A stretch of 64,000 nt of DNA from Lachnospiraceae bacterium MD335 (lineage in GTDB: Bacteria; Bacillota; Clostridia; Lachnospirales; Lachnospiraceae): contig KE159628.1 in NCBI GenBank assembly GCA_000403335.2, positions 1,004,850-1,068,849 on the forward strand, written 5' to 3'. How positions within the stretch are numbered: position 1 is the first letter of the stretch; the number at the start of each line of letters is the position of its first letter. A program made the translations under genes and the position numbers. The notes beneath the pieces are model-generated. The model was not told the origin of the DNA, made no database searches, and saw only the letters and a program-made list of their open reading frames with translations. Of the stretch, positions 1 to 64,000 are shown one piece after another.

Positions 1-172
1 TTTGGTCACAGGCTTCTTTCCGAAACTTTCGAAGCCAGTAGTAATAAGCTTTTTCTTTGATATCATTCTCCGCGAGCCATTGCTTGACCGACGTGCCAGA
101 TGGTCTGTTTTGGCATTGATGAATAATGTTTAGCCAGTTTGTGCGTCGTACATCATGTGTAGATTGATCCAT
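1..172 (-). CDS. tnpA: IS66 family accessory protein TnpA (partial)
   Basis: The minus-strand reading frame starts with ATG at 172 and runs off the window edge. It begins MDQSTHDVRRTNW and contains WLAENDI and YYYWLRKFR, which match the small helix-turn-helix protein (TnpA/Orf1) of Firmicute IS66 elements. An AGAGGAGG ribosome site lies 11 bases upstream. The protein is an accessory factor needed with TnpB and TnpC for transposition; those genes would lie further left, outside the window. Only about 57 residues are visible. Confidence 0.8.
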   Translation of the reverse strand, partial: MDQSTHDVRRTNWLNIIHQCQNRPSGTSVKQWLAENDIKEKAYYYWLRKFRKEACDQ

Positions 173-244
173 GACAGTTTGTGCCTCCTCTAAAAAACTA
201 CTAGTTTTTTCGTGTCTTTTAGAATATCGCACAAATATGCTAAC
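1..244 (-). mobile_element. End of an IS66-family insertion sequence
   Basis: The first 172 bases on the minus strand encode the start of an IS66-type accessory transposase protein. The element probably ends at about 244, where reading inward begins GTTAGCATATTTGTG, resembling the GTAAGCG/GTTAGC-like tips of IS66 elements. The sequence beyond continues in the frame of a large gene that lacks its own 5' end, so the element appears to have inserted into, or deleted up to, that gene. The rest of the element lies outside the window. The tip position is inferred; the second inverted repeat cannot be seen. Confidence 0.7.
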
Positions 245-2714
245 TAGCCAAGGCGAGAGATTTGACGTTTACCCTTTTGTACTGTCTATGCTCAAAGATA
301 TTGAAGAAATTGCTCTTGAAGCTACTAAGGAGAAGTATAAATATAGTCAACCCGTTTCGTGTGGTTTAGATGGTTCGCTAATTCATGAGATTATATATGA
401 ATCTGATATAGAGACGAAAAAAATCTATGTTTTAAATTTAACAGAAGAAAATACTACCATATCTATTGCGTTGGAACGTAGGGAACATGAAATTTATATC
501 CTACCCTTTGCAGGACAGCAGTCAAAGTTGTTCTGCGATTTTCCTTTGATAGGAACAGAAGATTTTCCTTTTCCGGTTTTAATTTTCGCAAGCGATTTCA
601 ACCCGACAGAACCGAGAGACGGTATTTATCTTACTTGTAAATCAAAAGCTGATGATAAAGTGGAACAAAACCGTAGCATTATTGAAACAGCATGTAGATT
701 GTATGAAAAGCTTCTTCAATATGTAGCGCAAAAGAAATGGGAGGGAACTTATAATATTACTCGGATTTGCTCATTTGGGAAAAAAGAGTGGATTGATGAG
801 GTGTGGATTGGAGATATCGTGGAGAATTGTAAAAAAATAATTCTTCATGTACCAATTATACATACCAGTGTTGATTCCATGATGGAATTAGAGGATTATT
901 TTGATGAAGAACAGATATATGTAATATCAGACTCTAAAGCAGAGATGCGCGAAAAAATATGGGATTTACTTTATGATATAATGCCTGAAAAGATTCCGTG
1001 TAAGAAAGATATTCATAATTGGTATTATTCCTTATGGAATGATTGTAATAAATACACTTTTAAATCACTAACAAAACAAATAAATGATTTTGGTAATGCA
1101 ATGCAATTACAGAGAGAAATAAAAAATAAGGATTGGCGTTCTTGGCTATCGATGTATTTTAATCTTATAGAGGATAATAGAAATCTTCAAACATATGTTG
1201 CAACTGAACAAGTTAATATTATTCCAAATCAAAATGGTGTATTTTGCCATGTAGAGGAATTGCATTTTGATAAAGAAATTTTAGACGAATATAAGGATAT
1301 ATTAAAACTGCTTGGCAACGATTGTAGAGGATGGCTTCTTGATTTGAAGTTTAGAAATAGAGATTGGTTTCGATTTGAGGAATGTGATGATGAACAGATA
1401 CTAAAATTGATAGAAAATAATTTAGATGATGCTGATAAACAGCAAAAAAGTGATATTTTGTTGCAGATGGTATGGCTATGTGATAGTAGGTACGATAACG
1501 TGGGTGTTCAAAGGCAGATATGCCACTATGCCAAGAGTATTTTGAAAGTTGACAATCAAATGATAGAAGTGCAAGTGGTTTCGGATAGGATATTACAAGA
1601 ATCCATGAAATATACAATAACTTGTGTGGCGGATCGAATTAGTGAGTATGGATGTATACAAGATTTTGCACAATATATGGAAATATCACAAGATGAGACG
1701 GTTCAGTTTTTAGCAGAGTTTATAGAATTTATTGTAAAGCAAGGATATGATAATCTTATCAATAAATTAACAAAACCAATTCTTCCGAATCAAAATGGAA
1801 ATTTTATGATTAAGGATGATATATTCCTTGATAATGAAATTGATGAAACACTGAAAGAGTTGGCTGTCAGTGCAGGATATGATATTAAGGCGGATTTATT
1901 AATAAGAGATATTTATTTGGTTCTACCAGAGAGTCGCTGGAAAAACAACATAGATTTGTCACCGCAAATTATACAATATGTAAATAGTAATAGAAGTCCA
2001 AAGGAAGAAGAGGTCAGAAATAATTTCAAGAAATTGTTGATATGGATGCGTGATCACGAAGAAATAGCGAAAGAGATTTTTCCTGATTTGTATAAGAATA
2101 AACATTATTTGTATGATGATGAACAAATTCTTGATGATATAAAACATGCTGATACTTTAAAGTATCTTATGCGGAAATTTAATGTATCCAGTCCGGAAAA
2201 ATTAGAGGAACTTATTGCCGAAGGCCAGATGCATTATGTTGAAAAATGTGATGAAAGGATTGAATTAACACAAGATGTATTGTTACAATTAGGAATTGAT
2301 TCTGAAGAGGCGTTGGACATTGCATTCAACAATACGGAGTTTGCAAATAAATATATCAGGACATCGAAACATGATACAGATACATATGAGTATGTCAGAT
2401 CAATTTTGGAAAGGTCAAAAAACAATATTCTTTCTTATTTAGACAGGCGGGAAGAGTATGATATAACTGATATGCGTTCGATAGCTAATACAATTTTTAT
2501 CATTAAGAAAGATGGAAAAGAAATATTTTTATTGGCGCGTCCATCTGATGGTGGAGAAGTAAGGATATTTTATGAAACAGAGAAAGATTTGTTGGATTAT
2601 TCAATGGATTGGGAACTTTGGGTAGAAGATGGAAAGAACGAACCACAGAAAATCACATTTGGAAAGATTATTAAACTGACTGGACTCAATAGAATACCAT
2701 TGAAAGGGATGTAG
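245..2714 (+). pseudogene. 5'-truncated sacsin/Hsp90-like ATPase-family protein
   Basis: An open frame of about 820 codons runs unbroken to a stop at 2714 but has no native start: the frame enters from the IS66 tip. The middle part carries CDFPLIGTEDFPFP and NPTEPRDGI, and the end carries LLARPSDGGEVRIFY and GKIIKLTGLNRIP. I recognise these from large bacterial proteins that start with a sacsin/Hsp90-like GHKL ATPase domain. That N-terminal domain (Bergerat fold, N-box, G-boxes) is missing, so the remnant should lack ATPase activity. In intact relatives the protein is probably a sensor or effector in genome defence (inference). Four bases separate it from the TIR gene, implying one operon. 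It could be weakly expressed from an internal ATG, but I see no convincing ribosome site. Confidence 0.7.
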
Positions 2715-2718
2715 ATAA

Positions 2719-4215
2719 ATGATACCAGATGAAAAAGAGGTTATAGATATCATACAAAATAATATGACAGACAATTTAATATGTAGAGCGTTGGAAATGC
2801 GTCCAGAAGAAATTACAAAATATGTATGTGGATTAGCCAATGTTGAAGGTGGATATGTTTTGATTGGTGTTGAAAGAGATAACGGTATATTAAAGGTAAA
2901 AGGTTTTCAGCTTGCATTTGATATGAAGACTGTTATGAATGATGTGTCTAAGAAACTAAAAGGCAAAATTCTTTTTGAATATGGTCATATATATGTGTTG
3001 GCAAAGAATATTTTTGCGATTAAAGTTGAAAAAGCAGAGAAAAAAATATCAATGAATGACATATGTTATTGTTATAAAAATAATAGCATAGAGGTATGTC
3101 GGGAAAACAAAAAGAATCCTTCAACTTTATTTATTTCATATACAGAATGTGATGCTCCAATAGTGGATATAATTGAAAAGAAGATTTCTGAAAAGTTACG
3201 AAATAGGGTTAAAATATCACGTTATATTGGCTTAGAATATAAAGACAGTTTTAAAACTTTTATGGACACAATTCAAGATCATGATTTTGTTTTAACGATT
3301 GTAAGTGATACATATTTAAGAAGACAAGCCTGTATGTATGAAGTGGGAGAAATAATTAAGGATCATCATTATAAAGACAAGCTTTTGTTTGTTGTTCTAA
3401 CTGAGAAGGAGCGAAAATATTATGGAAAGAACGCACCAGATAAGATTGAAGCAGATATATACAAGGGAGCAACATCTAAACTGGAGTATACGCGGTATTG
3501 GAAAAAGCAGTATGAAGAATTAGAGGAAGCTATGAAGCAAATAAATGATTATGAGGCAACAAGACAGGCGACTTATGATCTTCAAGTAATTGGTCAGATA
3601 TATAGAAAAGACATAGGTGAATTTTTGCAATTTTTGTCTGATGAAAATGGAAAGAGTTTTCAAAAGTTATACGATAATGACTTTAATGAACTGATTAAAT
3701 GGATATTTCCTGAATATGAGCCGAATATTTTTAATCAGTGTGATTGTTTTGGCATTTTATTACATAATTCTATTGAACAATTGCATCGTATAACAAAAGC
3801 TGACTATAATCAAATTGCCCTTGGAATAAAGACGGATAGCCATAAAACAGGATTGATGGTTTTTGCAGATGATATTGCGGGATATAAGCAAAGATACCGT
3901 TTAGTTGTAATGGATGGGTTAATGGCAAAATCATATGTAACAGGAAACAATATTTTAGTTAATAATGTAAAACAAGAAGTTGAGTACTTTTGTGCAGTTT
4001 TTCAGACTAAATCGGAAGTAGTATTACCTATTAAATATGGGGGGAAAGTTATAGGTGTATTTAATTCTGAAAGTGAAGAAGAAAATTATTATAACCAAGA
4101 GATGGTAATTCAATTGACAAAAGTACTTGTGGACTTTGCAGATAAAATAATTGAATTAGGGTATGTAGGGAATATGACACAAAACGATTTACCATATGTT
4201 CATATTATAGTATAA
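2719..4215 (+). CDS. AlbA_2-TIR-GAF three-domain protein, candidate defence effector
   Basis: The 498-residue protein has three recognisable parts. Residues about 15-125 resemble the AlbA_2/Schlafen-like nucleic-acid-binding domain (ITKYVCGLANVEGGYVLIGV). Residues about 135-260 are a TIR domain beginning STLFISYTECDAP and containing SDTYLRRQACMYE, with E208 in the position of the catalytic glutamate of NAD-cleaving TIRs. Residues about 330-475 resemble a GAF domain, with FGILLHNSI and VVLPIKYGGKVIGVFNSES. The gene starts four bases after the truncated Hsp90-like gene, with AAAGGGATG as ribosome site. By family knowledge TIR domains with this glutamate deplete NAD+ or make signal nucleotides. 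The AlbA part may sense nucleic acid and the GAF a small ligand (inference). The gene looks intact although its partner is broken. Confidence 0.75.
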   Translation: MIPDEKEVIDIIQNNMTDNLICRALEMRPEEITKYVCGLANVEGGYVLIGVERDNGILKVKGFQLAFDMKTVMNDVSKKLKGKILFEYGHIYVLAKNIFAIKVEKAEKKISMNDICYCYKNNSIEVCRENKKNPSTLFISYTECDAPIVDIIEKKISEKLRNRVKISRYIGLEYKDSFKTFMDTIQDHDFVLTIVSDTYLRRQACMYEVGEIIKDHHYKDKLLFVVLTEKERKYYGKNAPDKIEADIYKGATSKLEYTRYWKKQYEELEEAMKQINDYEATRQATYDLQVIGQIYRKDIGEFLQFLSDENGKSFQKLYDNDFNELIKWIFPEYEPNIFNQCDCFGILLHNSIEQLHRITKADYNQIALGIKTDSHKTGLMVFADDIAGYKQRYRLVVMDGLMAKSYVTGNNILVNNVKQEVEYFCAVFQTKSEVVLPIKYGGKVIGVFNSESEEENYYNQEMVIQLTKVLVDFADKIIELGYVGNMTQNDLPYVHIIV

Positions 4216-4266
4216 TATCACTAATTTTTTGAATGCATAACTTTTAGAGTCACAGGATTTTAAAAA

Positions 4267-4494
4267 TTGAGCGGTACCGCTCAAAAAAATGCTAAAAAGG
4301 AAGAAAGAATCAATGCGCTGCTTGAATATTGCAAAGAGCCGAGAGGCAGAGATGAGATGATGAAGTTTCTTTGTATAAAACACAGAACAACATTCAGAAG
4401 CGATTACCTGAATCCATTATTGGATGAGGGTAAAATTGCAATGACAATACCTGATAAGCCGCAAAGCAAGAATCAAAAATTTTACTCTGTTTAA
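4267..4494 (+). pseudogene. 3' remnant with C-terminal winged-helix domain
   Basis: The frame opens at a TTG and encodes 75 residues. INALLEYCKEPRGRDEMM and NPLLDEGKIAMTIPDKP are typical of the last about 60 residues of Fic-family or AlbA_2/ATP-binding (AAA_4-like) proteins, which end in a winged helix. There is no good ribosome site and the upstream domains are missing, so this is probably the tail of a deleted gene rather than a small protein. Confidence 0.55.
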
Positions 4495-4649
4495 CTTTCA
4501 CGAAATAACAAATTTGCAATCTGCAACGGTAGGAGCAATGTCAAAAGCCTGATATTTTGCGGTTTTGGCATTGCTTCCTGTAATTTTGGGGATTTTATAG
4601 TTCTTTTAACTTTCGCTAATTTTCATATTCATAAAATTTGGCATCAATT

Positions 4650-5096
4650 TCATCTGGAACATTCAAGATATTTATTTTTATACGTCAAAGCCTGTTCCGG
4701 TTTCTGCCATCGGGTGTACAGGCTATTCAGGTACAAATAAACGGTTTTGGCATAATCGTTATCGACTCCCATGACTTCCGAAATAATATTCTCGGCAGAT
4801 AAAAGATGAAGTTCGGATTTTTTAGCATTGCCTTCGGAAAGCGCAATTGCGCCATACATCATCTGGCAGACTCCATTATCTAAAGTTTGTGTTCCCTCAT
4901 GTTCCAAAACAAGATTCTCATAGGTGGAAAGAACCTGTTTTGCCATATCCGTATTTTTGGAAAGAATCAACATATTAGTCAGATTTATTAATTGTTGCAG
5001 CATATCATGTGATTCTACCAGTCCAAGGTGCGCATATTCCTGACGGATGGTTAAAGCGGTATGGAGCATTTCAGCAGCCTCTTTCGTCTTTTTCAT
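4650..5096 (-). pseudogene. TPR-repeat protein fragment
   Basis: The minus-strand frame (148 residues, stop at 4650) is rich in helical TPR-like units, for example AAEMLHTALTIRQEYAHLG and LYLNSLYTRWQKPEQALTYK. Clostridial TPR proteins of this type are several hundred residues long, so this is only the C-terminal part. Its apparent ATG at 5096 falls exactly where the plus strand begins to encode a serine recombinase, so the start is a rearrangement junction and not a native start. No product is expected unless from an internal start. Confidence 0.5.
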
Positions 5097-6360
5097 CTAC
5101 CGATGATGATGAGCAGTTAGGGAGCTTTGAATCACAGAAACTGTATTATGAACAAAAGATAGCATCAAATAAAGATTGGGTAAATGCAGGAATATTTGCG
5201 GATGAAGCGGTCACAGGAACAAAGACGGATAAGCGGAGTGGGTTTCAGGATATGATTGCTCATTGCCACAATGGCGAAATAGATATGATACTTGGATCGG
5301 TAGTAAATGTCTTTCCCAGAAGAATATCCCCTTTGTACTTTTCATTCTTAATCATCCCCATAACACCATGCGTATGCCAGCTTACTTCTCCTTTTTTATT
5401 CTTAATTCCAAGTTCCATTAACCGTTTTGCAATCGTGGTCGTTCCATAACCCTCCAGATACATGTCATAAATCATACGGACAATCTCCGCTTCTTCCTCA
5501 TTGACAGTTATGCTCTTGTCCTCGGTATGATAATCATATCCATAACAGCCATTGAAACCGATCAATTCGCCACGCTTCATTTTCATCTGCAATCCCATCT
5601 TGACATTCTGTGAGAGCGACTCCACTTCCTGCTGTGCTAAGGAACTCATAATAGTCAATAACAGCTCGCCGTTCATATCAAGTGTATTGATATTTTCCTT
5701 CTCGAAAAATATGGCAATATTCCGGTCGCGGAGCATTCTCACATAATTCAGCGTATCTACCGTGTTGCGGGCAAACCGTGAAATAGACTTTGTAATTTCC
5801 AAACGCAGGCTTGCAAATATGGGAGAAGAAAACCAGTATTATCTCAGAGATCATCATGAGCCGATTGTCTCAAGAGAAATATGGGATAAAGCAGAGGAAA
5901 TACGCATGAAGCGTTCCAGAAATAAAGTAGTTGAAACAACCGGAAACAGGGAACGTTATACACGTCAGTATTCCTTCAGCAGTATGTGCGAATGTGCCTA
6001 TTGCGGACATAAGCTCACACGCAGGACAAGACACAGCAGGTCTGATTATGAAAAACCGGTGTGGCAGTGTATGAATGCCACTAAGAATGGCATTGCCAAC
6101 TGTCCGAACTGTAAAGCAGTCGATGAAGCAATTTTAGAGGGAGCTTTTCTGGATGCCTTTGGACTGCTGGCAGGTAATTTTGATGATGTGCTGGATGTGG
6201 TATTGTCATATGTGGCGGAATCGGCTGACAGTGATGAAAATATGCGTAAAAAACAGCAGATTGATAAGGATATTTCTTCATTGGAATCAAAAAAATCGCG
6301 GATGACAGATATGTTGATTGATGGTACAATATCCAAAGAGGTGTACGAGGAAAGTCAAAG
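5097..6360 (+). pseudogene. Serine recombinase gene with inverted centre and both ends lost
   Basis: Three pieces of one large serine recombinase lie here. The plus strand at 5097-5293 gives the resolvase-domain part (STDDDEQLGSFESQK, AVTGTKTDKRSGFQ). The centre (5294-5793) is readable only on the minus strand: SISRFARNTVDTLNYVR, LAQQEVESLSQNVK, GYGTTTIAKRL. The plus strand at 5794-6360 gives the C-terminal part with the zinc-ribbon cysteines (CAYCGHKLTRR ... CPNC). Flipping 5294-5793 restores a continuous frame through both joints (MIL-TKSISRF and TTDP-ISKRRL). The first few residues with the catalytic serine region and the end after VYEES are missing. The gene cannot make an active enzyme in this form. 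Confidence 0.75.
5294..5793 (-). other. 500-bp inverted segment inside a serine recombinase gene
   Basis: This block encodes the central part of the recombinase on the opposite strand to its flanks. Rejoining in silico gives frame-perfect reading at both ends, so the breakpoints are accurate to about 2 bases. The joints share only a TT dinucleotide (CTT|GGATC on the left, AATT|ACAAAG on the reverse complement of the right); no longer inverted repeat is visible. Serine recombinases cut at a 2-bp core, so self-catalysed inversion at weak sites is conceivable, but a chimeric assembly is equally possible. Confidence 0.7.
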
Positions 6361-6647
6361 ATTTTCATTTTTGCCGCAACCCATATGAAATTCAGCAAGA
6401 GTACCTTAAGATGTTTGTGGACAAGGATAAAATAAAGTGTTTTGCTACAAAACACGCACGGAGAGTAGAGTGGTTAAAGGAGAATACTCAAGATGTAAAA
6501 ATTCAATATGGTTTGGATGATAGGGAATGGGATGTAAAAGGTATTTTTATTGTGAGTAAACCACTTATTAGTAACTCCATATATAAACAAAATATAAAAT
6601 GTATTTCCAAAGCGGAACTGTGTGCGGAGATAATTAGAAATATTTAA
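6361..6647 (+). pseudogene. 3' fragment of an unrecognised gene
   Basis: After the recombinase sequence stops matching at about 6360, a new frame reads to a stop at 6647: it includes EWLKENTQDVKIQYG, DREWDVKGIFIVSKPLI and SKAELCAEIIRNI. This looks like the end of a larger protein because the start is not natural. I do not recognise the family; the style (WDVKGIFIVSKP) suggests a nuclease-like or large hypothetical protein C-terminus, but that is a guess. Confidence 0.4.
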
Positions 6648-6709
6648 TGGAATTATAAAAGGGCTTGTGATAGAATGAATAAATCGAAAAATGAAACGGA
6701 GGTTATGTA

Positions 6710-7708
6710 ATGTATAAAAAAAATTTCTGTTTATGTGTATTTTTGATTTTGTTGCTTTGTTCTGCTTGTGGAAATACAGAAATACCATTTACAACAGAAG
6801 ATAATCAAGAAAGTAGCCAAGCGAGTGATGAAGTTCCAAGTAATCAGAATATAGATGTTGTTTTTCAAGATAAATTAACATATTCAAATTTAGACAGTGA
6901 ATCATCTATGAGTGAAATACGGGATATTTTGACCAAAGCTGGTATTCAGACAAATCATGTTGATACTGTATTGAGCTGGGTAACAGATTATAATGACAGT
7001 ATGAGGGAATGTCCGTCTTTTTCTTTAATTGGGGATTTTGTTACAGTAGACGGAATGACAGTAGATTATGGAGAATACCCGCCCATGTCTGTATGGTGGT
7101 ACAAACATAATAACCGGAATTACCATGATGTTCTTTGCAGGATTGTAGCTTATGAGTTAAATCATGACAATATTTCAGCAGGAAATGTAATCAAAGAAGA
7201 AAATTTTGATTGTTGGGACGAGAATACAGCATGGCTTTATACAGACGGCGATATTCTTTTCGGACGGGAAGCCGTAGAGGGCGAACATAAAGCGTATGTT
7301 CCTTTTCCGCTGATTGAGTGGAGTAAAGATATGCAGGCAGAATATTTTACCCTGTTTAATCCGATTCACATTACAGAGCAGTGCAGTGAACAGGAAATGT
7401 TTCAAGCCATTCAAGAAAAATGGAATGAGCAGGAAATTTCATTCAAAGAAAGTACATTTTCTTTAATTACTTTTTGGACGCAAAGTGGTGATAGAATATG
7501 CGCTTCACATGCTGCTACTTTGATAGAAATAGATAATGGATATTTGCTATTTGAAAAAACCAATCCGGAATCTCCCTATGCGGCAACAAAATTTTCTTCT
7601 ATCGATGAAGTAAAGCAATATTTATATAACATGATGAAGTTAGACTATTCAAGATATAATGACCAAATTGGAACTTATATTATTTTGCAAAATGATACGT
7701 TGCTTTAA
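6710..7708 (+). CDS. DUF4300 family lipoprotein
   Basis: The 332-residue protein begins MYKKNFCLCVFLILLLCSAC, a lipoprotein signal with the acylated cysteine at C20, so it should be anchored outside the membrane. A Ser/Asn/Glu-rich linker (21-55) precedes LTYSNLDSESSMSEIRDIL and AGIQTNHVDTVLSWVTDYN, which resemble the start of DUF4300 proteins of Clostridia and streptococci. The function of that family is unknown. An ACGGAGG ribosome site is well placed, and a hairpin with a T-run follows at 7749. The gene appears monocistronic and intact, unlike its surroundings. Confidence 0.75.
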   Translation: MYKKNFCLCVFLILLLCSACGNTEIPFTTEDNQESSQASDEVPSNQNIDVVFQDKLTYSNLDSESSMSEIRDILTKAGIQTNHVDTVLSWVTDYNDSMRECPSFSLIGDFVTVDGMTVDYGEYPPMSVWWYKHNNRNYHDVLCRIVAYELNHDNISAGNVIKEENFDCWDENTAWLYTDGDILFGREAVEGEHKAYVPFPLIEWSKDMQAEYFTLFNPIHITEQCSEQEMFQAIQEKWNEQEISFKESTFSLITFWTQSGDRICASHAATLIEIDNGYLLFEKTNPESPYAATKFSSIDEVKQYLYNMMKLDYSRYNDQIGTYIILQNDTLL

Positions 7709-7748
7709 TATAATATTACGTCTATAATTTCATATTTTTCATTTTTGG

Positions 7749-7788
7749 GGCAGCGATTATCTTAACAGACAATCAGCTACCTTTTTTA
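7749..7788 (+). terminator. Rho-independent terminator after the DUF4300 gene
   Basis: An imperfect stem (GGCAGCGATTATC with GACAATCAGCTACC) is followed by six T residues, 40 bases after the stop codon. Confidence 0.6.
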
Positions 7789-7834
7789 TTTTCAGAAACT
7801 ATCAACACAGCACAGAAAGAATGAGGTATCAGAA

Positions 7835-8017
7835 ATGATTGAGAGCAAGAATGATGCAAGCAGAAATTTAGAAAAAGCATTGCAGGAAATGGAACAGGCG
7901 AAAGAAATGCTCATGCTTGCCAGGCAGGAACTGTATAGCGCACAGTATGCCAAGATTAAGAGTACAGCGGTCAGCGTGAAGAATGAAGTCATGGAGATGA
8001 TTGCAAAAGTGAGGTAG
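7835..8017 (+). CDS. Small helical protein of unknown function
   Basis: A 60-residue frame encodes an almost entirely helical, charged peptide (ALQEMEQAKEMLMLARQEL), probably a coiled coil. The ribosome site AATGAGG is modest. I do not recognise the family. It sits between the DUF4300 terminator and a second short frame in a region rich in gene remnants, so it may be a fragment. Confidence 0.4.
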   Translation: MIESKNDASRNLEKALQEMEQAKEMLMLARQELYSAQYAKIKSTAVSVKNEVMEMIAKVR

Positions 8018-8061
8018 TGCAAAAGCAGGCTTGAGGGCAGAAACTAAACCAATTAAAGGAA

Positions 8062-8343
8062 TTGTCAAAAATGTATGCCCTCTTTGCGCCAATCCAAGCC
8101 ACCTATAAGGAGAGCCAGTCACTCAAAGGACTTGTGAAAATGAAATACGATAAGGAGCATAAAGACAGCTTATCAAAGTACCCCGAATTAAAAGAGCGTA
8201 TGCAGAGATTACATTTCAGCATGAATGAGGCTGATTTAGTATTCTATCTTCGTGATAAAAATGAAGGCGTTGGAGGTGAGGTTGGCACTAGATATGAGCT
8301 TCGCAGAAAATATTGGACATATTCTTTATGGAATAGTATCTAA
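8062..8343 (+). CDS. Short hypothetical protein or gene fragment
   Basis: A frame of up to 93 residues opens with TTG at 8062 and includes SLKGLVKMKYDKEHKDSL and YPELKERMQRLHFSMNEAD. The wording resembles pieces of mobilisation or plasmid-associated proteins, but I cannot name the family. The last about 20 residues (RYELRRKYWTYSLWNSI) look like read-through into unrelated sequence. It is likely a remnant. Confidence 0.3.
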   Translation: MSKMYALFAPIQATYKESQSLKGLVKMKYDKEHKDSLSKYPELKERMQRLHFSMNEADLVFYLRDKNEGVGGEVGTRYELRRKYWTYSLWNSI

Positions 8344-8351
8344 TATTCTTA

Positions 8352-8380
8352 TTGCTTCATCATCGTAACACCGATATAAT
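8352..8380 (+). promoter_or_regulatory. Promoter of the HipA-like operon
   Basis: TTGCTT at 8352 and TATAAT at 8375 are separated by exactly 17 bases and lie just upstream of the helix-turn-helix gene at 8393. This is a good sigma-A type promoter by eye. Confidence 0.6.
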
Positions 8381-8392
8381 ATATTTGAGGCG

Positions 8393-8849
8393 ATGACGTT
8401 GACACTAAATGAACTGCTGCAAACGAGGGAGCTTTCCCGTTACAGTCTGTCAGAAAAGAGCGGGGTGCCGTGGGCAATCCTGTCGGATCTGTGTTCCGGC
8501 AGAACAAAATTTGAGCAGTGCAGCGCGGCAACACTTTCCAAGCTGTCAAAGGCGCTGAAAATCAGTATGGAGGAGTTACTGCTTTTGGAAACGGGAGATC
8601 GCATGGGCGGGGATGGAAAACCAAAAGATAAAGAATATTTGGAAACAGGACTGCCGGATAGCCTGCAGCATGCCATTGATGAATTTGTCCAAGGAGAGAA
8701 AGAGCAGGTATCCTATATGGACTGCCTTTGGGGGGGAACTGTATGGTTCTATCAATGCATGCCGGTGGGGAGACAGGATTACAGAAGAGCAGGCAGATTA
8801 TCTGCGGAAAAAATATCTGTTTGGAGGAGAGGAGGCAGCGGATGATTGA
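8393..8849 (+). pseudogene. HTH antitoxin (HipB-like), frameshifted
   Basis: The first frame encodes an XRE-type helix-turn-helix (LSRYSLSEKSGVPWAILSDL, then LSKLSKALKISMEELLLL). At the run of seven G near 8730 the coding sense shifts by one: the old frame turns to nonsense, while the next frame continues CLWGELYGSINACRWGDRITEEQ to a stop at 8849. The protein would pair with the HipA-like toxin downstream, whose ATG overlaps this stop (ATGATTGA). The damage is a single-base difference in a homopolymer, so it may be a sequencing error rather than a real mutation. Confidence 0.7.
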
Positions 8850-9776
8850 TTTTACGCCATGCGAAGTCAATAAATTTAAGGCATATGGCGGTGCAAACGG
8901 GAATAAAGTCCATATTCTTTATCAGAAAAAAGGCTGCATGCTGAAATTTCCGCCAGTGCCCGGACGAAGCAAGACTATGGGTTACACAAACAGCTGTATC
9001 AGCGAATACCTTGCCTGCCATATCTATGAAATGTTTGGATTGAAGGTACAGGAAACGCTTCTCGGCGCTTATACGGACAGGCGGGGGAAAGAAAAAACGG
9101 TGGTTGCCTGCCGTGATTTCACGGATAACGGAAAGAAGTTGATTGAATTTGCACAGCTGAAAAATACCTGTATTAACAGTGAACAGAACGGATATGGCAC
9201 GGAGCTTTCTTCGATTATGACGGCAATTGGCGAACAGGAACTGATTCCGGCGGAGGAACTGCGGGGATTTTTTTGGATATGTTCATAGTGGACGCCCTGC
9301 TTGGCAACTTCGACCGTCATAACGGGAACTGGGGCATCCTTGTGGACGAGGAAAAACAGACGGCTGAAATTGCTCCTGTATATGACTGCGGTTCCTGTCT
9401 TTATCCGCAGCTTGCGTCAGGCGAAATGAAGGATGTACTGGAAAAAGAAGAAGAAATTGACAGACGAATATTTGTTTATCCCACATCTGCGGTGGAAGAA
9501 GACGGAAAAAAGATTTCATATTTTGATTTTATTTCATCCCTGAAAAACCGGGACTGTAATGCCGCCCGGAGACGTATCTATGAACGGATAGATATGGAGC
9601 AGATCGACTGGCTGGTGGCGGAAACGCCGTTTACTGAACCGATACAGAGAGAATTTTATCAGGTTATGATTCGGGAGAGAAAAGAGAAGATACTGGATTA
9701 TAGCATGGAGCAGCTTATGAAGCTGGAGAAACAGCAGGACAGGATACAGGAGCATTTTTCCGGTAATTATAGCTAA
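8842..9776 (+). pseudogene. HipA-like kinase toxin, frameshifted
   Basis: The frame from ATG 8842 encodes the N-terminal part (FTPCEVNKFKAYGGANGNK) and breaks at a run of seven T at 9268-9274. The following frame carries the kinase core FIVDALLGNFDRHNGNWGIL, with the D-x5-N-x-D-R-H-N pattern of HipA-family catalytic loops, then APVYDCGSCLYP. HipA kinases phosphorylate translation factors or tRNA synthetases and are held by the HTH partner. Adding one T restores a protein of about 310 residues. Together with the G-run shift in its partner this makes two homopolymer shifts in one operon. The operon is followed by a terminator at 9813. Confidence 0.75.
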
Positions 9777-9812
9777 GTGTGTGTTTGAGTTATGGTCTGA
9801 GTAAAATGTCAG

Positions 9813-9838
9813 ACTGTCATAAGACAGTACTTTTTATT
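9813..9838 (+). terminator. Terminator after the HipA-like operon
   Basis: ACTGTC-ATAA-GACAGT is followed by ACTTTTTATTT. The stem is short (6 bp) but perfect. Confidence 0.5.
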
Positions 9839-9853
9839 TGGAGGTAAAAACAA

Positions 9854-10561
9854 ATGATTAACTTGGACAAAAGCGAGAACTGGAGCAGTTGGGAAGATTG
9901 GGTTAAAACCAAGAAAGCCCATTATGGCTCAAAAACAGGATTGCAAGTTTACGGAGGAATTATTGATTTTGACCCGGACATGCAGAAGGATTTAGTAGGC
10001 GGAGATAAAATAACTTATAATGAGTATCTTGACTTGCAGATGATAGCTTGCGAAAGAAAAGGAGCCGTGCGTTGGGATTTTGCAATGTGCTACTACTATA
10101 TTCCTTTAGAGTTTAAGGGAGAGATTGAACGCATTACTGGAAAAGCAGTATGCTTCAAGCGTATTTTTGTTTCAGGCATGTATCCAGATGGAATGTGCTT
10201 TGATGGAAAAGAAGACCATGTTTGGATTGATAAGCACGGAATTGAGGGATATAGTGTTGGCGACTGTCTGTCATTTTTTGCAGAACCATACCGTTATATT
10301 AAGACCGGAAATGGAAAGCAGATTGACTTTGGACTCCGTAATCCTCAAGACATCAAAAAAATAGAAAAGTATGTATTGCCTTCTGATGAAGAATTGATGC
10401 TACAGTCAATTGATGCTATTATCTGTGAAACTTGCTACCTTAATGAACAATGCTTCAGGGGTATGTGTATCAGAGATAAAAAAGAACGTCAGTCTTTGAG
10501 AAAGGATATGCTCAAAGCTGTAAAAGAATCAGGAAAGAGGAGGAATACAAGGTACAGCTAA
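9854..10561 (+). CDS. Hypothetical protein with C-terminal cysteine cluster
   Basis: The 235-residue protein starts after a TTTGGAGG ribosome site and begins MINLDKSENWSSWEDWVK. The C-terminal 45 residues contain CETCYLNEQCFRGMC, a four-cysteine cluster (C-x2-C-x5-C-x4-C) that could bind zinc or an iron-sulphur centre. No signal peptide or membrane segment is visible. I do not recognise the family. It lies alone between the HipA-like terminator and a large hairpin. Confidence 0.65.
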   Translation: MINLDKSENWSSWEDWVKTKKAHYGSKTGLQVYGGIIDFDPDMQKDLVGGDKITYNEYLDLQMIACERKGAVRWDFAMCYYYIPLEFKGEIERITGKAVCFKRIFVSGMYPDGMCFDGKEDHVWIDKHGIEGYSVGDCLSFFAEPYRYIKTGNGKQIDFGLRNPQDIKKIEKYVLPSDEELMLQSIDAIICETCYLNEQCFRGMCIRDKKERQSLRKDMLKAVKESGKRRNTRYS

Positions 10562-10641
10562 GAGCTGCACGAATAATAAACCATAAAAAGAATCCATATT
10601 GCATTTTAATGCTCTAGACAAGGGCAAAATACTTCATTTGA

Positions 10642-10691
10642 AGTCTGCTATCTGCGAGTCAGTCAGATGAATGACTCGCAGATAGCAGACT
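10642..10691. repeat. Perfect 20-bp inverted repeat with 10-base loop
   Basis: Arms 10642-10661 and 10672-10691 are exact reverse complements and the loop is GTCAGATGAA. No T-run follows on either strand, which argues against a simple terminator. It lies 80 bases after the stop at 10561 and just before a frameshifted remnant. It may be a transposon-derived palindrome, a protein-binding site or an mRNA-stabilising 3' end. Confidence 0.75.
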
Positions 10692-10719
10692 CTTGGTGCA
10701 CTGGAAAAAATGGCTATAG

Positions 10720-10937
10720 CATATCAAAAAAACAGAGAGAATTCAAAAGCAGGTATTATGGCACGAAAATAAAGAAACATTTGTCAATTATATTTCAGGT
10801 ACAAGGTTAAACGAAATTTGATTGGAGATATCTTTAATTGTTTGGGGCATTATAGTATGGGTTCGTTTGGGTATCTGCAAATAGACGAATCTACAAACTA
10901 TTTATATAAAAATAACTTGACTTATAAATCTTACTGA
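10720..10937 (+). pseudogene. Frameshifted remnant of an unrecognised gene
   Basis: One frame reads ERIQKQVLWHENKETFVNY and ISGTRLNEI to a stop at 10821. The next frame continues IGDIFNCLGHYSMGSFGYLQ and IDESTNYLYKNNL to a stop at 10937. Both have protein-like composition and join naturally at 10818/10821, so this is probably the end of a decayed gene. The BlaI-type promoter overlaps its last codons. I do not recognise the family. Confidence 0.4.
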
Positions 10938-10947
10938 TGTAATATTT
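10917..10947 (+). promoter_or_regulatory. Promoter with BlaI-type operator (first copy)
   Basis: TTGACT (10917) and TAATAT (10940) are 17 bases apart. The spacer and -10 box contain AAATCTTACTGATGTAATATT, with the dyad TTAC-N4-GTAA. The same motif occurs at 10990 and in front of blaI at 16051. BlaI/MecI repressors bind TACA/TGTA-type dyads, so repression here by the neighbouring BlaI is a strong inference. Confidence 0.75.
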
Positions 10948-10981
10948 ATACAAGTGCAGCAGGATTATGGATGAAATTTTT

Positions 10982-11010
10982 TTGCTTCAAAATCTTACAA
11001 GTGTAATATT
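10982..11010 (+). promoter_or_regulatory. Second promoter with BlaI-type operator
   Basis: TTGCTT (10982) and TAATAT (11004) are 16 bases apart and bracket AAATCTTACAAGTGTAATATT, a second copy of the operator 64 bases after the first. It lies upstream of the lipoprotein operon starting at 11227. Confidence 0.65.
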
Positions 11011-11079
11011 ATAAAGATATAGCGTACATCGAAAATAGAACACGACCATATCGGCAAAGCAAAATGAATGGAGGTCAAT

Positions 11080-11226
11080 ATGAAGAAAGGAAAAATCAGA
11101 AATAAGCGAAAGAAAACAAGAAGCAGGCTCCTATAGATTGCGATTGCTGTTATAGGAATAGCTGCGGTAACTGCTGCAGTATGTGCGGCAGGAATATTGG
11201 CAACAAAGGAACGAGGAGGGTTGTGA
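11080..11226 (+). pseudogene. Small membrane-anchored protein interrupted by an amber codon
   Basis: After a GGAGG ribosome site, ATG 11080 begins MKKGKIRNKRKKTRSRLL followed by TAG at 11134. The same frame then continues with a hydrophobic segment (IAIAVIGIAAVTAAVCAAGI) and charged end to TGA at 11224, one base before the next ATG. Basic N-terminus plus membrane helix is a sensible small protein, so the TAG looks like a disabling point mutation; alternatively the 18-residue basic peptide is the product. It is the first cistron behind the BlaI-type promoters. Confidence 0.5.
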
Positions 11227-12489
11227 ATGATTCTAATGGAAGCGGATATGCTGTTCAGAAAAACAACCTGGTTTTGGAAGAGTGGTTTAGCAGCAATTAG
11301 TTTTGCACTGATGTTTAGTACTTCGGGATGCAGTGACGCACCTTCGGAAGAATATACAGTTTCGGAAACCGTAATTGATGTTCAGGCTATTCAGGAAGAA
11401 TCAGAGGAGGATGCTGACGACATTATAAGCATATGCATTGAACTTTATAAGAAATCAGAAGAAGAAAATACGTTAGCTGATTTGGAAACGATTCGCGGTA
11501 TTGTAAATCGCCTTGGAGAAAATGGCTATCCGGCAGTTGACAGTAAGAACCAGATTAATATGACGCAATCAAAACAGGTGGTGGAGTTCTGTGAAATGGT
11601 GGATGCGAAGGAAGAGGCGGAAATAACCATTATTGAGGTCAGTTATTTGGCGGGTTTTGTTAAATATGATCTGCAAACAAAAGATGGAAGTATAGATGTG
11701 GTCAGAAGTTATTACAAGTATGAAAACGGAAATATACAAAGAGAGGTTACAGGAAGCTATCAGGCAGAATACTGGAATTATACGGAAGAGGGATACCTGG
11801 TGTTTTCAGGAGTATGGTTTCCGGAAGAATTATATATTCTTACATTAAGCGGAGCAGAGGAAAACACTGTATTGCGTGTGAAGCCTTTGGATAAGACTTG
11901 CAGAGAACTGACTCGGAAGTATCTTGCTCCAATCAGCTTTGAACAGAATAATATGTTTATTGTAGATTGGAGCGAGGATGATTTTGGAGAACTGAATTTT
12001 TATGATATGTATGACATTCTCTATCAAAAAGAAAATGAAGGGTATATTCCCTATGCCGCAGATGACAACATAGGAGTTAGTGCGGTTTACCGGATTCCGA
12101 AAGAGGAATTTGAAAACGTTATTATGACATATTTCAATATTAATAGTGAAACGCTGCAATCCAAAACGGTCTACTATTCAGAGGATATGACCTATGAATA
12201 TAAGGCGAGAGGGTTTGAAGAAGTGGAGTACCCGGAATATCCATATTCGGAAGTAACAGGGTTCACTAAGAATCGTAATGGAACAATTACACTTACAGCG
12301 AATGTGGTATTTCCGCATTCAGGTATTTCCAAGGTATATGCTCACGAGGTTGTAGTCCGTCCTTTAGAGGATGGCGGAGTACAGTATGTATCCAATCGAA
12401 TTATACCTTCCGAGGATAATTATGAGGAAACATGGTATACACCTCGTTTGACAGCAGAGAAATGGGAAGAACTTTATGGAGGCAAATGA
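11227..12489 (+). CDS. Secreted lipoprotein in a BlaI-controlled operon
   Basis: The 420-residue protein has a signal region ending FSTSGC, with C35 as likely lipid-attached cysteine, and an acidic linker. GAGGAGGG provides the ribosome site. The body has no domain I can name with certainty; similar BlaR1-linked proteins may be filed as DUF6070, recalled and not checked. It is a paralogue of the next protein: both share V-x-PL-x3-CREL-T-x-KY, an NN/YN-x-x-V-x-W stretch about 15 residues later, and a closing GT-I-T-L ... V-x-PxEDG pattern. The stop overlaps the next start (ATGATG). The operators upstream imply induction when BlaR1 senses a cell-wall antibiotic. Confidence 0.7.
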   Translation: MILMEADMLFRKTTWFWKSGLAAISFALMFSTSGCSDAPSEEYTVSETVIDVQAIQEESEEDADDIISICIELYKKSEEENTLADLETIRGIVNRLGENGYPAVDSKNQINMTQSKQVVEFCEMVDAKEEAEITIIEVSYLAGFVKYDLQTKDGSIDVVRSYYKYENGNIQREVTGSYQAEYWNYTEEGYLVFSGVWFPEELYILTLSGAEENTVLRVKPLDKTCRELTRKYLAPISFEQNNMFIVDWSEDDFGELNFYDMYDILYQKENEGYIPYAADDNIGVSAVYRIPKEEFENVIMTYFNINSETLQSKTVYYSEDMTYEYKARGFEEVEYPEYPYSEVTGFTKNRNGTITLTANVVFPHSGISKVYAHEVVVRPLEDGGVQYVSNRIIPSEDNYEETWYTPRLTAEKWEELYGGK

Positions 12490-13769
12490 TGGAAGATGTA
12501 AAATGGCTGTTGAAGAAATGGGGATTTCCGATTTTGATATTGCTAATTGCGGTAATGGCAGGAGCGGTCTGCTGGGGAAAGCTGTATACAGAGGTGGAAA
12601 AGGCGGCAGAGGAGGTATGGAAGCCTCCGGTGGAAATCAAGGACAGTGAAACGATAACGGAAAAAGAAAACAATATGGAAATTTCTACAGATTCGGTATA
12701 TTGGTTTATACCGCAATCCGATGATTGTCTTATTTCGGAAAAGGAAAAAGAGCAGTTGCAGAGTACAGTTTTGTCGGCAGCGGAATCAGTCAAAGAAATC
12801 TATAAGGATGTGATAATTGCAGATGCTGCAAATTATTCTTCCGGTGTTAGTGAATTCTCAAGCGAACAACGGAAAGCGGTTGTGGAGCAATTAGGGAAGG
12901 CTGGTTTGATAAGTGTAGAGGAAGATACTAATATGCAGAACCCTGAAGGGATAGAAATGTTTTATGCGGATTATTTGGATGGTCAGGATTCGATGGTTAC
13001 AGTATTTGAGGTCCATCGGGATGGACTGATTGGGGCAGTAACCTTTATTTATCGAAAAGAGCAATTACAGACCTATTATATAGGAGTTCGGTGGAAGGAG
13101 GGCGGTATGCCGGAGATACAAGGAACTTCGGTAAGTAAGGTAGCTGAGATTACACTTACGGAAAAAGGGTATTTTATCTATGCATATGAATATGTGATTG
13201 CACATGCAAGTTTAAGACAGTATTGGAGAGTAGAGCCGCTTTCAGAAAACTGTAGGGAACTGACAGAGAAATACATATCAGGGCTGAGCTATGTGAATTA
13301 CAATGTTCTTGTCACAAACTGGGACAGCAGCAACGTGGAAGATATTCTGATGCCTTGTATGTTTGAAGATATCTACCGCATTTACACAGGCAAAAATTTG
13401 AAGACACAAAACTGGAAAATCCCGGCAGAAGAATATGAGAAGATTATGACTGCCTGCTTTCCGGTATCTGTAGAACAGATAAGAGAGAATTGTGGGTATG
13501 ATGAGCAAAGCAACAGCTATGAATATGAAATGATTTATGCCAGCCCCTATCCGCCTTTTGGGGAAGTCGTTGACTATATGGAAAATGCGGATGGTACGAT
13601 TACGCTCATTGTGGATGGAGTATGGCCGGATTACAATTCTGATCTCGCATTCAGAAATGTGATTAAGGTCGAGCCATTTGAGGACGGAACGTTTCGCTAT
13701 CTCTCCAATTCAATAGAAAAGCGGGAAATGGATATCCCGATTGTAAGATGGGAGGGCATAAATGAGTAG
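12486..13769 (+). CDS. Membrane-anchored paralogue of the preceding lipoprotein
   Basis: The start is ATG 12486 (or 12489), overlapping the previous stop, giving about 427 residues. Residues 6-28 (WLLKKWGFPILILLIAVMAG) form a membrane anchor in place of the lipobox. The body shares the VEPLSENCRELTEKYISGLS region and the VEPFEDGTFRYLSN end with the preceding protein, so the two arose by duplication. The function is unknown; the operon structure and shared BlaI-type promoter suggest an envelope-stress role. It converges with blaR1, and an AT-rich dyad at 13783-13807 may stop both transcripts. Confidence 0.65.
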   Translation: MMEDVKWLLKKWGFPILILLIAVMAGAVCWGKLYTEVEKAAEEVWKPPVEIKDSETITEKENNMEISTDSVYWFIPQSDDCLISEKEKEQLQSTVLSAAESVKEIYKDVIIADAANYSSGVSEFSSEQRKAVVEQLGKAGLISVEEDTNMQNPEGIEMFYADYLDGQDSMVTVFEVHRDGLIGAVTFIYRKEQLQTYYIGVRWKEGGMPEIQGTSVSKVAEITLTEKGYFIYAYEYVIAHASLRQYWRVEPLSENCRELTEKYISGLSYVNYNVLVTNWDSSNVEDILMPCMFEDIYRIYTGKNLKTQNWKIPAEEYEKIMTACFPVSVEQIRENCGYDEQSNSYEYEMIYASPYPPFGEVVDYMENADGTITLIVDGVWPDYNSDLAFRNVIKVEPFEDGTFRYLSNSIEKREMDIPIVRWEGINE

Positions 13770-13800
13770 TTTTAACCACAAAAATAGAAAACACTTTTTT

Positions 13801-15597
13801 CTATTTCCATATTTGCAAGTCAGAGAGGATAGACATCGTAATTTCCGCAGCAACACTTCCGGCAGCATCACTGTCAGCTCCAATATTGACGGCAAAGAAG
13901 TATGTATTATTTGCGGTTTCGATATATCCTATGAACCAACCATTCACATCTTTGCCATCCACACGGCCAGTTCCTGTTTTTCCATAAATTGTTCCAGTAT
14001 CGTTGGAGGAAAGGCGTATAGCATCTTTTACGGCATTGATATTTTTTGGAGCGAAATCAAAACAGTTATTTTGAAGCCTGGTTAAAAGTTCGACCTGTTC
14101 TATTGGAGAGATTTCCAAGGATGATTCCATCCAATAAGTGGAGAAATCACCACTCATGTTTTCGTTACCATATCCGATTTTATGAAGATAGCTGTAAATT
14201 TCAGAGGCGCCGAGCTGTTTATCTACTGCCTGGAAGTACCAGTTAACAGAGGAGTTCATTGCAGTCGGTAAGGTCTGATCCGCATTCCATGCTTTAAATG
14301 GATAGCTTTCTCCATTCCATGCAATAAAGGAGTTTTTTGGTGTAATGATATTTTCTTCTAATCCGAATAAGGCATCATATATTTTGTAGGTGGAGTTTGG
14401 TGCAACTCGCAGGGTGGCATGCTCCATGTCGTGTATGCTCCAAGTATCGTTTTCTAAATCGTATAAAACAAAACTCCCTTCATATTTTCCAAAGTATGTA
14501 GAAAGGTCTGCATAGGAAATATTTTCTGCGGAGGCATTCCACTGATAGTGACTTCCATCTGCTGCATATGTAGAGATAAAAGGTGTAAGCCCTAAAAGGA
14601 GGACAGCAGTCAGCATAAATGCAGTCATGCCCTTTAGTCTTTTCATAAATGTTGGATTCTCGTAAGATGCAATATTGATGATTCTCCGTTTCATCTGCTT
14701 CATGTTTCCGCCAAGACCGGCAGTAAACGGAAAAGGAGTAAGAGAAACCTTTTCTGCAAAGTTGATCAGTGTATTGCCATAATCCGCGTAATCCTCCTCT
14801 TCAAGCATCTTTAAAACAGAGGTGTCACAGGCAACCTCCCTGTCATCACGCATTTCTTTCAGAGCGTACCAAACAAGAGGATTGAACCAATATACCACTC
14901 CGGCGAGATTCATTAAGAAACTTCCAATAGCATCGTGATGCTTGTAATGCTGCAGTTCGTGCAACAGCATATACCGCATATCGGATTCGTTATAATCAGA
15001 AATCAGATGAATCGGTAAATAAATACATGGTTTCAAAAGACCCGTAATAATCGGAGATTTCAAAAATGCGGTACTGTAGACAGGAATTCTGCTGTGAATT
15101 TTCATCTCTATTAAGCAGTGATGGTACAGTCTGCGGACTTTCTTGTTCTGAATAGGAAGTGCAGATTTCTCCAAACTGCGTAAGCGGAGAAAGGATTTGA
15201 CTATCAATATAATCATAGCAAGAATACCTGCAATCCATATGCCCAATAATATGTATCCTGCAATGGATGCAGCCTTACTATTTACCGAAAGGGTAAAGTC
15301 ATTCATCAAATCTGCATTTCCGGTTGGAATGGTCTCCGCAGCTTCTCCCATAGCGGTTCCAGTGCCGGAGGCGGGAGAACTTCTTAAGTATCCGAGCCAC
15401 GAGAAGATTTGCGGAAATCCGATAAGACGGAATGGTATAAAGGGAACGATTAACAACACAAGCAACAGGAACCACAGATTATACTGCATCCGGCTGGAAA
15501 GGCTTTTTTTGAATATGCGCTTGGTTATCAAAAGAATTCCGATGATACCGCTGATAAAAACGTTGCATATCAAAAAGCGTATCATAAAATCAGCCAC
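13801..15597 (-). CDS. blaR1: BlaR1 family beta-lactam sensor-transducer
   Basis: The 598-residue membrane protein starts with GTG two bases after the blaI stop. Four membrane segments lie at about 5-25, 40-60, 112-135 and 325-345. A cytoplasmic M56 zinc-protease domain carries HELQH (213-217). The extracellular C-terminal domain (from about 350) is a class D beta-lactamase-like sensor with S402-T-Y-K405, YGN near 486 and K540-T-G-T. By family knowledge acylation of S402 by a beta-lactam activates the protease, leading to BlaI cleavage. All key motifs are present, so the sensor should work. No beta-lactamase gene is nearby. Confidence 0.9.
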   Translation of the reverse strand: MADFMIRFLICNVFISGIIGILLITKRIFKKSLSSRMQYNLWFLLLVLLIVPFIPFRLIGFPQIFSWLGYLRSSPASGTGTAMGEAAETIPTGNADLMNDFTLSVNSKAASIAGYILLGIWIAGILAMIILIVKSFLRLRSLEKSALPIQNKKVRRLYHHCLIEMKIHSRIPVYSTAFLKSPIITGLLKPCIYLPIHLISDYNESDMRYMLLHELQHYKHHDAIGSFLMNLAGVVYWFNPLVWYALKEMRDDREVACDTSVLKMLEEEDYADYGNTLINFAEKVSLTPFPFTAGLGGNMKQMKRRIINIASYENPTFMKRLKGMTAFMLTAVLLLGLTPFISTYAADGSHYQWNASAENISYADLSTYFGKYEGSFVLYDLENDTWSIHDMEHATLRVAPNSTYKIYDALFGLEENIITPKNSFIAWNGESYPFKAWNADQTLPTAMNSSVNWYFQAVDKQLGASEIYSYLHKIGYGNENMSGDFSTYWMESSLEISPIEQVELLTRLQNNCFDFAPKNINAVKDAIRLSSNDTGTIYGKTGTGRVDGKDVNGWFIGYIETANNTYFFAVNIGADSDAAGSVAAEITMSILSDLQIWK

Positions 15598-15598
15598 G

Positions 15599-15985
15599 TC
15601 AATCGCCTCCCTTTTTTGACCTTTTGGAAAGAAGAGAGCGGAGGGTGTCTATTTCTGCTTCGGACAGTCTGTCATTTTTTATATATGCAGACAGCATGGC
15701 AGTGATATCCCCGTCATAGTATCGCTCCAAAAAAGAGTTGCTTTTCTGACCGATGTATTCGCTTTCTTTCACGACAGGGGTGTAAACAAACACCCGGCTC
15801 TGTTTTTCATAAGTCAGAGCGCCTTTTGTCACAAGTCGTTTGATTAGAGTCTGTATCGTTTTCGGATTCCAGCTTGTGGTCTGTAATAATTTATCAGTTA
15901 TCTCATTGGTACTGATCGGAGCATGTTTCCATACGATTTTCATAACTTCAAATTCAGCTTCAGAAATTTGTGGTAAATTGCTCAT
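15599..15985 (-). CDS. blaI: BlaI/MecI family repressor
   Basis: The 128-residue protein begins MSNLPQISEAEFEVMKIVW and carries the winged-helix core TTSWNPKTIQTLIKRL and KGALTYEKQSRVFVY typical of BlaI/MecI. The C-terminal half (NSFLERYYDGDITAMLSAYI) is the dimer region containing the usual cleavage area. It represses its own operon through the operator at 16051-16072 and probably the lipoprotein operon through the copies at 10926 and 10990. The ribosome site AAGGAGG lies just upstream. Confidence 0.92.
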   Translation of the reverse strand: MSNLPQISEAEFEVMKIVWKHAPISTNEITDKLLQTTSWNPKTIQTLIKRLVTKGALTYEKQSRVFVYTPVVKESEYIGQKSNSFLERYYDGDITAMLSAYIKNDRLSEAEIDTLRSLLSKRSKKGGD

Positions 15986-16050
15986 TTCAATCCTCCTTGT
16001 TTTTTGGAGGAAAATGACCGCCCATTGACGGGCAGAGGATTTTTCTCCTT

Positions 16051-16103
16051 AAATCTTACGGATGTAATAAATATATTATACGCGTTATTAATTTGGTTGT
16101 CAA
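16051..16103 (-). promoter_or_regulatory. blaI-blaR1 promoter with BlaI operator
   Basis: On the minus strand TTGACA (16103-16098), a 17-base spacer and TATAAT (16080-16075) form a consensus promoter. Just downstream lies the operator AAATCTTACGGATGTAATAAA (plus-strand 16051-16071), the third copy of the TTAC-N4-GTAA motif. This is a typical autoregulated layout. Confidence 0.85.
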
Positions 16104-16461
16104 TTTTAGATTCCTAATCGGCTTTTTTTAGATAGTAAAATGTAGGTTGATGTGGTAAAATATAATGAACGGAATAAGATTTTCTTGTCAAGAAGGGATA
16201 AGTATTTTGATGAAATAGAGAATAAGCTGAAGAGTATCAAAGGGGATTTTCAGCCAATCAGAATATATAAAAATAAGAATTATATTGCTATCTTAAAATT
16301 GTATAGAGAAAACAAAAAAAGACCTTCAAAGTGACTTGGCAAGTGTTTGAAGAAAAAAGAAAGGGGATTTTAATAAAAAAAGAAAGACGAAAGGATTTGG
16401 CACCACTAATCGTATTCTTTATGAAGCGAAAACAAACAATGGGAATACGGAGGTAAAGGAT
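16104..16461. other. Intergenic stretch between blaI and a small secreted-protein gene
   Basis: About 360 AT-rich bases without a convincing gene. A 60-codon frame from GTG 16152 to 16334 (KIFLSRRDKYFDEIENKLK) exists but lacks a clear ribosome site; it could be a short lysine-rich protein. A GGAGG site at the right end belongs to the next gene. Confidence 0.4.
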
Positions 16462-16734
16462 ATGAAGAAAAAAGCAGCAAAAGCTGTTGCTGCAATGGCG
16501 GTGGCTATTTTGGCAATAGGAAATATGGCGATAGTAGCGCAGGCACATCACGGGCACTCATCAAGGGCAGCGGTGCAGACGCCATATTGCTATGAGGATG
16601 GGAGCTGTGATGTTGACGGGGTATGCCTGAACGGAACGGATTGTGATGGAACAGTGCATCATTCCCAAACAACTTCAGGAAGTTGGTTAGGGCACCACTC
16701 CGAAAGAGGGCATCGCAGAGGATACCATCACTAG
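16462..16734 (+). CDS. Small secreted His/Cys-rich protein
   Basis: The 90-residue product starts with a classical signal peptide (MKKKAAKAVAAMAVAIL, cleavage near VAQA-HH). The mature part has clusters HHGHS, CYEDGSCDVDGVCLNGTDC and HHSERGHRRGYHH, so it is likely a secreted metal-binding or disulphide-bonded peptide. The ACGGAGG ribosome site is good and a terminator follows at 16746. I do not know the family name. Confidence 0.7.
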   Translation: MKKKAAKAVAAMAVAILAIGNMAIVAQAHHGHSSRAAVQTPYCYEDGSCDVDGVCLNGTDCDGTVHHSQTTSGSWLGHHSERGHRRGYHH

Positions 16735-16745
16735 AACAAAAGTTC

Positions 16746-16775
16746 AAAAAACCTCGCCGTTTGTGCGGGGTTTTT
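16746..16775 (+). terminator. Terminator after the His/Cys-rich gene
   Basis: AAAACCTCGC and GCGGGGTTTT form a 10-bp stem with one wobble, followed by TTTTTATT. Confidence 0.75.
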
Positions 16776-16827
16776 ATTGTGTTGCGGAGATAAAAGGGAG
16801 GGAAGCCTTTGAAAAGCGGAAGCCCTT

Positions 16828-17022
16828 ATGCATGAGATGTCATTTGGAAAATACCGCGCTTATTTGGAGCTTTCGGAATATGACCAAAACGTTACGGTTG
16901 AGGATTGCCACGGTATGACAATGGGAGAAATTCAAAACCGAATTAACAGATGCAGACAAAACCACGCAGGAGGAAATAAAAACGGTCACAACGGGCACCA
17001 CAGGAACGCTTCGGGACATTGA
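16828..17022 (+). CDS. Small His-rich hypothetical protein
   Basis: A 64-residue frame begins MHEMSFGKYRAYLELSEYD and ends in a His/Gly/Asn-rich tail (NHAGGNKNGHNGHHRNASGH). The His-rich end recalls the secreted protein just upstream and suggests metal binding, but there is no signal peptide and the ribosome site is weak. The function is unknown. Confidence 0.45.
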   Translation: MHEMSFGKYRAYLELSEYDQNVTVEDCHGMTMGEIQNRINRCRQNHAGGNKNGHNGHHRNASGH

Positions 17023-17150
17023 CATAGATGCCTACAATTGGTAGAATATAGAATAGATAAATACATTCCCTTTGGTTATCAAAGTAATCGGATGTAAGAA
17101 AAATACGGGAACACCGTTTCGGGATGATGCGGTGTGTGAGGAGGATATTT

Positions 17151-20100
17151 ATGTATCATTGTCATGTGTGTTTTTATTTTATCGGTAATCAAAATCAGTT
17201 GTTTGAAATCGTTAGAGGAATGCCCCCGTTTAGTCCTTTTGTCCATGAATTTATAGAAAGCGTGCAACCCCAGGAGGAGTTTGCGGCAAAAGCCGACGTG
17301 CTTCTTGTTGATTTGCAGGGGTTGGACGCGGCGAAGGCTGTTCAGACCTTAATCGGCTGGAAAAAGCCGGAGGCAGATTTGATTTTACTGGCTGAACAGG
17401 GACAGTTTGCGGTTTTTGCAGACGCTCTTGAGGCGGTTACGGATGTTTGGATGATGCCGATGACAGATGCCGAGCTTCGGTTCCGATTCCGGCGTTGGCA
17501 GCAGAACTGTAAGACACAGAGAGACTTTTGGCAGGCCAGCCAGTATTTGGAAAGTACAATTAACAGCGTTCCAAATTTGATTTGGTACAAGGACAAAAAC
17601 GGCATCCACGAAAAGGTAAACGACAGCTTCTGTAAGACGGTGAATAAGACCAAGGAGCAGGTCCAGGGACGCGGGCACGCCTATATTTGGGATGTGGAAC
17701 AGGATGACCCTGCATGTATCGAATCGGAACGTATTGTTATGGAAAAGGAAGAGACGCTTGTTTCCGAGGAAATCATTCAAACCGGAGAGGGAACGAGAGT
17801 GCTTACGACATACAAATCCCCGTTATATGATTGGGATGGAAGCGTTATGGGTACTGTGGGTGTGGCGATTGACGTGACAAAAGAACGTGCGTATGCACAG
17901 GAGCTGATTAAGAAGAATCAGACCTTGGAGATGCTTTTTACAACGATGGACTGCGGTGTGATGTGCCATACGCTGGATGGTTCACGAATTATCAGTATTA
18001 ACCGGGCGGCTTTGAATATTTTGGGGTATCAGTCGAGGGCAGAGTTATCACGGGCTGGTTTTAATTTGGTTGCGTCTTCTGTACATGAGGAAGACAGAAG
18101 TAAAGTTGAGTACAGTATACAATCGTTGAAAAATGTGGGAGACAGTGTTAATTTGGAGTACCGCGTCCGCCATTCGGACGGGGCGATTGTTTATGTGTTG
18201 GGCAGCTTTAAGCTTGTGGAGGAGGACGGTGAAGTTTGCTGTCAGCGTTTTCTTTTGGACCGCACGGCAGAAAAGTTTCAGGAAGAAGAGGAGCGGATGC
18301 GGGATAAGCGCAAGCAGATGGAGCTTATTCAGGCGCTCAGCATTGATTATAACCTGATCTGCTTCTTTGATTTGGAAAACGGAACAGGAAAGGCGCTTCG
18401 TATTGGCGAATGCAAAAATAAGATTTTGGATTCTGTTTTTGCCGGAGAGCTGTCTTGGGAAGAATGCATGGAGCGTTACATAGAAACGGGTATTTTTGAC
18501 GAAGATAAAGAGACAATGCGCTGCGCCGTTTCCCGAAAGCAGCTTGAGTTAGAGCTTTCGAAAAAGCCGATATTTACCGTGAATTATCGTATTACCTGTT
18601 GCGGTGAGATGCGGTATTTCCAAATGAAGGTTGTGCGTGTCGGAGATTGGTCTAAAAACCGAAATGTCGTTTTAGGCTTACGCAGTGTGGATGAGGAGAC
18701 GCGGAGTGAGCGCGAGAGAAATGATCTGTTGGAGAATGCGCTTTTACAGGCGAACCGGGCGAGCAAAGCAAAGAGCATCTTCCTCTCGAATATGTCGCAC
18801 GATATTCGTACGCCGATGAATGCGATTATCGGGTTTACTGCGTTGGCGATAACGCATATTGACCGCAAGGAGCAGGTAGAGGAATATCTGAAAAAGATTA
18901 TGACGTCTGGCAATCATTTGCTGAGTTTGATTAATGACGTGTTGGATATGAGCCATATTGAGAGCGGCAAAATCCATTTGGAGGAGGAGCCTTGCAGTCT
19001 GCCGGATATTATGCATGAATTGCGCAATATTATTCAGGCGGATATTCACGCAAAGCAGTTGGATTTATATATGGATGCTGTTGATATTCATAATGAAGAA
19101 ATCTGCTGCGACAGGCTTCGTTTGAATCAGGTGCTTTTGAATTTGCTGAGTAATGCCGTGAAATACACGGGGGCAGGCGGAATGGTCAGCCTGAAGGTGG
19201 TTGAAAAAGGCGGTGCGGCAGCAGGGTATGCAAATTATGAGTTTCATATTAAGGATACCGGCATTGGTATGAGTGAAGAGTTTGTGGCGCATATTTTTGA
19301 GCCTTTTGAGCGGGAACGCAACTCGACAATCAGCGGAATACAGGGAACCGGACTCGGAATGGCGATTACCAAGAATATTGTGGATATGATGAACGGTACG
19401 ATTGAAGTGAGGAGCAAACAGGAGTTTGGTACGGAGTGTATTGTTTCGCTTCCGCTTCGTATTAACGGCGGAAGAAAAGAGCCGCAGACGATTCCGGAGC
19501 TGAACGGGTTCCGTGCGCTTGTGGTGGATGACGATTTCAATACCTGTGACAGTGTATCCAGCATGCTTGAGCAGATTGGTCTGCGCGCCGAATGGACGCT
19601 GTCGGGAAAAGAGGCTGTTTTGCGAACACGTCAGGCGGTAATGCGCGACGATCAGTATTTTATATATATTATTGACTGGCTTTTGCCTGATATGAACGGC
19701 GTTGAGGTAGCGAGAAGAATTCGTCAGGAAACAGGCAAAGATGTACCGATTATTATTTTGACGGCGTATGACTGGTCCGATATTGAGGATGAGGCGCGTG
19801 AGGCAGGTGTAACTGCATTCTGCAGTAAACCACTGTTTTTCTCGGAGCTGCATGGATGTCTGTACTCGATTATAAAGTCGGATATAAAAGAAGAGAAGGT
19901 TGAGAAAGCTAAAACGCCATTGCGTACTGGTCGTATTTTGCTTGCGGAGGATAATGAGCTGAATCAGGAAATTGCGGTTGCGATTTTGGAGGAAGCGGGA
20001 TTTTCCGTAGAGGTCGCTTCCAACGGCAGAATTGCCGTGGATAAGCTCAAAGCATCCGAACCGGGATATTATCAGGTTGTACTGATGGATGTTCAGATGC

Positions 20101-20303
20101 CGGAGATGAATGGATACGAGGCAACGCGGGCAATTCGGACGCTGGAAAACAAAGCGCTGGCATCGCTTCCTGTTTTGGCGATGACGGCAAATGCCTTTGA
20201 AGAGGATAAGCAGGAAGCGTTAAGAAGCGGAATGAACGGGCACATTGCGAAGCCGATTGACATGAAAACGTTAATGGAGATGTTGGACGAAGTGCTTGGG
20301 TGA
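17151..20303 (+). CDS. Hybrid sensor histidine kinase with two receiver domains
   Basis: ATG 17151 is chosen because AGGAGG lies 7 bases upstream; the product has 1050 residues. The order is: a receiver-like N-terminal region (about 1-115), PAS domains at about 130-255 and 265-390, a further PAS-like region at about 405-530, the dimerisation/phosphoacceptor motif SHDIRTPMNAI with H550, an ATPase domain with DTGIGM and GTGLGM, then two receivers with phosphate-accepting D842 (IIDWLLPDMNG) and D980 (VLMDVQMPEMNG). There is no membrane segment, so it is a cytoplasmic phosphorelay protein of the type common in Lachnospiraceae. No output DNA-binding domain or cognate regulator is adjacent. Confidence 0.88.
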   Translation: MYHCHVCFYFIGNQNQLFEIVRGMPPFSPFVHEFIESVQPQEEFAAKADVLLVDLQGLDAAKAVQTLIGWKKPEADLILLAEQGQFAVFADALEAVTDVWMMPMTDAELRFRFRRWQQNCKTQRDFWQASQYLESTINSVPNLIWYKDKNGIHEKVNDSFCKTVNKTKEQVQGRGHAYIWDVEQDDPACIESERIVMEKEETLVSEEIIQTGEGTRVLTTYKSPLYDWDGSVMGTVGVAIDVTKERAYAQELIKKNQTLEMLFTTMDCGVMCHTLDGSRIISINRAALNILGYQSRAELSRAGFNLVASSVHEEDRSKVEYSIQSLKNVGDSVNLEYRVRHSDGAIVYVLGSFKLVEEDGEVCCQRFLLDRTAEKFQEEEERMRDKRKQMELIQALSIDYNLICFFDLENGTGKALRIGECKNKILDSVFAGELSWEECMERYIETGIFDEDKETMRCAVSRKQLELELSKKPIFTVNYRITCCGEMRYFQMKVVRVGDWSKNRNVVLGLRSVDEETRSERERNDLLENALLQANRASKAKSIFLSNMSHDIRTPMNAIIGFTALAITHIDRKEQVEEYLKKIMTSGNHLLSLINDVLDMSHIESGKIHLEEEPCSLPDIMHELRNIIQADIHAKQLDLYMDAVDIHNEEICCDRLRLNQVLLNLLSNAVKYTGAGGMVSLKVVEKGGAAAGYANYEFHIKDTGIGMSEEFVAHIFEPFERERNSTISGIQGTGLGMAITKNIVDMMNGTIEVRSKQEFGTECIVSLPLRINGGRKEPQTIPELNGFRALVVDDDFNTCDSVSSMLEQIGLRAEWTLSGKEAVLRTRQAVMRDDQYFIYIIDWLLPDMNGVEVARRIRQETGKDVPIIILTAYDWSDIEDEAREAGVTAFCSKPLFFSELHGCLYSIIKSDIKEEKVEKAKTPLRTGRILLAEDNELNQEIAVAILEEAGFSVEVASNGRIAVDKLKASEPGYYQVVLMDVQMPEMNGYEATRAIRTLENKALASLPVLAMTANAFEEDKQEALRSGMNGHIAKPIDMKTLMEMLDEVLG

Positions 20304-20334
20304 ATAGAAGATACAATACATGGAGGAAATGCGA

Positions 20335-21897
20335 ATGAATATGGAGGAAAAACTCTCGGCAGAAAAGGTGATTGTTATTGACTTTGGAGGTCAATACAAT
20401 CAATTGGTGGCAAGACGCGTCAGGGAGTGCAATGTTTATTGTGAAATATATTCATACAAGACAGATATAGAACAAATTAAGGCAATGCATCCAAAGGGCA
20501 TCATCCTTACGGGTGGTCCTAACAGTTGTTATGAGGAGAATTCGCCGACATATCAAAAGGAACTTTTTGAACTGGGGATTCCGGTATTGGGGCTTTGTTA
20601 CGGCGCGCAGCTTATGATGCATGTGCTTGGCGGCAAGGTGGAAAAAGCGCCGGTGCGTGAGTATGGAAAGATACAGGTTGCGGTAGATTCGCATTCTCCT
20701 TTGTTTGCCGACGTGCCGGAGACAACGATTTGCTGGATGAGTCATAATGACTATATTTCTCAGACTGCTCCCGGTTTTTCGGTTTGTGCGCACACGGCAG
20801 ACTGCCCAGTGGCGGCAGCGGAGTGTGCGGAGAAGAAGCTTTATGCAATTCAGTTTCATCCGGAGGTGCTTCACACGGTTGAGGGTACAAAAATGCTGTA
20901 CAATTTTGTGCGTGGTGTCTGCGGGTGTACGGGAGCTTGGAGAATGGATTCTTTTGTGGAGGAGTCTGTGAGGCAGATTCGTGAGAAAGTTGGAAGTGGT
21001 AAGGTACTTCTTGCGTTGTCGGGGGGCGTTGATTCTTCGGTGGCGGCGGGGCTGCTGTCAAAGGCAATCGGCAAGCAGCTTACGTGTGTGTTTGTGGATC
21101 ATGGACTGTTGCGCAAAGATGAGGGCGATGAGGTTGAAGCAGTATTTGGTCCAAATGGAGACTTTGACTTGAACTTTATCCGTGTCAACGCGCAGGAGCG
21201 GTATTATGCGAAGCTTGCCGGTGTGACGGAGCCGGAGACGAAGAGGAAAATTATTGGCGAAGAGTTTATCCGTGTGTTTGAGGAGGAGGCGAAGAAAATT
21301 GGCGCCGTGGATTTCCTGGCACAGGGAACGATTTATCCGGATGTGGTGGAGAGCGGTCTTGGCGGGGAGTCGGCTGTAATCAAGTCGCACCATAATGTCG
21401 GTGGACTGCCGGATTATGTGGATTTTAAGGAGATTATTGAGCCGCTTCGGGATTTGTTTAAGGATGAGGTTCGAAAGGCGGGACTGGAATTAGGAATTCC
21501 AGAGAGATTGGTATTTCGGCAGCCGTTCCCGGGACCTGGGCTTGGGATTCGGATTATTGGAGAAGTTACGGCCAAGAAGGTGCGGATTGTGCAGGAGGCA
21601 GATGCGATTTATCGTGAGGAGATTGCAAAGGCCGGATTGGACAGGACGATTGGGCAGTATTTTGCGGCGCTTACAAATATGCGGAGCGTTGGTGTCATGG
21701 GAGATGAGCGGACTTATGATTACGCGGTGGCGTTACGGGCAGTGAATACGGTTGACTTTATGACGGCGGAGAGTGCGGATGTTCCGTTTGAGGTGCTGCA
21801 AGTGGTTATGAGCCGGATTATTAATGAGGTGCGGGGGGTTAATCGGGTGTTTTATGATTTGACTAGTAAGCCGCCGGGGACGATTGAGTTCGAGTAA
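20335..21897 (+). CDS. guaA: GMP synthase (glutamine-hydrolysing)
   Basis: It converts XMP to GMP using ATP and glutamine. The glutaminase part has [12 protein letters not shown], the nucleophile motif GLCYGAQ and FHPEVLHT. The ATP-pyrophosphatase part has the P-loop [14 protein letters not shown], and the dimerisation end is [17 protein letters not shown]. The length (520 residues) is normal. ATG 20335 is preferred over 20320 because GGAGG at 20322 is correctly spaced. The 3' end of guaA is a known integration site for mobile elements, and the prophage integrase follows 0.5 kb downstream. A terminator follows at 21907. Confidence 0.97.
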
Positions 21898-21906
21898 CGG
21901 AAAAAT

Positions 21907-21950
21907 AGACCGGATAACGCATAAAATCAGTGTTTTCCGGTCTTTGATTT
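21907..21950 (+). terminator. guaA terminator
   Basis: AGACCGGA (21907) pairs with TCCGGTCT (21936) and is followed by TTGATTTT. Confidence 0.7.
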
Positions 21951-22019
21951 TGTTCCGTGAGATTGTTTTGAGATTGCTTTTGAAATACCTTCCACATATT
22001 CCACGAAAGGAGAATCTGA

Positions 22020-22048
22020 TTGAAATTCCTGTCGAACTGTGATAGTAT
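22020..22048 (+). promoter_or_regulatory. Promoter of the first small-toxin mRNA
   Basis: TTGAAA (22020-22025), a 17-base spacer and TAGTAT (22043-22048) precede the toxin gene by about 85 bases. The leader contains TCCCAAGC and GGTGG, which can pair with GCTTGGGA and CCACC near 22313-22331 at the 3' end of the mRNA; such long-range folding is known for type I toxin mRNAs. Confidence 0.7.
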
Positions 22049-22134
22049 TCCAATATGGAACCCATGACAGGGGTGGTAGCCTCCCAAGCTTAATGACCGG
22101 CCTGCCGGAATACATAGGAGGGGAGGTGGCGCAA

Positions 22135-22260
22135 ATGACTGCTGCGGATATCATATTGATATTTATAGGGATAATCGGCTTGCTGATTGCCTTTGGTAGT
22201 TTTGTTATAGCGTTGCTTGCCTTTCTCGACAGAGATAGGGAACACAAGCGAAAAAAATAA
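22135..22260 (+). CDS. Small hydrophobic type I toxin (putative holin-like toxin family)
   Basis: The 41-residue product MTAADIILIFIGIIGLLIAF... is one membrane helix followed by a charged tail (DRDREHKRKK). This matches the putative holin-like toxins (Hol_Tox type, relatives of TxpA/BsrG). AGGAGGGGAGG is a very strong ribosome site. It has its own promoter and terminator and an antisense RNA converging on its 3' end. Such peptides damage the membrane when the antisense RNA is lost, stabilising prophages. A longer frame starting upstream exists, but the ribosome site decides for ATG 22135. Confidence 0.8.
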   Translation: MTAADIILIFIGIIGLLIAFGSFVIALLAFLDRDREHKRKK

Positions 22261-22380
22261 TGCCCACCCTGTTGCAACCAGGATGGGCGCCTCTCGCTGA
22301 GAGGTAATTGCTCGCTTGGGAAACTCCACCTTTGGAGTGGGGCTCCTATGGGACACCTGTTACAGCAGGTGTCCTTCTTT
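22250..22380 (-). ncRNA. Antisense antitoxin RNA of the first type I locus
   Basis: On the minus strand TTGAAA (22415-22410), a 17-base spacer and TATATT (22392-22387) predict a start near 22380. A strong hairpin at 22288-22262 followed by a T-rich run (complement of 22249-22260) predicts an end near 22250. The RNA of about 130 bases would be fully complementary to the 3' part of the toxin mRNA. This is the standard arrangement of txpA/ratA- and RCd-type systems. Confidence 0.75.
22351..22380 (+). terminator. Terminator of the first toxin mRNA
   Basis: GGACACCTG (22351) and CAGGTGTCC (22366) form a 9-bp perfect stem followed by TTCTTT. Confidence 0.8.
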
Positions 22381-22411
22381 ATGTTCAATATACCATAATC
22401 CCTGTAGAGTT

Positions 22412-23521
22412 TCAAGTGATTTCTTCTGATGGCGGTGTCCGTCGAAATTGGTTCAGTCTGTCGGCTAGCTTTTGGTCTTTGTCCGGATACAGGTGGGAAT
22501 AGGTATCAAGGGTTGTCTTCACTGATTCATGCCCTAGACGGTCGGCTATTTCCAATGGGGTAAAGCCAAGTTCTATGAGCATGCTTGCATGGCTGTGCCG
22601 AAGGTCATGTACCCGGATCGGCTGCAGTCCTGCCTTTTTTGATGCCTGTTTTATCTCTTTTTCCAAAGCGGACTTCGTGAAATAGAAAATTCGGTCGCTT
22701 TTTTTTATTCCATAGAGCTTTGAGATGTATTCGTGGATGTCATCATACAGGAAGTCGGGGAGGGAAATACACCGCTTTGCTTTGGGCGTCTTCGGTTCCA
22801 AAAAGAGCTCTTCCCCCTTGACTTTTGCATAATTCTTGTTGATGTCCACCCGTTTTGATGGAAGGATGTCTGCCGGGGTGAGCGCAAGGAGTTCTCCGGA
22901 GCGCATTCCGGTGTAGAACAGCATGTCGAAAGCCAGTTTCATGGACGACTTCTGAATGGCGCCGGAGAATTGCTCATACTGTGCCTGCGTCCAAATGTTC
23001 ATTTCATCAGCTCTGCTTTTTCCCATACTGCCGGCGGCTTTGCACGGATTGGATGCAAGGCGGTAATGCGCAACGGCGTAGTTCATGACTGCCGAAAGCT
23101 GGTTGTTTACGGTTTTCAGGTAGGTTTGGGAGAAGGGCTTTCCGCTTTCATCCCGATACGAAAGCAGTTCGTTCTGCCATTTCCGGACTTTTATGGTGTC
23201 AATATCGCATACTTTCATCCTGCCGAAGTAGGGGAGCAGCTTGCCTTCAATGATGAAGCGCTTGTTTTCCATTGTTGTGGGTTTCAGGCGGTGCTCCATG
23301 TCCTCGAAATAGTTTTCCACAAGCGAGGAGAAGAGGATGTCGCTGCTGTTGTTCTGCTGGTCCATGAAGGAACGTTCGTATTCCTTGGCTTCGCGCTGCG
23401 TTTTAAATCCCCTTTTGCAGGTATGCCGGTTCTTTCCGGTCCAGTCCGTGTAATTGAAGGCGGCATACCACATTGTTTTTCCGTTTTTCAGGGTGTATTT
23501 GTATACTGGCAAAATTGGCAC
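22412..23521 (-). CDS. int: Prophage tyrosine integrase
   Basis: The 369-residue protein has an N-terminal arm-binding region, a core-binding domain (about 60-165) and a catalytic domain with R207 (TGMRSGELLAL), H305-x2-R308 (HDLRHSHASML), H331 (RLGHESVKTTL) and Y341 (DTYSHL). All catalytic residues are present. GGGAGG lies upstream of ATG 23521. The gene faces the guaA side, so attL should lie between it and guaA. Its 3' end overlaps the promoter of the antisense RNA of the first toxin locus. It should catalyse both integration and, with an excisionase, excision. Confidence 0.93.
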   Translation of the reverse strand: MPILPVYKYTLKNGKTMWYAAFNYTDWTGKNRHTCKRGFKTQREAKEYERSFMDQQNNSSDILFSSLVENYFEDMEHRLKPTTMENKRFIIEGKLLPYFGRMKVCDIDTIKVRKWQNELLSYRDESGKPFSQTYLKTVNNQLSAVMNYAVAHYRLASNPCKAAGSMGKSRADEMNIWTQAQYEQFSGAIQKSSMKLAFDMLFYTGMRSGELLALTPADILPSKRVDINKNYAKVKGEELFLEPKTPKAKRCISLPDFLYDDIHEYISKLYGIKKSDRIFYFTKSALEKEIKQASKKAGLQPIRVHDLRHSHASMLIELGFTPLEIADRLGHESVKTTLDTYSHLYPDKDQKLADRLNQFRRTPPSEEIT

Positions 23522-23566
23522 CTCCCTCAGTGGTGGTTATTACAATAAGTTGCTTAATTTTTTATA

Positions 23567-23594
23567 TTGAAAAGTTGCAATAATCTGTTATAAT
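23567..23594 (+). promoter_or_regulatory. Promoter of the second antisense RNA
   Basis: TTGAAA (23567-23572), a 16-base spacer and TATAAT (23589-23594) drive plus-strand transcription toward the terminator shared with the small toxin on the opposite strand. Confidence 0.7.
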
Positions 23595-23600
23595 ATACTT

Positions 23601-23706
23601 AACAAGACAGCCGACAAGGAAGGTTAAGGCTTCCTGCTCCGGCGAAGATAATTAGCTAAGTAAGCCGCCTACTCCGTCAAAAAGCAGGGCGGCTTACGTA
23701 TTTTTC
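23601..23706 (+). ncRNA. Antisense antitoxin RNA of the second type I locus
   Basis: The predicted transcript of about 105 bases starts after TATAAT 23589 and ends in the hairpin 23660-23697 followed by GTATTTTT. It overlaps the last codon and 3' end of the minus-strand toxin gene. The convergent layout with one shared two-way terminator resembles the Fst/RNAII design. Confidence 0.7.
23660..23705. terminator. Bidirectional terminator shared by toxin and antisense RNA
   Basis: GTAAGCCGCC (23660-23669) and GGCGGCTTAC (23688-23697) form a perfect 10-bp stem. T-rich sequence follows on the plus strand (GTATTTTT); the minus side continues TTAGCTAATTATCTT. Confidence 0.75.
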
Positions 23707-23774
23707 AGATTTAGAATTGCAGCGATTAAAAGACCAGTTGTCAGTATAATCATAAATTCTTCATATGTAGTCAT
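23694..23774 (-). CDS. Second small hydrophobic type I toxin
   Basis: The 26-residue product MTTYEEFMIILTTGLLIAAI... is a single membrane helix with a short polar end (LNLKNT), typical of the smallest putative holin-like toxins of Clostridia. AAAGGGGA lies six bases before ATG 23774; an upstream ATG at 23780 is less well placed. A possible promoter (TTGGAA, 18 bases, CATAAT on the minus strand) lies about 40-80 bases upstream. The stop codon sits inside the shared terminator stem. Confidence 0.7.
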   Translation of the reverse strand: MTTYEEFMIILTTGLLIAAILNLKNT

Positions 23775-23822
23775 AAGCATTCCCCTTTCCGCAAGACTCG
23801 GAGCAGGGTGCATATTATGAAA

Positions 23823-24599
23823 TTATTGTAAGGCGTCTTCCAATGCTGCGTGCATCCACCATTCATCAGCAGCAGTATCAATATTATTAAATATCAGATT
23901 ATCAAAATTTAGTTTTTGGCGTGTTTCATTACTATAAGAGGCTTTGATCACTATTTCCTCAGTAGCGTTTCCATATTTATCTATTAATGGATAAGTTATA
24001 TTGAAGTCTATGGAGAGATTTTCAATATCCTCCAGTTCTTTTAGGGTATCAAAAATATCTTTAAACATTCCTTGGACAACCATCTTATTGGTTAGATTAT
24101 CACTCCCTTTAGCTTTGATAAGTACAAATTGGGTATCAGAATTATAATTTATGCTTTCTACATTGGAAAATCCAAAAACTTTTTTGGCAGCAGAATTTAT
24201 AGAAGATTCGACATTGTTTTCAGTAACAGATGCGGGCTTATCCGTTTCTTCTGTATGCTGTTCGGTTTTGCTTTCGGTGTTAGTAGTTTTTGTTTCAGAG
24301 TCTATTTCACTTTCGTTTATTGCATCAAGTTCTTTTTGCATTTCAGTAAGTTCTGATTTCACAATATTTATTTCATTTTGAGTTTCTATGAGTTTTTCCT
24401 TTGTAGAGTTTAACTCCTTTGTTTGCGCATCATAACTTTCTTGTATACTTTCTAGTTCTATGACTTTTGCATCATAATCCTCTTGCAGTTCTCGAAATGC
24501 TTTAACTTGTGCATTGTAATCTTCTTGGGAAATGGATTTACCACATCCGGTTAATGATAGAATTATTCCAATAAGTAATATAAATGATTGCTTTTTCAT
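23823..24599 (-). CDS. Coiled-coil lipoprotein, candidate lysogenic-conversion gene
   Basis: ATG 24599 follows AAAGGAG; upstream in-frame codons are ignored for that reason. The 258-residue product begins MKKQSFILLIGIILSLTGCG, a lipoprotein signal with lipobox L-T-G-C. Residues about 30-95 are heptad-rich with repeated YDA-x-V/T-x-EL units, forming a coiled coil. A Ser/Thr/Glu linker leads to a compact domain (AAKKVFGFSNVESINYNSD). It lies between the integrase and repressor, the usual place for genes expressed in the lysogen; surface exclusion or envelope modification is possible. The family is unknown. Confidence 0.7.
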   Translation of the reverse strand: MKKQSFILLIGIILSLTGCGKSISQEDYNAQVKAFRELQEDYDAKVIELESIQESYDAQTKELNSTKEKLIETQNEINIVKSELTEMQKELDAINESEIDSETKTTNTESKTEQHTEETDKPASVTENNVESSINSAAKKVFGFSNVESINYNSDTQFVLIKAKGSDNLTNKMVVQGMFKDIFDTLKELEDIENLSIDFNITYPLIDKYGNATEEIVIKASYSNETRQKLNFDNLIFNNIDTAADEWWMHAALEDALQ

Positions 24600-24645
24600 G
24601 ATAATCTCCTTTGTCATTTCCCCCTCCGGTACCACTCGAAGGGTA

Positions 24646-25377
24646 TTATTTTCCCATGTTTTCTGTTCCTGTCTTCTTTAATGCTTCATCCGCTGCAACG
24701 GATTCTTCATAGCATTCTAAGTAACCTTCAATTCTTTCTTTAAATTCATCACGCTTTTTTTCAGGGAGGCGATGAATAAGTGAGAGCCATTCATTGTCTT
24801 CTGCTGAATATAGGACTGAGAAATTAGTAGTTACTCGTAAACCAGGAAAATAATGTTCTAGATCTCCATAGGCTTTGGGGTCATAAATTCCAGTATTTTT
24901 ATAATCTCGGTATAGTAATATAAGTAGATATTCATCAATATTTGGTTCTATTCCTGGCGAGAGCATTCCGGGGCTGGTCCAATATCGTGGCAGTATTTCA
25001 AAAAAATCTGATAGCTGCTCATAATAATTGACATATGTATTATCAGAACCTTTAATCCAATTCATAACAATTTCGTCAGATATATCCAAGTAATTAGCAA
25101 GTTCAGATATTTTTTTTCCTGTTACATCTAATTGAAATGTCAATTTTGAAGGAAATGTATTGAGCATCTCTTCCTCTTCAGGATATCCAATAAGCGATGA
25201 TATTGTAGTGCCGAGATATTCAGCGATTGCTGAAACTACAGAGGCACTAGGGATAGTACCTCTTTTTTTCCAATCAATAAAGGAATTCCTGCTTAAATTT
25301 AAGTCAGAAAGCATTTTATTTTTGGTTATTTTTTGTTCTTTTAAAAGGCTTGTAACATTGTCAACAAAGGTACTCAT
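24646..25377 (-). CDS. Phage repressor (XRE family, CI-like)
   Basis: The 243-residue protein has an N-terminal helix-turn-helix (NKMLSDLNLSRNSFIDWKKR, residues about 19-38, then SASVVSAIAEYLGTTISSLI) and possibly a second one near 85-110 (ISELANYLDISDEIVMNWIK). The C-terminal part is not a LexA-type peptidase: no S-K pair is recognisable, so induction may differ from CI/LexA. It is divergent from the early operon, and two inverted copies of a dyad lie between. It is the likely immunity repressor. Confidence 0.82.
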   Translation of the reverse strand: MSTFVDNVTSLLKEQKITKNKMLSDLNLSRNSFIDWKKRGTIPSASVVSAIAEYLGTTISSLIGYPEEEEMLNTFPSKLTFQLDVTGKKISELANYLDISDEIVMNWIKGSDNTYVNYYEQLSDFFEILPRYWTSPGMLSPGIEPNIDEYLLILLYRDYKNTGIYDPKAYGDLEHYFPGLRVTTNFSVLYSAEDNEWLSLIHRLPEKKRDEFKERIEGYLECYEESVAADEALKKTGTENMGK

Positions 25378-25398
25378 AAACGTTCCTTTCTAAAATAA

Positions 25399-25450
25399 TT
25401 CAGCAAATGCTGAAAAAGGTATTGACACTCAGCATTTGCTGAATTATTAT
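25399..25450 (+). promoter_or_regulatory. Lysogeny switch: early promoter and two operators
   Basis: TTGACA (25422), a 17-base spacer and TATTAT (25445) form the rightward early promoter. The spacer contains TCAGCA-TT-TGCTGA (25429-25442), and a second dyad TTCAGCA-AA-TGCTGAA lies at 25399-25414. The two are the same site in opposite orientations, 30 bases apart. Repressor binding would block the rightward promoter directly. Confidence 0.82.
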
Positions 25451-25519
25451 AAAAATACATAACAACGAGTTACAACAAAACATCACAATTACCGACGGCA
25501 ATCGGAGAAAGGAGTTTTT

Positions 25520-25648
25520 ATGGAAGACAGAAAAAAGCCTTGGTTTGACCGATTTTTGGACAAGCACCCATATTTTCCATTGGGCATTTCAGCAATATCT
25601 TTAATTGTTGCAATACTGACATTGCTGTTAAGGCTTGGCATACTTTAA
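25520..25648 (+). CDS. Single-pass small membrane protein, first gene of the early operon
   Basis: After AAAGGAG, ATG 25520 starts a 42-residue peptide: a polar N-terminus (MEDRKKPWFDRFLDKHPYF) and a membrane helix (ISAISLIVAILTLLLRLGI). It is the first frame after the early promoter and overlaps the end of the convergent gene by 4 bases. The function is unknown; small early membrane peptides often act in superinfection or lysis control. Confidence 0.6.
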   Translation: MEDRKKPWFDRFLDKHPYFPLGISAISLIVAILTLLLRLGIL

Positions 25649-25998
25649 AAAGGGTATTGCAGAACCAAGCTGATAATGCTTATGACCAAAGCGATTAAGG
25701 CTATGACAACAGGAAGTTTTCCTTTAAAATAATCTTCTTTCCTGTATAAAAAATAGCGGGTTGCTTTGTCCGTTGGCTGTATAAATTTCGGAGCATTGCC
25801 ATCAACGATAACCTTTCCTGTTGAAGTTAAAGTTTGCTTCTGCTGAATGCATATGAGGTCATGTTTTAGGAATATGTCCTTTTGCTGCTCACTGCAAAAA
25901 TCATATGATATTTTCCGCTTTTTGAGTATGCGGTGCAGGACATATTTTTCTTTCAGGGATAACATGATTTTGTCATAGTCGTCAGCATAATCTTGCAT
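25645..25998 (-). CDS. Small protein with C-terminal membrane helix
   Basis: ATG 25998 is chosen because GGAGG precedes it; the product has 117 residues. The cytoplasmic part (LSLKEKYVLHRILKKRKISY, GKVIVDGNAPKFIQPTDKA) looks like a small winged-helix-type fold and ends in a membrane helix (LPVVIALIALVISIISLVL). It runs opposite to the early operon, so it may be expressed in the lysogen. It is followed convergently by the small membrane protein at 25520. The family is not recognised. Confidence 0.6.
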   Translation of the reverse strand: MQDYADDYDKIMLSLKEKYVLHRILKKRKISYDFCSEQQKDIFLKHDLICIQQKQTLTSTGKVIVDGNAPKFIQPTDKATRYFLYRKEDYFKGKLPVVIALIALVISIISLVLQYPF

Positions 25999-26145
25999 TA
26001 TGTTTGACCTCCGGGTTATCTGTTGCGCCATACATGATCCTCATTTTGGCAAAGCGGAGTGTTATTGGCAGCAATTTATACAAAGTTATTGTAACACATT
26101 GTAATAACTTATTAAAGTAAAAAGTTTCAGAAAGGGGGTGCACCG

Positions 26146-26349
26146 ATGAAGAGGGGGTTATCACCGTGGAGCAAGCAGTGCAAGGTACAGATGCTTGTGC
26201 TTGAAAAAAGTCTTGACCAGTTGAGTAAGGAAACAGGTTTCTCGAAATCGTATCTTTCTTCCATTATAAACGGAAGGATAATCGTTCCGGAGGAAACCGT
26301 GAAGGTTATCAGTAATGCATTGGACGTTGACATGGCGCTGATAGGGTAA
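26146..26349 (+). CDS. Cro-like XRE regulator
   Basis: The 67-residue protein is little more than a helix-turn-helix: LDQLSKETGFSKSYLSSIIN (residues about 24-43) followed by VKVISNALDVDMALIG. AAAGGGGGTG precedes ATG 26146. Position after the early promoter suggests a Cro-type role. Confidence 0.75.
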   Translation: MKRGLSPWSKQCKVQMLVLEKSLDQLSKETGFSKSYLSSIINGRIIVPEETVKVISNALDVDMALIG

Positions 26350-26385
26350 CTGGTTTTATTATACCGAACGGGGGTGAAAAGAAAA

Positions 26386-26859
26386 ATGTCAAATATAACC
26401 GCAGAGACCAGCTCAAACGCATTTTACCGGGCACGCTGCGCGGCTTCAACACACAATGAACAGCTGAAAAGCAGGGAAGGGGCAGCGGACATCATGTCTA
26501 TTGACAGGGGGAGACTCTACAGGATAGAAAAAGGGTTAATAAATCCCTATCCCGAAGAAGTCCACCTGATGGCGGATTTGTACAATGCGCCGGAGCTTAG
26601 GAATTATTACTGCACCGGAATGTGCCCGCTTGGCAGTGAGATGTCAAAAGCATCCGTTGAGGATTTGGACAGGATAACAATCAGGGTGGTTTCGGCATTC
26701 CGCAGACTGGATGGAACAAAGGAGTTGCTGCTTGACATTACAGAAGACGGAATTGTTTCGGATGATGAAAGACAGGACATGCATAAGGTGCTCGAAAGCC
26801 TTGAGGAACTGGAAGGGATTGCTCAAAGTTTGAAGATTTGGGTAAAGAAAAATATGTAG
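26386..26859 (+). CDS. XRE family regulator with C-terminal extension
   Basis: ATG 26386 (157 residues) is preferred; GTG 26374 is an alternative. The N-terminal half has a helix-turn-helix (GAADIMSIDRGRLYRIEKGL, then PYPEEVHLMADLYNAPEL) and MCPLGSE, and the C-terminal half is helical (MHKVLESLEELEGIAQSLKI). It resembles early regulators of Clostridial prophages. It lies in the early operon. Confidence 0.7.
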   Translation: MSNITAETSSNAFYRARCAASTHNEQLKSREGAADIMSIDRGRLYRIEKGLINPYPEEVHLMADLYNAPELRNYYCTGMCPLGSEMSKASVEDLDRITIRVVSAFRRLDGTKELLLDITEDGIVSDDERQDMHKVLESLEELEGIAQSLKIWVKKNM

Positions 26860-26870
26860 GAGGCGATGAT

Positions 26871-27017
26871 TTGAATAATTTAAAGGCGGCTGTCAAAAAA
26901 GCGACAGGACATGAAGTAAAATATATCTTTTCCTATAATTTATCACCAGGTGGATATGTCGATTATGGGACAGGAGATAAAACATACTCAATAAAAATAG
27001 AAAACTTAGAGCTTTGA
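26871..27017 (+). CDS. Small hypothetical phage protein (TTG start)
   Basis: AGGAGG lies 7 bases before TTG 26871, giving 48 residues (NNLKAAVKKATGHEVKYIF, SPGGYVDYGTGDKTYS). Codon-level continuity and the excellent ribosome site support it although it is short. The function is unknown. Confidence 0.5.
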   Translation: MNNLKAAVKKATGHEVKYIFSYNLSPGGYVDYGTGDKTYSIKIENLEL

Positions 27018-27030
27018 AAGGGGGCATGGA

Positions 27031-27288
27031 ATGCAGGCATTGGAAAAGGCATCAGGAGTTATTGGAAAGCCTAAAAGACTGTTTGTAACTTCAAATGATG
27101 TAATGAAACTTCTTGGATGTAAGAAAAGCTATGCATCTAAAGTGATACAGGATATTAATGCAGAAGCAAAACAGAGGGGGGAGCACGCTTTTCCTGCCGG
27201 AAAGGCAAATAAATACATATTTGCAAAGACTTTTGCGCTTCCTATGGAAGATGTTGAGAGCGTGATGGTTGAAGAACAGGAGGAATGA
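27031..27288 (+). CDS. DNA-binding protein, candidate excisionase
   Basis: The 85-residue product has a winged-helix/HTH of the excisionase type: LFVTSNDVMKLLGCKKSYAS, KVIQDINAEAKQRGEHAFPA and GKANKYIFAKTFALP. Such proteins in Firmicute mobile elements bind DNA for excision or regulate early transcription. AAAGGGGG lies upstream and the gene sits in the early operon. The excisionase role is inferred. Confidence 0.6.
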   Translation: MQALEKASGVIGKPKRLFVTSNDVMKLLGCKKSYASKVIQDINAEAKQRGEHAFPAGKANKYIFAKTFALPMEDVESVMVEEQEE

Positions 27289-27289
27289 C

Positions 27290-27481
27290 ATGGCATATTA
27301 CAGTATTTGTCCTAGATGCGGATGCCATTTGGATCCGCAGGAAAAGTGCGACTGTGAGACAGAGGAAGCAGAAAAACAGGATTTTTTCAGTAGACATATA
27401 GAAATGAGTCCGAAATCAGGACAGCTTGTGTTTGTGTTCGGGGACGGGGAGGCGGCATATGAGGAAAAAAGTTATTGCTAA
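27290..27481 (+). CDS. Small zinc-ribbon protein
   Basis: The 63-residue frame begins MAYYSICPRCGCHLDPQEKC, with a C-x2-C-x8-C-x-C cluster likely to bind zinc. CAGGAGG lies upstream of ATG 27290, overlapping the end of the previous gene. The function is unknown. Confidence 0.6.
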   Translation: MAYYSICPRCGCHLDPQEKCDCETEEAEKQDFFSRHIEMSPKSGQLVFVFGDGEAAYEEKSYC

Positions 27482-27635
27482 ACTGTGTTTGGTAATTGGG
27501 ATTACTGCTTTTGCGGTTGCGGCATGGATAAGCTATTTAAACAACGCATCAACAGTAAATGTACCTGCGCAGGATATAGAGGATATAAAATATCAAATTC
27601 CTTACAAGGAGTGGTGGGATTGTTTAAAGGAATGA
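27459..27635 (+). CDS. Small membrane protein
   Basis: ATG 27459 follows GGGGAGG and gives 58 residues: a basic start, a membrane helix (LCLVIGITAFAVAAWISYL) and a polar tail ending YKEWWDCLKE. It overlaps the zinc-ribbon gene and shares ATGA with the next gene, so the three are translationally coupled. The function is unknown. Confidence 0.6.
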   Translation: MRKKVIAKLCLVIGITAFAVAAWISYLNNASTVNVPAQDIEDIKYQIPYKEWWDCLKE

Positions 27636-27874
27636 TTAATCTGTTGATTTCAGGCTGCTATGCCGCAGTGATTACTTATATGGTTGGAAAATGGGGATTT
27701 TTCATGGCGTACATGGAAAGGGGATATGTAGCTGTCGGAGGTGAATATTTTCTTATTCCGATGACGTACTGTGCGGCAGGGAGCGCCATGCATTATTTTA
27801 TCAGCGCACTGGAGGGATTGAAGCGTGGGAAAGACTGTAATGAAAAAGGAAGTGGAAGAGCTGCTCGGCTGTAG
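27632..27874 (+). CDS. Two-helix membrane protein
   Basis: The 80-residue product begins with a hydrophobic segment (INLLISGCYAAVITYMVG) and has a second one (YFLIPMTYCAAGSAMHYFI). The start overlaps the preceding stop (ATGA). The position and topology suggest a pair with the preceding membrane peptide. The function is unknown. Confidence 0.55.
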   Translation: MINLLISGCYAAVITYMVGKWGFFMAYMERGYVAVGGEYFLIPMTYCAAGSAMHYFISALEGLKRGKDCNEKGSGRAARL

Positions 27875-28103
27875 CATCACGACGGAACAGTTCCGTGAGG
27901 CGCTGGAATATGCAAGGAAAAAACAAAAATACATATACGGACAGGAAAGGAGGCTGACGGTTTTGCAGCACTGGTATCTTGTAAAACTGACGGAAGAATA
28001 TGTCAGGAGTCTTTCGTTTGCAAAAGAGACGGTGGATTTATGCGGAACGCTGCGCAATATGGAAAAAGAGCACCCGACAAAAGTCAAGGCGCCCAACACG
28101 TAA
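27825..28103 (+). CDS. Hypothetical early phage protein
   Basis: GTG 27825 begins a 92-residue product (MGKTVMKKEVEELLGCSITT, VLQHWYLVKLTEEYVRSLSF). It is helical and charged, and overlaps the previous gene by 50 bases. I do not recognise the family. Confidence 0.55.
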   Translation: MGKTVMKKEVEELLGCSITTEQFREALEYARKKQKYIYGQERRLTVLQHWYLVKLTEEYVRSLSFAKETVDLCGTLRNMEKEHPTKVKAPNT

Positions 28104-28164
28104 CCATATTGTAACATCTTCTGCCTTATAAATCAATAGAAAAAACAATATGGAGGTAATTTTT

Positions 28165-29307
28165 ATGGACAATTCTAATGCGTTGGCTGAAATACAGTCA
28201 AAGTATCAAAACTGTAACTTGCTGATCCCATCAGCTACATCAGTACAGATTAACCCGTTTTATAAATGTACGGTTATGGAAGTGACGGCGGACACTTCGG
28301 AAAATTCCGGTGATATTTTCAAGGTTGGAAATACGAAAGTTGGAGAAGACCATAATGGAAAGGCAATATATGCGGATCTCTTTTCTCCCGCAAAACCACT
28401 TCTTATGAAACTGGCAACTGCCGCAGGCATCCAGTTCCATCCGGAACATACAACCGTAATCCGGGAAAATTCAAATACTTATGTGGGAAAAGCGTATGGA
28501 GCGTTAAGGCTTCCGGACGGAACTTTTAAGACTCACGTGGAAACAAAGCGCATTTGCCTTGATGATGAAGAGGCGAAATACCGTCTTGAGTTTATGGATA
28601 AATCTATTATGGGTATCCATGAGTGGAAAGCAGCTAAAGCTGCTGCGGAAATGTTCAAGGGTGAATGGCGTGAAAATCCGGAAAATCTTAATCAGTGGAA
28701 TAAACCGGAGAAATATTATGTCATTGCTGATTGTGACAGGGAAAAGTATATTGAACGTTCTGTGTTGGTAAATATGACGCTGCTTCGGAAAACGGCGTCT
28801 GAAAAAGCTCAGACAGGAGCAATTCTTAGGGTTATTAGGGCACTTTTGGGAATAAAGGGAACATATAAGCTGCAAGAACTCAATAAGCCTTTTGCGGTTC
28901 CGACTGTAACATTTTCTCCGGATTATTCGGACGCATCAGTCCGGCAGGCAATGCTGCAGCAGGGAATGAACTCTATGGGAAATATGTTTGGGGCGGCATC
29001 TGTACCGCCTGCGGCTCGGTCATTTGGCAATGAGGTTTTTGCAAATACATTTAATCCGGAAGAAAACTTGGATAATCCTGTGTTTGCATCAGAATGCGAC
29101 GTGGATCATGAGGAGTTATATACGGATTATGAGCAGACACCACAGGTACCGTCAGGACAGGGAGAAGAACTGTCGCAGCAGGAAGAATCGACAGGATATT
29201 TCTGTTCTGAGTGTGAAAAGGAAATAAAAGAAAATGTGTATACATATTCCCTTAATAAATTCGGAAGACCATTATGCATGAAATGTCAAAAAGGAGCAGG
29301 TAAATAA
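28165..29307 (+). CDS. Phage protein, candidate ssDNA-annealing protein, with C-terminal zinc finger
   Basis: ATG 28165 follows TGGAGG; the product has 380 residues. The stretch AILRVIRALLGIKGTYKLQE followed by LNKPFAVPTVTFSPDYSD resembles the region of phage Rad52/RecT-like annealing proteins in which a helix (R-A-x-R) precedes a catalogue of beta strands. The last 45 residues hold FCSECEKEI and LCMKCQK, a four-cysteine zinc finger. Being two genes upstream of the SbcD-SbcC fusion, an annealing partner is a logical role, but this assignment is inferred. It could alternatively be a structural-type early hypothetical. Confidence 0.5.
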   Translation: MDNSNALAEIQSKYQNCNLLIPSATSVQINPFYKCTVMEVTADTSENSGDIFKVGNTKVGEDHNGKAIYADLFSPAKPLLMKLATAAGIQFHPEHTTVIRENSNTYVGKAYGALRLPDGTFKTHVETKRICLDDEEAKYRLEFMDKSIMGIHEWKAAKAAAEMFKGEWRENPENLNQWNKPEKYYVIADCDREKYIERSVLVNMTLLRKTASEKAQTGAILRVIRALLGIKGTYKLQELNKPFAVPTVTFSPDYSDASVRQAMLQQGMNSMGNMFGAASVPPAARSFGNEVFANTFNPEENLDNPVFASECDVDHEELYTDYEQTPQVPSGQGEELSQQEESTGYFCSECEKEIKENVYTYSLNKFGRPLCMKCQKGAGK

Positions 29308-29750
29308 TGAAGATAATTAGGATTTCGACAGATCTTGAATTAACGGTACATGAGTTCCCAATCGGAACCCATGCGCGGCAGAACCAGTTTTTGCGCGAAC
29401 TGATTGGAAATTATTGCAGCATATATGAGCATGTAATGCCAAGGCGGCTGTATACGGAACTGCATATGAAAGATGAACCGACCGAAGTTCCGGGGCAGTG
29501 CGTGAGTATGCTTGTCGATGAAGAAGGCAGACTGAAGGAAAATGATCTAAATCTGATTGGAAGCTATCTCTATGAAACGGACAGGCATAAGAATTATATT
29601 ATGGGAAATGTCCTGTTTGTCGGTGAGGAATTGACTGACAATGGAATTGATTTCTGCGGAATTGAGGAATCCACGTTTAAAGTTTTGGAGCAGCAGCTAA
29701 ATAAGATGATTTTGGAAGGAAAAGCGGCAAAGGAGGCGGTAAAAAAATGA
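29307..29750 (+). CDS. DUF3846 family protein
   Basis: The 147-residue protein has LRELIGNYCSIYEHVMPRRL, VSMLVDEEGRLKENDLN and YIMGNVLFVGEE, characteristic of DUF3846, a family frequent in phages and mobile elements of gut Firmicutes and of unknown function. It overlaps both neighbours by 1 and 4 bases, in the recombination cluster. Confidence 0.8.
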   Translation: MKIIRISTDLELTVHEFPIGTHARQNQFLRELIGNYCSIYEHVMPRRLYTELHMKDEPTEVPGQCVSMLVDEEGRLKENDLNLIGSYLYETDRHKNYIMGNVLFVGEELTDNGIDFCGIEESTFKVLEQQLNKMILEGKAAKEAVKK

Positions 29751-32700
29751 AAATATTACATACGGCAGACTGGCATTTGGGCACATTCCGCAGTCCTGTA
29801 AAAGACGGAGTCAACCTTCGGACGGAGGACACGAAACGCTGCCTTAATGAACTGGTACGGGCAGCAAAAGAGGAAAGACCGGATTATTCCCTTATTTCCG
29901 GCGATGTGTTCCATGTAGGACGCTTATGGTCCGAAAGATGCTGTGAGGAAATCATCACGGCAATCCATTATATCAGGGAACTGGCAATGGTATCAGGGCA
30001 GGTTGTTGTCATGCGCGGCACGCCGAACCATGACGGCGCAGGGCAGTTCAACGTCCTTGGGGAGATGTTCGCGGACAGCCGGAACGTGCATATCGTGACA
30101 ACGCCGCAGGTCCTTTCGTTTTATGACGCGGATATTGCGGTGCTTCCGGGATTTGACAGCGGGATTTACCGTACAAAATTTCCAGGGCTTTCCAAGGAGG
30201 ATGAAAACGCTGCGATAACAAATGAACTTGCCAATATTGTTACGGGACTGAAAGCGCAGTGCAGGCAGGATAAGACGAGCATCCTCATGGCGCATTATAC
30301 GGTACCCGGATGCAATACGGAAAGCGGACAGACAATGATGATGACGCAGTTTGAGCCGGTCATCCCGCAGGAGGCATTACTGGCGGCAGACTATGATTTG
30401 GTTGCCTTGGGGCATATTCACAGACCGCAGAGGATACTGTCAAATAGCTGGTACTATTCGGGTGCGGTAAATGCCATAAATTTTAACGACGCGGGACAGG
30501 AGAGGGGATTTTGGCTCCACACGGATTTGCCGTTTGGGGGATGGGACAGCAGCTTTATTAAAACGCCAATCAGGGAATTTAAGACAATCTGCCTTGATAA
30601 TGAAGACATTAGTCAATTGAATGCAGGTGCAGTTGACATGGTTGCGACTTATAAATGGCGTGGCGAGGTGGATGACAAGATTGTCCGCATCCACTACACC
30701 TGCTCAGCGGAGAACAGCAAGGCGCTGAATACGGCGCTGCTCGAGAAGGAGCTGCTTGATGACGGCGCCTTCATGGTATGGGAAATATTGCCGGAGAAAA
30801 TTGCCGAATTTGCAAACAGACAGGAACTTGCCAACACAACGGATCCGGAAGAAAACCTTATAAGATATTTGGAGGAAAAGCAGTTTCCGCAGGAAGAGAT
30901 ACAGGCGCTTGTATTGAAAGCAAGACCGGTCATTTCGGAGGCGGAGGCGGGAATGACCGCGGCAATCAATACGGGAATGTTTGAGCCGGTGGAGATTACG
31001 GTCAGGAATTACCGCAACTATGAGGAAGAACATTTCAGCTTTGAGAATATAAGTTTCTGCACTATTAACGGACAGAACGGAGCAGGCAAAAGCAGCCTGT
31101 TCATGGACGCAATCATTGACTGCCTGTATGAAGAACCGAGGGAGGGAGAACTGACGGGATGGATACGGAACGACGAAAAAGCCCGTTCCGGCGCCATTAT
31201 CTTCACGTTCCGTATCGGTGAAAAGACATACAGGGTTACAAGGACGAGGGCACGTTCCGGGAAAGGGACGCTGAATATTGCACAGCTTGTTGACGGTGAC
31301 TGGAAAGACTGCTCAAAAGAACGTTACAATGACACGCAGCAGGAGATTGTGGATATTCTCGGAATGGACAGCTTAACATTCAAATCCTGTGCGCTTATCA
31401 TGCAGGACCAGTACGGTTTGTTTTTGCAGGCAAAACCGGAGGAAAGGATTGAGGTACTTGGAACCCTGCTCGGTCTTGGGGTTTATCAGGCAATGGAGAA
31501 AATCGCACAGGATAAGGCAAAGACAAACGCGGCAAAGAACCGTGAATTGAAACAGGAAATTGAAATCCACAGCAGTACGATTTCGCAGCTTGGAAATCCT
31601 GATGAAGCTCTTGCAGCGTGTCAGGCGGAACTGGCAGGGTACGAGAGAAGCTTGCAGGCGAAGATAGCAGAAAGGGATCATCAGAAACTTATCCTTGCAA
31701 ATCAGCAGGCAGCCGCAGAAAGGCGGACAAAGCTGTTGGCATCTATTACTACTCTGCAGAGCAAAAAGGCGGCGACAGAGCAGAACAGGGATGTTCAACA
31801 GGCAATTATCAAGAGTAGCACTGAATTTTTGGACGGCAGGAATGAAATCATGGAAAAGGTTGCGGAGTACAACTCCATGGTGGAAAAGGAAAAAACGCTT
31901 GCGGCAGAAACGGCGCTGTATTTATCCAAAAAAAACGAGGCAGAAGAACTTGCGCGGCAGGCTGAAACCGAACGGCTGAACATTGACGGATACGCTGCAA
32001 AAATAAAACAGAAGGAATATGAACTTATACTGGCGCAGCCGACAGAACAGGCTTCCGTTATCAGGGAAAAAGCGGCAGAATATGAACGGAAAAAAGCAGA
32101 ACTGGAGGAGTTGCAGGAAAAAGCGGTTGCGTATCAGCAGGCAAAGACGGAACATTCCGTTGCTGTGTTCCACCATGATGAAACGGCAGGGAAATTTGAT
32201 ACGGAAAGAAAGTCTTTGGATGAGCAGAAAAAGGTCCTTGAGAAGAAAGTGGAAATCCTGGGCGAATCCGGATGCGTCGACATTGACAATGCACACTGCC
32301 GCTTTTTGCAGGATGCCATTGAAGCAAGGGAAAAGCTAGCAAGGTTTGACGTGTTGTATGCGGATATCGCGGCACGGCGTGACTGCGAGCTTGCAAAATC
32401 GAAGCAGGTCGTTGACAAAAAATATGCGGAAATGCATGCGGTAGGTTTTGATGCGGCGGCGCTTACCGTTCTTCAGACCGAATGCGCGGCACTGTTCCCG
32501 TATGCTTCGCAGCTTGAGACCATTAAGCAGAGGGAAAGTAAAATTGTCCTGCTGAAAGCAGATATTGAAAATTTACGGGTAAATATGCTTGAGGTGGAAA
32601 CAAGGCTTGCAGCGGTAAGGCAGAGAGCCGACGCGGCGGCCCAGGAGCGTGACGGATACGCAAAATCCTTTGAGGAACACACAGAGGTGGAAAGTTTCAT

Positions 32701-33571
32701 ACTGATGTTGAAACCCTGGCTTGAAAAGGAAAAGCAACTGTCAGTGGAGGAAGTACGCAGGACAGGCGCGTTGGACAGGGTATCGGAACTTTCGGCAGAG
32801 ATTGAAGACCTTGACAGGGAGATTGCGGAAAAGCAGACGGAAATAGGGAAGGAAGAAGTTGCCATGTGCGGCATTGAGGAACTGACGGGTGCCGTTGCAA
32901 AAATGAATGCGGAAGTGGATGCGGTCAGTGCACTGGTGCGGGAACAGCAGATGAAGCTTGGGGCACTGCGTCAGAAGTCGGAGCAGGCTGCCAGTCTGAA
33001 ACAACAGATTGCGGCATTGAACGAACGGCAGACGGAATATGCAAAAGAGGCATCGGATTATGAAATCTTAAAGACAGCTTTCAGTCAGAACGGCGTTCCG
33101 CATCAGATTATCCGGTCCATTATTCCGCAGCTGGGTGCCACATCCAATACTATTCTCGGACAGATGACGGGCGGGAAAATGGGCGTGGATTTCCGGCTGG
33201 AAAAGTTACAGAAAAACGGCAGGGAAAAAACGTCGCTTGACATTTTCATAGAGGAAAACGGGAAACCGGCGCTGCCATATCTGTCAAAGTCAGGCGGGGA
33301 AAAAGTAAAATCGTCGCTTTCCGTAATCCTGGCACTGGCGGAACTGAAATCATCGTCGGCAGGAATCCAGCTCGGAATGCTTTTCATTGACGAACCACCG
33401 TTCCTTGATTCGGACGGTGTTGAGGCGTACTGTGACGCACTGGAAACCATTCAGGGAAGGTACCGCAATATCAAGATTATGGCAATCACGCATGACCCCA
33501 CCATGAAAGCGCGTTTTCCGCAGAATATTGACGTGGTGAAGACGGAAAACGGCAGCAGGGTGGTTTACTAA
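29747..33571 (+). CDS. Single-chain SbcD-SbcC (Mre11-Rad50) fusion
   Basis: One 1274-residue chain contains the whole nuclease-ATPase complex. Residues 1 to about 400 are the metallophosphoesterase: D8-W-H10, G52-D53, N94-H95-D96, H183 (MAHY) and G222-H-I-H225. From about 420 follows the ABC ATPase: Walker A NGQNGAGKSS (about 441-450), the Q-loop at MQDQYG, a long coiled coil (about 590-1120) with a hook CVDIDNAHC (C843, C851), then the signature LSKSGGEKVKSS (about 1179-1190) and Walker B MLFIDEPP (about 1211-1218). In most bacteria sbcD and sbcC are separate, as are T4 gp47 and gp46. The hook spacing C-x7-C differs from the usual C-x2-C. The role is probably end processing for phage recombination or replication. 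Confidence 0.9.
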   Translation: MKILHTADWHLGTFRSPVKDGVNLRTEDTKRCLNELVRAAKEERPDYSLISGDVFHVGRLWSERCCEEIITAIHYIRELAMVSGQVVVMRGTPNHDGAGQFNVLGEMFADSRNVHIVTTPQVLSFYDADIAVLPGFDSGIYRTKFPGLSKEDENAAITNELANIVTGLKAQCRQDKTSILMAHYTVPGCNTESGQTMMMTQFEPVIPQEALLAADYDLVALGHIHRPQRILSNSWYYSGAVNAINFNDAGQERGFWLHTDLPFGGWDSSFIKTPIREFKTICLDNEDISQLNAGAVDMVATYKWRGEVDDKIVRIHYTCSAENSKALNTALLEKELLDDGAFMVWEILPEKIAEFANRQELANTTDPEENLIRYLEEKQFPQEEIQALVLKARPVISEAEAGMTAAINTGMFEPVEITVRNYRNYEEEHFSFENISFCTINGQNGAGKSSLFMDAIIDCLYEEPREGELTGWIRNDEKARSGAIIFTFRIGEKTYRVTRTRARSGKGTLNIAQLVDGDWKDCSKERYNDTQQEIVDILGMDSLTFKSCALIMQDQYGLFLQAKPEERIEVLGTLLGLGVYQAMEKIAQDKAKTNAAKNRELKQEIEIHSSTISQLGNPDEALAACQAELAGYERSLQAKIAERDHQKLILANQQAAAERRTKLLASITTLQSKKAATEQNRDVQQAIIKSSTEFLDGRNEIMEKVAEYNSMVEKEKTLAAETALYLSKKNEAEELARQAETERLNIDGYAAKIKQKEYELILAQPTEQASVIREKAAEYERKKAELEELQEKAVAYQQAKTEHSVAVFHHDETAGKFDTERKSLDEQKKVLEKKVEILGESGCVDIDNAHCRFLQDAIEAREKLARFDVLYADIAARRDCELAKSKQVVDKKYAEMHAVGFDAAALTVLQTECAALFPYASQLETIKQRESKIVLLKADIENLRVNMLEVETRLAAVRQRADAAAQERDGYAKSFEEHTEVESFILMLKPWLEKEKQLSVEEVRRTGALDRVSELSAEIEDLDREIAEKQTEIGKEEVAMCGIEELTGAVAKMNAEVDAVSALVREQQMKLGALRQKSEQAASLKQQIAALNERQTEYAKEASDYEILKTAFSQNGVPHQIIRSIIPQLGATSNTILGQMTGGKMGVDFRLEKLQKNGREKTSLDIFIEENGKPALPYLSKSGGEKVKSSLSVILALAELKSSSAGIQLGMLFIDEPPFLDSDGVEAYCDALETIQGRYRNIKIMAITHDPTMKARFPQNIDVVKTENGSRVVY

Positions 33572-33616
33572 AAAATATGCCAAAGGCTGGTTCTTTTGGC
33601 GGAAGGAAGTGATTAG

Positions 33617-34585
33617 TTGGCAAAGAAATATTTCTGGCTGAAACTGAAAGAGGATTTTTTTGATGATGATGCCATTAACTGGCTTGAGGAACAGCCGAAG
33701 GGAAAAGAGTATGCACTCTTTTATTTGAAATTATGCTTAAAATCCTTAAAAACGGACGGGATACTGATTCGGACGGTAGGGACAATGTTAGTGCCATACG
33801 ACATGAAAAAACTGTCTGAGATAACCAAAACGGAATTTGATACGGTTGTTGTGGCAATGGAACTTTTAAAGAACATCGGACTGGTGGAAATTTTGGAAAA
33901 CGGGGAGATTTTTCTGCCGGGTTTACATCAGATGGTAGGTTCCGAAACCAAGTGGGCAAGGTATAAAAGAAAAGATAACATATTGGAAAATTTCCAAGAA
34001 AATTCCAACAATAGTAAATTGGAAAATTTCCAAGAGGCTTCCAATGATAGTAAATTGGAAAATTTCCAAGAGGCTTCCAATGATGTTCCAAAAAAAGTCC
34101 AAACAGAGAATAGAGATAGAGATAAAGAGATAGATAATAATATTATTGTTGCGCCTGCGGGCAACGGACCAAATGATACCCCTGATGACATACAGGAGAA
34201 ATATCCAATCGGCGACTTTGAATATCAGTGTGTGGATATACTGATCCGGTCATGTGTGGCGGTATTCCCAAACTCAAAAGTACCGAAAACGGAGGCGGAG
34301 AAACGAAAATGGGCTGTGGAAATTGAACGGATGAAGCGTTTGGATGGGAGGATTGAGTCGGACATCGTTGAAGCACTTACATACGCGACCACGGACGGGT
34401 TTTGGAAGTCCAATATCCGCAGCACGAAGAAGTTCAGGGAAAAATTCGAGACGCTGATTGTCCAAAGCAGGGGCAGGCAGGGGAAAAACATCAGGGCTAA
34501 CTGCTTCAATCAGTTTCCGCAGAATAATTATGATATGCAGGCAATTGAACGTGAACTATTAGCGAACGGCGGTGATGTGGAATGA
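33617..34585 (+). CDS. Phage replisome organizer (Phage_rep_org_N)
   Basis: TTG 33617 after GGAAGGAAGTG starts a 322-residue protein. The N-terminal domain (FWLKLKEDFFDDDAINWLEE, GKEYALFYLKLCLKSL, GTMLVPYDMKKLSEI) is that of phage replisome organizers, winged-helix proteins that bind the origin and load helicase. Residues about 123-155 are three repeats of LENFQE-A/N-S-N, encoded by the iterons described at 33983. The C-terminal part (TEAEKRKWAVEIERM, ALTYATTDGFWKSNI) resembles DnaD/primosome-type C-termini. It acts with host or phage helicase loader; no phage helicase was recognised. Confidence 0.85.
   Translation: MAKKYFWLKLKEDFFDDDAINWLEEQPKGKEYALFYLKLCLKSLKTDGILIRTVGTMLVPYDMKKLSEITKTEFDTVVVAMELLKNIGLVEILENGEIFLPGLHQMVGSETKWARYKRKDNILENFQENSNNSKLENFQEASNDSKLENFQEASNDVPKKVQTENRDRDKEIDNNIIVAPAGNGPNDTPDDIQEKYPIGDFEYQCVDILIRSCVAVFPNSKVPKTEAEKRKWAVEIERMKRLDGRIESDIVEALTYATTDGFWKSNIRSTKKFREKFETLIVQSRGRQGKNIRANCFNQFPQNNYDMQAIERELLANGGDVE
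33983..34083 (+). repeat. Three 36-bp iterons inside the replication gene, candidate origin
   Basis: The near-palindrome TTGGAAAATTTCCAA occurs at 33983, 34019 and 34055, exactly 36 bases apart, within a longer 36-bp repeat (second and third copies almost identical, first diverged). An A/T-rich tract with short purine repeats (34090-34150, ending in ATAATAATATTATTG) follows directly. Lambda and many Firmicute phages place initiator-binding iterons and a melting region inside the initiator gene. The repeats keep the reading frame. Confidence 0.75.
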
Positions 34586-35418
34586 AAAGAAGTGAAGTGA
34601 TACAGGGCACGGAAAAGGAATTCATGGAGGTTTTCAGGCAGCTCTGCCATTCCCGGAGCGCGTGGCAGGTATGGGCGGATCTGATAAGCGCGATAGCCTG
34701 TTCCCTGAGTAATGCGGTGGACCGGACGGCAGGACATTACGGGCAGCGGGAGAAGGAATATGCGCAGTGCATACAACGCCTCGGTTCGGTTGAGGCAGTT
34801 GCAAGGATACTCGCGATTATCGTCGTTGCCTTGGAAAATAAGTCGGAGCAGGATTTCCTCGGAAAGATGTACATGAACCTGAACCTGTCAAACCATTGGC
34901 GGGGACAGTTTTTTACACCGTACGATTTGTGCAGAATGATGTCACGGGTTACCGTGGGCGGAGCCGAAAGGAAGATAGCGGAGCAGGGATACATATCCGT
35001 CTGTGATCCGGCATGCGGGGCGGGCGCGACACTGATTGCGGCTGCGAATACCATGAAAAACACAAGATATAATTTTCAGAACCACGTGCTTTTTGTAGGG
35101 CAGGATGTGGACAGGGTGGCGGGAATGATGTGCTACATACAGATGTCGCTGCTTGGATGCGCAGGATATGTCTGCATAGGGAATACATTAACAAATCCGC
35201 TGACCGGACATGTACTGTTTCCCCATGAGAATGAAGGACAGGAACTTTGGTACATGCCAATGTTTCAATCGGGTGTATGGCAGTGGAGGCGGGCGTTTAA
35301 ACTGTTGGAAAGTATGAGTGGAACCGAAACCACCGAAAAAACAGTGGAAAAAGAGCACTTTTATGTATTTTTCGATTTTGACAAAAAGGAGGTCAACTAT
35401 GGAAACGAAAGGGTTTAG
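34582..35418 (+). CDS. N-6 DNA methylase-like protein lacking the NPPY motif
   Basis: The 278-residue protein has the AdoMet motif VCDPACGAGATLIAA (about residues 129-145) of HsdM-type N-6 methylases, preceded by HWRGQFFTPYDLCRMMSRV, the usual FFTP box. Where the catalytic NPPF/Y should be, the sequence reads IGNTLTNPLTG. It also lacks a specificity partner. It may bind AdoMet without methylating, or be a divergent enzyme. The tail (about 240-278) is charged and read through a good ribosome site of the next gene. Confidence 0.75.
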   Translation: MKRSEVIQGTEKEFMEVFRQLCHSRSAWQVWADLISAIACSLSNAVDRTAGHYGQREKEYAQCIQRLGSVEAVARILAIIVVALENKSEQDFLGKMYMNLNLSNHWRGQFFTPYDLCRMMSRVTVGGAERKIAEQGYISVCDPACGAGATLIAAANTMKNTRYNFQNHVLFVGQDVDRVAGMMCYIQMSLLGCAGYVCIGNTLTNPLTGHVLFPHENEGQELWYMPMFQSGVWQWRRAFKLLESMSGTETTEKTVEKEHFYVFFDFDKKEVNYGNERV

Positions 35419-36445
35419 CGGAAATGAGATTTCCAAACGGGACAAAGAAGCTTTGCAGTCTGAAACATGGCAAAAGACCAGGGAGGCAATGAAAACAGAG
35501 GTTCAACACTTTACCTACGCGCCCGAGATTCAGCATTTTGCGACGGTAAAAGTAAATAAAAATGATAATGTTTATGGTGTTGTATGGGGAAATCTGGTCA
35601 GGGAATATCTGAAAACCGCATATTCCAAAGAAGACAAGCAGGCTGATGTTGTGTCGGACGGTATAACATATAAAATTCTGAAACGCAGGGAAGTGACGGT
35701 TTTTTACGATGCGGACGAAAATACGCTTTTCGATGTGGAGAATAAGAGGCTTGAAAAGGAATATGAGTATGTCATGCAGGAAGATAAAGCGACTGTTGGA
35801 TCAGAGAAGAGAATTGTCAATGCAGCTGAAGCTGAGGAGAAAAGTGCAGATTTGGAAAAGAAAGATGCGGATAAGGAAACTGGAGAAAATCAGGAAGAAA
35901 AATCAGAAGGGAAATCCGAAAGTGATGTACCGGCTGACAATATAGAAGTTCCTGATCCGGTATCCGTAAAGCAAATGGCGAAGGAAAAACTGGAAAAAGA
36001 GTTGAAAGCTGATAAGGATAAAACCTTTGCAGAACCTGTTATTGGATATTTGCTCAAACGCTGCGAAGATGATTTGGGACTTGCTCAGGATGTGATACAG
36101 GAGCATAAGACATGGGAAAAGTGCCTTGATTATATATATTGCAATGCAGAAAAGCAGGCTATTCATAAAAAGGCGGTTGTGCGCAGTGACATCGTATATG
36201 AATGGGCTGAGGATTACTATCGCAAAGACGATAAGGTGGAAGAGGAAAGGAAAGCCAAAGAAGCCGAAAGGCTCAGGAAAGAACGGATTGAGAGGGCTAA
36301 AAAAGTAAAATCCATGCAAAATAATTCGAAAGCGGTAACACCAAAGGAAAAATCAAATGAAGCGGCAACGCCAAAGGAAAAACCAAAAAGGAATAACATG
36401 GAAATTGAAGGGCAGCTTGACATGTTTTCACTAATGGGAATATAG
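35399..36445 (+). CDS. AcrIIA9/PcfK-like domain protein
   Basis: ATG 35399 follows AAAGGAGG; product 348 residues. The N-terminal part (GFSGNEISKRDKEALQSETW, YGVVWGNLVREYLKTAYSKE) is of unknown type. After a Lys/Glu-rich linker (about 135-185), residues about 187-285 resemble the PcfK/AcrIIA9 family: KEKLEKELKADKDKTFAEPV, YLLKRCEDDLGLAQDVIQEH, KTWEKCLDYIYCNAEKQA and DIVYEWAEDYYRKDD. AcrIIA9 proteins inhibit Cas9; PcfK proteins are named after plasmid pCF10. The next gene is pcfJ-like, the usual neighbour. Whether this copy inhibits Cas9 is not known. Confidence 0.75.
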   Translation: METKGFSGNEISKRDKEALQSETWQKTREAMKTEVQHFTYAPEIQHFATVKVNKNDNVYGVVWGNLVREYLKTAYSKEDKQADVVSDGITYKILKRREVTVFYDADENTLFDVENKRLEKEYEYVMQEDKATVGSEKRIVNAAEAEEKSADLEKKDADKETGENQEEKSEGKSESDVPADNIEVPDPVSVKQMAKEKLEKELKADKDKTFAEPVIGYLLKRCEDDLGLAQDVIQEHKTWEKCLDYIYCNAEKQAIHKKAVVRSDIVYEWAEDYYRKDDKVEEERKAKEAERLRKERIERAKKVKSMQNNSKAVTPKEKSNEAATPKEKPKRNNMEIEGQLDMFSLMGI

Positions 36446-36457
36446 GGGGCGGTGCAA

Positions 36458-38536
36458 ATGATAAAAAAAGAATTAAGGGCAGTACCGGTTCCAAAGGCGG
36501 ATATCCCAAGAATCCATGCGATGGCAGCAGAAAATGATAATATCCGTGGTGTTATCGCATCACAAAAGAAAAAGGTTGGCACAGAAGAAACGCTGATACT
36601 GAATGTGTATCAGGTAAGCGGAAAAAACAAGCAGGACATATCACTGTTATTCAGGGTATTCTGCCAAAAGGACGATTATATTACGCTTGAAACGGACTGC
36701 AATAAGTGGAGGACAGGAGCGTTATTACATCTGGTATGCAGGGACAGCGGCTGGAGTGAATACTGGTGGAATTATAATCAGTTGGAGTTCCTGACGGACA
36801 GGGATGCAAAAAGGGTTGAAAGCACGCTCCGAAAATGGAACCGCAATAACAGTGATAATGGGGAGAGGGTTGCGTTTACGCTCCTTGACCAGTACCAGCA
36901 GAATGTAAAAAAAGCTCGGATGATGAAGAGGCATAAAAAAGAAACAGACATCATTGATACTGACATGGAAAAGTTCGGGAAGCTGCCGGATGATTATCAG
37001 GATTTTATAGAGGAAACCGTGTTCAGCGATGACAATTACATTTTTTATGATACCAAGAAAAAGAGGGCTTTCTGTACCAGCTGCAAAAAAACATTCCTTT
37101 TGAAGGGCAGGCATCTTCGGCATGAAACGATAGGAATTTGGAATAACAGGAATGATGTGAAACACAACAGGACGGTCTGCTGTCCGTACTGCAATAAATT
37201 CCTCTTGGCAAAAAGTGAGGGGATGGGCAGGCAGGGCTTAATATCGGTGAAATGGAGCGTACTGGTCCAGCCATGTAACGAAGAAGTGCTGACAAGGTAT
37301 TTCTGCCATATAAAGGATTTCAGTCCTGATTTCCATAATCCCAGAATAACTACCAGTGAGGGATACCGGACAGTACACCGTGCTGACAGGTCAACGGATT
37401 ATATGTGGGCGAAGTACAGGACAACAGAAAACATACGGTGGTGCTATTACAGGGACAGGGGTTCCTCATGGTGTACTCCGGCAGAAACAGTCGCGCCAAG
37501 GAGCGTGGTAATGTACAACACGAACCTGCAGGAGGCGGTTGCTGGCACATGCATGAAATACAGTGTCCCGGATATTTTCATTGGAAATACTGAATGTGAA
37601 CGCTATTTTGATTCACCGTGGTTTATTGATAAATATTTCAATTCATACAGGAAATATCCGTTCATAGAGCAGCTCCTGAAAGTCGGGTTCTATAAAATGA
37701 CAATGGAATTTCTTGATAAAGGATATAGTAACGTAAATCTGAACCACGGGCAGAATAGCATTCTTGGAACGCTTGGCATTAACAGGAACCAGTTCAACAT
37801 GCTCCGGAGGGTTGGAAATCCGGGAATGAGGGATTTGGCGGTATTAAGATACAAACCGGATCTAAAATGGGATGAATTTGAGGATTTACGCTACATAAAA
37901 GATGACAGGTATGCAAATTATTATGAAAAATATATAGATTTAATGAGATATACCACTCTGCATAAATTACGCAGGTATATCGACAGGAACAGGATAACGT
38001 ATGCACAGGATTATTTTGACTATACGAAATGGATTGAGGAAATGGGTTATGATATGCGGAATGAGTTTAATCTGTTTCCGACGAATTTCAACAGAGTCCA
38101 TGATGAAATGTCCAGACAGTATATGAGGTTTAAGGAAAAACAGGCAAAAGAAGATGCAGAACGGTTCAACCGGATCCTTAGAAAAATGAAAAAAGAAACT
38201 ATGGAAATAGAGGCTATGAACCTTGATGTCGACGGACTGTTTGTCAGACTGCCAAATAAACTGGAAGAGCTAAAGGAAGAAGGCGAGACACTTCATCATT
38301 GTGTCGGTACATTCATGGAAAAGGTAAGCAAAGGTGAAACAATGATTTTCTTTATCCGTAAAAAAGCGGATCCGGAGAAACCATATTATACACTGGAATG
38401 GAAGGGCAGGGTTGTCCAATGCAGAGGCAGTCATAATTGTGATATGACACCGGAAGTTAAGGCATTTGTTGAAATATTCCAAATGAAGATGCTGGAGTAT
38501 GGAAATGCATCAAAGAAACAAAGAAGGGCGGGATAA
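36458..38536 (+). CDS. PcfJ domain-containing protein
   Basis: The start is ATG 36458 (GTG 36452 possible), giving 692 residues. The middle holds a zinc-ribbon-like set (FCTSCKKTFLLKGRH ... CCPYCNKFL). The C-terminal PcfJ region carries VRLPNKLEELKEEGETLHHC, VGTFMEKVSKGETMIFFIRK and YYTLEWKGRVVQCRGSHN. PcfJ proteins occur on plasmids, ICEs and phages, usually next to PcfK; their biochemical role is not established. The large size and Cys/His motifs suggest nucleic-acid binding. Confidence 0.85.
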   Translation: MIKKELRAVPVPKADIPRIHAMAAENDNIRGVIASQKKKVGTEETLILNVYQVSGKNKQDISLLFRVFCQKDDYITLETDCNKWRTGALLHLVCRDSGWSEYWWNYNQLEFLTDRDAKRVESTLRKWNRNNSDNGERVAFTLLDQYQQNVKKARMMKRHKKETDIIDTDMEKFGKLPDDYQDFIEETVFSDDNYIFYDTKKKRAFCTSCKKTFLLKGRHLRHETIGIWNNRNDVKHNRTVCCPYCNKFLLAKSEGMGRQGLISVKWSVLVQPCNEEVLTRYFCHIKDFSPDFHNPRITTSEGYRTVHRADRSTDYMWAKYRTTENIRWCYYRDRGSSWCTPAETVAPRSVVMYNTNLQEAVAGTCMKYSVPDIFIGNTECERYFDSPWFIDKYFNSYRKYPFIEQLLKVGFYKMTMEFLDKGYSNVNLNHGQNSILGTLGINRNQFNMLRRVGNPGMRDLAVLRYKPDLKWDEFEDLRYIKDDRYANYYEKYIDLMRYTTLHKLRRYIDRNRITYAQDYFDYTKWIEEMGYDMRNEFNLFPTNFNRVHDEMSRQYMRFKEKQAKEDAERFNRILRKMKKETMEIEAMNLDVDGLFVRLPNKLEELKEEGETLHHCVGTFMEKVSKGETMIFFIRKKADPEKPYYTLEWKGRVVQCRGSHNCDMTPEVKAFVEIFQMKMLEYGNASKKQRRAG

Positions 38537-38538
38537 GA

Positions 38539-38757
38539 ATGTTTAGGAATATGGCAAGAAGACCAATAGAAAAAACGGAGACCTATCTGAAATACGGGTT
38601 TGTCATTACGGAGCACAAATTCCATTACTGTCCGAAATGCAAAAGTGTGCTGAATGCGGGACCAAACCATACACCTAATTATTGCAGCAGATGTGGACAA
38701 AAAATCAATTTTTCAGGCGTTGTGTGGACAAAGGACAGGGAACTCGGATTTGGCTGA
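38539..38757 (+). CDS. Small zinc-ribbon protein
   Basis: The 72-residue product contains YCPKCKSVLNAGPNHTPNYC and SRCGQKINF, a two-CxxC zinc ribbon frequent in Clostridial phage genomes. It follows pcfJ by 2 bases. The function is unknown. Confidence 0.7.
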   Translation: MFRNMARRPIEKTETYLKYGFVITEHKFHYCPKCKSVLNAGPNHTPNYCSRCGQKINFSGVVWTKDRELGFG

Positions 38758-38771
38758 AAGGAGAAAGTTAT

Positions 38772-39836
38772 ATGAACAGGTCTAAGATCGAATGGTGCGA
38801 TCATACATGGAATCCTGTTACGGGATGCAGGCACGGCTGCCCGTATTGCTATGCGCGCCGGCTGACCGTCAGGTTTGCGGGTGATGTAAGGCTGAATAAA
38901 ATGGCGAAAAAGGATTACGGCATGGTTCCGGCAGCGGACGGAGGCGAAAATTTGTATGTATTGGACGTCCCGATGCTGAATGAAACAGAAAATCCGTTGG
39001 TGTATCCGTTTGAATTTGAACCGACGCTGCACAGATACCGAATGGGTATTCCCGGAAAACTGAAAATGGGGAATAACATTTTTGTCGGCGCCATGTCGGA
39101 CATGTTTGGAAAGTGGGTACCGGATGACTGGATTAGGGATATATTTGACGTATGCCGGAAATATCCGATACATAATTATTTGTTTTTAACTAAAAATCCT
39201 GACAGGTATATTGAGCTGTTTCTGAAAGAGCAGCTTCCGGAAAGCAGAAATATGTGGTACGGGGTGACGGTCACGGATTCCCGGCAGGCGCATACGGCGG
39301 AAGCAACACTGCAGGATTTACCCTGTACCGCGCATGCCTTCCTAAGCATTGAACCGCTTTTGGAGGATATTTCGGATGACGAAAGCATGAAAATTGTAAT
39401 CGGAAATTTTACGGACTGGGTAATTATCGGTGCGGAAACTGGAAACAGAAAAAACAGGGCTGTCCCCCAAAAAGAATGGGTGGGGAATATTGTCAGATTG
39501 TGTGATGAAATGGGAGTGCCTGTATTTATGAAAAACAGCCTGATTCCCATTGTGGGCGAAGGAAACATGCGCAGGGACTTCCCAGAAGTGCTCCGGCATT
39601 CAGAGATAAGTCCGAAAATGAAAAAGAAACTGTATGACGTGTGTGCGGAGTGCAAGGTATACATGAAAAAAAGCGACATGATTACCCTGCTTGCAAGGTC
39701 CGAACGGGGTGAGCAGCCGAAACAGTTTGGATTCATGTGCCATGACTGTTTTAAGGAATTTTGTGGCAATTACGGGCTGGACGTACCAAAACTGGCGAAA
39801 AATATTGGGGCTGTTTCCTGCGGCAATGATGTCTGA
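38772..39836 (+). CDS. DUF5131 family (phage Gp37/Gp68) protein
   Basis: ATG 38772 after AAAGGAG gives 354 residues. It begins SKIEWCDHTWNPVTGCRHGC with PYCYARRL, the C-x3-C-x2-C cluster of a radical-SAM-like fold, and continues with FVGAMSDMFGKWVP and TDWVIIGAETG-N, hallmarks of the Gp37/Gp68 family. The reaction is unknown. A C-terminal four-cysteine element (CAECKVYMKK ... MCHDCFKEFC) is an additional zinc site. Confidence 0.85.
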   Translation: MNRSKIEWCDHTWNPVTGCRHGCPYCYARRLTVRFAGDVRLNKMAKKDYGMVPAADGGENLYVLDVPMLNETENPLVYPFEFEPTLHRYRMGIPGKLKMGNNIFVGAMSDMFGKWVPDDWIRDIFDVCRKYPIHNYLFLTKNPDRYIELFLKEQLPESRNMWYGVTVTDSRQAHTAEATLQDLPCTAHAFLSIEPLLEDISDDESMKIVIGNFTDWVIIGAETGNRKNRAVPQKEWVGNIVRLCDEMGVPVFMKNSLIPIVGEGNMRRDFPEVLRHSEISPKMKKKLYDVCAECKVYMKKSDMITLLARSERGEQPKQFGFMCHDCFKEFCGNYGLDVPKLAKNIGAVSCGNDV

Positions 39837-39959
39837 ATGGAACAGGAACAAAGAGGGTTATGCGGACCATACTGCGGGAATTGCGGTACGGAATGTGTCA
39901 AGGGAAGAAAGGAAGGGCACTATGGCAAAAAGAAGAAGCTGCAGACGCACGACGGATGA
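39837..39959 (+). CDS. Tiny Cys-rich protein overlapping the next gene
   Basis: ATG 39837 directly follows the previous stop. The 40-residue frame contains CGPYCGNCGTEC, a compact four-cysteine cluster, and a basic tail (GRKEGHYGKKKKLQ). It overlaps the next gene out of frame by 38 bases. There is no strong ribosome site, so translation would depend on coupling. Confidence 0.4.
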   Translation: MEQEQRGLCGPYCGNCGTECVKGRKEGHYGKKKKLQTHDG

Positions 39960-40209
39960 GAACATTATCCATGAAAAAGCCGTGAAAATGCGGAAAATGA
40001 CGGATGAACAGCTGGTGCATTATGTTGAGGACAGGGTGGAAAAGGCGAGGAGTGAGGGATTCAACCGTGGAAAAGAGCAGGCGCGGAAACCGGTTCACGT
40101 AAGTATTTCGGATATTCTCATGGAAATTGGGAATATCCGCGGTATCGGTGTCTCGAAGCTGATTGATATTGGCGCAGTACTTAGTAAATATTTGGAGGTT
40201 GATGAGTGA
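39922..40209 (+). CDS. Hypothetical phage protein
   Basis: GGAAGGG precedes ATG 39922; product 95 residues, basic N-terminus (MAKRRSCRRTTDE), a helical centre (DEQLVHYVEDRVEKARSEGF) and ISDILMEIGNIRGIGVSKLI. An earlier in-frame ATG at 39826 exists but is poorly placed. It overlaps the sliding-clamp gene start. The family is unknown. Confidence 0.5.
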   Translation: MAKRRSCRRTTDENIIHEKAVKMRKMTDEQLVHYVEDRVEKARSEGFNRGKEQARKPVHVSISDILMEIGNIRGIGVSKLIDIGAVLSKYLEVDE

Positions 40210-41258
40210 TGAAGATACAAAAAACGGAGCTTGCGGCAAAACTGAATAAAATCAAAGGGGTTGTACCAAAGAAAGGGACAAACGCAGTCTTACATAATGT
40301 TTTGGTAAAGGATGGATATCTGATTGCCAGTGACATGGCCATGACGGTTAAGGCAAAGCTGGCGGGAGATGGGCAGGAAACCTTCCTTATTCCGGAAAGG
40401 GCATTTGACCTGATTGAAAACCTTCCCAAGGGAGAAGTGGAGTTTTCGGCGGGGCGGGATAATACCATAGAAATCAGGGCGGATAAGATAAAAAACAGTT
40501 ATGATACGATGGATCCCCTGATGTTTCCCAAAATAAATGATTTGGAGGAAGGAGAGGAGCTGACGGTAGATGCGACGGTTTTACTGGAATCCATAAAAAG
40601 AGTTGCATATGCGATACCGGCGCAGGCAACAAACAGTATCCTTACGGCAATGTATCTGTGCGCTGAGGACGGACAACTGAATTTTGTCGGAACGGATGCA
40701 CATGTACTTGCATGGGACACAGTGGCATTTGACGGAAATTTCAAACTGCTGATACCCAAAAACACGGTGGACAAGCTGAAATCGCTCGGATTATCCGGTG
40801 AGGTGCAGATCAGGCACAATAAGTCACAGGCAGTTTTTATTACAAATGAATATGAAATATATACAAGGCTCATTGAAGGGGAATACCTAAGGTATCAGGG
40901 TATGTTCAGAGAGCTCCCCATACATACGGTCGCATCAAGGGCAGGTTTACTGGATGCCATGACAAGGGCAAAGATGTGTACGGAGGAACGTTCCCCAGTC
41001 AGGTTTGACCTGCAGGGGGAACGGCTGGACCTGAGCATTAAGGACAGGACCACCGATTACCACGAAACGGTTGACCTGCAGGAATGCCTTTCAGAGCCCC
41101 TGACAATCGGTTTTGATGCGAAACTGGTACTGGAAACCTTAAAGGCTTTTGAATGTGACAATGTAGGTATTTCCTTTGACAGTCCCAAAATGCCAATGAT
41201 TATCGAGGCGGAAGACAGTGACTTTAAGGTAATCGTACTGCCGGTTGTACTTAACTAA
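40209..41258 (+). CDS. Phage DNA polymerase sliding clamp (DnaN-like)
   Basis: The 349-residue protein has the three-domain beta-clamp pattern: VPKKGTNAVLHNVLVKDGYL, LTAMYLCAEDGQLNFVGTDA, VRFDLQGERLDLSIKDRTTD and IGFDAKLVLETLKAFECDNV, ending in VLPV in the place of the usual MPMRL end. It resembles bacterial DnaN rather than T4 gp45. No DNA polymerase is encoded in this prophage, so it may recruit the host enzyme to phage DNA or replace the host clamp. Confidence 0.85.
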   Translation: MKIQKTELAAKLNKIKGVVPKKGTNAVLHNVLVKDGYLIASDMAMTVKAKLAGDGQETFLIPERAFDLIENLPKGEVEFSAGRDNTIEIRADKIKNSYDTMDPLMFPKINDLEEGEELTVDATVLLESIKRVAYAIPAQATNSILTAMYLCAEDGQLNFVGTDAHVLAWDTVAFDGNFKLLIPKNTVDKLKSLGLSGEVQIRHNKSQAVFITNEYEIYTRLIEGEYLRYQGMFRELPIHTVASRAGLLDAMTRAKMCTEERSPVRFDLQGERLDLSIKDRTTDYHETVDLQECLSEPLTIGFDAKLVLETLKAFECDNVGISFDSPKMPMIIEAEDSDFKVIVLPVVLN

Positions 41259-41343
41259 GCGCTTTTGGGTAAAGATTTATATATCACACAGTAACACGTT
41301 TACTATTTTTGGCGGTCTTACGACCGCCGGAAAGGAGATGAAA

Positions 41344-41538
41344 ATGGACCATGTTTTCATGATGGTAACAAAGGACAAATATGAGTTACCAGTAGCGGTA
41401 GCAGATACGAGAAATGAATTAGGGAAAATACTTGGAGTCAGTCCGGTTACAATAGCCAACAGCATTACAAGGGCAAGAAATAACGGTCAAAAAAGCCAAT
41501 ATATGCGTGTGGATTTTACTGATAGTGATATGGATTAA
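41344..41538 (+). CDS. Small HTH-type protein
   Basis: AAAGGAG lies 9 bases before ATG 41344. The 64-residue product carries RNELGKILGVSPVTIANSIT, a helix-turn-helix-like segment, and may be a small regulator. An upstream in-frame extension has no ribosome site. Confidence 0.6.
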   Translation: MDHVFMMVTKDKYELPVAVADTRNELGKILGVSPVTIANSITRARNNGQKSQYMRVDFTDSDMD

Positions 41539-41553
41539 AAGGAGTAATGGTTA

Positions 41554-42369
41554 ATGAAAGCAATATTGAAATATCTGGGAAGCAAGTGGTCACTGGAAGA
41601 CTGGATTGTCAGTTTTTTCCCAAAGCACCACAGCTACTTGGAACCGTTCTTTGGGAGTGGCGCGGTCCTTTTTAACAAGCCTCGTTCGAACATTGAAACC
41701 GTCAATGATTTGGACAGCAATGTGGTGAACCTGTTTGAATGCATCAGGGAAGAGCCCCGAAAGCTTGCCCAAATGATATATCTGACACCATATTCAAGGC
41801 AAGTATATGAGAGCGCATATGCGGAGCTGCCGAATGATAAGTTTGAAGCTGCCTTGAACTTTTACATAAGGCTTAATATGGGACATGGTTTCCGCACAAA
41901 TGGAGAAAAAGTCGGGTGGAAAAATGATGTACAGGGCAGGGAACGGTTGTATGCATCATGGGACTGGTGCAGTCTTCCGGAAAAAATTATGCAGGCAGCA
42001 GAACGTCTTCGGGGAGTGCAGATTGAAAACAGACCTGCATTGGATTTGATAAGTCGCTTTAATTACGAAAATGTTTTGATATACTGTGATCCGCCGTATC
42101 TTTTGAAAACGCGGCATGGAAAACAGTACCGGTGTGAAATGGATGATGACGAGCATGAAATGCTGCTCCGGCTATTGCTCCGGCATAAGGGACCTGTGCT
42201 GATAAGTGGTTATGATACGGAATTGTATCAGGATATGCTTGGAAACTGGAAAAGATACGAAGCTACATCATATTCTCAGGTCTGTTGCAAGAAGAAGGAA
42301 GTGCTTTGGATGAATTATGAACCTATGGGAAGGCAGATGGAATTTGCGGATTATGGAGGTGCGATATGA
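41554..42369 (+). CDS. dam: DNA adenine methylase (Dam/D12 class)
   Basis: The 271-residue enzyme has KYLGSKW near the start, the AdoMet motif EPFFGSGAVLF (about residues 31-41) and the catalytic CDPPY (about 178-182), in the alpha-type order of D12 class N6-adenine methylases. It should methylate adenine in a short palindrome, probably GATC, protecting phage DNA from restriction. AAAAGGAG lies upstream. It overlaps the next start by 4 bases. Confidence 0.9.
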   Translation: MKAILKYLGSKWSLEDWIVSFFPKHHSYLEPFFGSGAVLFNKPRSNIETVNDLDSNVVNLFECIREEPRKLAQMIYLTPYSRQVYESAYAELPNDKFEAALNFYIRLNMGHGFRTNGEKVGWKNDVQGRERLYASWDWCSLPEKIMQAAERLRGVQIENRPALDLISRFNYENVLIYCDPPYLLKTRHGKQYRCEMDDDEHEMLLRLLLRHKGPVLISGYDTELYQDMLGNWKRYEATSYSQVCCKKKEVLWMNYEPMGRQMEFADYGGAI

Positions 42370-42581
42370 AGAAATGTCCGAAATGTGGCAGGGAAGTTAA
42401 ACGGCTGTTGGCATTATCGAGAACTGATAATAAAACCATGATTTGTGATGAATGTGGAACTATGGAGGCGTTGGACAGTTTGACTCATAGGGGGTTATCG
42501 CCACAGGAGCGTACGAAAATTGCAGTGGAAGCGACAGGAAACAGGTGGGCAGTGGAAAACTTTAATGCTACATACTATTAG
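42366..42581 (+). CDS. Small zinc-finger protein
   Basis: The 71-residue product starts MKKCPKCGREVKRLLALSRT and has MICDECGTMEALD, a two-CxxC zinc finger. It overlaps the methylase stop (ATGA). The function is unknown. Confidence 0.65.
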   Translation: MKKCPKCGREVKRLLALSRTDNKTMICDECGTMEALDSLTHRGLSPQERTKIAVEATGNRWAVENFNATYY

Positions 42582-42593
42582 AGGATAGTAATC

Positions 42594-42944
42594 GTGAAAG
42601 GACAAATGGATTTATACGATTTTATGAAAAAACCGCAAGTGCAGCAGACAGAAAAAAAGTACAAAATATCTAAGCAGCTTCTGTACGAGCTCGATAATCC
42701 TGTAATAGAATGTGTAAATTGTGTATGTCATTACTGTGTGAATAATGTTGAAGAGTTGTGGCATACGGTCAGACCGGATGAGGTAATTGAATCTTGTTTC
42801 AACTGCGATGAATGCTATGAGTATACTAGAGATTGCAGGCATCGGGGAATGATAAAAGAGCACTGCGATAAGTTTGTCCTATCAGATTATGGGGCGGAAC
42901 AGAACAGGAAGAAGATAAAAACGATCCAAAGGAATACGACATGA
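42594..42944 (+). CDS. Cys-rich hypothetical protein
   Basis: GTG 42594 gives 116 residues with nine cysteines: VNCVCHYCVNN, CFNCDECYEYTRDCRHR and EHCDKF. The spacing suggests two metal sites. It begins MKGQMDLYDFM, a start seen in several phage Cys-rich proteins. It overlaps the next small gene (ATGA). Confidence 0.6.
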   Translation: MKGQMDLYDFMKKPQVQQTEKKYKISKQLLYELDNPVIECVNCVCHYCVNNVEELWHTVRPDEVIESCFNCDECYEYTRDCRHRGMIKEHCDKFVLSDYGAEQNRKKIKTIQRNTT

Positions 42945-43060
42945 AATGGAAACAGGTAGGGGTATTAGAAAGGATTAAAAATATGACAAAATGGCAGATT
43001 TTTTGGACAGTAGCGACACTATTGGCATCAATTACAGCTATAGGGGCTGTAGACGGTTAA
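42941..43060 (+). CDS. Very small membrane peptide
   Basis: The 39-residue frame overlaps the previous stop and contains one membrane helix (MTKWQIFWTVATLLASITAI). No independent ribosome site is obvious, but ATGA coupling is plausible. An internal ATG at 42983 would give the helix alone. Confidence 0.45.
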   Translation: MKWKQVGVLERIKNMTKWQIFWTVATLLASITAIGAVDG

Positions 43061-43109
43061 AACTTTTTAGCGAAAAACCAGGGAAAGATGCATTTACGGA
43101 GGTATAAAG

Positions 43110-43808
43110 ATGACAGATGCGGAGGAAACAAAACGGCAGAAGGCAAGGCTGATGAGGTATAAAAAACCGATAGTAAAAGATTTAAACTTACAGACCATCC
43201 GTGACAGGTTATACGATATACGGGAGGAATGCGAAAGCGTCCACTGGTATGTTGACACGGATGATGAAACATTGGTGAACGCTTTGGACGGAAATGAGGA
43301 CGAGGCATATGAATTCAAAATGATGTTTAGCGATTTATGCGCTGAGTGTGAAAGAATGTATTGTGATTTGAATCAGGAATGGATGCCGGACTGTTTTGAT
43401 AGCTTTTTCGTGGGAATTGGGGCAGGCGAGGACTTTGGAGGGCTTTTGGGATACGATTCCTATGAGCAGGATTATTTTGGACTGTCATGTACGGACGCAT
43501 TCGCGGAAGATGAAAGCAGAAAATCGCTTAAACGTCTCACAAAAGATGAACTGATAGCCGCATCAAGACAGTGCTTCCGGATATACCAGTCGTTTGTGGC
43601 GCTGATATACCGGTACGACTGCCTGAAAGCGGCGATGGATATCCTGAAAGATGGAAATATCGGATACATACAGATGGTCAGACAGATCGGGGAAACATAC
43701 GAAAAAGCTGACAGGGAATCGAATGGATTCCGCTATGATTTCGTGAAGGAAGTAAAAGAACTGGACAGGCTTATAAGCAACATGCCGCAGGAGGCATGGA
43801 TACAGTAA
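43110..43808 (+). CDS. Hypothetical phage protein
   Basis: ACGGAGG precedes ATG 43110; product 232 residues, acidic and helical (IRDRLYDIREECESVHWYVD, YEFKMMFSDLCAECERMYCD, DFGGLLGYDSYEQDYF). The family is unknown to me. It lies in the middle of the early operon. Confidence 0.65.
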   Translation: MTDAEETKRQKARLMRYKKPIVKDLNLQTIRDRLYDIREECESVHWYVDTDDETLVNALDGNEDEAYEFKMMFSDLCAECERMYCDLNQEWMPDCFDSFFVGIGAGEDFGGLLGYDSYEQDYFGLSCTDAFAEDESRKSLKRLTKDELIAASRQCFRIYQSFVALIYRYDCLKAAMDILKDGNIGYIQMVRQIGETYEKADRESNGFRYDFVKEVKELDRLISNMPQEAWIQ

Positions 43809-43818
43809 GGGGGAAATT

Positions 43819-44019
43819 ATGGCTCATAAGGAAAGGAATTGTGTTTATTGGTGCTGTAGTAGGAACGGAGGAACAACTTGTTGGGACTGGGGAAACAAGT
43901 ATGCAGGAAAGGGTTGTCCGAATGATGACCGCTGCGAAAAGTACCGGACCTGCGAAAACTGTAATGGTGTAATGGGAAAGTGTCAGACGTACCAAAAAGT
44001 GAAACGGGGTGAACTATAG
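43819..44019 (+). CDS. Small Cys-rich protein
   Basis: The 66-residue product has ten cysteines (CVYWCCSRNGGTTCWDWG, CPNDDRCEKYRTCENCNG, KCQTYQK), spaced like a small zinc-binding domain. GGGGGA lies upstream. It is one of about six such mini-proteins in this operon. The function is unknown. Confidence 0.6.
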   Translation: MAHKERNCVYWCCSRNGGTTCWDWGNKYAGKGCPNDDRCEKYRTCENCNGVMGKCQTYQKVKRGEL

Positions 44020-44106
44020 ATGAATGAAAACAATCAACTGTATTTTTTCTCTCAGTTCCTTAATGAGGCGGAGAAGGAAATGTCCGAAAATGCAGAAAGA
44101 AATTAG
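44020..44106 (+). CDS. Possible 28-residue peptide
   Basis: ATG 44020 follows the previous stop by two bases and reads MNENNQLYFFSQFLNEAEKE to a stop at 44104. GGGGTGAA is a possible ribosome site. It is too short to be sure. Confidence 0.25.
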   Translation: MNENNQLYFFSQFLNEAEKEMSENAERN

Positions 44107-44214
44107 GGCAAAAAGAAACGACGGATGATATCGGAGCAGATGTTGATGTTATCACGTTAGCTATAAAACGTGGGAGGAATAAGAAAAGCGAAAGTAAAAA
44201 CAAAGGGGAAAGCC

Positions 44215-44529
44215 ATGATGAAGATTGTAAAACCAAGAATGAGTAGCTATGTGGACAGGGGCAATGAATTGATTAAAAAGGATAAAACAAATGAAGCGAT
44301 GCAGCTTGTGTCGAAAGGGCTGCAATATTATTCAGAACGGATTATTGACGCAATATCACCATATGCAAAGGCAGATGCCGGATTGATTGTCTTGGTTCTC
44401 CGGCACATTGCTGATGAAGTGGAACGAAATAATCCGGGAGCAAAGGAACTGTCCGAGGGAATGAAAAAATGTGTCAATATGCCTCCTCTTGTAGAGATTG
44501 AAAAAGTCAAGAAAGCGAACAAAAGATAG
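44215..44529 (+). CDS. Small helical hypothetical protein
   Basis: AAGGGGAA precedes ATG 44215; product 104 residues (VDRGNELIKKDKTNEAMQLV, IVLVLRHIADEVERNNPGAK). It is helical and soluble, with no recognised family. Confidence 0.55.
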   Translation: MMKIVKPRMSSYVDRGNELIKKDKTNEAMQLVSKGLQYYSERIIDAISPYAKADAGLIVLVLRHIADEVERNNPGAKELSEGMKKCVNMPPLVEIEKVKKANKR

Positions 44530-44554
44530 GTTTAGGGTGATTGGAGAGGAAAAT

Positions 44555-44971
44555 ATGGAGAGATTGACATTATCAAATAATAAAATTCATACAGATGTTG
44601 GGATCTGGATATTGAAAAATGGAAATTCAAAAGAATTGATTTCTGATGATTGTGATGAATACGAATATTTTAAAAAGCTGGCAGAATACGATGACTTAGA
44701 TGAACAAAACAGACTGATGAAACTGCCTTGTGCTGTGGGAGATACGGTTTGGGATATTGATTTTGGCAGACCATGCAGTTATGAGGTTACGGGATTTTCT
44801 TTCGGAATTATGAATGATGATGACTGGGAAGAAGAAAGGGTTTTAGACCAAGTTGTTGTTTACTATACAAATTCAAACGGAAGTATTACGGGAACTTTTG
44901 CAGTAAGCGAAATCGGTAAAACAGTTTTCCCCACCAAAGAATCAGCCGAAGCCGCATTGAAAGAATTATGA
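44555..44971 (+). CDS. Hypothetical phage protein
   Basis: GGAGAGGA precedes ATG 44555; product 138 residues. YDDLDEQNRLMKLPCAVGDT and the end GKTVFPTKESAEAALKEL are common in Clostridial phage early regions and may be a small beta-barrel. The function is unknown. Confidence 0.65.
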   Translation: MERLTLSNNKIHTDVGIWILKNGNSKELISDDCDEYEYFKKLAEYDDLDEQNRLMKLPCAVGDTVWDIDFGRPCSYEVTGFSFGIMNDDDWEEERVLDQVVVYYTNSNGSITGTFAVSEIGKTVFPTKESAEAALKEL

Positions 44972-44992
44972 ACATCACAGGGTAAAAGTGAA

Positions 44993-45184
44993 ATGATAGG
45001 TGATCTAGCCAAACTGATAGATAAATTTGATAATGATAGAATAAAGGGGCTGACAGATTTTGAACAGGTTCAGATTTTTAATGCCTTGAAAGATTTGGAG
45101 ATGTATCAGAAAACCGGCACCATTTCTGAATTTATGGAACTAAAATGTATTCGGGAAGCTCAAGCTAAAAGGAAGAGAGGTTGA
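44993..45184 (+). CDS. Small hypothetical protein
   Basis: The 63-residue product (LIDKFDNDRIKGLTDFEQVQ, IFNALKDLEMYQKTGTISEF) is charged and helical. It sits between conserved early genes with short gaps. The function is unknown. Confidence 0.5.
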   Translation: MIGDLAKLIDKFDNDRIKGLTDFEQVQIFNALKDLEMYQKTGTISEFMELKCIREAQAKRKRG

Positions 45185-45188
45185 CAGG

Positions 45189-45506
45189 ATGAAGGAAAAC
45201 CCAGCAAATTCATTGATTGGAGCAACAGAAAATCCGGCAAACGGAATAAAAAGCCTTATGTGGGGATTTCTTATGGATAAAGGGCAGCAGGCAGATATTC
45301 AGTCTTTAAAAGAATATGTTTACGATTTGATTCAGATGACCACGCAGAAATCAGCAGGGCAAAACAAGAAATTTCAGGCAAAAGGGCATATTGACTGGAA
45401 AGAGCTTGACATGACGATAATGAGCATTGTCATTGAAGCTACAGCATTGGTTCTGTCAGGAAGACTAGATGAACTGGAGAAAACTAAGGGGGATTGTGAT
45501 GGATAG
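45189..45506 (+). CDS. Small hypothetical protein
   Basis: The 105-residue product starts 2 bases after the previous gene (GAGGTTGACAGG as ribosome site). It contains DIQSLKEYVYDLIQMTTQKS and DMTIMSIVIEATALVLSGRL. It shares its stop region with the next start. The function is unknown. Confidence 0.5.
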   Translation: MKENPANSLIGATENPANGIKSLMWGFLMDKGQQADIQSLKEYVYDLIQMTTQKSAGQNKKFQAKGHIDWKELDMTIMSIVIEATALVLSGRLDELEKTKGDCDG

Positions 45507-46053
45507 AAAAAAGACAACGGAGTTTCTTGGAAGCTTGCTTGCTTCAGACAGGCTTTCGGGGGCGGGGAAATATTGGGCGAAAGAGGTAAGCATCGACCCG
45601 TGGGCGGCCAAAGGAACACCTAAGAGGGTTGACTATATGCAATTCGTTCCGGATAGACAGCTCTCTGTGTCGGACATAGAAAAAGGCATATTTGTCTGCT
45701 ATGAAATCAAGAGCTGCAAACAAGATGTTTATAGCGGAAATGGATTAAATTTCCTCGGAGAGAAGAATTACATAGTAACAACGATGGAATGTTATAAGGA
45801 CTTGTTGCAGGATTTTCGAGATGGAACGTTTGCAAGACATTTGCATGAAGCAGCGCCGGAATCGTCTTCGCATTTTGGAATAATGGTAGCAATACCTTTT
45901 ATGTCTGAAATGACGGATGAATTTGAAAATCCGACCAAAATTGATTGCGAGAACGTACAGTGGAAACTGGCTGTCATACAAAAATGTGTTCCGGGACTGA
46001 GAAAAAGACCAATGACAGAATTATTGTTTTGTATGCTGCGAAGTGGGCATTAA
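45499..46053 (+). CDS. Candidate PD-(D/E)XK-type phage nuclease-like protein
   Basis: ATG 45499 gives 184 residues. VDYMQFVPDRQLSVSDIEKG followed by CYEIKSCKQDVYSG and LNFLGEKNYIVTTMECYKDL matches a phage family with the E-I-K core of a restriction-like nuclease (upstream acidic D, then E-x-K). Catalytic function is inferred from the motif only. Confidence 0.55.
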   Translation: MDRKKTTEFLGSLLASDRLSGAGKYWAKEVSIDPWAAKGTPKRVDYMQFVPDRQLSVSDIEKGIFVCYEIKSCKQDVYSGNGLNFLGEKNYIVTTMECYKDLLQDFRDGTFARHLHEAAPESSSHFGIMVAIPFMSEMTDEFENPTKIDCENVQWKLAVIQKCVPGLRKRPMTELLFCMLRSGH

Positions 46054-46067
46054 AGGAGGAATGTGGA

Positions 46068-46760
46068 GTGATACGGCCTATTATATTTAATACGGAAATG
46101 GTAACAGCTATTTTGGAAGATAGAAAAACCGAAACAAGGCGCTTGATTAAATTTCCGAAAAATAACTATACAGGAGAGTTCCCTAAAGCTGACAATACAA
46201 AAGTGTATAAGAATACTATTTTTTCGAAAAAAATAAGTTTTTATGAAGAACCGCATTATTGCTTTGATATGAAGCCGCCTTTTTATCAAGATGATATTCT
46301 GTATGTCCGGGAAACATGGGCGTTTCAGTGCTGTATTGAGTGCATGAACACCCGTGAAGATGATTCCTGCATGTCCGGAAAAACGCCGACGGTTCATGAG
46401 GATAAGGATACCGTTTCTGAAGGCTGCTATATATACCGAGCAGCTCATCCGCATTCAAAGAGAGTCAATTGGCGTCCTTCAATTCATATGCCAAAGGAAG
46501 CAGCCCGTATTTGGCTGAAGGTAACGGAAGTCAGGGCGGAGAGGCTGAAGGATATTACACATGTGGACATTATTATGGAGGGAGTCATGCCGGAGTATCT
46601 TAATTCCCGCAGCGGGGAGAAGACAAGGGATGATTTTATCAGACTGTGGAATTCCACAGTAAAAAAATCAGAACTGGAAATCTGTGGGTGGGATGCCAAT
46701 CCGTGGGTATGGGTTATCAATTTTGAAAGGATAGAAAAGCCGGAAGGATGGTGTATATGA
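46068..46760 (+). CDS. ASCH-domain phage protein
   Basis: GTG 46068 is preferred because AAGGAGG lies 8 bases upstream; 230 residues. It has MVTAILEDRKTETRRLIKFP, DILYVRETWAF and SIHMPKEAARIWLKVTEVRA, typical of phage ASCH-fold proteins thought to bind RNA or modified bases. It overlaps the next gene by 4 bases. Confidence 0.75.
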   Translation: MIRPIIFNTEMVTAILEDRKTETRRLIKFPKNNYTGEFPKADNTKVYKNTIFSKKISFYEEPHYCFDMKPPFYQDDILYVRETWAFQCCIECMNTREDDSCMSGKTPTVHEDKDTVSEGCYIYRAAHPHSKRVNWRPSIHMPKEAARIWLKVTEVRAERLKDITHVDIIMEGVMPEYLNSRSGEKTRDDFIRLWNSTVKKSELEICGWDANPWVWVINFERIEKPEGWCI

Positions 46761-46960
46761 TATGCGTTAATTGTGGAAGAAAGCTGAAAAGCGCGATAAG
46801 CAGGGAGGCAGGGTATGGACCTGTGTGCTACAAAAGGATATTCGGCATAAGTATGAGGTACAGATGTCCCAATAATGCTTTGGAAACAGCCAACATTCCT
46901 TATCGCACATTACAGGGTCAGGTGACAATGGAAGAATATCTGCAGACGGTTTCAGAATAA
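46757..46960 (+). CDS. DUF6011-type small zinc protein
   Basis: ATG 46757 overlaps the previous stop; 67 residues beginning MICVNCGRKLKSAISREAGY with GPVCYKR. The pattern C-x2-CGRKL-...-GYGPVC is that of DUF6011 small phage proteins. The function is unknown. Confidence 0.65.
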   Translation: MICVNCGRKLKSAISREAGYGPVCYKRIFGISMRYRCPNNALETANIPYRTLQGQVTMEEYLQTVSE

Positions 46961-47051
46961 AAGAGCAAAGGAGAGTGCTTCCGCAACCCTCCCAACAGAC
47001 AATTATATTGTACCATAATTTGGGGCGAATTAAAATAGGGAGGGCGATAAA

Positions 47052-47804
47052 ATGCGGGAAGCAGACGTAAAGAAAATCATGGCTTTAAGAAAAGCTGGTT
47101 GGACAACGGACAAAATTGCAGTGGATATGCATTTGGAGAAGGGCATTGTGGATAAGGCAATAGCTGATTATCAGGAGGAAAAATCTAAAAAATCAGGAAC
47201 CGATCAGGAAGATAAACCGCAGGAACCGGTGAAGGAAGTATCTTTTATTTCCATTACTTCGGATCAGTTAAAAGATATTTACGAAAAAGCAGCAGCAATT
47301 GGGGCGAAAGAAGCGCTGAAAGCGTTCGAACAGGAACGAAAAAAGGAATATGGTATCAGGGCTGACCGCAGACTCCGGAATACAAAACTGCTTCTGCGGA
47401 ATTACCATATGCTGAAGAAGCACGCGGAAAATTCGGTATTCGGCAGGACACAGATGGAAGAGTCGGCGTTGGAAATAATGGAATCAATGATGACAATGTA
47501 TGATAACGAGGTTATTATCGAAAGCATAAAACGCAGCGCCACCAGGACAGCAGTAATTGTATCACATATAGAAACAATGTTTGGATTATATGCGGCTTAC
47601 TGTGATAATTCCCCCAATCGGGAGGTTGAAGCGAGACGGTATGAAGTCATATGGGATATGTATATGGCGGACTGTGTCATGACTGCAAAGGAAATTGCGG
47701 AAAAACAGAACATATCTGTCAGAAGTGTATATGATGATATTAAAGCGGCTACAGAAAAAGTATCAGCGCTTATTTTTGGGGTGGACGGTTTGAACGTTCA
47801 TTAA
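47052..47804 (+). CDS. HTH protein, candidate late-gene regulator
   Basis: The 250-residue protein has one HTH-like start (RKAGWTTDKIAVDMHLEKGI) and a C-terminal sigma-type HTH (MTAKEIAEKQNISVRSVYDD). In Firmicute phages a protein of this type (ArpU/sigma-like) sits at the end of the early region and activates the terminase-lysis operon. GGGAGGGCG precedes ATG 47052. A terminator follows at 47891. Confidence 0.65.
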   Translation: MREADVKKIMALRKAGWTTDKIAVDMHLEKGIVDKAIADYQEEKSKKSGTDQEDKPQEPVKEVSFISITSDQLKDIYEKAAAIGAKEALKAFEQERKKEYGIRADRRLRNTKLLLRNYHMLKKHAENSVFGRTQMEESALEIMESMMTMYDNEVIIESIKRSATRTAVIVSHIETMFGLYAAYCDNSPNREVEARRYEVIWDMYMADCVMTAKEIAEKQNISVRSVYDDIKAATEKVSALIFGVDGLNVH

Positions 47805-47890
47805 ATCCCCCACCTGCAAAAAATATTCCTTGACTTTGCATTATAAAGGTGGCAAAATAGTATTTGTAAAATTCTAAATCAAACGTTGTG

Positions 47891-47920
47891 GGAAGTCTGT
47901 TGCAGCAGGCTTCCTTTTTA
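47891..47920 (+). terminator. Terminator at the end of the early operon
   Basis: GGAAGTCTG (47891) and CAGGCTTCC (47905) form a 9-bp stem with one mismatch, followed by TTTTTATT. Confidence 0.75.
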
Positions 47921-47990
47921 TTGTCTACTATATTATTCCATTTTTCGACTTTATATGGTATACTATGAATAAAAAATGGAGGAATCGTAC

Positions 47991-48956
47991 ATGAGGTTTG
48001 GGGAAATTTATAGAAGGTGTAAAGATAATTATTTGGAAATAAACATTATATGTAATGATGTATTAGGTATGCTTGACAATTATGAGGAAAAGCTGAAAAC
48101 AGCTGAAATTCTTGATACATATAATATGCAGCAAAACTTAAATAAAATTTTACAATCATTAAAAGTATGTATTGATGAAAGATTGGGAGATATAGAATAT
48201 TTCAATACTTCAAGTAATGATCTTGCAAGAGTGATTATAAATGATAATTTAACATTAAAGCAAAAAGCGGATTCAGCTGGACGAATAAAGGGAAAAATAG
48301 ACTGTATCATTCAATTGTATGAATCATTGGGACAAGAGGAGCAGGAAATAGGATTAGATATTAAAGTGCCGGAGACTGATGATATTACCGAGTTTAAAAA
48401 ATATATAGATGGGTTAGAATTTGTTTTTACAAAATGCCCTTTTTTCCAAAGCAATGATGCGAGTCTAAAATTTAAAAGTGTAGATATTGGTTCAACATGG
48501 CTAATTATCGGTGTTGCCTGTGCTACTATAGCAGCTGGAAGTGTTCTGTTAAATAATATTGCTGCATTTATAGATAAGTGTATTGTAATAAAAAGTCATA
48601 AGCAGACCTACTTGATGCAAAGACAGCAGATTGAAAAATCAAATCGTGACCAAAAGATGAAAGAAGAAATAATTAAATATGTGGAAGAGACATATAAAAT
48701 TAGTGTTGAAAACGCAATAGAAGATTTAGAGGAAACTACAGGATACCAACTACAAGATGGTGATGAGAGAGGCAGAGTTGAACAATCTTTTGAAAGATTA
48801 GAAAAATTGCTTGATAAAGGAATGCAAATATATACATCAATTGATTCGCCTCCTGAGACAAAGGCGTTATTTGAGCCGCTTGAAATGCATTATTTGTCAA
48901 TTGCGGAGGGGTTGAAGCGGATAGAAAAGAAGCCGGATGATGGAGATAAGGAATAA
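47991..48956 (+). CDS. Membrane-anchored coiled-coil protein of the accessory cassette
   Basis: ATG 47991 follows TGGAGG; 321 residues. A helical N-terminal half (LNKILQSLKVCIDERLGDIE, KADSAGRIKGKIDCIIQLYE) leads to one membrane segment (STWLIIGVACATIAAGSVLL) at about 170-190 and a cytoplasmic coiled coil with Q/E-rich ends. The AT content is higher than in neighbouring phage genes. No family is recognised. It lies between the early terminator and a TRADD-N-associated-like membrane gene; a joint role in exclusion or defence is inferred. Confidence 0.6.
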   Translation: MRFGEIYRRCKDNYLEINIICNDVLGMLDNYEEKLKTAEILDTYNMQQNLNKILQSLKVCIDERLGDIEYFNTSSNDLARVIINDNLTLKQKADSAGRIKGKIDCIIQLYESLGQEEQEIGLDIKVPETDDITEFKKYIDGLEFVFTKCPFFQSNDASLKFKSVDIGSTWLIIGVACATIAAGSVLLNNIAAFIDKCIVIKSHKQTYLMQRQQIEKSNRDQKMKEEIIKYVEETYKISVENAIEDLEETTGYQLQDGDERGRVEQSFERLEKLLDKGMQIYTSIDSPPETKALFEPLEMHYLSIAEGLKRIEKKPDDGDKE

Positions 48957-48998
48957 AAGCACTGAAAATTGGTGTAATGATGATAAGAGGGATGACGA

Positions 48999-49766
48999 AT
49001 GGAAGATGTAATAAAAGAGGATGATAATGAAACACGCGAGAAGGAATACAGGAAATTAAAACTCAGAGTAGAAGATCTGCATAAAAGAAAAAGTATGTAT
49101 TCTTTGCTTTTTGGAATATTTGCGGCGATATTTACAGGCGTACTTTTTGCTTTATATGAAATGGCTTTATCCCAAATTACTGTTTTTAGGGCAATTTGTT
49201 ATATTATAGTAGCAGTCATGATTGGAATACTCGTTGCAATTTACGCATATTTGATGTTTGAATTACAAGAAAACCAAATTCGTAGAAAAATGTTAGAGTA
49301 TGAAGCAGAGGATATAAAAGAAGAAGTACAGGAAGATGTATTTGAAAATTCTATTAAGATGAGCTACAAATATCTTGACCAATATTACTTACAGACTAGA
49401 GAACAGGCGCAAAAGGGTTTTTTTGTAACAGCCTGTGTTTCTATTTTTGGAGCAGTATTACTTGGGATAGGAATTGTGGCAATGTTTTTTGAAAAGACGG
49501 AACCGTCATATGTTACCTGCGCTTCAGGAGTTATCACTGAATTTATAGCGGCTATATTTTTCTACTTATACAATAAGACTATTGTAAGTATGAGTAAATA
49601 TCACAATAAATTGGTGTTATCGCAAAATATCTCGATTGCTTTAAAAGTGGCTGATACGCTACCTTCTGATGATAAGACAAAAAGCAAAAATAAAATTATT
49701 GAAGAATTATTGAAAGATATTAATTCATATCTGATAAAAAGTGACTCGGAAAATAGTAAGGAATGA
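48999..49766 (+). CDS. Membrane protein resembling the TRADD-N-associated membrane family
   Basis: The 255-residue protein has four membrane helices: about 33-53, 63-88, 140-162 and 172-192. The stretch YYLQTREQAQKGFFVTACVS followed by GVITEFIAAIFFYLYNKTIV resembles the membrane module (TRADD-N-associated) that Aravind and co-workers describe in bacterial conflict systems. The end (SMSKYHNKLVLSQNISIALK) continues the match. It follows the coiled-coil gene by 42 bases; the pair may form one membrane effector. Assignment is from memory of the family. Confidence 0.55.
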   Translation: MEDVIKEDDNETREKEYRKLKLRVEDLHKRKSMYSLLFGIFAAIFTGVLFALYEMALSQITVFRAICYIIVAVMIGILVAIYAYLMFELQENQIRRKMLEYEAEDIKEEVQEDVFENSIKMSYKYLDQYYLQTREQAQKGFFVTACVSIFGAVLLGIGIVAMFFEKTEPSYVTCASGVITEFIAAIFFYLYNKTIVSMSKYHNKLVLSQNISIALKVADTLPSDDKTKSKNKIIEELLKDINSYLIKSDSENSKE

Positions 49767-49823
49767 CATGAATGAGAAATAAATTATCTTGTTTGCATTT
49801 TAAAGTCAGAGACGGAGGGAAAA

Positions 49824-50882
49824 ATGAAGAAACTTTTCAAAATTATAGTATCTATTGTTTTTGTGGGAATATTCTTATCAGGATGTGTAAAAAAGGAAAC
49901 TATGAAAACAAATGATAATATTGAACAGGAAACAACAAGTGAGCAACCTGCAACGGAAGAAGGCATGGAAACACAGACTATGATGGAAGGGGAAGACGTT
50001 AATACTACGGAGGTAGATTTGCTAGATGAATTTGTGGAAGTCGCAACTTGGAACCTTTCGAATATACCTGACAGAGAGGGATTGATAACGGAAATATCTG
50101 ATATTACAAACAGTATTGGTGTTACTGATATTAAAGATATAGTTTTAGGGAATATGTCAGGAGACAAAAACAGTGTTATGACAATAGATGGATATTGCGT
50201 GACGGATACAGAAAAACAATTAATCGTATCATGTAAATACAGGGCGCTTAATTTCATACCTAAGTGGATCACTATTGCTGTTGTAGATGTGGATACAGGA
50301 AATTATTATTATGCGTCTGACTACAGAAAATCTACAGTGGATTTTTATGACTATCAGACAGGAGAACAGCTTACGGAAGAAATTACCATTGCAGTTAATG
50401 AATCGGAGACACAGAGTGAAAAATACACAGAACTGATTTCAGATGAAACTATGACAGAAACAGAGACAAAAGAAATAGAAAAGCTGGAAGAAAAAAATGC
50501 TACAAACAATACAAAAGTCAGTGAATTGACCTATATGGATGAAAACATTGTGGATACAGCAATTGCAGACATGAAACAGTATGAATATATAAAAGATGTT
50601 TTCATAGAGGTGGATGAAGATAAAAAGGAAATTGATATTGTTGTGCAAATACCTTCTTCTACGGATATTGAAACGGCGAAAATGGCTGGAGAAGATGTTG
50701 CCCGATACCTTGCGGCAATGGCTAACTTCGCAAACAGTTATTATGAAATACCGGGCAGTGACAGCATTGGTGGTATTTATAATAAATATGATTTGGTGAT
50801 ATATGTTGATGACGGAAAAGGAAACTATAATATATATGGGGGCAAGGTTACTACTTCAAAGAAGATTACATGGAGATATTAA
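49824..50882 (+). CDS. Lipoprotein, accessory gene of the prophage
   Basis: CGGAGGG precedes ATG 49824. The 352-residue protein begins MKKLFKIIVSIVFVGIFLSG-C, a lipobox with C21, then a Thr/Glu-rich linker. Residues about 70-180 form a compact domain (EVATWNLSNIPDREGLITEI), followed by an acidic helix and a second domain (DENIVDTAIADMKQYEYIKD, TDIETAKMAGEDVARYLAAM). It should sit on the outside of the host membrane. Surface exclusion of other phages is possible, not shown. It ends at a strong hairpin. Confidence 0.65.
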   Translation: MKKLFKIIVSIVFVGIFLSGCVKKETMKTNDNIEQETTSEQPATEEGMETQTMMEGEDVNTTEVDLLDEFVEVATWNLSNIPDREGLITEISDITNSIGVTDIKDIVLGNMSGDKNSVMTIDGYCVTDTEKQLIVSCKYRALNFIPKWITIAVVDVDTGNYYYASDYRKSTVDFYDYQTGEQLTEEITIAVNESETQSEKYTELISDETMTETETKEIEKLEEKNATNNTKVSELTYMDENIVDTAIADMKQYEYIKDVFIEVDEDKKEIDIVVQIPSSTDIETAKMAGEDVARYLAAMANFANSYYEIPGSDSIGGIYNKYDLVIYVDDGKGNYNIYGGKVTTSKKITWRY

Positions 50883-50888
50883 TATTAG

Positions 50889-50920
50889 AGAAAAGAGAAG
50901 GTGAGAGCCTTCTCTTTTCT
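50889..50920 (+). terminator. Terminator-like hairpin after the lipoprotein
   Basis: A perfect 13-bp stem (50889-50901 with 50908-50920) with loop TGAGAG. The U-rich side lies within the stem, and a T-run follows later. Confidence 0.6.
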
Positions 50921-50987
50921 AGGAGAATAAAAAATAAACTTTTTTAATTGACTGTTGACTTTTGGGCTTCAAAAGTGAGGTGATTAT

Positions 50988-51161
50988 ATGAGTCCAAGAA
51001 CAGGCAGACCAACTGACAATCCCAAAGGAGTTCCAATTCATGTAAGACTTGATAAGGAAAGCGAGGAAATACTAACAGCCTATTGTAATCAAGAAAAAGT
51101 TAGTAAAATGGAAGCGGCAAGGCGAGGGATTAAGAAGTTAAAGTCTGACATTAAAAAATAA
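50988..51161 (+). CDS. Ribbon-helix-helix-type small regulator
   Basis: The 57-residue frame after AGTGAGGTG begins MSPRTGRPTDNPKGVPIHVR and continues LDKESEEILTAYCNQEKVSK. The GRPT-x2-PK start and IHVRLD strand are typical of RHH/CopG-like proteins on mobile elements. Its terminator overlaps its stop codon. No toxin partner is visible next to it. Confidence 0.6.
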   Translation: MSPRTGRPTDNPKGVPIHVRLDKESEEILTAYCNQEKVSKMEAARRGIKKLKSDIKK

Positions 51162-51203
51162 GAGCAAGCGGATACTTTGGCGAGTGCGCTTACTCTTATT
51201 CTG
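51157..51203 (+). terminator. Terminator after the RHH gene
   Basis: Arms 51157-51170 and 51187-51200 form a 14-bp stem with one mismatch, ending in TTATTCTG. Confidence 0.6.
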
Positions 51204-51285
51204 CCACAGAGAAGTTTCCCTGCGTGAATATTGTAACATGCAAAGGGACTTCGTTCAAGAATATTTTTTGAAAGGAGTTTTTATT

Positions 51286-52059
51286 ATGCAGAAAATCGAA
51301 CAAACCTTGAGTTCATTAGAGGTAGCTGAGATGTTAGAGACAGAACACTGGAAACTGCTTAGAAAGTTAGAGGGAGATAAAAAATCTAAAGGAATTGTAA
51401 CTGTTTTGGCTGACAACAATTTCGTGGTGAGTGATTTCTTTATTCCTAGCACGTACAAAGACAGTAGCGGCAAGGAAAATAAATGCTATCAAATCACAAA
51501 AAAGGGTTGTGAGTTCCTTGCAAACAAATTTACTGGCGAAAAAGGAGTTTTATTCACTGCCTGTTACATTAACCGTTTTCACGAAATGGAAAATGCACTG
51601 GAAACACAAATGCCTCCCGCTGCTCTCCAACAGTTCATGGAGTACCAGCAGAACCTCATGGAAGAAATGGTGAAAATGAACCGCTCCATCTCTGACAGGC
51701 TGCTTGCACTGGAAAACCGAAAAGAAGAGCCTCTTGGCATTACCGTAAATTCGGGGAACAAACCTTTTACGGTGGAGGAGAATGAAAACGCTGCCCGAAA
51801 GAAAAAACTGAACAGACTGGTCACGCAGATGGCAAAGGCGTACGGTTGGACTAGGAGCTTCACCCTTCATAGGCTGTATAAGACATTGGAAGAGGTTCTT
51901 AACATCAGCATGGATAATTACGTGGAAATGTACAGGGAGGAAGTGCAGGAAGACGTATGTGCCATTGATGCAGTCGTTGCATCGGAACGCCTGTATGCAA
52001 CAGCTATCAGGCTTTGCAATAACACTCTGAGCAAGCTGAGTGTGGAGGTGCAGTCATGA
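51286..52059 (+). CDS. Rha family phage regulatory protein
   Basis: ATG 51286 follows AAAGGAG; 257 residues. The N-terminal Rha domain shows SLEVAEMLETEHWKLLRKLE, CYQITKKGCEFLANKFTGEK and ACYINRFHEME. The C-terminal region (LVTQMAKAYGWTRSFTLHRL) resembles the ORF6C/ANT-like end of phage antirepressors. Rha proteins regulate lytic/lysogenic growth of temperate phages. It overlaps the next gene (ATGA). Confidence 0.8.
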   Translation: MQKIEQTLSSLEVAEMLETEHWKLLRKLEGDKKSKGIVTVLADNNFVVSDFFIPSTYKDSSGKENKCYQITKKGCEFLANKFTGEKGVLFTACYINRFHEMENALETQMPPAALQQFMEYQQNLMEEMVKMNRSISDRLLALENRKEEPLGITVNSGNKPFTVEENENAARKKKLNRLVTQMAKAYGWTRSFTLHRLYKTLEEVLNISMDNYVEMYREEVQEDVCAIDAVVASERLYATAIRLCNNTLSKLSVEVQS

Positions 52060-52388
52060 GGGCGGCGAATTCTGCTTCTGCAATTGTTAATATCAGCGAT
52101 TACAGGGGCAATGGGAAAAACCAATACAGAATAAGCCGAAAAACCAGCCATAAAGCAGACGCAAAAACGGAGAAGCTGCTTGAGAAGTTCCGCAGGCTCG
52201 GATACGAACAACAAAGACGTTTACTTTCATATACCAAAGGATATGTTTTAGATACGCTTGGCGAAGCTAATGTGTACACTATGGAGCAGGAATTTCGTTT
52301 CATCATGGAAATCGGTATGTCCGAGTACAGTCATGCGTTGAAAAATATAGACCGTAAAGCAGATAAGCTGTTGGAAGGGAAAAATTAA
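52056..52388 (+). CDS. Hypothetical phage protein
   Basis: The 110-residue product (ISRKTSHKADAKTEKLLEKF, YEQQRRLLSYTKGYVLDTLG, EFRFIMEIGMSEYSHALKNI) is helical and charged and is coupled to the rha gene by ATGA. The family is unknown. Confidence 0.55.
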   Translation: MRAANSASAIVNISDYRGNGKNQYRISRKTSHKADAKTEKLLEKFRRLGYEQQRRLLSYTKGYVLDTLGEANVYTMEQEFRFIMEIGMSEYSHALKNIDRKADKLLEGKN

Positions 52389-52456
52389 GGTAATTAAAAG
52401 TGCAGTATAAAGGAAGATTTAATGTTAAATCAATAAATATCCGTGAGAATTGAGAT

Positions 52457-52480
52457 GGGGAGCATATGCTCCCCTTTTTG
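52457..52480 (+). terminator. Terminator before the packaging genes
   Basis: A perfect palindrome GGGGAGCAT-ATGCTCCCC (52457-52474) is followed by TTTTTG. It isolates the rha transcript from the late operon. Confidence 0.8.
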
Positions 52481-52520
52481 TGTTCCCACGGTTGCAAAAA
52501 CGAATGGTAGAGGTGGTGAT

Positions 52521-53351
52521 ATGCCGAGGGCACCAAGCGAACAAATGATTAAAGCTGAAAAGCTGTTTTATGATGGCTTAACTATGGTGGAAATTGCAAA
52601 GCAGTTAGGCATTTCCGATAGTACTGTCCGTAGTTGGAAAAATAGGTACGGATGGGGTGACAAGTCAAAAAAAAACAACTGCAACGTTGCGAAAAAAGAC
52701 GACAAGAAAACTGCAACGTTGCAGAAGAAAAAAAGAGGCGGTCAGCCTGGAAATCAAAATTCCAAGGGGGTGTCTAAAGGTAAGGGAAATCCAAATCCAA
52801 AGCCACCACCTGACATGACAAAGCATGGCGGATATGTTCCGGCATTTATGGATGCGTTGGATAAAGACGAACAGGAACTCGTATCAACGATTCCAAAAGA
52901 TACCGAAACACAGCTTATGGAGCAGATACAGCTTTTTTCCATTCGGGAGAGGAGGGTACTGAAAGCAATCAATAAATATAGGGAACAAAAGGGTGATGTT
53001 TCGGTTGCTGATGTTACTAGGTTTGAGGATAAGAGGGCTTTCAGGAATAAAGAGGAGGAGGATGAATACGACAGGCGTCAAAAGATAAAGGTTGACAAGG
53101 GAGACATCCTTCCGGGTAAGTCCTATAGTATACAGACACATACAACCAATAAGGATATGGTTATAGCAAGACTGGAGCAGGAGCTTTCAACCATTCAGGG
53201 CAAAAAGACAAAAGCAATAGAAGCCTTGGCAAAATACAGGATGGAAAAAGCAAAACTGGAAAGTGAAAGCGCCGGTAATGAGGCTGTTGATGATTGGATT
53301 GCGGCGGTTATTGAGGAAGACGAGGGAGATGATGTAAGCATTGATGAATAA
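52521..53351 (+). CDS. terS: Terminase small subunit
   Basis: ATG 52521 follows GAGGTGG; 276 residues. The N-terminal HTH (MVEIAKQLGISDSTVRSWKN, with RYGWGDK) and GGQPGNQNSKG linker are typical of Firmicute phage small terminases that recognise the packaging site; the C-terminal half is a helical oligomer region. It overlaps terL by 8 bases. There is a duplicated CTGCAACGTTGC in the linker-coding DNA. Confidence 0.82.
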   Translation: MPRAPSEQMIKAEKLFYDGLTMVEIAKQLGISDSTVRSWKNRYGWGDKSKKNNCNVAKKDDKKTATLQKKKRGGQPGNQNSKGVSKGKGNPNPKPPPDMTKHGGYVPAFMDALDKDEQELVSTIPKDTETQLMEQIQLFSIRERRVLKAINKYREQKGDVSVADVTRFEDKRAFRNKEEEDEYDRRQKIKVDKGDILPGKSYSIQTHTTNKDMVIARLEQELSTIQGKKTKAIEALAKYRMEKAKLESESAGNEAVDDWIAAVIEEDEGDDVSIDE

Positions 53352-54819
53352 GAACTCGCGAGCATTAAGGAAACAGTTCTTCAAAAAAAGAATTCCGGTA
53401 TATAGGAAAAACCCTGTCATATTCGCGAGGGAGGTACTATTATTTGAGCCGGATGAGTGGCAAAGGGCGGCACTGATGGATTTGGCGGAAAATCCGAAAG
53501 TGGCAATTAAATCCGGTCAGGGCGTCGGAAAAACAGGATTGGAAGCGGTGGCGCTGTTGTGGTTTCTGTGCTGCTTCCCGTATCCGAGGATTGTGGCAAC
53601 TGCACCGACCAAACAGCAGCTCCATGATGTGCTGTGGTCCGAAGTCAGTAAATGGATGAGCAGGTCTCCTTTGCTCTCAGAAATCCTTAAATGGACTAAG
53701 ACATATATCTACATGGTCGGCAATGAAAAGCGGTGGTTTGCGGTAGCGAGGACTGCCACAAAGCCGGAAAATATGCAGGGTTTCCACGAGGATAATATGC
53801 TTTTCATCGTTGACGAGGCTTCGGGCGTCGCTGATCCGATTATGGAGGCAATACTTGGTACGCTGTCCGGCGCAAACAACAAACTGCTTATGTGCGGAAA
53901 CCCGACAAAGACATCGGGAACATTTTATGACGCCTTCCATGCTGACAGGGCAATGTATAAATATCATACAGTGTCAGCTGCGGACAGTAAGCGCACCAAT
54001 AAGCAGAACATAGAAGCCCTTATCCGGAAATACGGGAGGGAAAGCAATGTGGTACTGGTCCGTGTGTTCGGGGAATTCCCGAATCAGGAAGACGATGTTT
54101 TTATTATGAGTTCCATTATTGACCAGTGCGGAAGCAAGATGTATGAATTGCCGGAAGACAGGGGTATGCCGTATATCATATTCGGCGTGGACGTCGCGCG
54201 GTTCGGTGATGACGAAAGTGTTATATACCGGAATGCCAAAGGAAAACTGAAGCTGGCGGTGCAGAGACGCGGACAGGATCTGATGGCAACTGTAGGGGAT
54301 ATTGTGGTCCAGTACAGGAAAGTGCTCAAGGAGTTTCCGGAATATAAAGGTCCTGTTTACGTCAATATTGATGATACGGGACTGGGCGGCGGGGTGACGG
54401 ACCGGCTCAGGGAAGTAAAGCGGGAGCAGAAGCTGCACCGTCTGTTTGTGATACCAATCAATGCTGCCGAACGGATTGATACGGATACCAAAGACGGTAA
54501 GGAGGCAGCAGAACATTATAATAACATAACGACGCACATGTGGGCAGTTTTGCGTGAGCTGCTGGAAAATAAGGACATTGAGATAGCGGATGATGCGGAT
54601 ACATTTGCGCAACTGTCCGTCAGAAAATATTTCATGGCATCAAACGGAAAACTGGAGCTTGAAAGCAAAAAAGAAATGAAAAAACGCGGCGTAAGCTCTC
54701 CTGACAGGGCGGACGCGGCGGCGCTTTCCGTCTATCTCGGAAAAATCAAGAAATATACCGGAAGCGCGCCAAGTCAGCATGCATTGGACAGACTTGGAAA
54801 ATCAAGCTATTGGAGGTGA
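53344..54819 (+). CDS. terL: Terminase large subunit
   Basis: The 491-residue packaging motor has Walker A SGQGVGKTG (57-65), Walker B MLFIVDE (152-158) and the nuclease acidic motif FGVDVARFGDD (D283), with SPDRADA near the end. These are the conserved ATPase and RNase H-like nuclease residues, so it should be functional. ATG 53344 overlaps the terS stop. Confidence 0.93.
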   Translation: MNKNSRALRKQFFKKRIPVYRKNPVIFAREVLLFEPDEWQRAALMDLAENPKVAIKSGQGVGKTGLEAVALLWFLCCFPYPRIVATAPTKQQLHDVLWSEVSKWMSRSPLLSEILKWTKTYIYMVGNEKRWFAVARTATKPENMQGFHEDNMLFIVDEASGVADPIMEAILGTLSGANNKLLMCGNPTKTSGTFYDAFHADRAMYKYHTVSAADSKRTNKQNIEALIRKYGRESNVVLVRVFGEFPNQEDDVFIMSSIIDQCGSKMYELPEDRGMPYIIFGVDVARFGDDESVIYRNAKGKLKLAVQRRGQDLMATVGDIVVQYRKVLKEFPEYKGPVYVNIDDTGLGGGVTDRLREVKREQKLHRLFVIPINAAERIDTDTKDGKEAAEHYNNITTHMWAVLRELLENKDIEIADDADTFAQLSVRKYFMASNGKLELESKKEMKKRGVSSPDRADAAALSVYLGKIKKYTGSAPSQHALDRLGKSSYWR

Positions 54820-54826
54820 TAAAGCG

Positions 54827-56281
54827 GTGGCGAAAAACAGGGAAATCGGGCGCATAGGGCAACGGCGCTATGGTGGAACAATTTATGAGGAATTTTTACA
54901 CGAGCTTCGCGGAAAGCGGGGGATAGAGGTCTACAGGGAGATGTCGGAAAACGATGATGTTGTAGGCGCCATTCTCTTTGCGATAGAGATGCTTATAAGG
55001 CAGTGTGACTGGAATGTCGAACCGGGAGGCGATACCGCAAAGGACCGGGAGGCGGCGGAGTTTGTGAAAAGCTGTATGGACGATATGCAGGACACATGGA
55101 TTGATACCATATCCGAAATACTGTCGTTCCTTACATACGGGTGGAGCTTTCACGAGATTGTATACAAACGGCGCATGGGAAACACAAAGGATCCGAAGAC
55201 TAAGAGCAAATATACCGATGGGCTGATTGGGTGGAAGAAGCTGCCGATAAGGGCACAGGAAACGCTTTACCGGTGGGAATATGATGAGGAGGACAACCTG
55301 CTTGGAATGACGCAGCAGCCGCCCCCGTATTTCTGTACATATACAATACCGATGGAAAAGGCGCTGCTGTTCCGTACAAAAAGCAGGAAAGGCAATCCGG
55401 AGGGCAGAAGCATACTGAGGAATGCATACCGTTCATGGTACTTTAAGCGCAGGATACAGGAGATTGAGGGCATCGGCATTGAGCGGGATTTGGCGGGACT
55501 ACCTGTCATACATGGACCTGATGGTTTTGACCTGTGGGACGAAACCAATCCTGACAATGTGGAAACGAGAAAAGCATTGGAAGACATGGTCAGGAGCATA
55601 CGCCGTGATGAAATGGAGGGGGTTGTCCTTCCGGCAGGTTATACCCTTGAGCTGCTTAGTTCAGGAGGGAGAAGGCAGTTTGACACGAATGCAATCATAA
55701 ACCGCTATGATACACGGATTGCGATGACGGTACTGGCGGATTTTATTTTTTTGGGACATGATAAAACAGGCAGCTGGGCACTCAGCTCTGATAAAACGGA
55801 GCTGTTTGCAGTGGCGATCGGTGCATTCCTTGACATTATCTGCGAGACCCTCAACAGTCAGGGGATTCCGGCGCTGATTGACATTAATGGACAGCATTTT
55901 GCAGGCATTACGGAATATCCCAAAATGACACATGGAGATATAGAGGATGCCGACATAACAAAGGTTGCGTCGTTCATATGTGACATGACGGGAATCGGCG
56001 TTCTGATACCGGATGACGGTCTTGAGGATTATGTCCGTCGGGTGGGACATCTGCCGGAAAGAACTTACGGAAACACGGAAATCGACAGTATAAGGCAGAA
56101 GCAGCAGGAGCAGAACCAGCCGCCGGAGTCTGAAACGGTGGCTGGCAGCAAAACGGGTAAGGGAGATGATGAAATACCTGATGAAATTATGAAGAAGGCA
56201 GGAAAACGGCTGGGAAGGGGCGATTCTGATGGCAATACGTATCATACCGCCAAAGCGGGTAAAGAAGGCAAAGAGCCGTAA
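54827..56281 (+). CDS. Portal protein (DUF935/Mu gp29-like)
   Basis: GTG 54827 is preceded by GGAGGTGAT, 484 residues. VYREMSENDDVVGAILFAIE, FLTYGWSFHEIVYKRR and MTVLADFIFLGHDKTGSWAL are typical of the gp29-like portals that form the ring for DNA entry. It follows terL directly and overlaps the MuF gene by 53 bases. Confidence 0.87.
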   Translation: MAKNREIGRIGQRRYGGTIYEEFLHELRGKRGIEVYREMSENDDVVGAILFAIEMLIRQCDWNVEPGGDTAKDREAAEFVKSCMDDMQDTWIDTISEILSFLTYGWSFHEIVYKRRMGNTKDPKTKSKYTDGLIGWKKLPIRAQETLYRWEYDEEDNLLGMTQQPPPYFCTYTIPMEKALLFRTKSRKGNPEGRSILRNAYRSWYFKRRIQEIEGIGIERDLAGLPVIHGPDGFDLWDETNPDNVETRKALEDMVRSIRRDEMEGVVLPAGYTLELLSSGGRRQFDTNAIINRYDTRIAMTVLADFIFLGHDKTGSWALSSDKTELFAVAIGAFLDIICETLNSQGIPALIDINGQHFAGITEYPKMTHGDIEDADITKVASFICDMTGIGVLIPDDGLEDYVRRVGHLPERTYGNTEIDSIRQKQQEQNQPPESETVAGSKTGKGDDEIPDEIMKKAGKRLGRGDSDGNTYHTAKAGKEGKEP

Positions 56282-57707
56282 CGGTCAGGAAGTCCTGCGC
56301 AGGCTTGGGGAATACCTTGAAAATGAATCTGATGAACCGGTGAAACTTCTGTGCGGGTTTTGGGAAGACCAGCAGAACGTCATTACATATCAGGAACTGC
56401 GCTCGGCTGTAATGGCGGGATACCTGAGCCTGGAAACACTGCAGCTGTGGCAGCAGGATTATTCGGTGCTGGTGGCAGGCAGGCTTAAAAGTATGTGGAC
56501 GGCTGCGGCTGCGGCAGGTCCGTCAGGGCAGCCAGTACTTGACAATGTTTCCTTTAAATTTGATACGCAGGCGCCGGGAATACTGAACTGGATTGAGCAG
56601 AGGGGTGCGGAATTTGTCACGGCAAGCACGCAGGAGCAGAAAGATGCCATTGCGGCGCTCCTTACAAATAAAATGAGGGAAAAACACACGGTTGATGAAC
56701 TCTCAAGGCTTATCCGTCCCTGCATCGGTCTCACGGAGAGGGACGCTAAGGCAGTTGCGCGGTTTTATGACAATATTGTTGATACAATGAAAAAAGAACA
56801 CCCGCGGATGAAGCCCGAAAATATCAGGCAGAAAGCGCTTGATGCATCGGGAAAGTATGCCGAAAAAAAACACAGGGCGCGCGCCATGACGATTGCACAG
56901 ACCGAAAGCGCATTTGCATATAACAGGGGGGCGGATGAAGGTGTAAGACAGGCGCAGGATCAGGGACTTCTCGGGAAAACAATAAAAAGGTGGAGCACTT
57001 CGGGAGATGATGGGGTATGTGATCAATGTGCGTCTTTGGAAGGTGTCGAGGTTGAAATGGATGCAGATTTCAATATTAAGGGACGTATCATATTTCAAGG
57101 TCAGCATATGCTGCCACCGGCGCATCCGCGGTGTGCATGTGCGGTTGAATACATAGAAATAGAACCTCCGAAAATGCCCCAAAGTGAACAGATGTATCAG
57201 GATAATGCAGACGGAAGCAGTTTTGATGATTCCGTGGACGCAGAGTATATCGGTTCCGTTAATCCGGAAAAATCATCCGAAGCAACCGTTTATTATGGTA
57301 ATGAGATACGGGTAATGGAAACGGAGAACGCCGTGATCATTGATAAAAACGGAAACGTTTATCATGCGGAAGGAGGTAAAACGTCTGTCTGCTTTAAAGG
57401 AATAGATTTGGAAGGCGCGTATATTGTGCATAATCATCCGGATAAAAACGGGATCGTTTCATTTGGCGAGGATGATTTTGTGTTCATGAAGGAAAACAGT
57501 AATATTGCAGAACTGCAGGCAGTCAATAATTTTTATACATACAGTGCGGTTCCGCTGGCTAAAATCAAGGAAATATCGTATAATGAAATATACAGGGAAG
57601 CCCTCATAAGGGGCTTTGAAACGGGTGAGGATGATTTGCAGCATTTGGCGATGACGGTACTGGCGGAGAAAGGCGGTGTTGTGTATGGGAGAACTCCATT
57701 TAAGTGA
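56229..57707 (+). CDS. MuF-type head morphogenesis protein with HNHP-containing C-terminal extension
   Basis: The 492-residue protein has the SPP1 gp7/MuF domain with AMTIAQTESAFAYNRGADEG, DGVCDQCASLEGVEV and PPAHPRCACAVEY at about 215-310. After a linker, residues about 335-492 form an extra domain with VIIDKNGNVYHAEG and GAYIVHNHPDKNG-IVSFGED (H401-N-H403-P). Temperate-phage MuF proteins carrying toxin domains have been described (polymorphic toxins of temperate phages). The HNHP-x-S-F-x-ED pattern recalls JAB-type metalloproteases or toxin-linked domains. Whether it is toxic is inferred. GGAAGGGG precedes the ATG. Confidence 0.75.
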   Translation: MAIRIIPPKRVKKAKSRNGQEVLRRLGEYLENESDEPVKLLCGFWEDQQNVITYQELRSAVMAGYLSLETLQLWQQDYSVLVAGRLKSMWTAAAAAGPSGQPVLDNVSFKFDTQAPGILNWIEQRGAEFVTASTQEQKDAIAALLTNKMREKHTVDELSRLIRPCIGLTERDAKAVARFYDNIVDTMKKEHPRMKPENIRQKALDASGKYAEKKHRARAMTIAQTESAFAYNRGADEGVRQAQDQGLLGKTIKRWSTSGDDGVCDQCASLEGVEVEMDADFNIKGRIIFQGQHMLPPAHPRCACAVEYIEIEPPKMPQSEQMYQDNADGSSFDDSVDAEYIGSVNPEKSSEATVYYGNEIRVMETENAVIIDKNGNVYHAEGGKTSVCFKGIDLEGAYIVHNHPDKNGIVSFGEDDFVFMKENSNIAELQAVNNFYTYSAVPLAKIKEISYNEIYREALIRGFETGEDDLQHLAMTVLAEKGGVVYGRTPFK

Positions 57708-58347
57708 AGCGGATCAGCTTGAATACGACTGTATTCTGAATGAATGGATGCAGAAGGTAAAGGAAATACCAGCATATGAACAGCGGAATCCCGGCAGGGC
57801 GCAGGGTACATATGTGCTTGACGGAGGCAGCAACGGACCGTATTCGGAGCTTGAAAAGATATACCGCCCAAAACTGGATGCAATAAAGGCAAGAGGGAGG
57901 AAGGGGAAGATGAAAAAATTCTCTGAACTGATTGAAAAGAGGGACGATGTCCTAAAGGGACGTTTCAAAATAACAAAATCCGATGATGACAGGCGTCTTG
58001 CTTTTGGGTGGGCAAGCGTTTCCATGCGTGTGGACGGCGAGCTGATTGAAGACTGGCAGAAAGACATCGTGGAGCCGGAGGAATTGGAAAACGCAGCCTA
58101 TGAATTTGTGGAGCTGTACCGGGAAGGCGGTGAGATGCACGAGCGGGGCGGCGTTGCCGTACTGATTGAAAGCGTCGTGTTTACGGAAGAGAAAATGCAG
58201 GCTATGGGCATACCGGCGGGACTGCTTCCGGTCGGATGGTGGATTGGTTTCAAGGTTCTTGATGAAGACGTTTGGGAAAAGGTCAAAAACGGTACTTATC
58301 AGATGTTTTCAATTGAAGGTGAAGCCGAAAGGGTAACGGTAGTTTGA
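57685..58347 (+). CDS. XkdF-like prohead protease with N-terminal extension
   Basis: The main part is an XkdF-like putative serine protease (RLAFGWASVSMRVDGELIED, EMHERGGVAVLIESVVFTEE, WWIGFKVLDEDVWEKVKNGT). Two starts compete: ATG 57685 (220 residues, overlapping the toxin-like tail of MuF) and ATG 57910, preceded by GGGAGGAAGGGG. The first 75 residues (LEYDCILNEWMQKVKEIPAY) are unrelated to XkdF and could be a translated extension or a small separate product next to the toxin domain. The protease would mature the capsid. Confidence 0.78.
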   Translation: MGELHLSEADQLEYDCILNEWMQKVKEIPAYEQRNPGRAQGTYVLDGGSNGPYSELEKIYRPKLDAIKARGRKGKMKKFSELIEKRDDVLKGRFKITKSDDDRRLAFGWASVSMRVDGELIEDWQKDIVEPEELENAAYEFVELYREGGEMHERGGVAVLIESVVFTEEKMQAMGIPAGLLPVGWWIGFKVLDEDVWEKVKNGTYQMFSIEGEAERVTVV

Positions 58348-58382
58348 GAATGATGTAAATAAATACGGTAAATGATATGACA

Positions 58383-58407
58383 GGCATCCGGAAACGGGTG
58401 CCTTTTG
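58383..58407 (+). terminator. Intra-operon terminator before the scaffold gene
   Basis: GGCATCCG-GAAA-CGGGTGCC forms an 8-bp stem with one wobble pair and a GAAA loop, followed by TTTTGTATTG. It may reduce expression between protease and capsid genes. Confidence 0.7.
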
Positions 58408-58444
58408 TATTGTTATAAAATTTTAAGGAAAGGAGACGGAAGAA

Positions 58445-59713
58445 TTGGCAACAAAACTGAAAAACCTTGCTGTAAGAAAAGTGGATTTTGTGGATGAGGG
58501 TGCAAATCCAGACGCGGACATCAAACTGTTTAAAAGAAAAGACCCAAACGGCGTTGGTGTGCAGTCCGGAGACGGGAATCGTTCGGGAAACGTGCTGAAA
58601 AAGCTTTTTGGATTTATTGGAAAGGCAGCAGGCATGGATCAGGGCGAAATTGACAGCGTGATGGAAGAAATACAGAAAGGCGATTCCATGAGTTTCAATG
58701 AGAAAATCAACGAAGTAAGAAACAGGAACATCGTTGATGAGATGTGGGACATCTGTTACGCGCTGCAGTCGTCCCTCTGTTCCATCCTGAATGATGAGGA
58801 ACTGGACAGTGCAGGTATGGCGGCGGCAATGCAGGAGAGCCTTGACGAATTTTACGCGGTGGTAAAAGAGTCCATTGCAAAATGGTCCAACGGAAAGGCG
58901 GCGAGCATTGTAAGCAAGGGAGGTGAGGTATCGGAAACGGAACTGGAGGTTATGAAATCAGCGGTGCAAAAGCTGAATGAAATAATCAAAAAAGCAGATT
59001 CCGGTACTCACCCAATGGAGAAATCCAAAGAAAACGGACCAAACAACAATAACCTGAAAGGAGAAGAGGAAAAAATGGGACTGAAAATTGACAAGAGCAG
59101 AATGTCAGAAGAAGAGAGAGCTTTTTATGAAAGTATTGAAAAGCGTTACGGAACAGAGGAGGATGCGGCGCCGTCTGCCGGAAGCGAACAACAGGCATCC
59201 GTGAACGATACGGTATCTGATACGCCGACGGTAACAAAATCTGTCACTGCGGCAGCATATAATGCGCCGGTACTGCAGGAGGATGCGGACAGTATTTACA
59301 AAGGTCTGCATCCGGTGGTGAAAGCGGAGCTGGAGAGCTTAAAGAAGTTCAGGGAGGATTCGGAAGCCAAAGAGCTTGCCGAAGTTGCCAAAAAATACGC
59401 TATCATCGGCAAAAAGGAAGAGGAGCTTGTGCCGCTACTTAAAAATCTTAAAGCGGCAGGGGGAACAGCATACAATGACATGATTGCCGTGCTTGATCAG
59501 GCAGTGGATACCGTCGAGAAGTCAGGCGCGTTTTCCGAAATTGGAAAATCGGGACACGGCGGCATCGAAAACTCGGCGGAAGCAAAAGTAAGCAGTATTG
59601 CAAAGAAATACATGGAGGAAAATCCTGTGTTGAGCTATCAGGAGGCGGTAGCAAAAGCTTGGGAGAACAATCCGGATCTTATGGATGAGTATGATGAGCA
59701 GGAAGGATTTTAG
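58445..59713 (+). CDS. Scaffold-type phage head protein
   Basis: TTG 58445 after AAAGGAG gives 422 residues. It begins LKNLAVRKVDFVDEGANPDA, is acidic and helical (KAELESLKKFREDSEAKELA, LVPLLKNLKAAGGTAY), and sits before the decoration and capsid genes, which fits a scaffold. An internal ATG at 59074 (MGLKIDKSRM) preceded by GGAGAAG could give a shorter scaffold form, as in some phages. Confidence 0.75.
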   Translation: MATKLKNLAVRKVDFVDEGANPDADIKLFKRKDPNGVGVQSGDGNRSGNVLKKLFGFIGKAAGMDQGEIDSVMEEIQKGDSMSFNEKINEVRNRNIVDEMWDICYALQSSLCSILNDEELDSAGMAAAMQESLDEFYAVVKESIAKWSNGKAASIVSKGGEVSETELEVMKSAVQKLNEIIKKADSGTHPMEKSKENGPNNNNLKGEEEKMGLKIDKSRMSEEERAFYESIEKRYGTEEDAAPSAGSEQQASVNDTVSDTPTVTKSVTAAAYNAPVLQEDADSIYKGLHPVVKAELESLKKFREDSEAKELAEVAKKYAIIGKKEEELVPLLKNLKAAGGTAYNDMIAVLDQAVDTVEKSGAFSEIGKSGHGGIENSAEAKVSSIAKKYMEENPVLSYQEAVAKAWENNPDLMDEYDEQEGF

Positions 59714-59732
59714 GGAAGGGGGTAAGGACATT

Positions 59733-60173
59733 ATGGCGAACAGGAATTTTAATGGGGTACAGATTAACCAAAGCGTTACGATTGTGGAACAGGCGGGTGA
59801 AAAGATTGGGGACTGCCGCAACAGGCTTATGGCTTATGATACCAACGGAAACGTAGTGTTGGCTGCGGACGGCACAAAACCGATTGTGGGCATTGCACTG
59901 ATTGAATCCGGGCTTAACGATATTTCGGGAAGGGATTCAGGCATGGTCGAGGCGGGCGGCGATGTTGACATTCAGATTAAGGATATCGGCTATGTACTTG
60001 CAGGCGCGGAAATTTCCAAAGGCGCGGAGATTACGGCATGTGAGGGCGGTTTTGCGACACCTGCGCAGGCAGGGAATTATGTGGCAGGCATTGCGCTTGC
60101 GTCGGCAGAGGAAAATGATTACTGCAGGGTACAGATTGCCAAGTACCAAAAGGGCAGTGCCGCATCAAAATAA
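59733..60173 (+). CDS. Capsid decoration (DUF2190-like) protein
   Basis: ATG 59733 follows AAGGGGG; 146 residues. The small beta-rich protein (NVVLAADGTKPIVGIALIES, GGDVDIQIKDIGYVLAGAEI) precedes the capsid gene and resembles capsid cement proteins of the DUF2190 type. It would stabilise the head. Confidence 0.7.
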   Translation: MANRNFNGVQINQSVTIVEQAGEKIGDCRNRLMAYDTNGNVVLAADGTKPIVGIALIESGLNDISGRDSGMVEAGGDVDIQIKDIGYVLAGAEISKGAEITACEGGFATPAQAGNYVAGIALASAEENDYCRVQIAKYQKGSAASK

Positions 60174-60190
60174 AAAGGAGGATGGAACAG

Positions 60191-61216
60191 ATGAAAAGAA
60201 CGGCAGCAAGCATTAAGGCAGACATTGCAAAAGGAGCATTCAGACCGCATACGGCGTTATCGAACGTAGCGTTGGCATATTATCAGAGCGACGCGAAGGC
60301 GTTTGCAAAGACGATTTTTCCGACATGTCCGGTAAACCTGTCGTCTGACAATTATTACGTTTTTGACAAGGAGGATTTACTGCGTGACAACTGGCGCAGG
60401 AAGCCTGCTTATGGAAAAGTCGATCCGGCAGTGCTGTCAGAGCATACGGAGAGCTACGCATGTCAGGTGGATCAGATGATTATGGGTGTTGACCGCATCA
60501 GACAGACAGACCTGACGCGCAGACAGGGACCAGCATCAAGGGATCCGAGGATACAGCGGACAAGGACCATGGCGGGGCAGGCGAGCATCCATCAGGATGT
60601 GCTGTTTGCAAAGCACTTTTTTAAGTCAGGGGTATGGGGACATGAGGAAAAAGGCGTGGATTCCACGACACCGACAACGGGGCAGTTTATCAAGTTCTCG
60701 AACGGAAATTCCGATCCTGTTGCGTTCATTGATGACAGAAAAACCGTCATGGAGGAGAACACGGGCAGGATGCCGAACAGGATTGCAATCGGCGTGAACG
60801 TATTCAATGCGTTAAAGAAGCACCCTGCAATCCTTGAACGGGTAAAATACGGCGGCTCGACAGCCAATCCGGCAACCGTTACGGAAAACGTGCTTGCACA
60901 GTTGTTCGGTATTGAACGACTGACCGTGCAGCGTTCCATTATGAATACGGCGGAGCTTGGGCAGGCTGCAAATATGAAGTATATCGGCGATCCGAATGGC
61001 TTTCTGCTTGCCTATGCAACGGATACACCCTCCATTGAAGAGCCTTCAGCAGGCTACATTTTTACTTGGGATATGCTTGGTGACGGCAATATTATGCCTA
61101 TCCTAAATTACGACGGGGAACCGGGAACGCATTCCGAGTTTGTTGAAGGTCTTATGGCAACCGACATGAAGAAAACGGCGGATGATTTGGCAATGTATTT
61201 CTGCGAAGCCGTGTAA
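60191..61216 (+). CDS. Major capsid protein
   Basis: GGAGG lies 10 bases before ATG 60191 (341 residues). The protein contains LSNVALAYYQSDAKAFAKTI, NRIAIGVNVFNALKKHPAIL and the end MATDMKKTADDLAMYFCEAV, typical of HK97-fold capsid proteins of the gpE/coat class. Its position after scaffold and decoration genes confirms the role. Confidence 0.88.
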   Translation: MKRTAASIKADIAKGAFRPHTALSNVALAYYQSDAKAFAKTIFPTCPVNLSSDNYYVFDKEDLLRDNWRRKPAYGKVDPAVLSEHTESYACQVDQMIMGVDRIRQTDLTRRQGPASRDPRIQRTRTMAGQASIHQDVLFAKHFFKSGVWGHEEKGVDSTTPTTGQFIKFSNGNSDPVAFIDDRKTVMEENTGRMPNRIAIGVNVFNALKKHPAILERVKYGGSTANPATVTENVLAQLFGIERLTVQRSIMNTAELGQAANMKYIGDPNGFLLAYATDTPSIEEPSAGYIFTWDMLGDGNIMPILNYDGEPGTHSEFVEGLMATDMKKTADDLAMYFCEAV

Positions 61217-61228
61217 GGGGGGATTCTG

Positions 61229-61906
61229 ATGATGCTGATTGCAAAGAAACCGTGCAGCTTCGGGGGACGGCAGTTTTTCATAGATGATGAGATACCAGCA
61301 GAGCTGGTCGCTGATCCGACGACACAGGTACGGTTTGGGATACTTGCTGTTATCAATACGGATGATAATGCAGAGGGCATGAAAGACGGAAAGGCGCACG
61401 ATGAATATTCAGGCGTTTTTTACACGCAGGAGGAAGTTGATGTCATGGTATCCGAGGCTGTTGCGGCAGCAGTTTCGGAAATGGAGCAGAAACAGGAAGA
61501 ACTGCAGCGGTCAATTGTGTTGTTGCAACAAACCAATCCGGAAATGTGTGATGGCATTATCACAATTGATATTAATGGAACATCTGACGGGGAAAATGAG
61601 CAGATGACCCCAGTTTTCGCAACACGGGAGGATGTTCAAAAAGTATTTGAGATAATGCAAATGAACGCCGATGAGGGTGTAAAAGTTGTTACGCATGTCA
61701 TGAGTGAGAATGTGCTGATACTGCTGCACGCAGTGGACGGTCGGAAAACAATCAAGGATGCAGTAAAAAAACGCGCAGATATTCTGTTTATGTTTGATGA
61801 AAAGGCTGTTGTTCAGGCTGTATTCACAGACGTTAATACAGCCACAATCAGTAATGCAACCGTGGAAGTTAATGCAGCCGCCAATATGGAGGGAGCTGAT
61901 GCTTAA
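61229..61906 (+). CDS. Hypothetical head-tail region protein
   Basis: The 225-residue protein begins with a small conserved module (KKPCSFGGRQFFIDDEIPAE) seen after capsid genes, then a coiled segment (AAAVSEMEQKQEELQRSIVL) and a distinct C-terminal part. Its role is unknown, probably a head accessory. It shares TAATG with the next gene. Confidence 0.6.
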   Translation: MMLIAKKPCSFGGRQFFIDDEIPAELVADPTTQVRFGILAVINTDDNAEGMKDGKAHDEYSGVFYTQEEVDVMVSEAVAAAVSEMEQKQEELQRSIVLLQQTNPEMCDGIITIDINGTSDGENEQMTPVFATREDVQKVFEIMQMNADEGVKVVTHVMSENVLILLHAVDGRKTIKDAVKKRADILFMFDEKAVVQAVFTDVNTATISNATVEVNAAANMEGADA

Positions 61907-62316
61907 TGGCAAGAACATATACGTACGAACCCGAAAAAATTATTGAACTGGGTAAGGACCGTATGCGTTTTGAACTCGGTGACGTAATGGTGGAAGGAGG
62001 TTCTGATACAACGGCGTTGACAGACGAAGAGATACAGGCGGCAATTGATGCACATCCAAACAAATGGAAAAGAGCAAAGCTTTTGCTGCTTGAAAGTCTG
62101 TGCCGCCGTTTTGCTTATGAGGTTGACACGAAGACGGGTCCGCTGTCATTGAATATGCAGGAACGGGCTAAAATGTGGCGTACGGATTACGATAAACTGA
62201 AAAAGGAAGTGTCTGCAGAGTCGTGCAGAGTTCCGAGGTTTGGAGATGGAGCGCCGCAAAAGCCGCCGTATTTTTATGCGGGAATGCAGCGTAATGAAAG
62301 GGCGGGACAGGAATGA
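61906..62316 (+). CDS. Head-tail adaptor
   Basis: The 136-residue protein (LTDEEIQAAIDAHPNKWKRA, KLLLLESLCRRFAYEVDTKT, MWRTDYDKLKKEVSAES) has the helical pattern of gp6/gp15-like adaptors that bind the portal. Position in the connector cluster agrees. Confidence 0.7.
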   Translation: MARTYTYEPEKIIELGKDRMRFELGDVMVEGGSDTTALTDEEIQAAIDAHPNKWKRAKLLLLESLCRRFAYEVDTKTGPLSLNMQERAKMWRTDYDKLKKEVSAESCRVPRFGDGAPQKPPYFYAGMQRNERAGQE

Positions 62317-62669
62317 TAAACGCAAGGATGATGTATGTGAGACCGGGAAATATGTTTAGGGAGTTTATCATTGAATGTAATAATCAGACTGTAACAAGTA
62401 CGGGAAGGGTGGCAAACAGACATACCGGAGATGGTACGGTAACATTGAAAGGCTGCCTTGCGGAGGCATCCGATGTTGACAGAACGAATCACAGCCAAAA
62501 GGATCATATTGTTACCCACACGATTGTACAGGCAGGAAAACCAAAAGCCAAAAGGACTGACCGGCTTGTGTTGCAGGAACGCGTATTCTACATTGTTGAT
62601 ATTGATGATGCTGGTTCCCTTGGTATATCAACGGTATATTATGCGGAGGAAAGGCGGGATGTTAAATGA
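62313..62669 (+). CDS. Head-closure (stopper) protein
   Basis: The 118-residue protein (LVLQERVFYIVDIDDAGSLG) is beta-rich and coupled by ATGA to both neighbours, in the position of phage head-closure proteins. The family is assigned by position. Confidence 0.6.
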   Translation: MINARMMYVRPGNMFREFIIECNNQTVTSTGRVANRHTGDGTVTLKGCLAEASDVDRTNHSQKDHIVTHTIVQAGKPKAKRTDRLVLQERVFYIVDIDDAGSLGISTVYYAEERRDVK

Positions 62670-63160
62670 AGTTGTGGGCAGAGGGCGAAGAGGGCAGTAT
62701 TGGCACTGCTATTCAGATGAAAGTATCGGAAGTGAAAGCTAACGTCAACCGTCAAGTTAAATCAAGAGCTGTTAGGGCAGTAAATGTTATGAGGACTGCC
62801 GAAAAACAAGTATTAAAAGGACAACGCAGCGGTCGGAAGTATAGAAAACCTTATACTGGAAGTAAAACAAAAGAGGAAAGAAAGAAGTCGGGGTATAAGC
62901 CGCGTATGTATACGGCATCAGCGCCGGGAGAAGCTCCAGCAAGACGTACAGGAACTCTGCGCCTGCATTGGAACGGCGATATGGAAACAAGAGATACTTC
63001 CAGCGGTATGGAAGTTATAGCCGTATTGGAAAGCGGCGAGAAATATGCGGCAATGTTGGAAAATGGAACGTCCAACATTGCACCAAGACCGTTCGTGGAA
63101 AAAATAAAGAAGAACGCTGAGCCGGAAATCCGCAAGATTTACGGTGAACCGTATACGTAG
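62666..63160 (+). CDS. HK97 gp10-like tail completion protein
   Basis: The 164-residue basic protein has APGEAPARRTGTLRLHWNGD and YAAMLENGTSNIAPRPFVEK, which are signatures of HK97 gp10-like tail-terminator/neck proteins. Confidence 0.8.
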   Translation: MKLWAEGEEGSIGTAIQMKVSEVKANVNRQVKSRAVRAVNVMRTAEKQVLKGQRSGRKYRKPYTGSKTKEERKKSGYKPRMYTASAPGEAPARRTGTLRLHWNGDMETRDTSSGMEVIAVLESGEKYAAMLENGTSNIAPRPFVEKIKKNAEPEIRKIYGEPYT

Positions 63161-63171
63161 GAGGTATCAGT

Positions 63172-63420
63172 ATGGCATTAATAACAGAAAAACCCGCAAC
63201 ATTTTTTGATACGGAGCAGATTAAGCGCGGACATTTGCTTTGGGGAAAACACCGTACATGGAATGAAGGCAGGTCAGGTTTTGTTACAGCAGTTACTAAA
63301 GACTGTCTGACGGTGCAGTACTATCCCGGAATCGGCAATGTGACCAACCATTTTATGATACCCATATCCGAAGCAGCTGACGGACAGTGGGAAATCCGTT
63401 GGTCTTATGATATGTCGCAA
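63172..63420 (+). pseudogene. Connector/tail protein cut at a rearrangement junction
   Basis: GGAGG precedes ATG 63172. The product starts MALITEKPATFFDTEQIKRG and reads well to WEIRWSYDMSQ at about 63420. From there the frame only continues through antisense VirB6-like sequence to a stop at 63492, giving nonsense. It is the last phage gene in the window. Confidence 0.65.
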
Positions 63421-63850
63421 GGCTCGTTGAACCGGAGATTGATGCTGCCGCCTGTGTCACCACATGGCTTCCCACGTCAAACACCGCCATGACTATATCA
63501 AAGGTCTTGGAAAGCAGCATGACAGCGATACAAGCCTTAAATAAAAAACGGAAGAACAGGCTTGTATCAAAGTCATGCATATTGTTTTTGTCGATTACCA
63601 TTGTTATCAGCTCATAGATCAGCACAAAACTGATTATCATGCCTGCTATGGGCACTACCACGTTCTCCGAAAGCGTCCGTATCATGCTGAATATGCCGGA
63701 GTTCCATGTGCTGGGTGTCTTGCTGACCTCCCCCGCAATCGTCCCGACCTTATCATTGACATCGGAGAACATGGTATCAAGGTTGCTAAGCACCCACCCC
63801 TGCAGCATCTCCTTTATGAAATCAGTGATTTTGTCTATGATGCCGCCCAT
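63420..63850 (-). pseudogene. VirB6/TrbL-like conjugation protein, 5' fragment
   Basis: On the minus strand ATG 63850 starts MGGIIDKITDFIKEMLQGWV, with membrane segments (VVPIAGMIISFVLIYELITM, FLFKACIAVMLLSKTFDIVM) and SHVVTQAA. This is the CD0411/CD1112-type VirB6-like protein of Tn1549-like conjugative elements. The match stops at about 63420, where phage sequence begins. The full protein would be about 290 residues. Confidence 0.8.
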
Positions 63851-63855
63851 TTATC

Positions 63856-63951
63856 TTATGAGAACAGGCTGGAAAGCTGTGGGATCACCGTCTGCGCCAC
63901 AATGATAATGCCCCCTCCACTCATAAGCTGCTTCATGCCCTGCGATTTTGC
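63856..63951 (-). pseudogene. 3' end of a Maff2-family gene
   Basis: Thirty-one codons AKSQGMKQLMSGGGIIIVAQ... to TAA at 63856 match the C-terminus of the small Maff2 membrane protein that precedes VirB6 in Tn1549-like elements. Upstream the frame meets TGA at 63954 and the sequence is unrelated, so a second junction lies at about 63952. Confidence 0.7.
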
Positions 63952-64000
63952 TCATGTGAGATAAAGAAGTAAAAGAAGTGTAAAAAATTTTGCCGTTCCC
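63952..64000. other. Unassigned sequence at the window edge
   Basis: The final 49 bases are A-rich and match neither the phage nor the conjugation module. Nothing could be recognised. Confidence 0.5.

Follow-up and report, generated by a model that had tools for sequence, protein, structure and literature searches.

Lachnospiraceae bacterium MD335, a gut-type bacterium, carries an anti-virus-type cassette of two genes on contig KE159628.1, within the window that we analyzed (the whole stretch of DNA, 64,000 nucleotides). An open reading frame at 171-2714, which encodes most of the TmtA protein of the Tiamat defense system, is followed after a gap of four bases by an intact frame at 2719-4215, which encodes a protein with AlbA, TIR and GAF-like parts. 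After analyzing both genes and their relatives, we think it fairly probable that they form an abortive-infection-type module, a branch of Tiamat in which TmtA would act as the sensor and the AlbA domain would tether an exchangeable killing domain.

The frame at 171-2714 matched the PADLOC TmtA model PDLC03967 (E = 3.9e-73, 245 bits, model positions 201-911 of 1063). As called, it starts inside a mobile element, the right end of which occupies 1..272 (unstranded, with its inverted end at 260-272) and contains a short minus-strand ORF (2-232) without a Pfam match at E<=1. Because the element end reaches base 272, TmtA homology begins at 273 and not at 245, as the preliminary description had placed it, and the downstream part of tmtA (273..2714, plus strand) corresponds to approximately residues 214-1024 of the homolog at a related locus (L008), to which it is 87% identical. 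Identical 8-bp duplications and inverted ends were found on both sides of the element, in the window and in the DNA upstream of it (L006), with the right copy of the target duplication at 273..280 (unstranded) and the left copy directly before the element. The two ends have 13 bases in common as inverted copies, and similar ends occur at three other places in the same genome. The element is presumably of the IS66 type, a name given in the preliminary description and in line with the 8-bp duplication and the GTAA-type ends; its interior includes 535 bases given as N, so its sequence is not complete. The insertion lies after about residue 213 of 1024, and the upstream part of tmtA is present as an open frame at L006:18555-19199, outside the window (HATPase_c, 28.6 bits, cut-off 26.4; TmtA, 1.8e-61, 207 bits). 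The element end had been thought to remove exactly the ATPase domain. Such a deletion is ruled out by the intact upstream part and the flanking duplications, and the domain seemed lost because the window edge falls there. Since tmtA, the proposed sensor gene, is interrupted in this genome, the module is probably off here; intact copies occur in relatives, for example at L008.

The view that the large gene encodes a sacsin/Hsp90-like ATPase was borne out in this intact L008 homolog, in which the NCBIfam sacsin N-terminal ATP-binding domain scored 72 bits (cut-off 50) and PDLC03967 scored 464 bits over most of the protein (residues 5-898). The GHKL motifs N-box ELxQNAxD and G2 GKFGTGF were present in 15 of 15 homologs, and a G1-like H-x-G was detected by pattern in 14 of them; in the window genome, the GHKL motifs lie before the insertion, in the upstream part of tmtA. 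The C-terminal tail of TmtA (RPSD...ELW...G...TG...PL; 2352..2714, plus strand) is a putative dock for AlbA, being conserved in 15 aligned homologs and lying directly before AlbA in a natural fusion (L073); our profile of this tail drew its sequences from 15 of the surveyed loci themselves. PADLOC matches stop before the tail both in L008, where a single stretch reaches position 909 of the 1063 in the model, and in L073, where the best match (1013 bits to PDLC03972) ends at 1116 of 1302. L009 gave two PADLOC stretches, the second of which had no placement in the output.

The second gene (2719..4215, plus strand) encodes an intact protein of 498 aa, our proposed effector, with 90% identity to its counterpart at L008 and 98% to that at L051. 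Two of the three parts named in the preliminary description passed the Pfam cut-offs, namely the Schlafen-type SLFN_AlbA_2 domain at 2803..3081 (plus strand; 5.8e-9, 37 bits, cut-off 25.3) and the TIR_2 domain at 3130..3408 (plus strand; 4.1e-7, 31 bits, cut-off 28). The third, at 3760..4119 (plus strand; GAF_2 6.9e-5, GAF 2.6e-3), stayed under the curated cut-offs, with a score of 23.5 against 28.6, and we therefore call it GAF-like. It is likewise present, below cut-off, in L008, L009 and L051, and its PDB profile matches (4e-4 to 0.015) are to chains that we take to be GAF domains. The TIR motif [AG]CMYEV[SG]E was found in 10 of 10 TIR_2 partners examined, and its glutamate, candidate Glu208 in the window protein (3340-3342, plus strand, within ACMYEVGE), is presumably catalytic. 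Comparison with L008 gave dN/dS values of 0.10-0.20 for both TmtA parts and for the TIR gene, which shows purifying selection on TmtA and the TIR gene; between the window and L051, the TIR gene gave 0.47 from very few changes. AlphaFold models from 5-row alignments were unusable (mean pLDDT 48 for the AlbA-TIR-GAF protein and 35 for TmtA), and a Foldseek search with the former placed its best TIR chain at E 6.5e-3, with nothing under 0.001.

The pairing proposed in the preliminary description proved to be a real, conserved unit. Our TmtA-seeded searches returned 22 loci, of which 3 were unreadable (2 cut at or near contig ends and 1 a 168-aa fragment). Of the remaining 19, 15 have a gene for an AlbA protein immediately after tmtA, 1 has AlbA fused to TmtA, and 3 have no AlbA there. 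The genes of L036 are the same as those of L009 and were counted once, and two weak PDLC03967 matches from the phylum (G450 and G690), whose DNA gave no match to the TmtA model, were left out. Gaps between the two genes range from -10 to +24 bases, with overlaps in 3 of the 15 tabulated pairs (L008 included, the window not). Approached from the other side, AlbA-including matches in the first genome sample were accompanied by TmtA in 6 of 6 genomes, and full-length matches in the order sample were accompanied by TmtA in 5 of 5; one decayed relic had no TmtA. TmtA and AlbA distances were correlated at r=0.94, a value reached in 0 of 9999 permutations. The pair is rare, with TmtA found in 9 of 299 family genomes and 10 of 392 order genomes. 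Two TmtA genes on cyanobacterial plasmids have the tail and no AlbA neighbor, and the TmtA of G047 has neither. Six loci matched PDLC03968, a longer TmtA model, and none of them had AlbA by profile (L090 lies at a contig end, and L091 nearly so). We found no match to TmtA in the phage collection and none to two AlbA-TIR queries in the plasmid collection, where two different TmtA queries retrieved an identical set of three plasmids. The fused L073 protein gave partial plasmid matches in 26 records, none covering more than 80% of its length. Viral contigs held no relatives of the nuclease-type partner or of one TmtA subgroup.

These observations bear on whether TmtA alone is the defense system, with AlbA-TIR an independent defense gene travelling along in islands. 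PADLOC does recognize TmtA on its own, with none of its models covering the partner, and the three readable loci that lack an AlbA neighbor point in the same direction. However, adjacency at near-zero gaps in 15 of 19 loci, the correlated divergence (r=0.94), the reverse association (6/6 and 5/5) and the TmtA-AlbA-caspase fusion all argue against such independence, which we regard as unlikely.

The constant part of the partner is AlbA, not TIR. The preliminary description had looked to a TIR gene as the regular neighbor, and a TIR-containing partner does lie directly downstream at 12 of the 19 readable loci; at 3 of the 19, the AlbA protein carries no TIR. The domain after AlbA is TIR_2 in 9 cases, a Cap12-type TIR (PF10137) in 3 (L042, L071 and L072), a nuclease-like part in 3 and a caspase in 1, the fusion L073; fused and split forms both occur within one genus. 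AlbA itself forms one family, because profiles built with each class left out recovered 15 held-out members at 41-85 bits. The three nuclease-like partners, however, scored 24.7, 22.2 and 19 with Pfam AlbA_2, under the cut-off of 25.3. The label nuclease-like refers to a motif only, GEVDILI..IIEALN, invariant in 3 of 3, and this part gave nothing significant by PDB profile search or with Pfam at E<=10. With the NCBIfam Cap12 models, L042 scored far under the cut-off (34 against 450). On viral contigs, 17 Cap12-TIR loci had neither AlbA nor TmtA by profile. A constant AlbA arm with changing effectors and one natural fusion is shown by these loci; the tree did not separate its deep forks and so gives no count of effector swaps. 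The variety of effectors also bears on a Thoeris-like direction of signaling, in which the TIR protein would be the sensor and TmtA the effector, switched on by cyclic ADP-ribose that the TIR protein makes as a messenger. Such messengers are made by some TIR proteins according to abstracts on Thoeris, but the nuclease-like and caspase domains on the same arm would make none, and we consider this direction highly improbable.

Several loci adjoin known defense-type genes, in keeping with the mobile or defense setting expected for the pair: among the neighbors chosen for scanning, we found type I R-M, CBASS, AbiL, Gabija or Thoeris-like genes. In the window genome and at L008 and L051, an ApeA-type gene (HEPN) comes before tmtA, and a phmmer search with the L008 ApeA against 752 ORFs found no match at other loci. 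ApeA as a third core component was ruled out because only these three loci carry it. The ORF after the TIR gene is a Fic-like C-terminal piece.

Overall, we provide a putative mechanism for the two-gene module. TmtA would act as a sacsin/Hsp90-like GHKL ATPase clamp that senses a phage cue, while its C-terminal tail would hold the AlbA domain of the next gene's protein. An ATP-driven change of the clamp may gather or release the AlbA protein, and the C-terminal domain of that protein would then attack the cell, here through an NAD+-cleaving TIR that the GAF-like domain may tune. The AlbA arm of relatives bears another domain instead, which is a Cap12-type TIR, a nuclease-like part or, where AlbA and TmtA form one chain, a caspase. 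That TmtA senses phage and docks AlbA, and that the TIR cleaves NAD+ and kills the cell, are inferences. A toxin-antitoxin-like arrangement would assign the parts differently, with a chaperone-like TmtA keeping the AlbA-effector toxin folded or silent until phage inhibition of TmtA frees it. An Hsp90-type ATPase does adjoin a potential NADase, and the two genes lie close together, even overlapping in 3 of the 15 pairs, as would suit such an arrangement. Against it, the TIR frame is intact though tmtA is interrupted, and the fusion would bind toxin and guard permanently; we judge the arrangement quite unlikely. The intact TIR gene had earlier been read as possibly showing which partner is harmless alone. 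That reading is not supported, since the insertion lies upstream in the same operon and could silence the TIR gene by polarity, which makes the intact frame weak evidence of harmlessness.

Taken more broadly, the chances appear evenly balanced that one Tiamat branch is a split modular immune receptor, comprising a sacsin-like ATPase sensor with a dock and an AlbA adaptor that carries varied killing domains, sometimes in one chain. If so, the effector that Tiamat has lacked would be the AlbA-borne domain, and sacsin-like ATPases would be what NLR-type receptors with exchangeable outputs correspond to in bacteria. Tiamat is widely catalogued, and the constant adaptor together with the caspase fusion would point experimenters to the likely executioner gene. 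Sacsin-like ATPases, giant chaperones in animals according to passages of one article (PMC3710099), would thereby be connected with bacterial cell-suicide immunity.

Our searches of the open-access literature turned up no description of the TmtA and AlbA-effector arrangement, and several known systems share parts with it. Bacterial Schlafen defense proteins, reportedly the subject of a preprint (bioRxiv 2025.07.24.666596) that may overlap with the present findings, have AlbA_2 in common with the partner. Schlafen nucleases bear an ExxxLEFK-like acidic motif, which was absent by pattern from the first 40 residues in 16 of 16 partners (the Pfam match begins at profile position 17), and the killing domain here is a separate TIR or another domain. 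L042, L071 and L072 have the TIR family of the Cap12 NADase effectors of CBASS and Pycsar (PF10137), but here the TIR shares a protein with AlbA, and its partner is TmtA rather than a cyclic-nucleotide sensor. Unlike in Thoeris, no ThsA-type partner stands beside the TIR gene, which is preceded by TmtA and then ApeA; the ApeA system itself is represented by the gene before tmtA at three loci and is not core here. VcSduA, a Shedu protein, has a GHKL ATPase with proposed control of a PD-(D/E)xK nuclease effector, and variants in either ATPase or nuclease activity abolished defense, as stated in passages of its description (PMC12137116). VcSduA is one chain with DUF4263, whereas the present cassette is divided over two genes, uses AlbA as a linker and carries different effectors. 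DUF4263 was absent by Pfam from the TmtA proteins and partners scanned; the logic is similar, and the cassette is not a member of the Shedu family. Tiamat (PADLOC PDLC03964-03972), usually listed as TmtA alone, shares the large GHKL/sacsin-type ATPase. The preliminary description had not recognized a named system, which holds for the AlbA-TIR-GAF protein, unmatched in PADLOC at E<=1, and fails for the large gene, which belongs to Tiamat. The Tiamat mechanism is given as unknown in the excerpted part of a recent review (PMC12926258). The difference here is the AlbA-effector gene or domain that follows TmtA; the relatives suggest that this second gene serves Tiamat as an effector arm that can be exchanged.

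The large gene of the pair encodes TmtA, a GHKL ATPase of the Tiamat defence family (homology at 273-2714), and is followed by an intact ORF for an AlbA-TIR-GAF-like protein of 498 aa (2719-4215). The TmtA homologue of L008, a Lachnospiraceae MAG locus with a naturally intact pair, matched the NCBIfam sacsin N-terminal ATP-binding domain over the cut-off, which bears out the sacsin/Hsp90-like label in the preliminary description. In the second window protein, AlbA_2 and TIR_2 were over the Pfam cut-off and the GAF-like part was under it. The same description had held that the IS66 end removes the ATPase domain. However, the window opens inside the IS66-type element, whose right end reaches base 272, and the genome DNA upstream still has an open frame for the N-terminal portion of TmtA, ATPase motifs included. 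The element (535 bases of which read N) is flanked by the same 8 bases on both sides, and 13 bases at one of its ends recur inverted at the other. Therefore, tmtA is split rather than shortened. Since both TmtA parts are still open, with dN/dS values against L008 of 0.12 and 0.20, the insertion looks recent from the sequence. At L002, L003 and L004, three other sites in this genome, the stretch encoded by the element end recurs at 70-74% over 31-35 residues.

Downstream of the TIR gene, a small TTG-start ORF (4267-4494, forward strand) with a Fic-like C-terminal domain (PF21247, 5.8e-18) is kept in L008 and mostly missing from L051, a viral-collection contig; it may be the remaining end of a gene since lost. 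On the reverse strand, the fragment 4650-5096 resembles the C-terminus of a TPR/NTPase gene, of which L008 has an intact copy at 11960-14284; next along the window, up to 6388, apparent serine-recombinase pieces were seen by eye on both strands.

Searches seeded with TmtA, not with its partner, yielded 22 loci: nine among 299 family genomes, eight more from seven further genomes among 392 order genomes, two on viral contigs and three on plasmids. Three loci could not be read: G122 and G136 are truncated at contig ends or close to them, and the Priestia locus is a 168-aa fragment. The next gene was an AlbA gene in 15 of the 19 readable loci, and AlbA lay in the same chain in one; no AlbA was found in the other three (genome G047, Calothrix and Dolichospermum). 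Thus, the partnership that the preliminary description proposed to check in intact homologues was found in most of them, and its TIR as the constant next gene held in part: 12 of the 15 partners carry TIR and three a nuclease-like part instead. The gaps between the genes ranged from -10 to +24 bases (15 tabulated pairs, including L008 and excluding the interrupted window locus). In the reverse direction, the AlbA-TIR-GAF alignment matched 13 of 299 family genomes; the match included the AlbA part in six, all with TmtA, and covered the TIR region only in seven. The AlbA-TIR alignment gave nine matches in 385 order genomes, of which five were full-length, each adjoining TmtA, and four began at position 97 or later; in one of these four (G894), whose DNA was examined, profiles detected no AlbA. 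Because 17 viral-contig loci related by the Cap12-type TIR contained neither AlbA nor TmtA by profiles, AlbA is not a general companion of this effector. The module is rare (9/299 family and 10/392 order genomes); by our own model, the window genome was the sole TmtA carrier in a sample of 398 from the phylum.

AlbA_2 was over the Pfam cut-off in the window protein and 12 scanned partners. The three nuclease-like partners scored below it (24.7, 22.2 and 19 versus 25.3). To avoid circularity, each effector class was omitted in turn and the profile rebuilt from the rest; a search of 752 ORFs together with the held-out proteins recovered every one of the latter (15), the nuclease-like ones at 41-49 bits. 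The effectors themselves vary: TIR_2 with or without GAF in nine of the 15 forward partners (window locus counted), Cap12/Pycsar-type TIR (PF10137) in three, and in three a C-terminal part marked by the invariant motif GEVDILI..IIEALN and read from it as PD-(D/E)XK-like, a reading that no profile confirmed. Two modules that differ in effector occur in genome G964, whose assembly is rated 9% contaminated. Locus L073 joins the sacsin domain, TmtA tail, AlbA (1295-1408) and a caspase (1432-1629) in a single 1689-aa frame, with all three Pfam domains over cut-off; in G805, of the same genus, the module is split and carries a Cap12-type TIR, and two other genomes of the genus gave no match.

The C-terminal end of TmtA is a conserved tail, the proposed dock for AlbA. 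In L073, the AlbA match begins seven residues past the end of the tail match. Across 752 ORFs from 117 loci, of which many overlap, tail and AlbA co-occurred, with the following exceptions. On two cyanobacterial plasmids the tail is weaker and AlbA is absent from the parts examined (50 kb of 57.8 kb in Calothrix, 15 kb of 200.8 kb in Dolichospermum), and one AlbA-type ORF (18 bits) occurs without the tail in L010, a locus with a decayed AlbA-TIR and no TmtA ORF within the 19 kb examined. TmtA of G047 lacks both tail and AlbA, and none of the loci matching the longer PADLOC model PDLC03968 has AlbA by profile. Since 15 of the same loci went into the tail profile, only L073, G047, the cyanobacterial and the PDLC03968-type loci are independent. 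In L043 (8194-11469), a TmtA relative with no AlbA partner carries a NO VEIN C-terminal domain (PF13020) instead of the tail.

TmtA and AlbA distances were correlated (r=0.94; 0 of 9999 permutations as high). The five labels required six changes on the TmtA tree, whose deep forks are unresolved (minimum four, shuffled mean 10.8). L037, nested among GAF-bearing relatives, lacks GAF, and visual inspection of three frames beyond the L037 stop showed no remnant. For the TIR gene, comparison of the window with L051 gave dN/dS 0.47 at dS 0.018, with changes too few to interpret. Synonymous divergence of the window genome from L051 was 0.02 in the TIR gene and higher in the two TmtA parts (0.10 and 0.23) and ApeA (0.25), which suggests recombination within the cassette.

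ApeA, TmtA (1024 aa) and AlbA-TIR-GAF are consecutive in L008, where type I R-M genes precede them and a phage-type integrase follows, and L051 has the same triplet. In L009, CBASS genes precede TmtA and AlbA-TIR-GAF; a 2TM-NUDIX effector and SMODS cyclase (4458-6638) lie directly before TmtA, the place of ApeA in three other loci. PADLOC, run on neighbour proteins at eight loci picked for their defence-like look, identified ApeA and YhcG-type PDC-S02 in L006, upstream of the window (HsdR by Pfam); ApeA and a weak LmuA match in L008 (HsdS and HsdR by Pfam); CBASS and AbiD in L009; type I R-M and PDC-S02 in L039; a type I methyltransferase in L069; TIR-SIR2, partly of ThsA type, in L068; Gabija in L071; and AbiL in L037. 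The module copy in L052 adjoins a phage tail tape-measure gene; there, about 120 residues of a different, phage-tail-like frame read through into the TmtA frame (7623-10304) with no intervening stop, the result of either genuine insertional fusion or an assembly chimera.

The original Tiamat description is reportedly Millman 2022. In a mainly open-access literature, we found no description that links an AlbA-TIR partner to Tiamat or to a sacsin-like ATPase, and an earlier one is possible. ATP drives the clamp action of GHKL ATPases, and NADase activity is common among TIR domains that have the conserved Glu. We propose that TmtA would perform the sensing step and that AlbA would tether the killer domain. 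The replacement of TIR by nuclease-like and caspase domains in relatives argues against TIR acting through a messenger. A pattern search found AlbA of these partners to lack the acidic motif of Schlafen proteins, and a binding role is therefore likelier for AlbA than nuclease activity, as judged from sequence. A parallel for TmtA with a killer domain is the ATPase-effector coupling of VcSduA, in which a GHKL ATPase is joined to a nuclease effector and both activities are required (PMC12137116).
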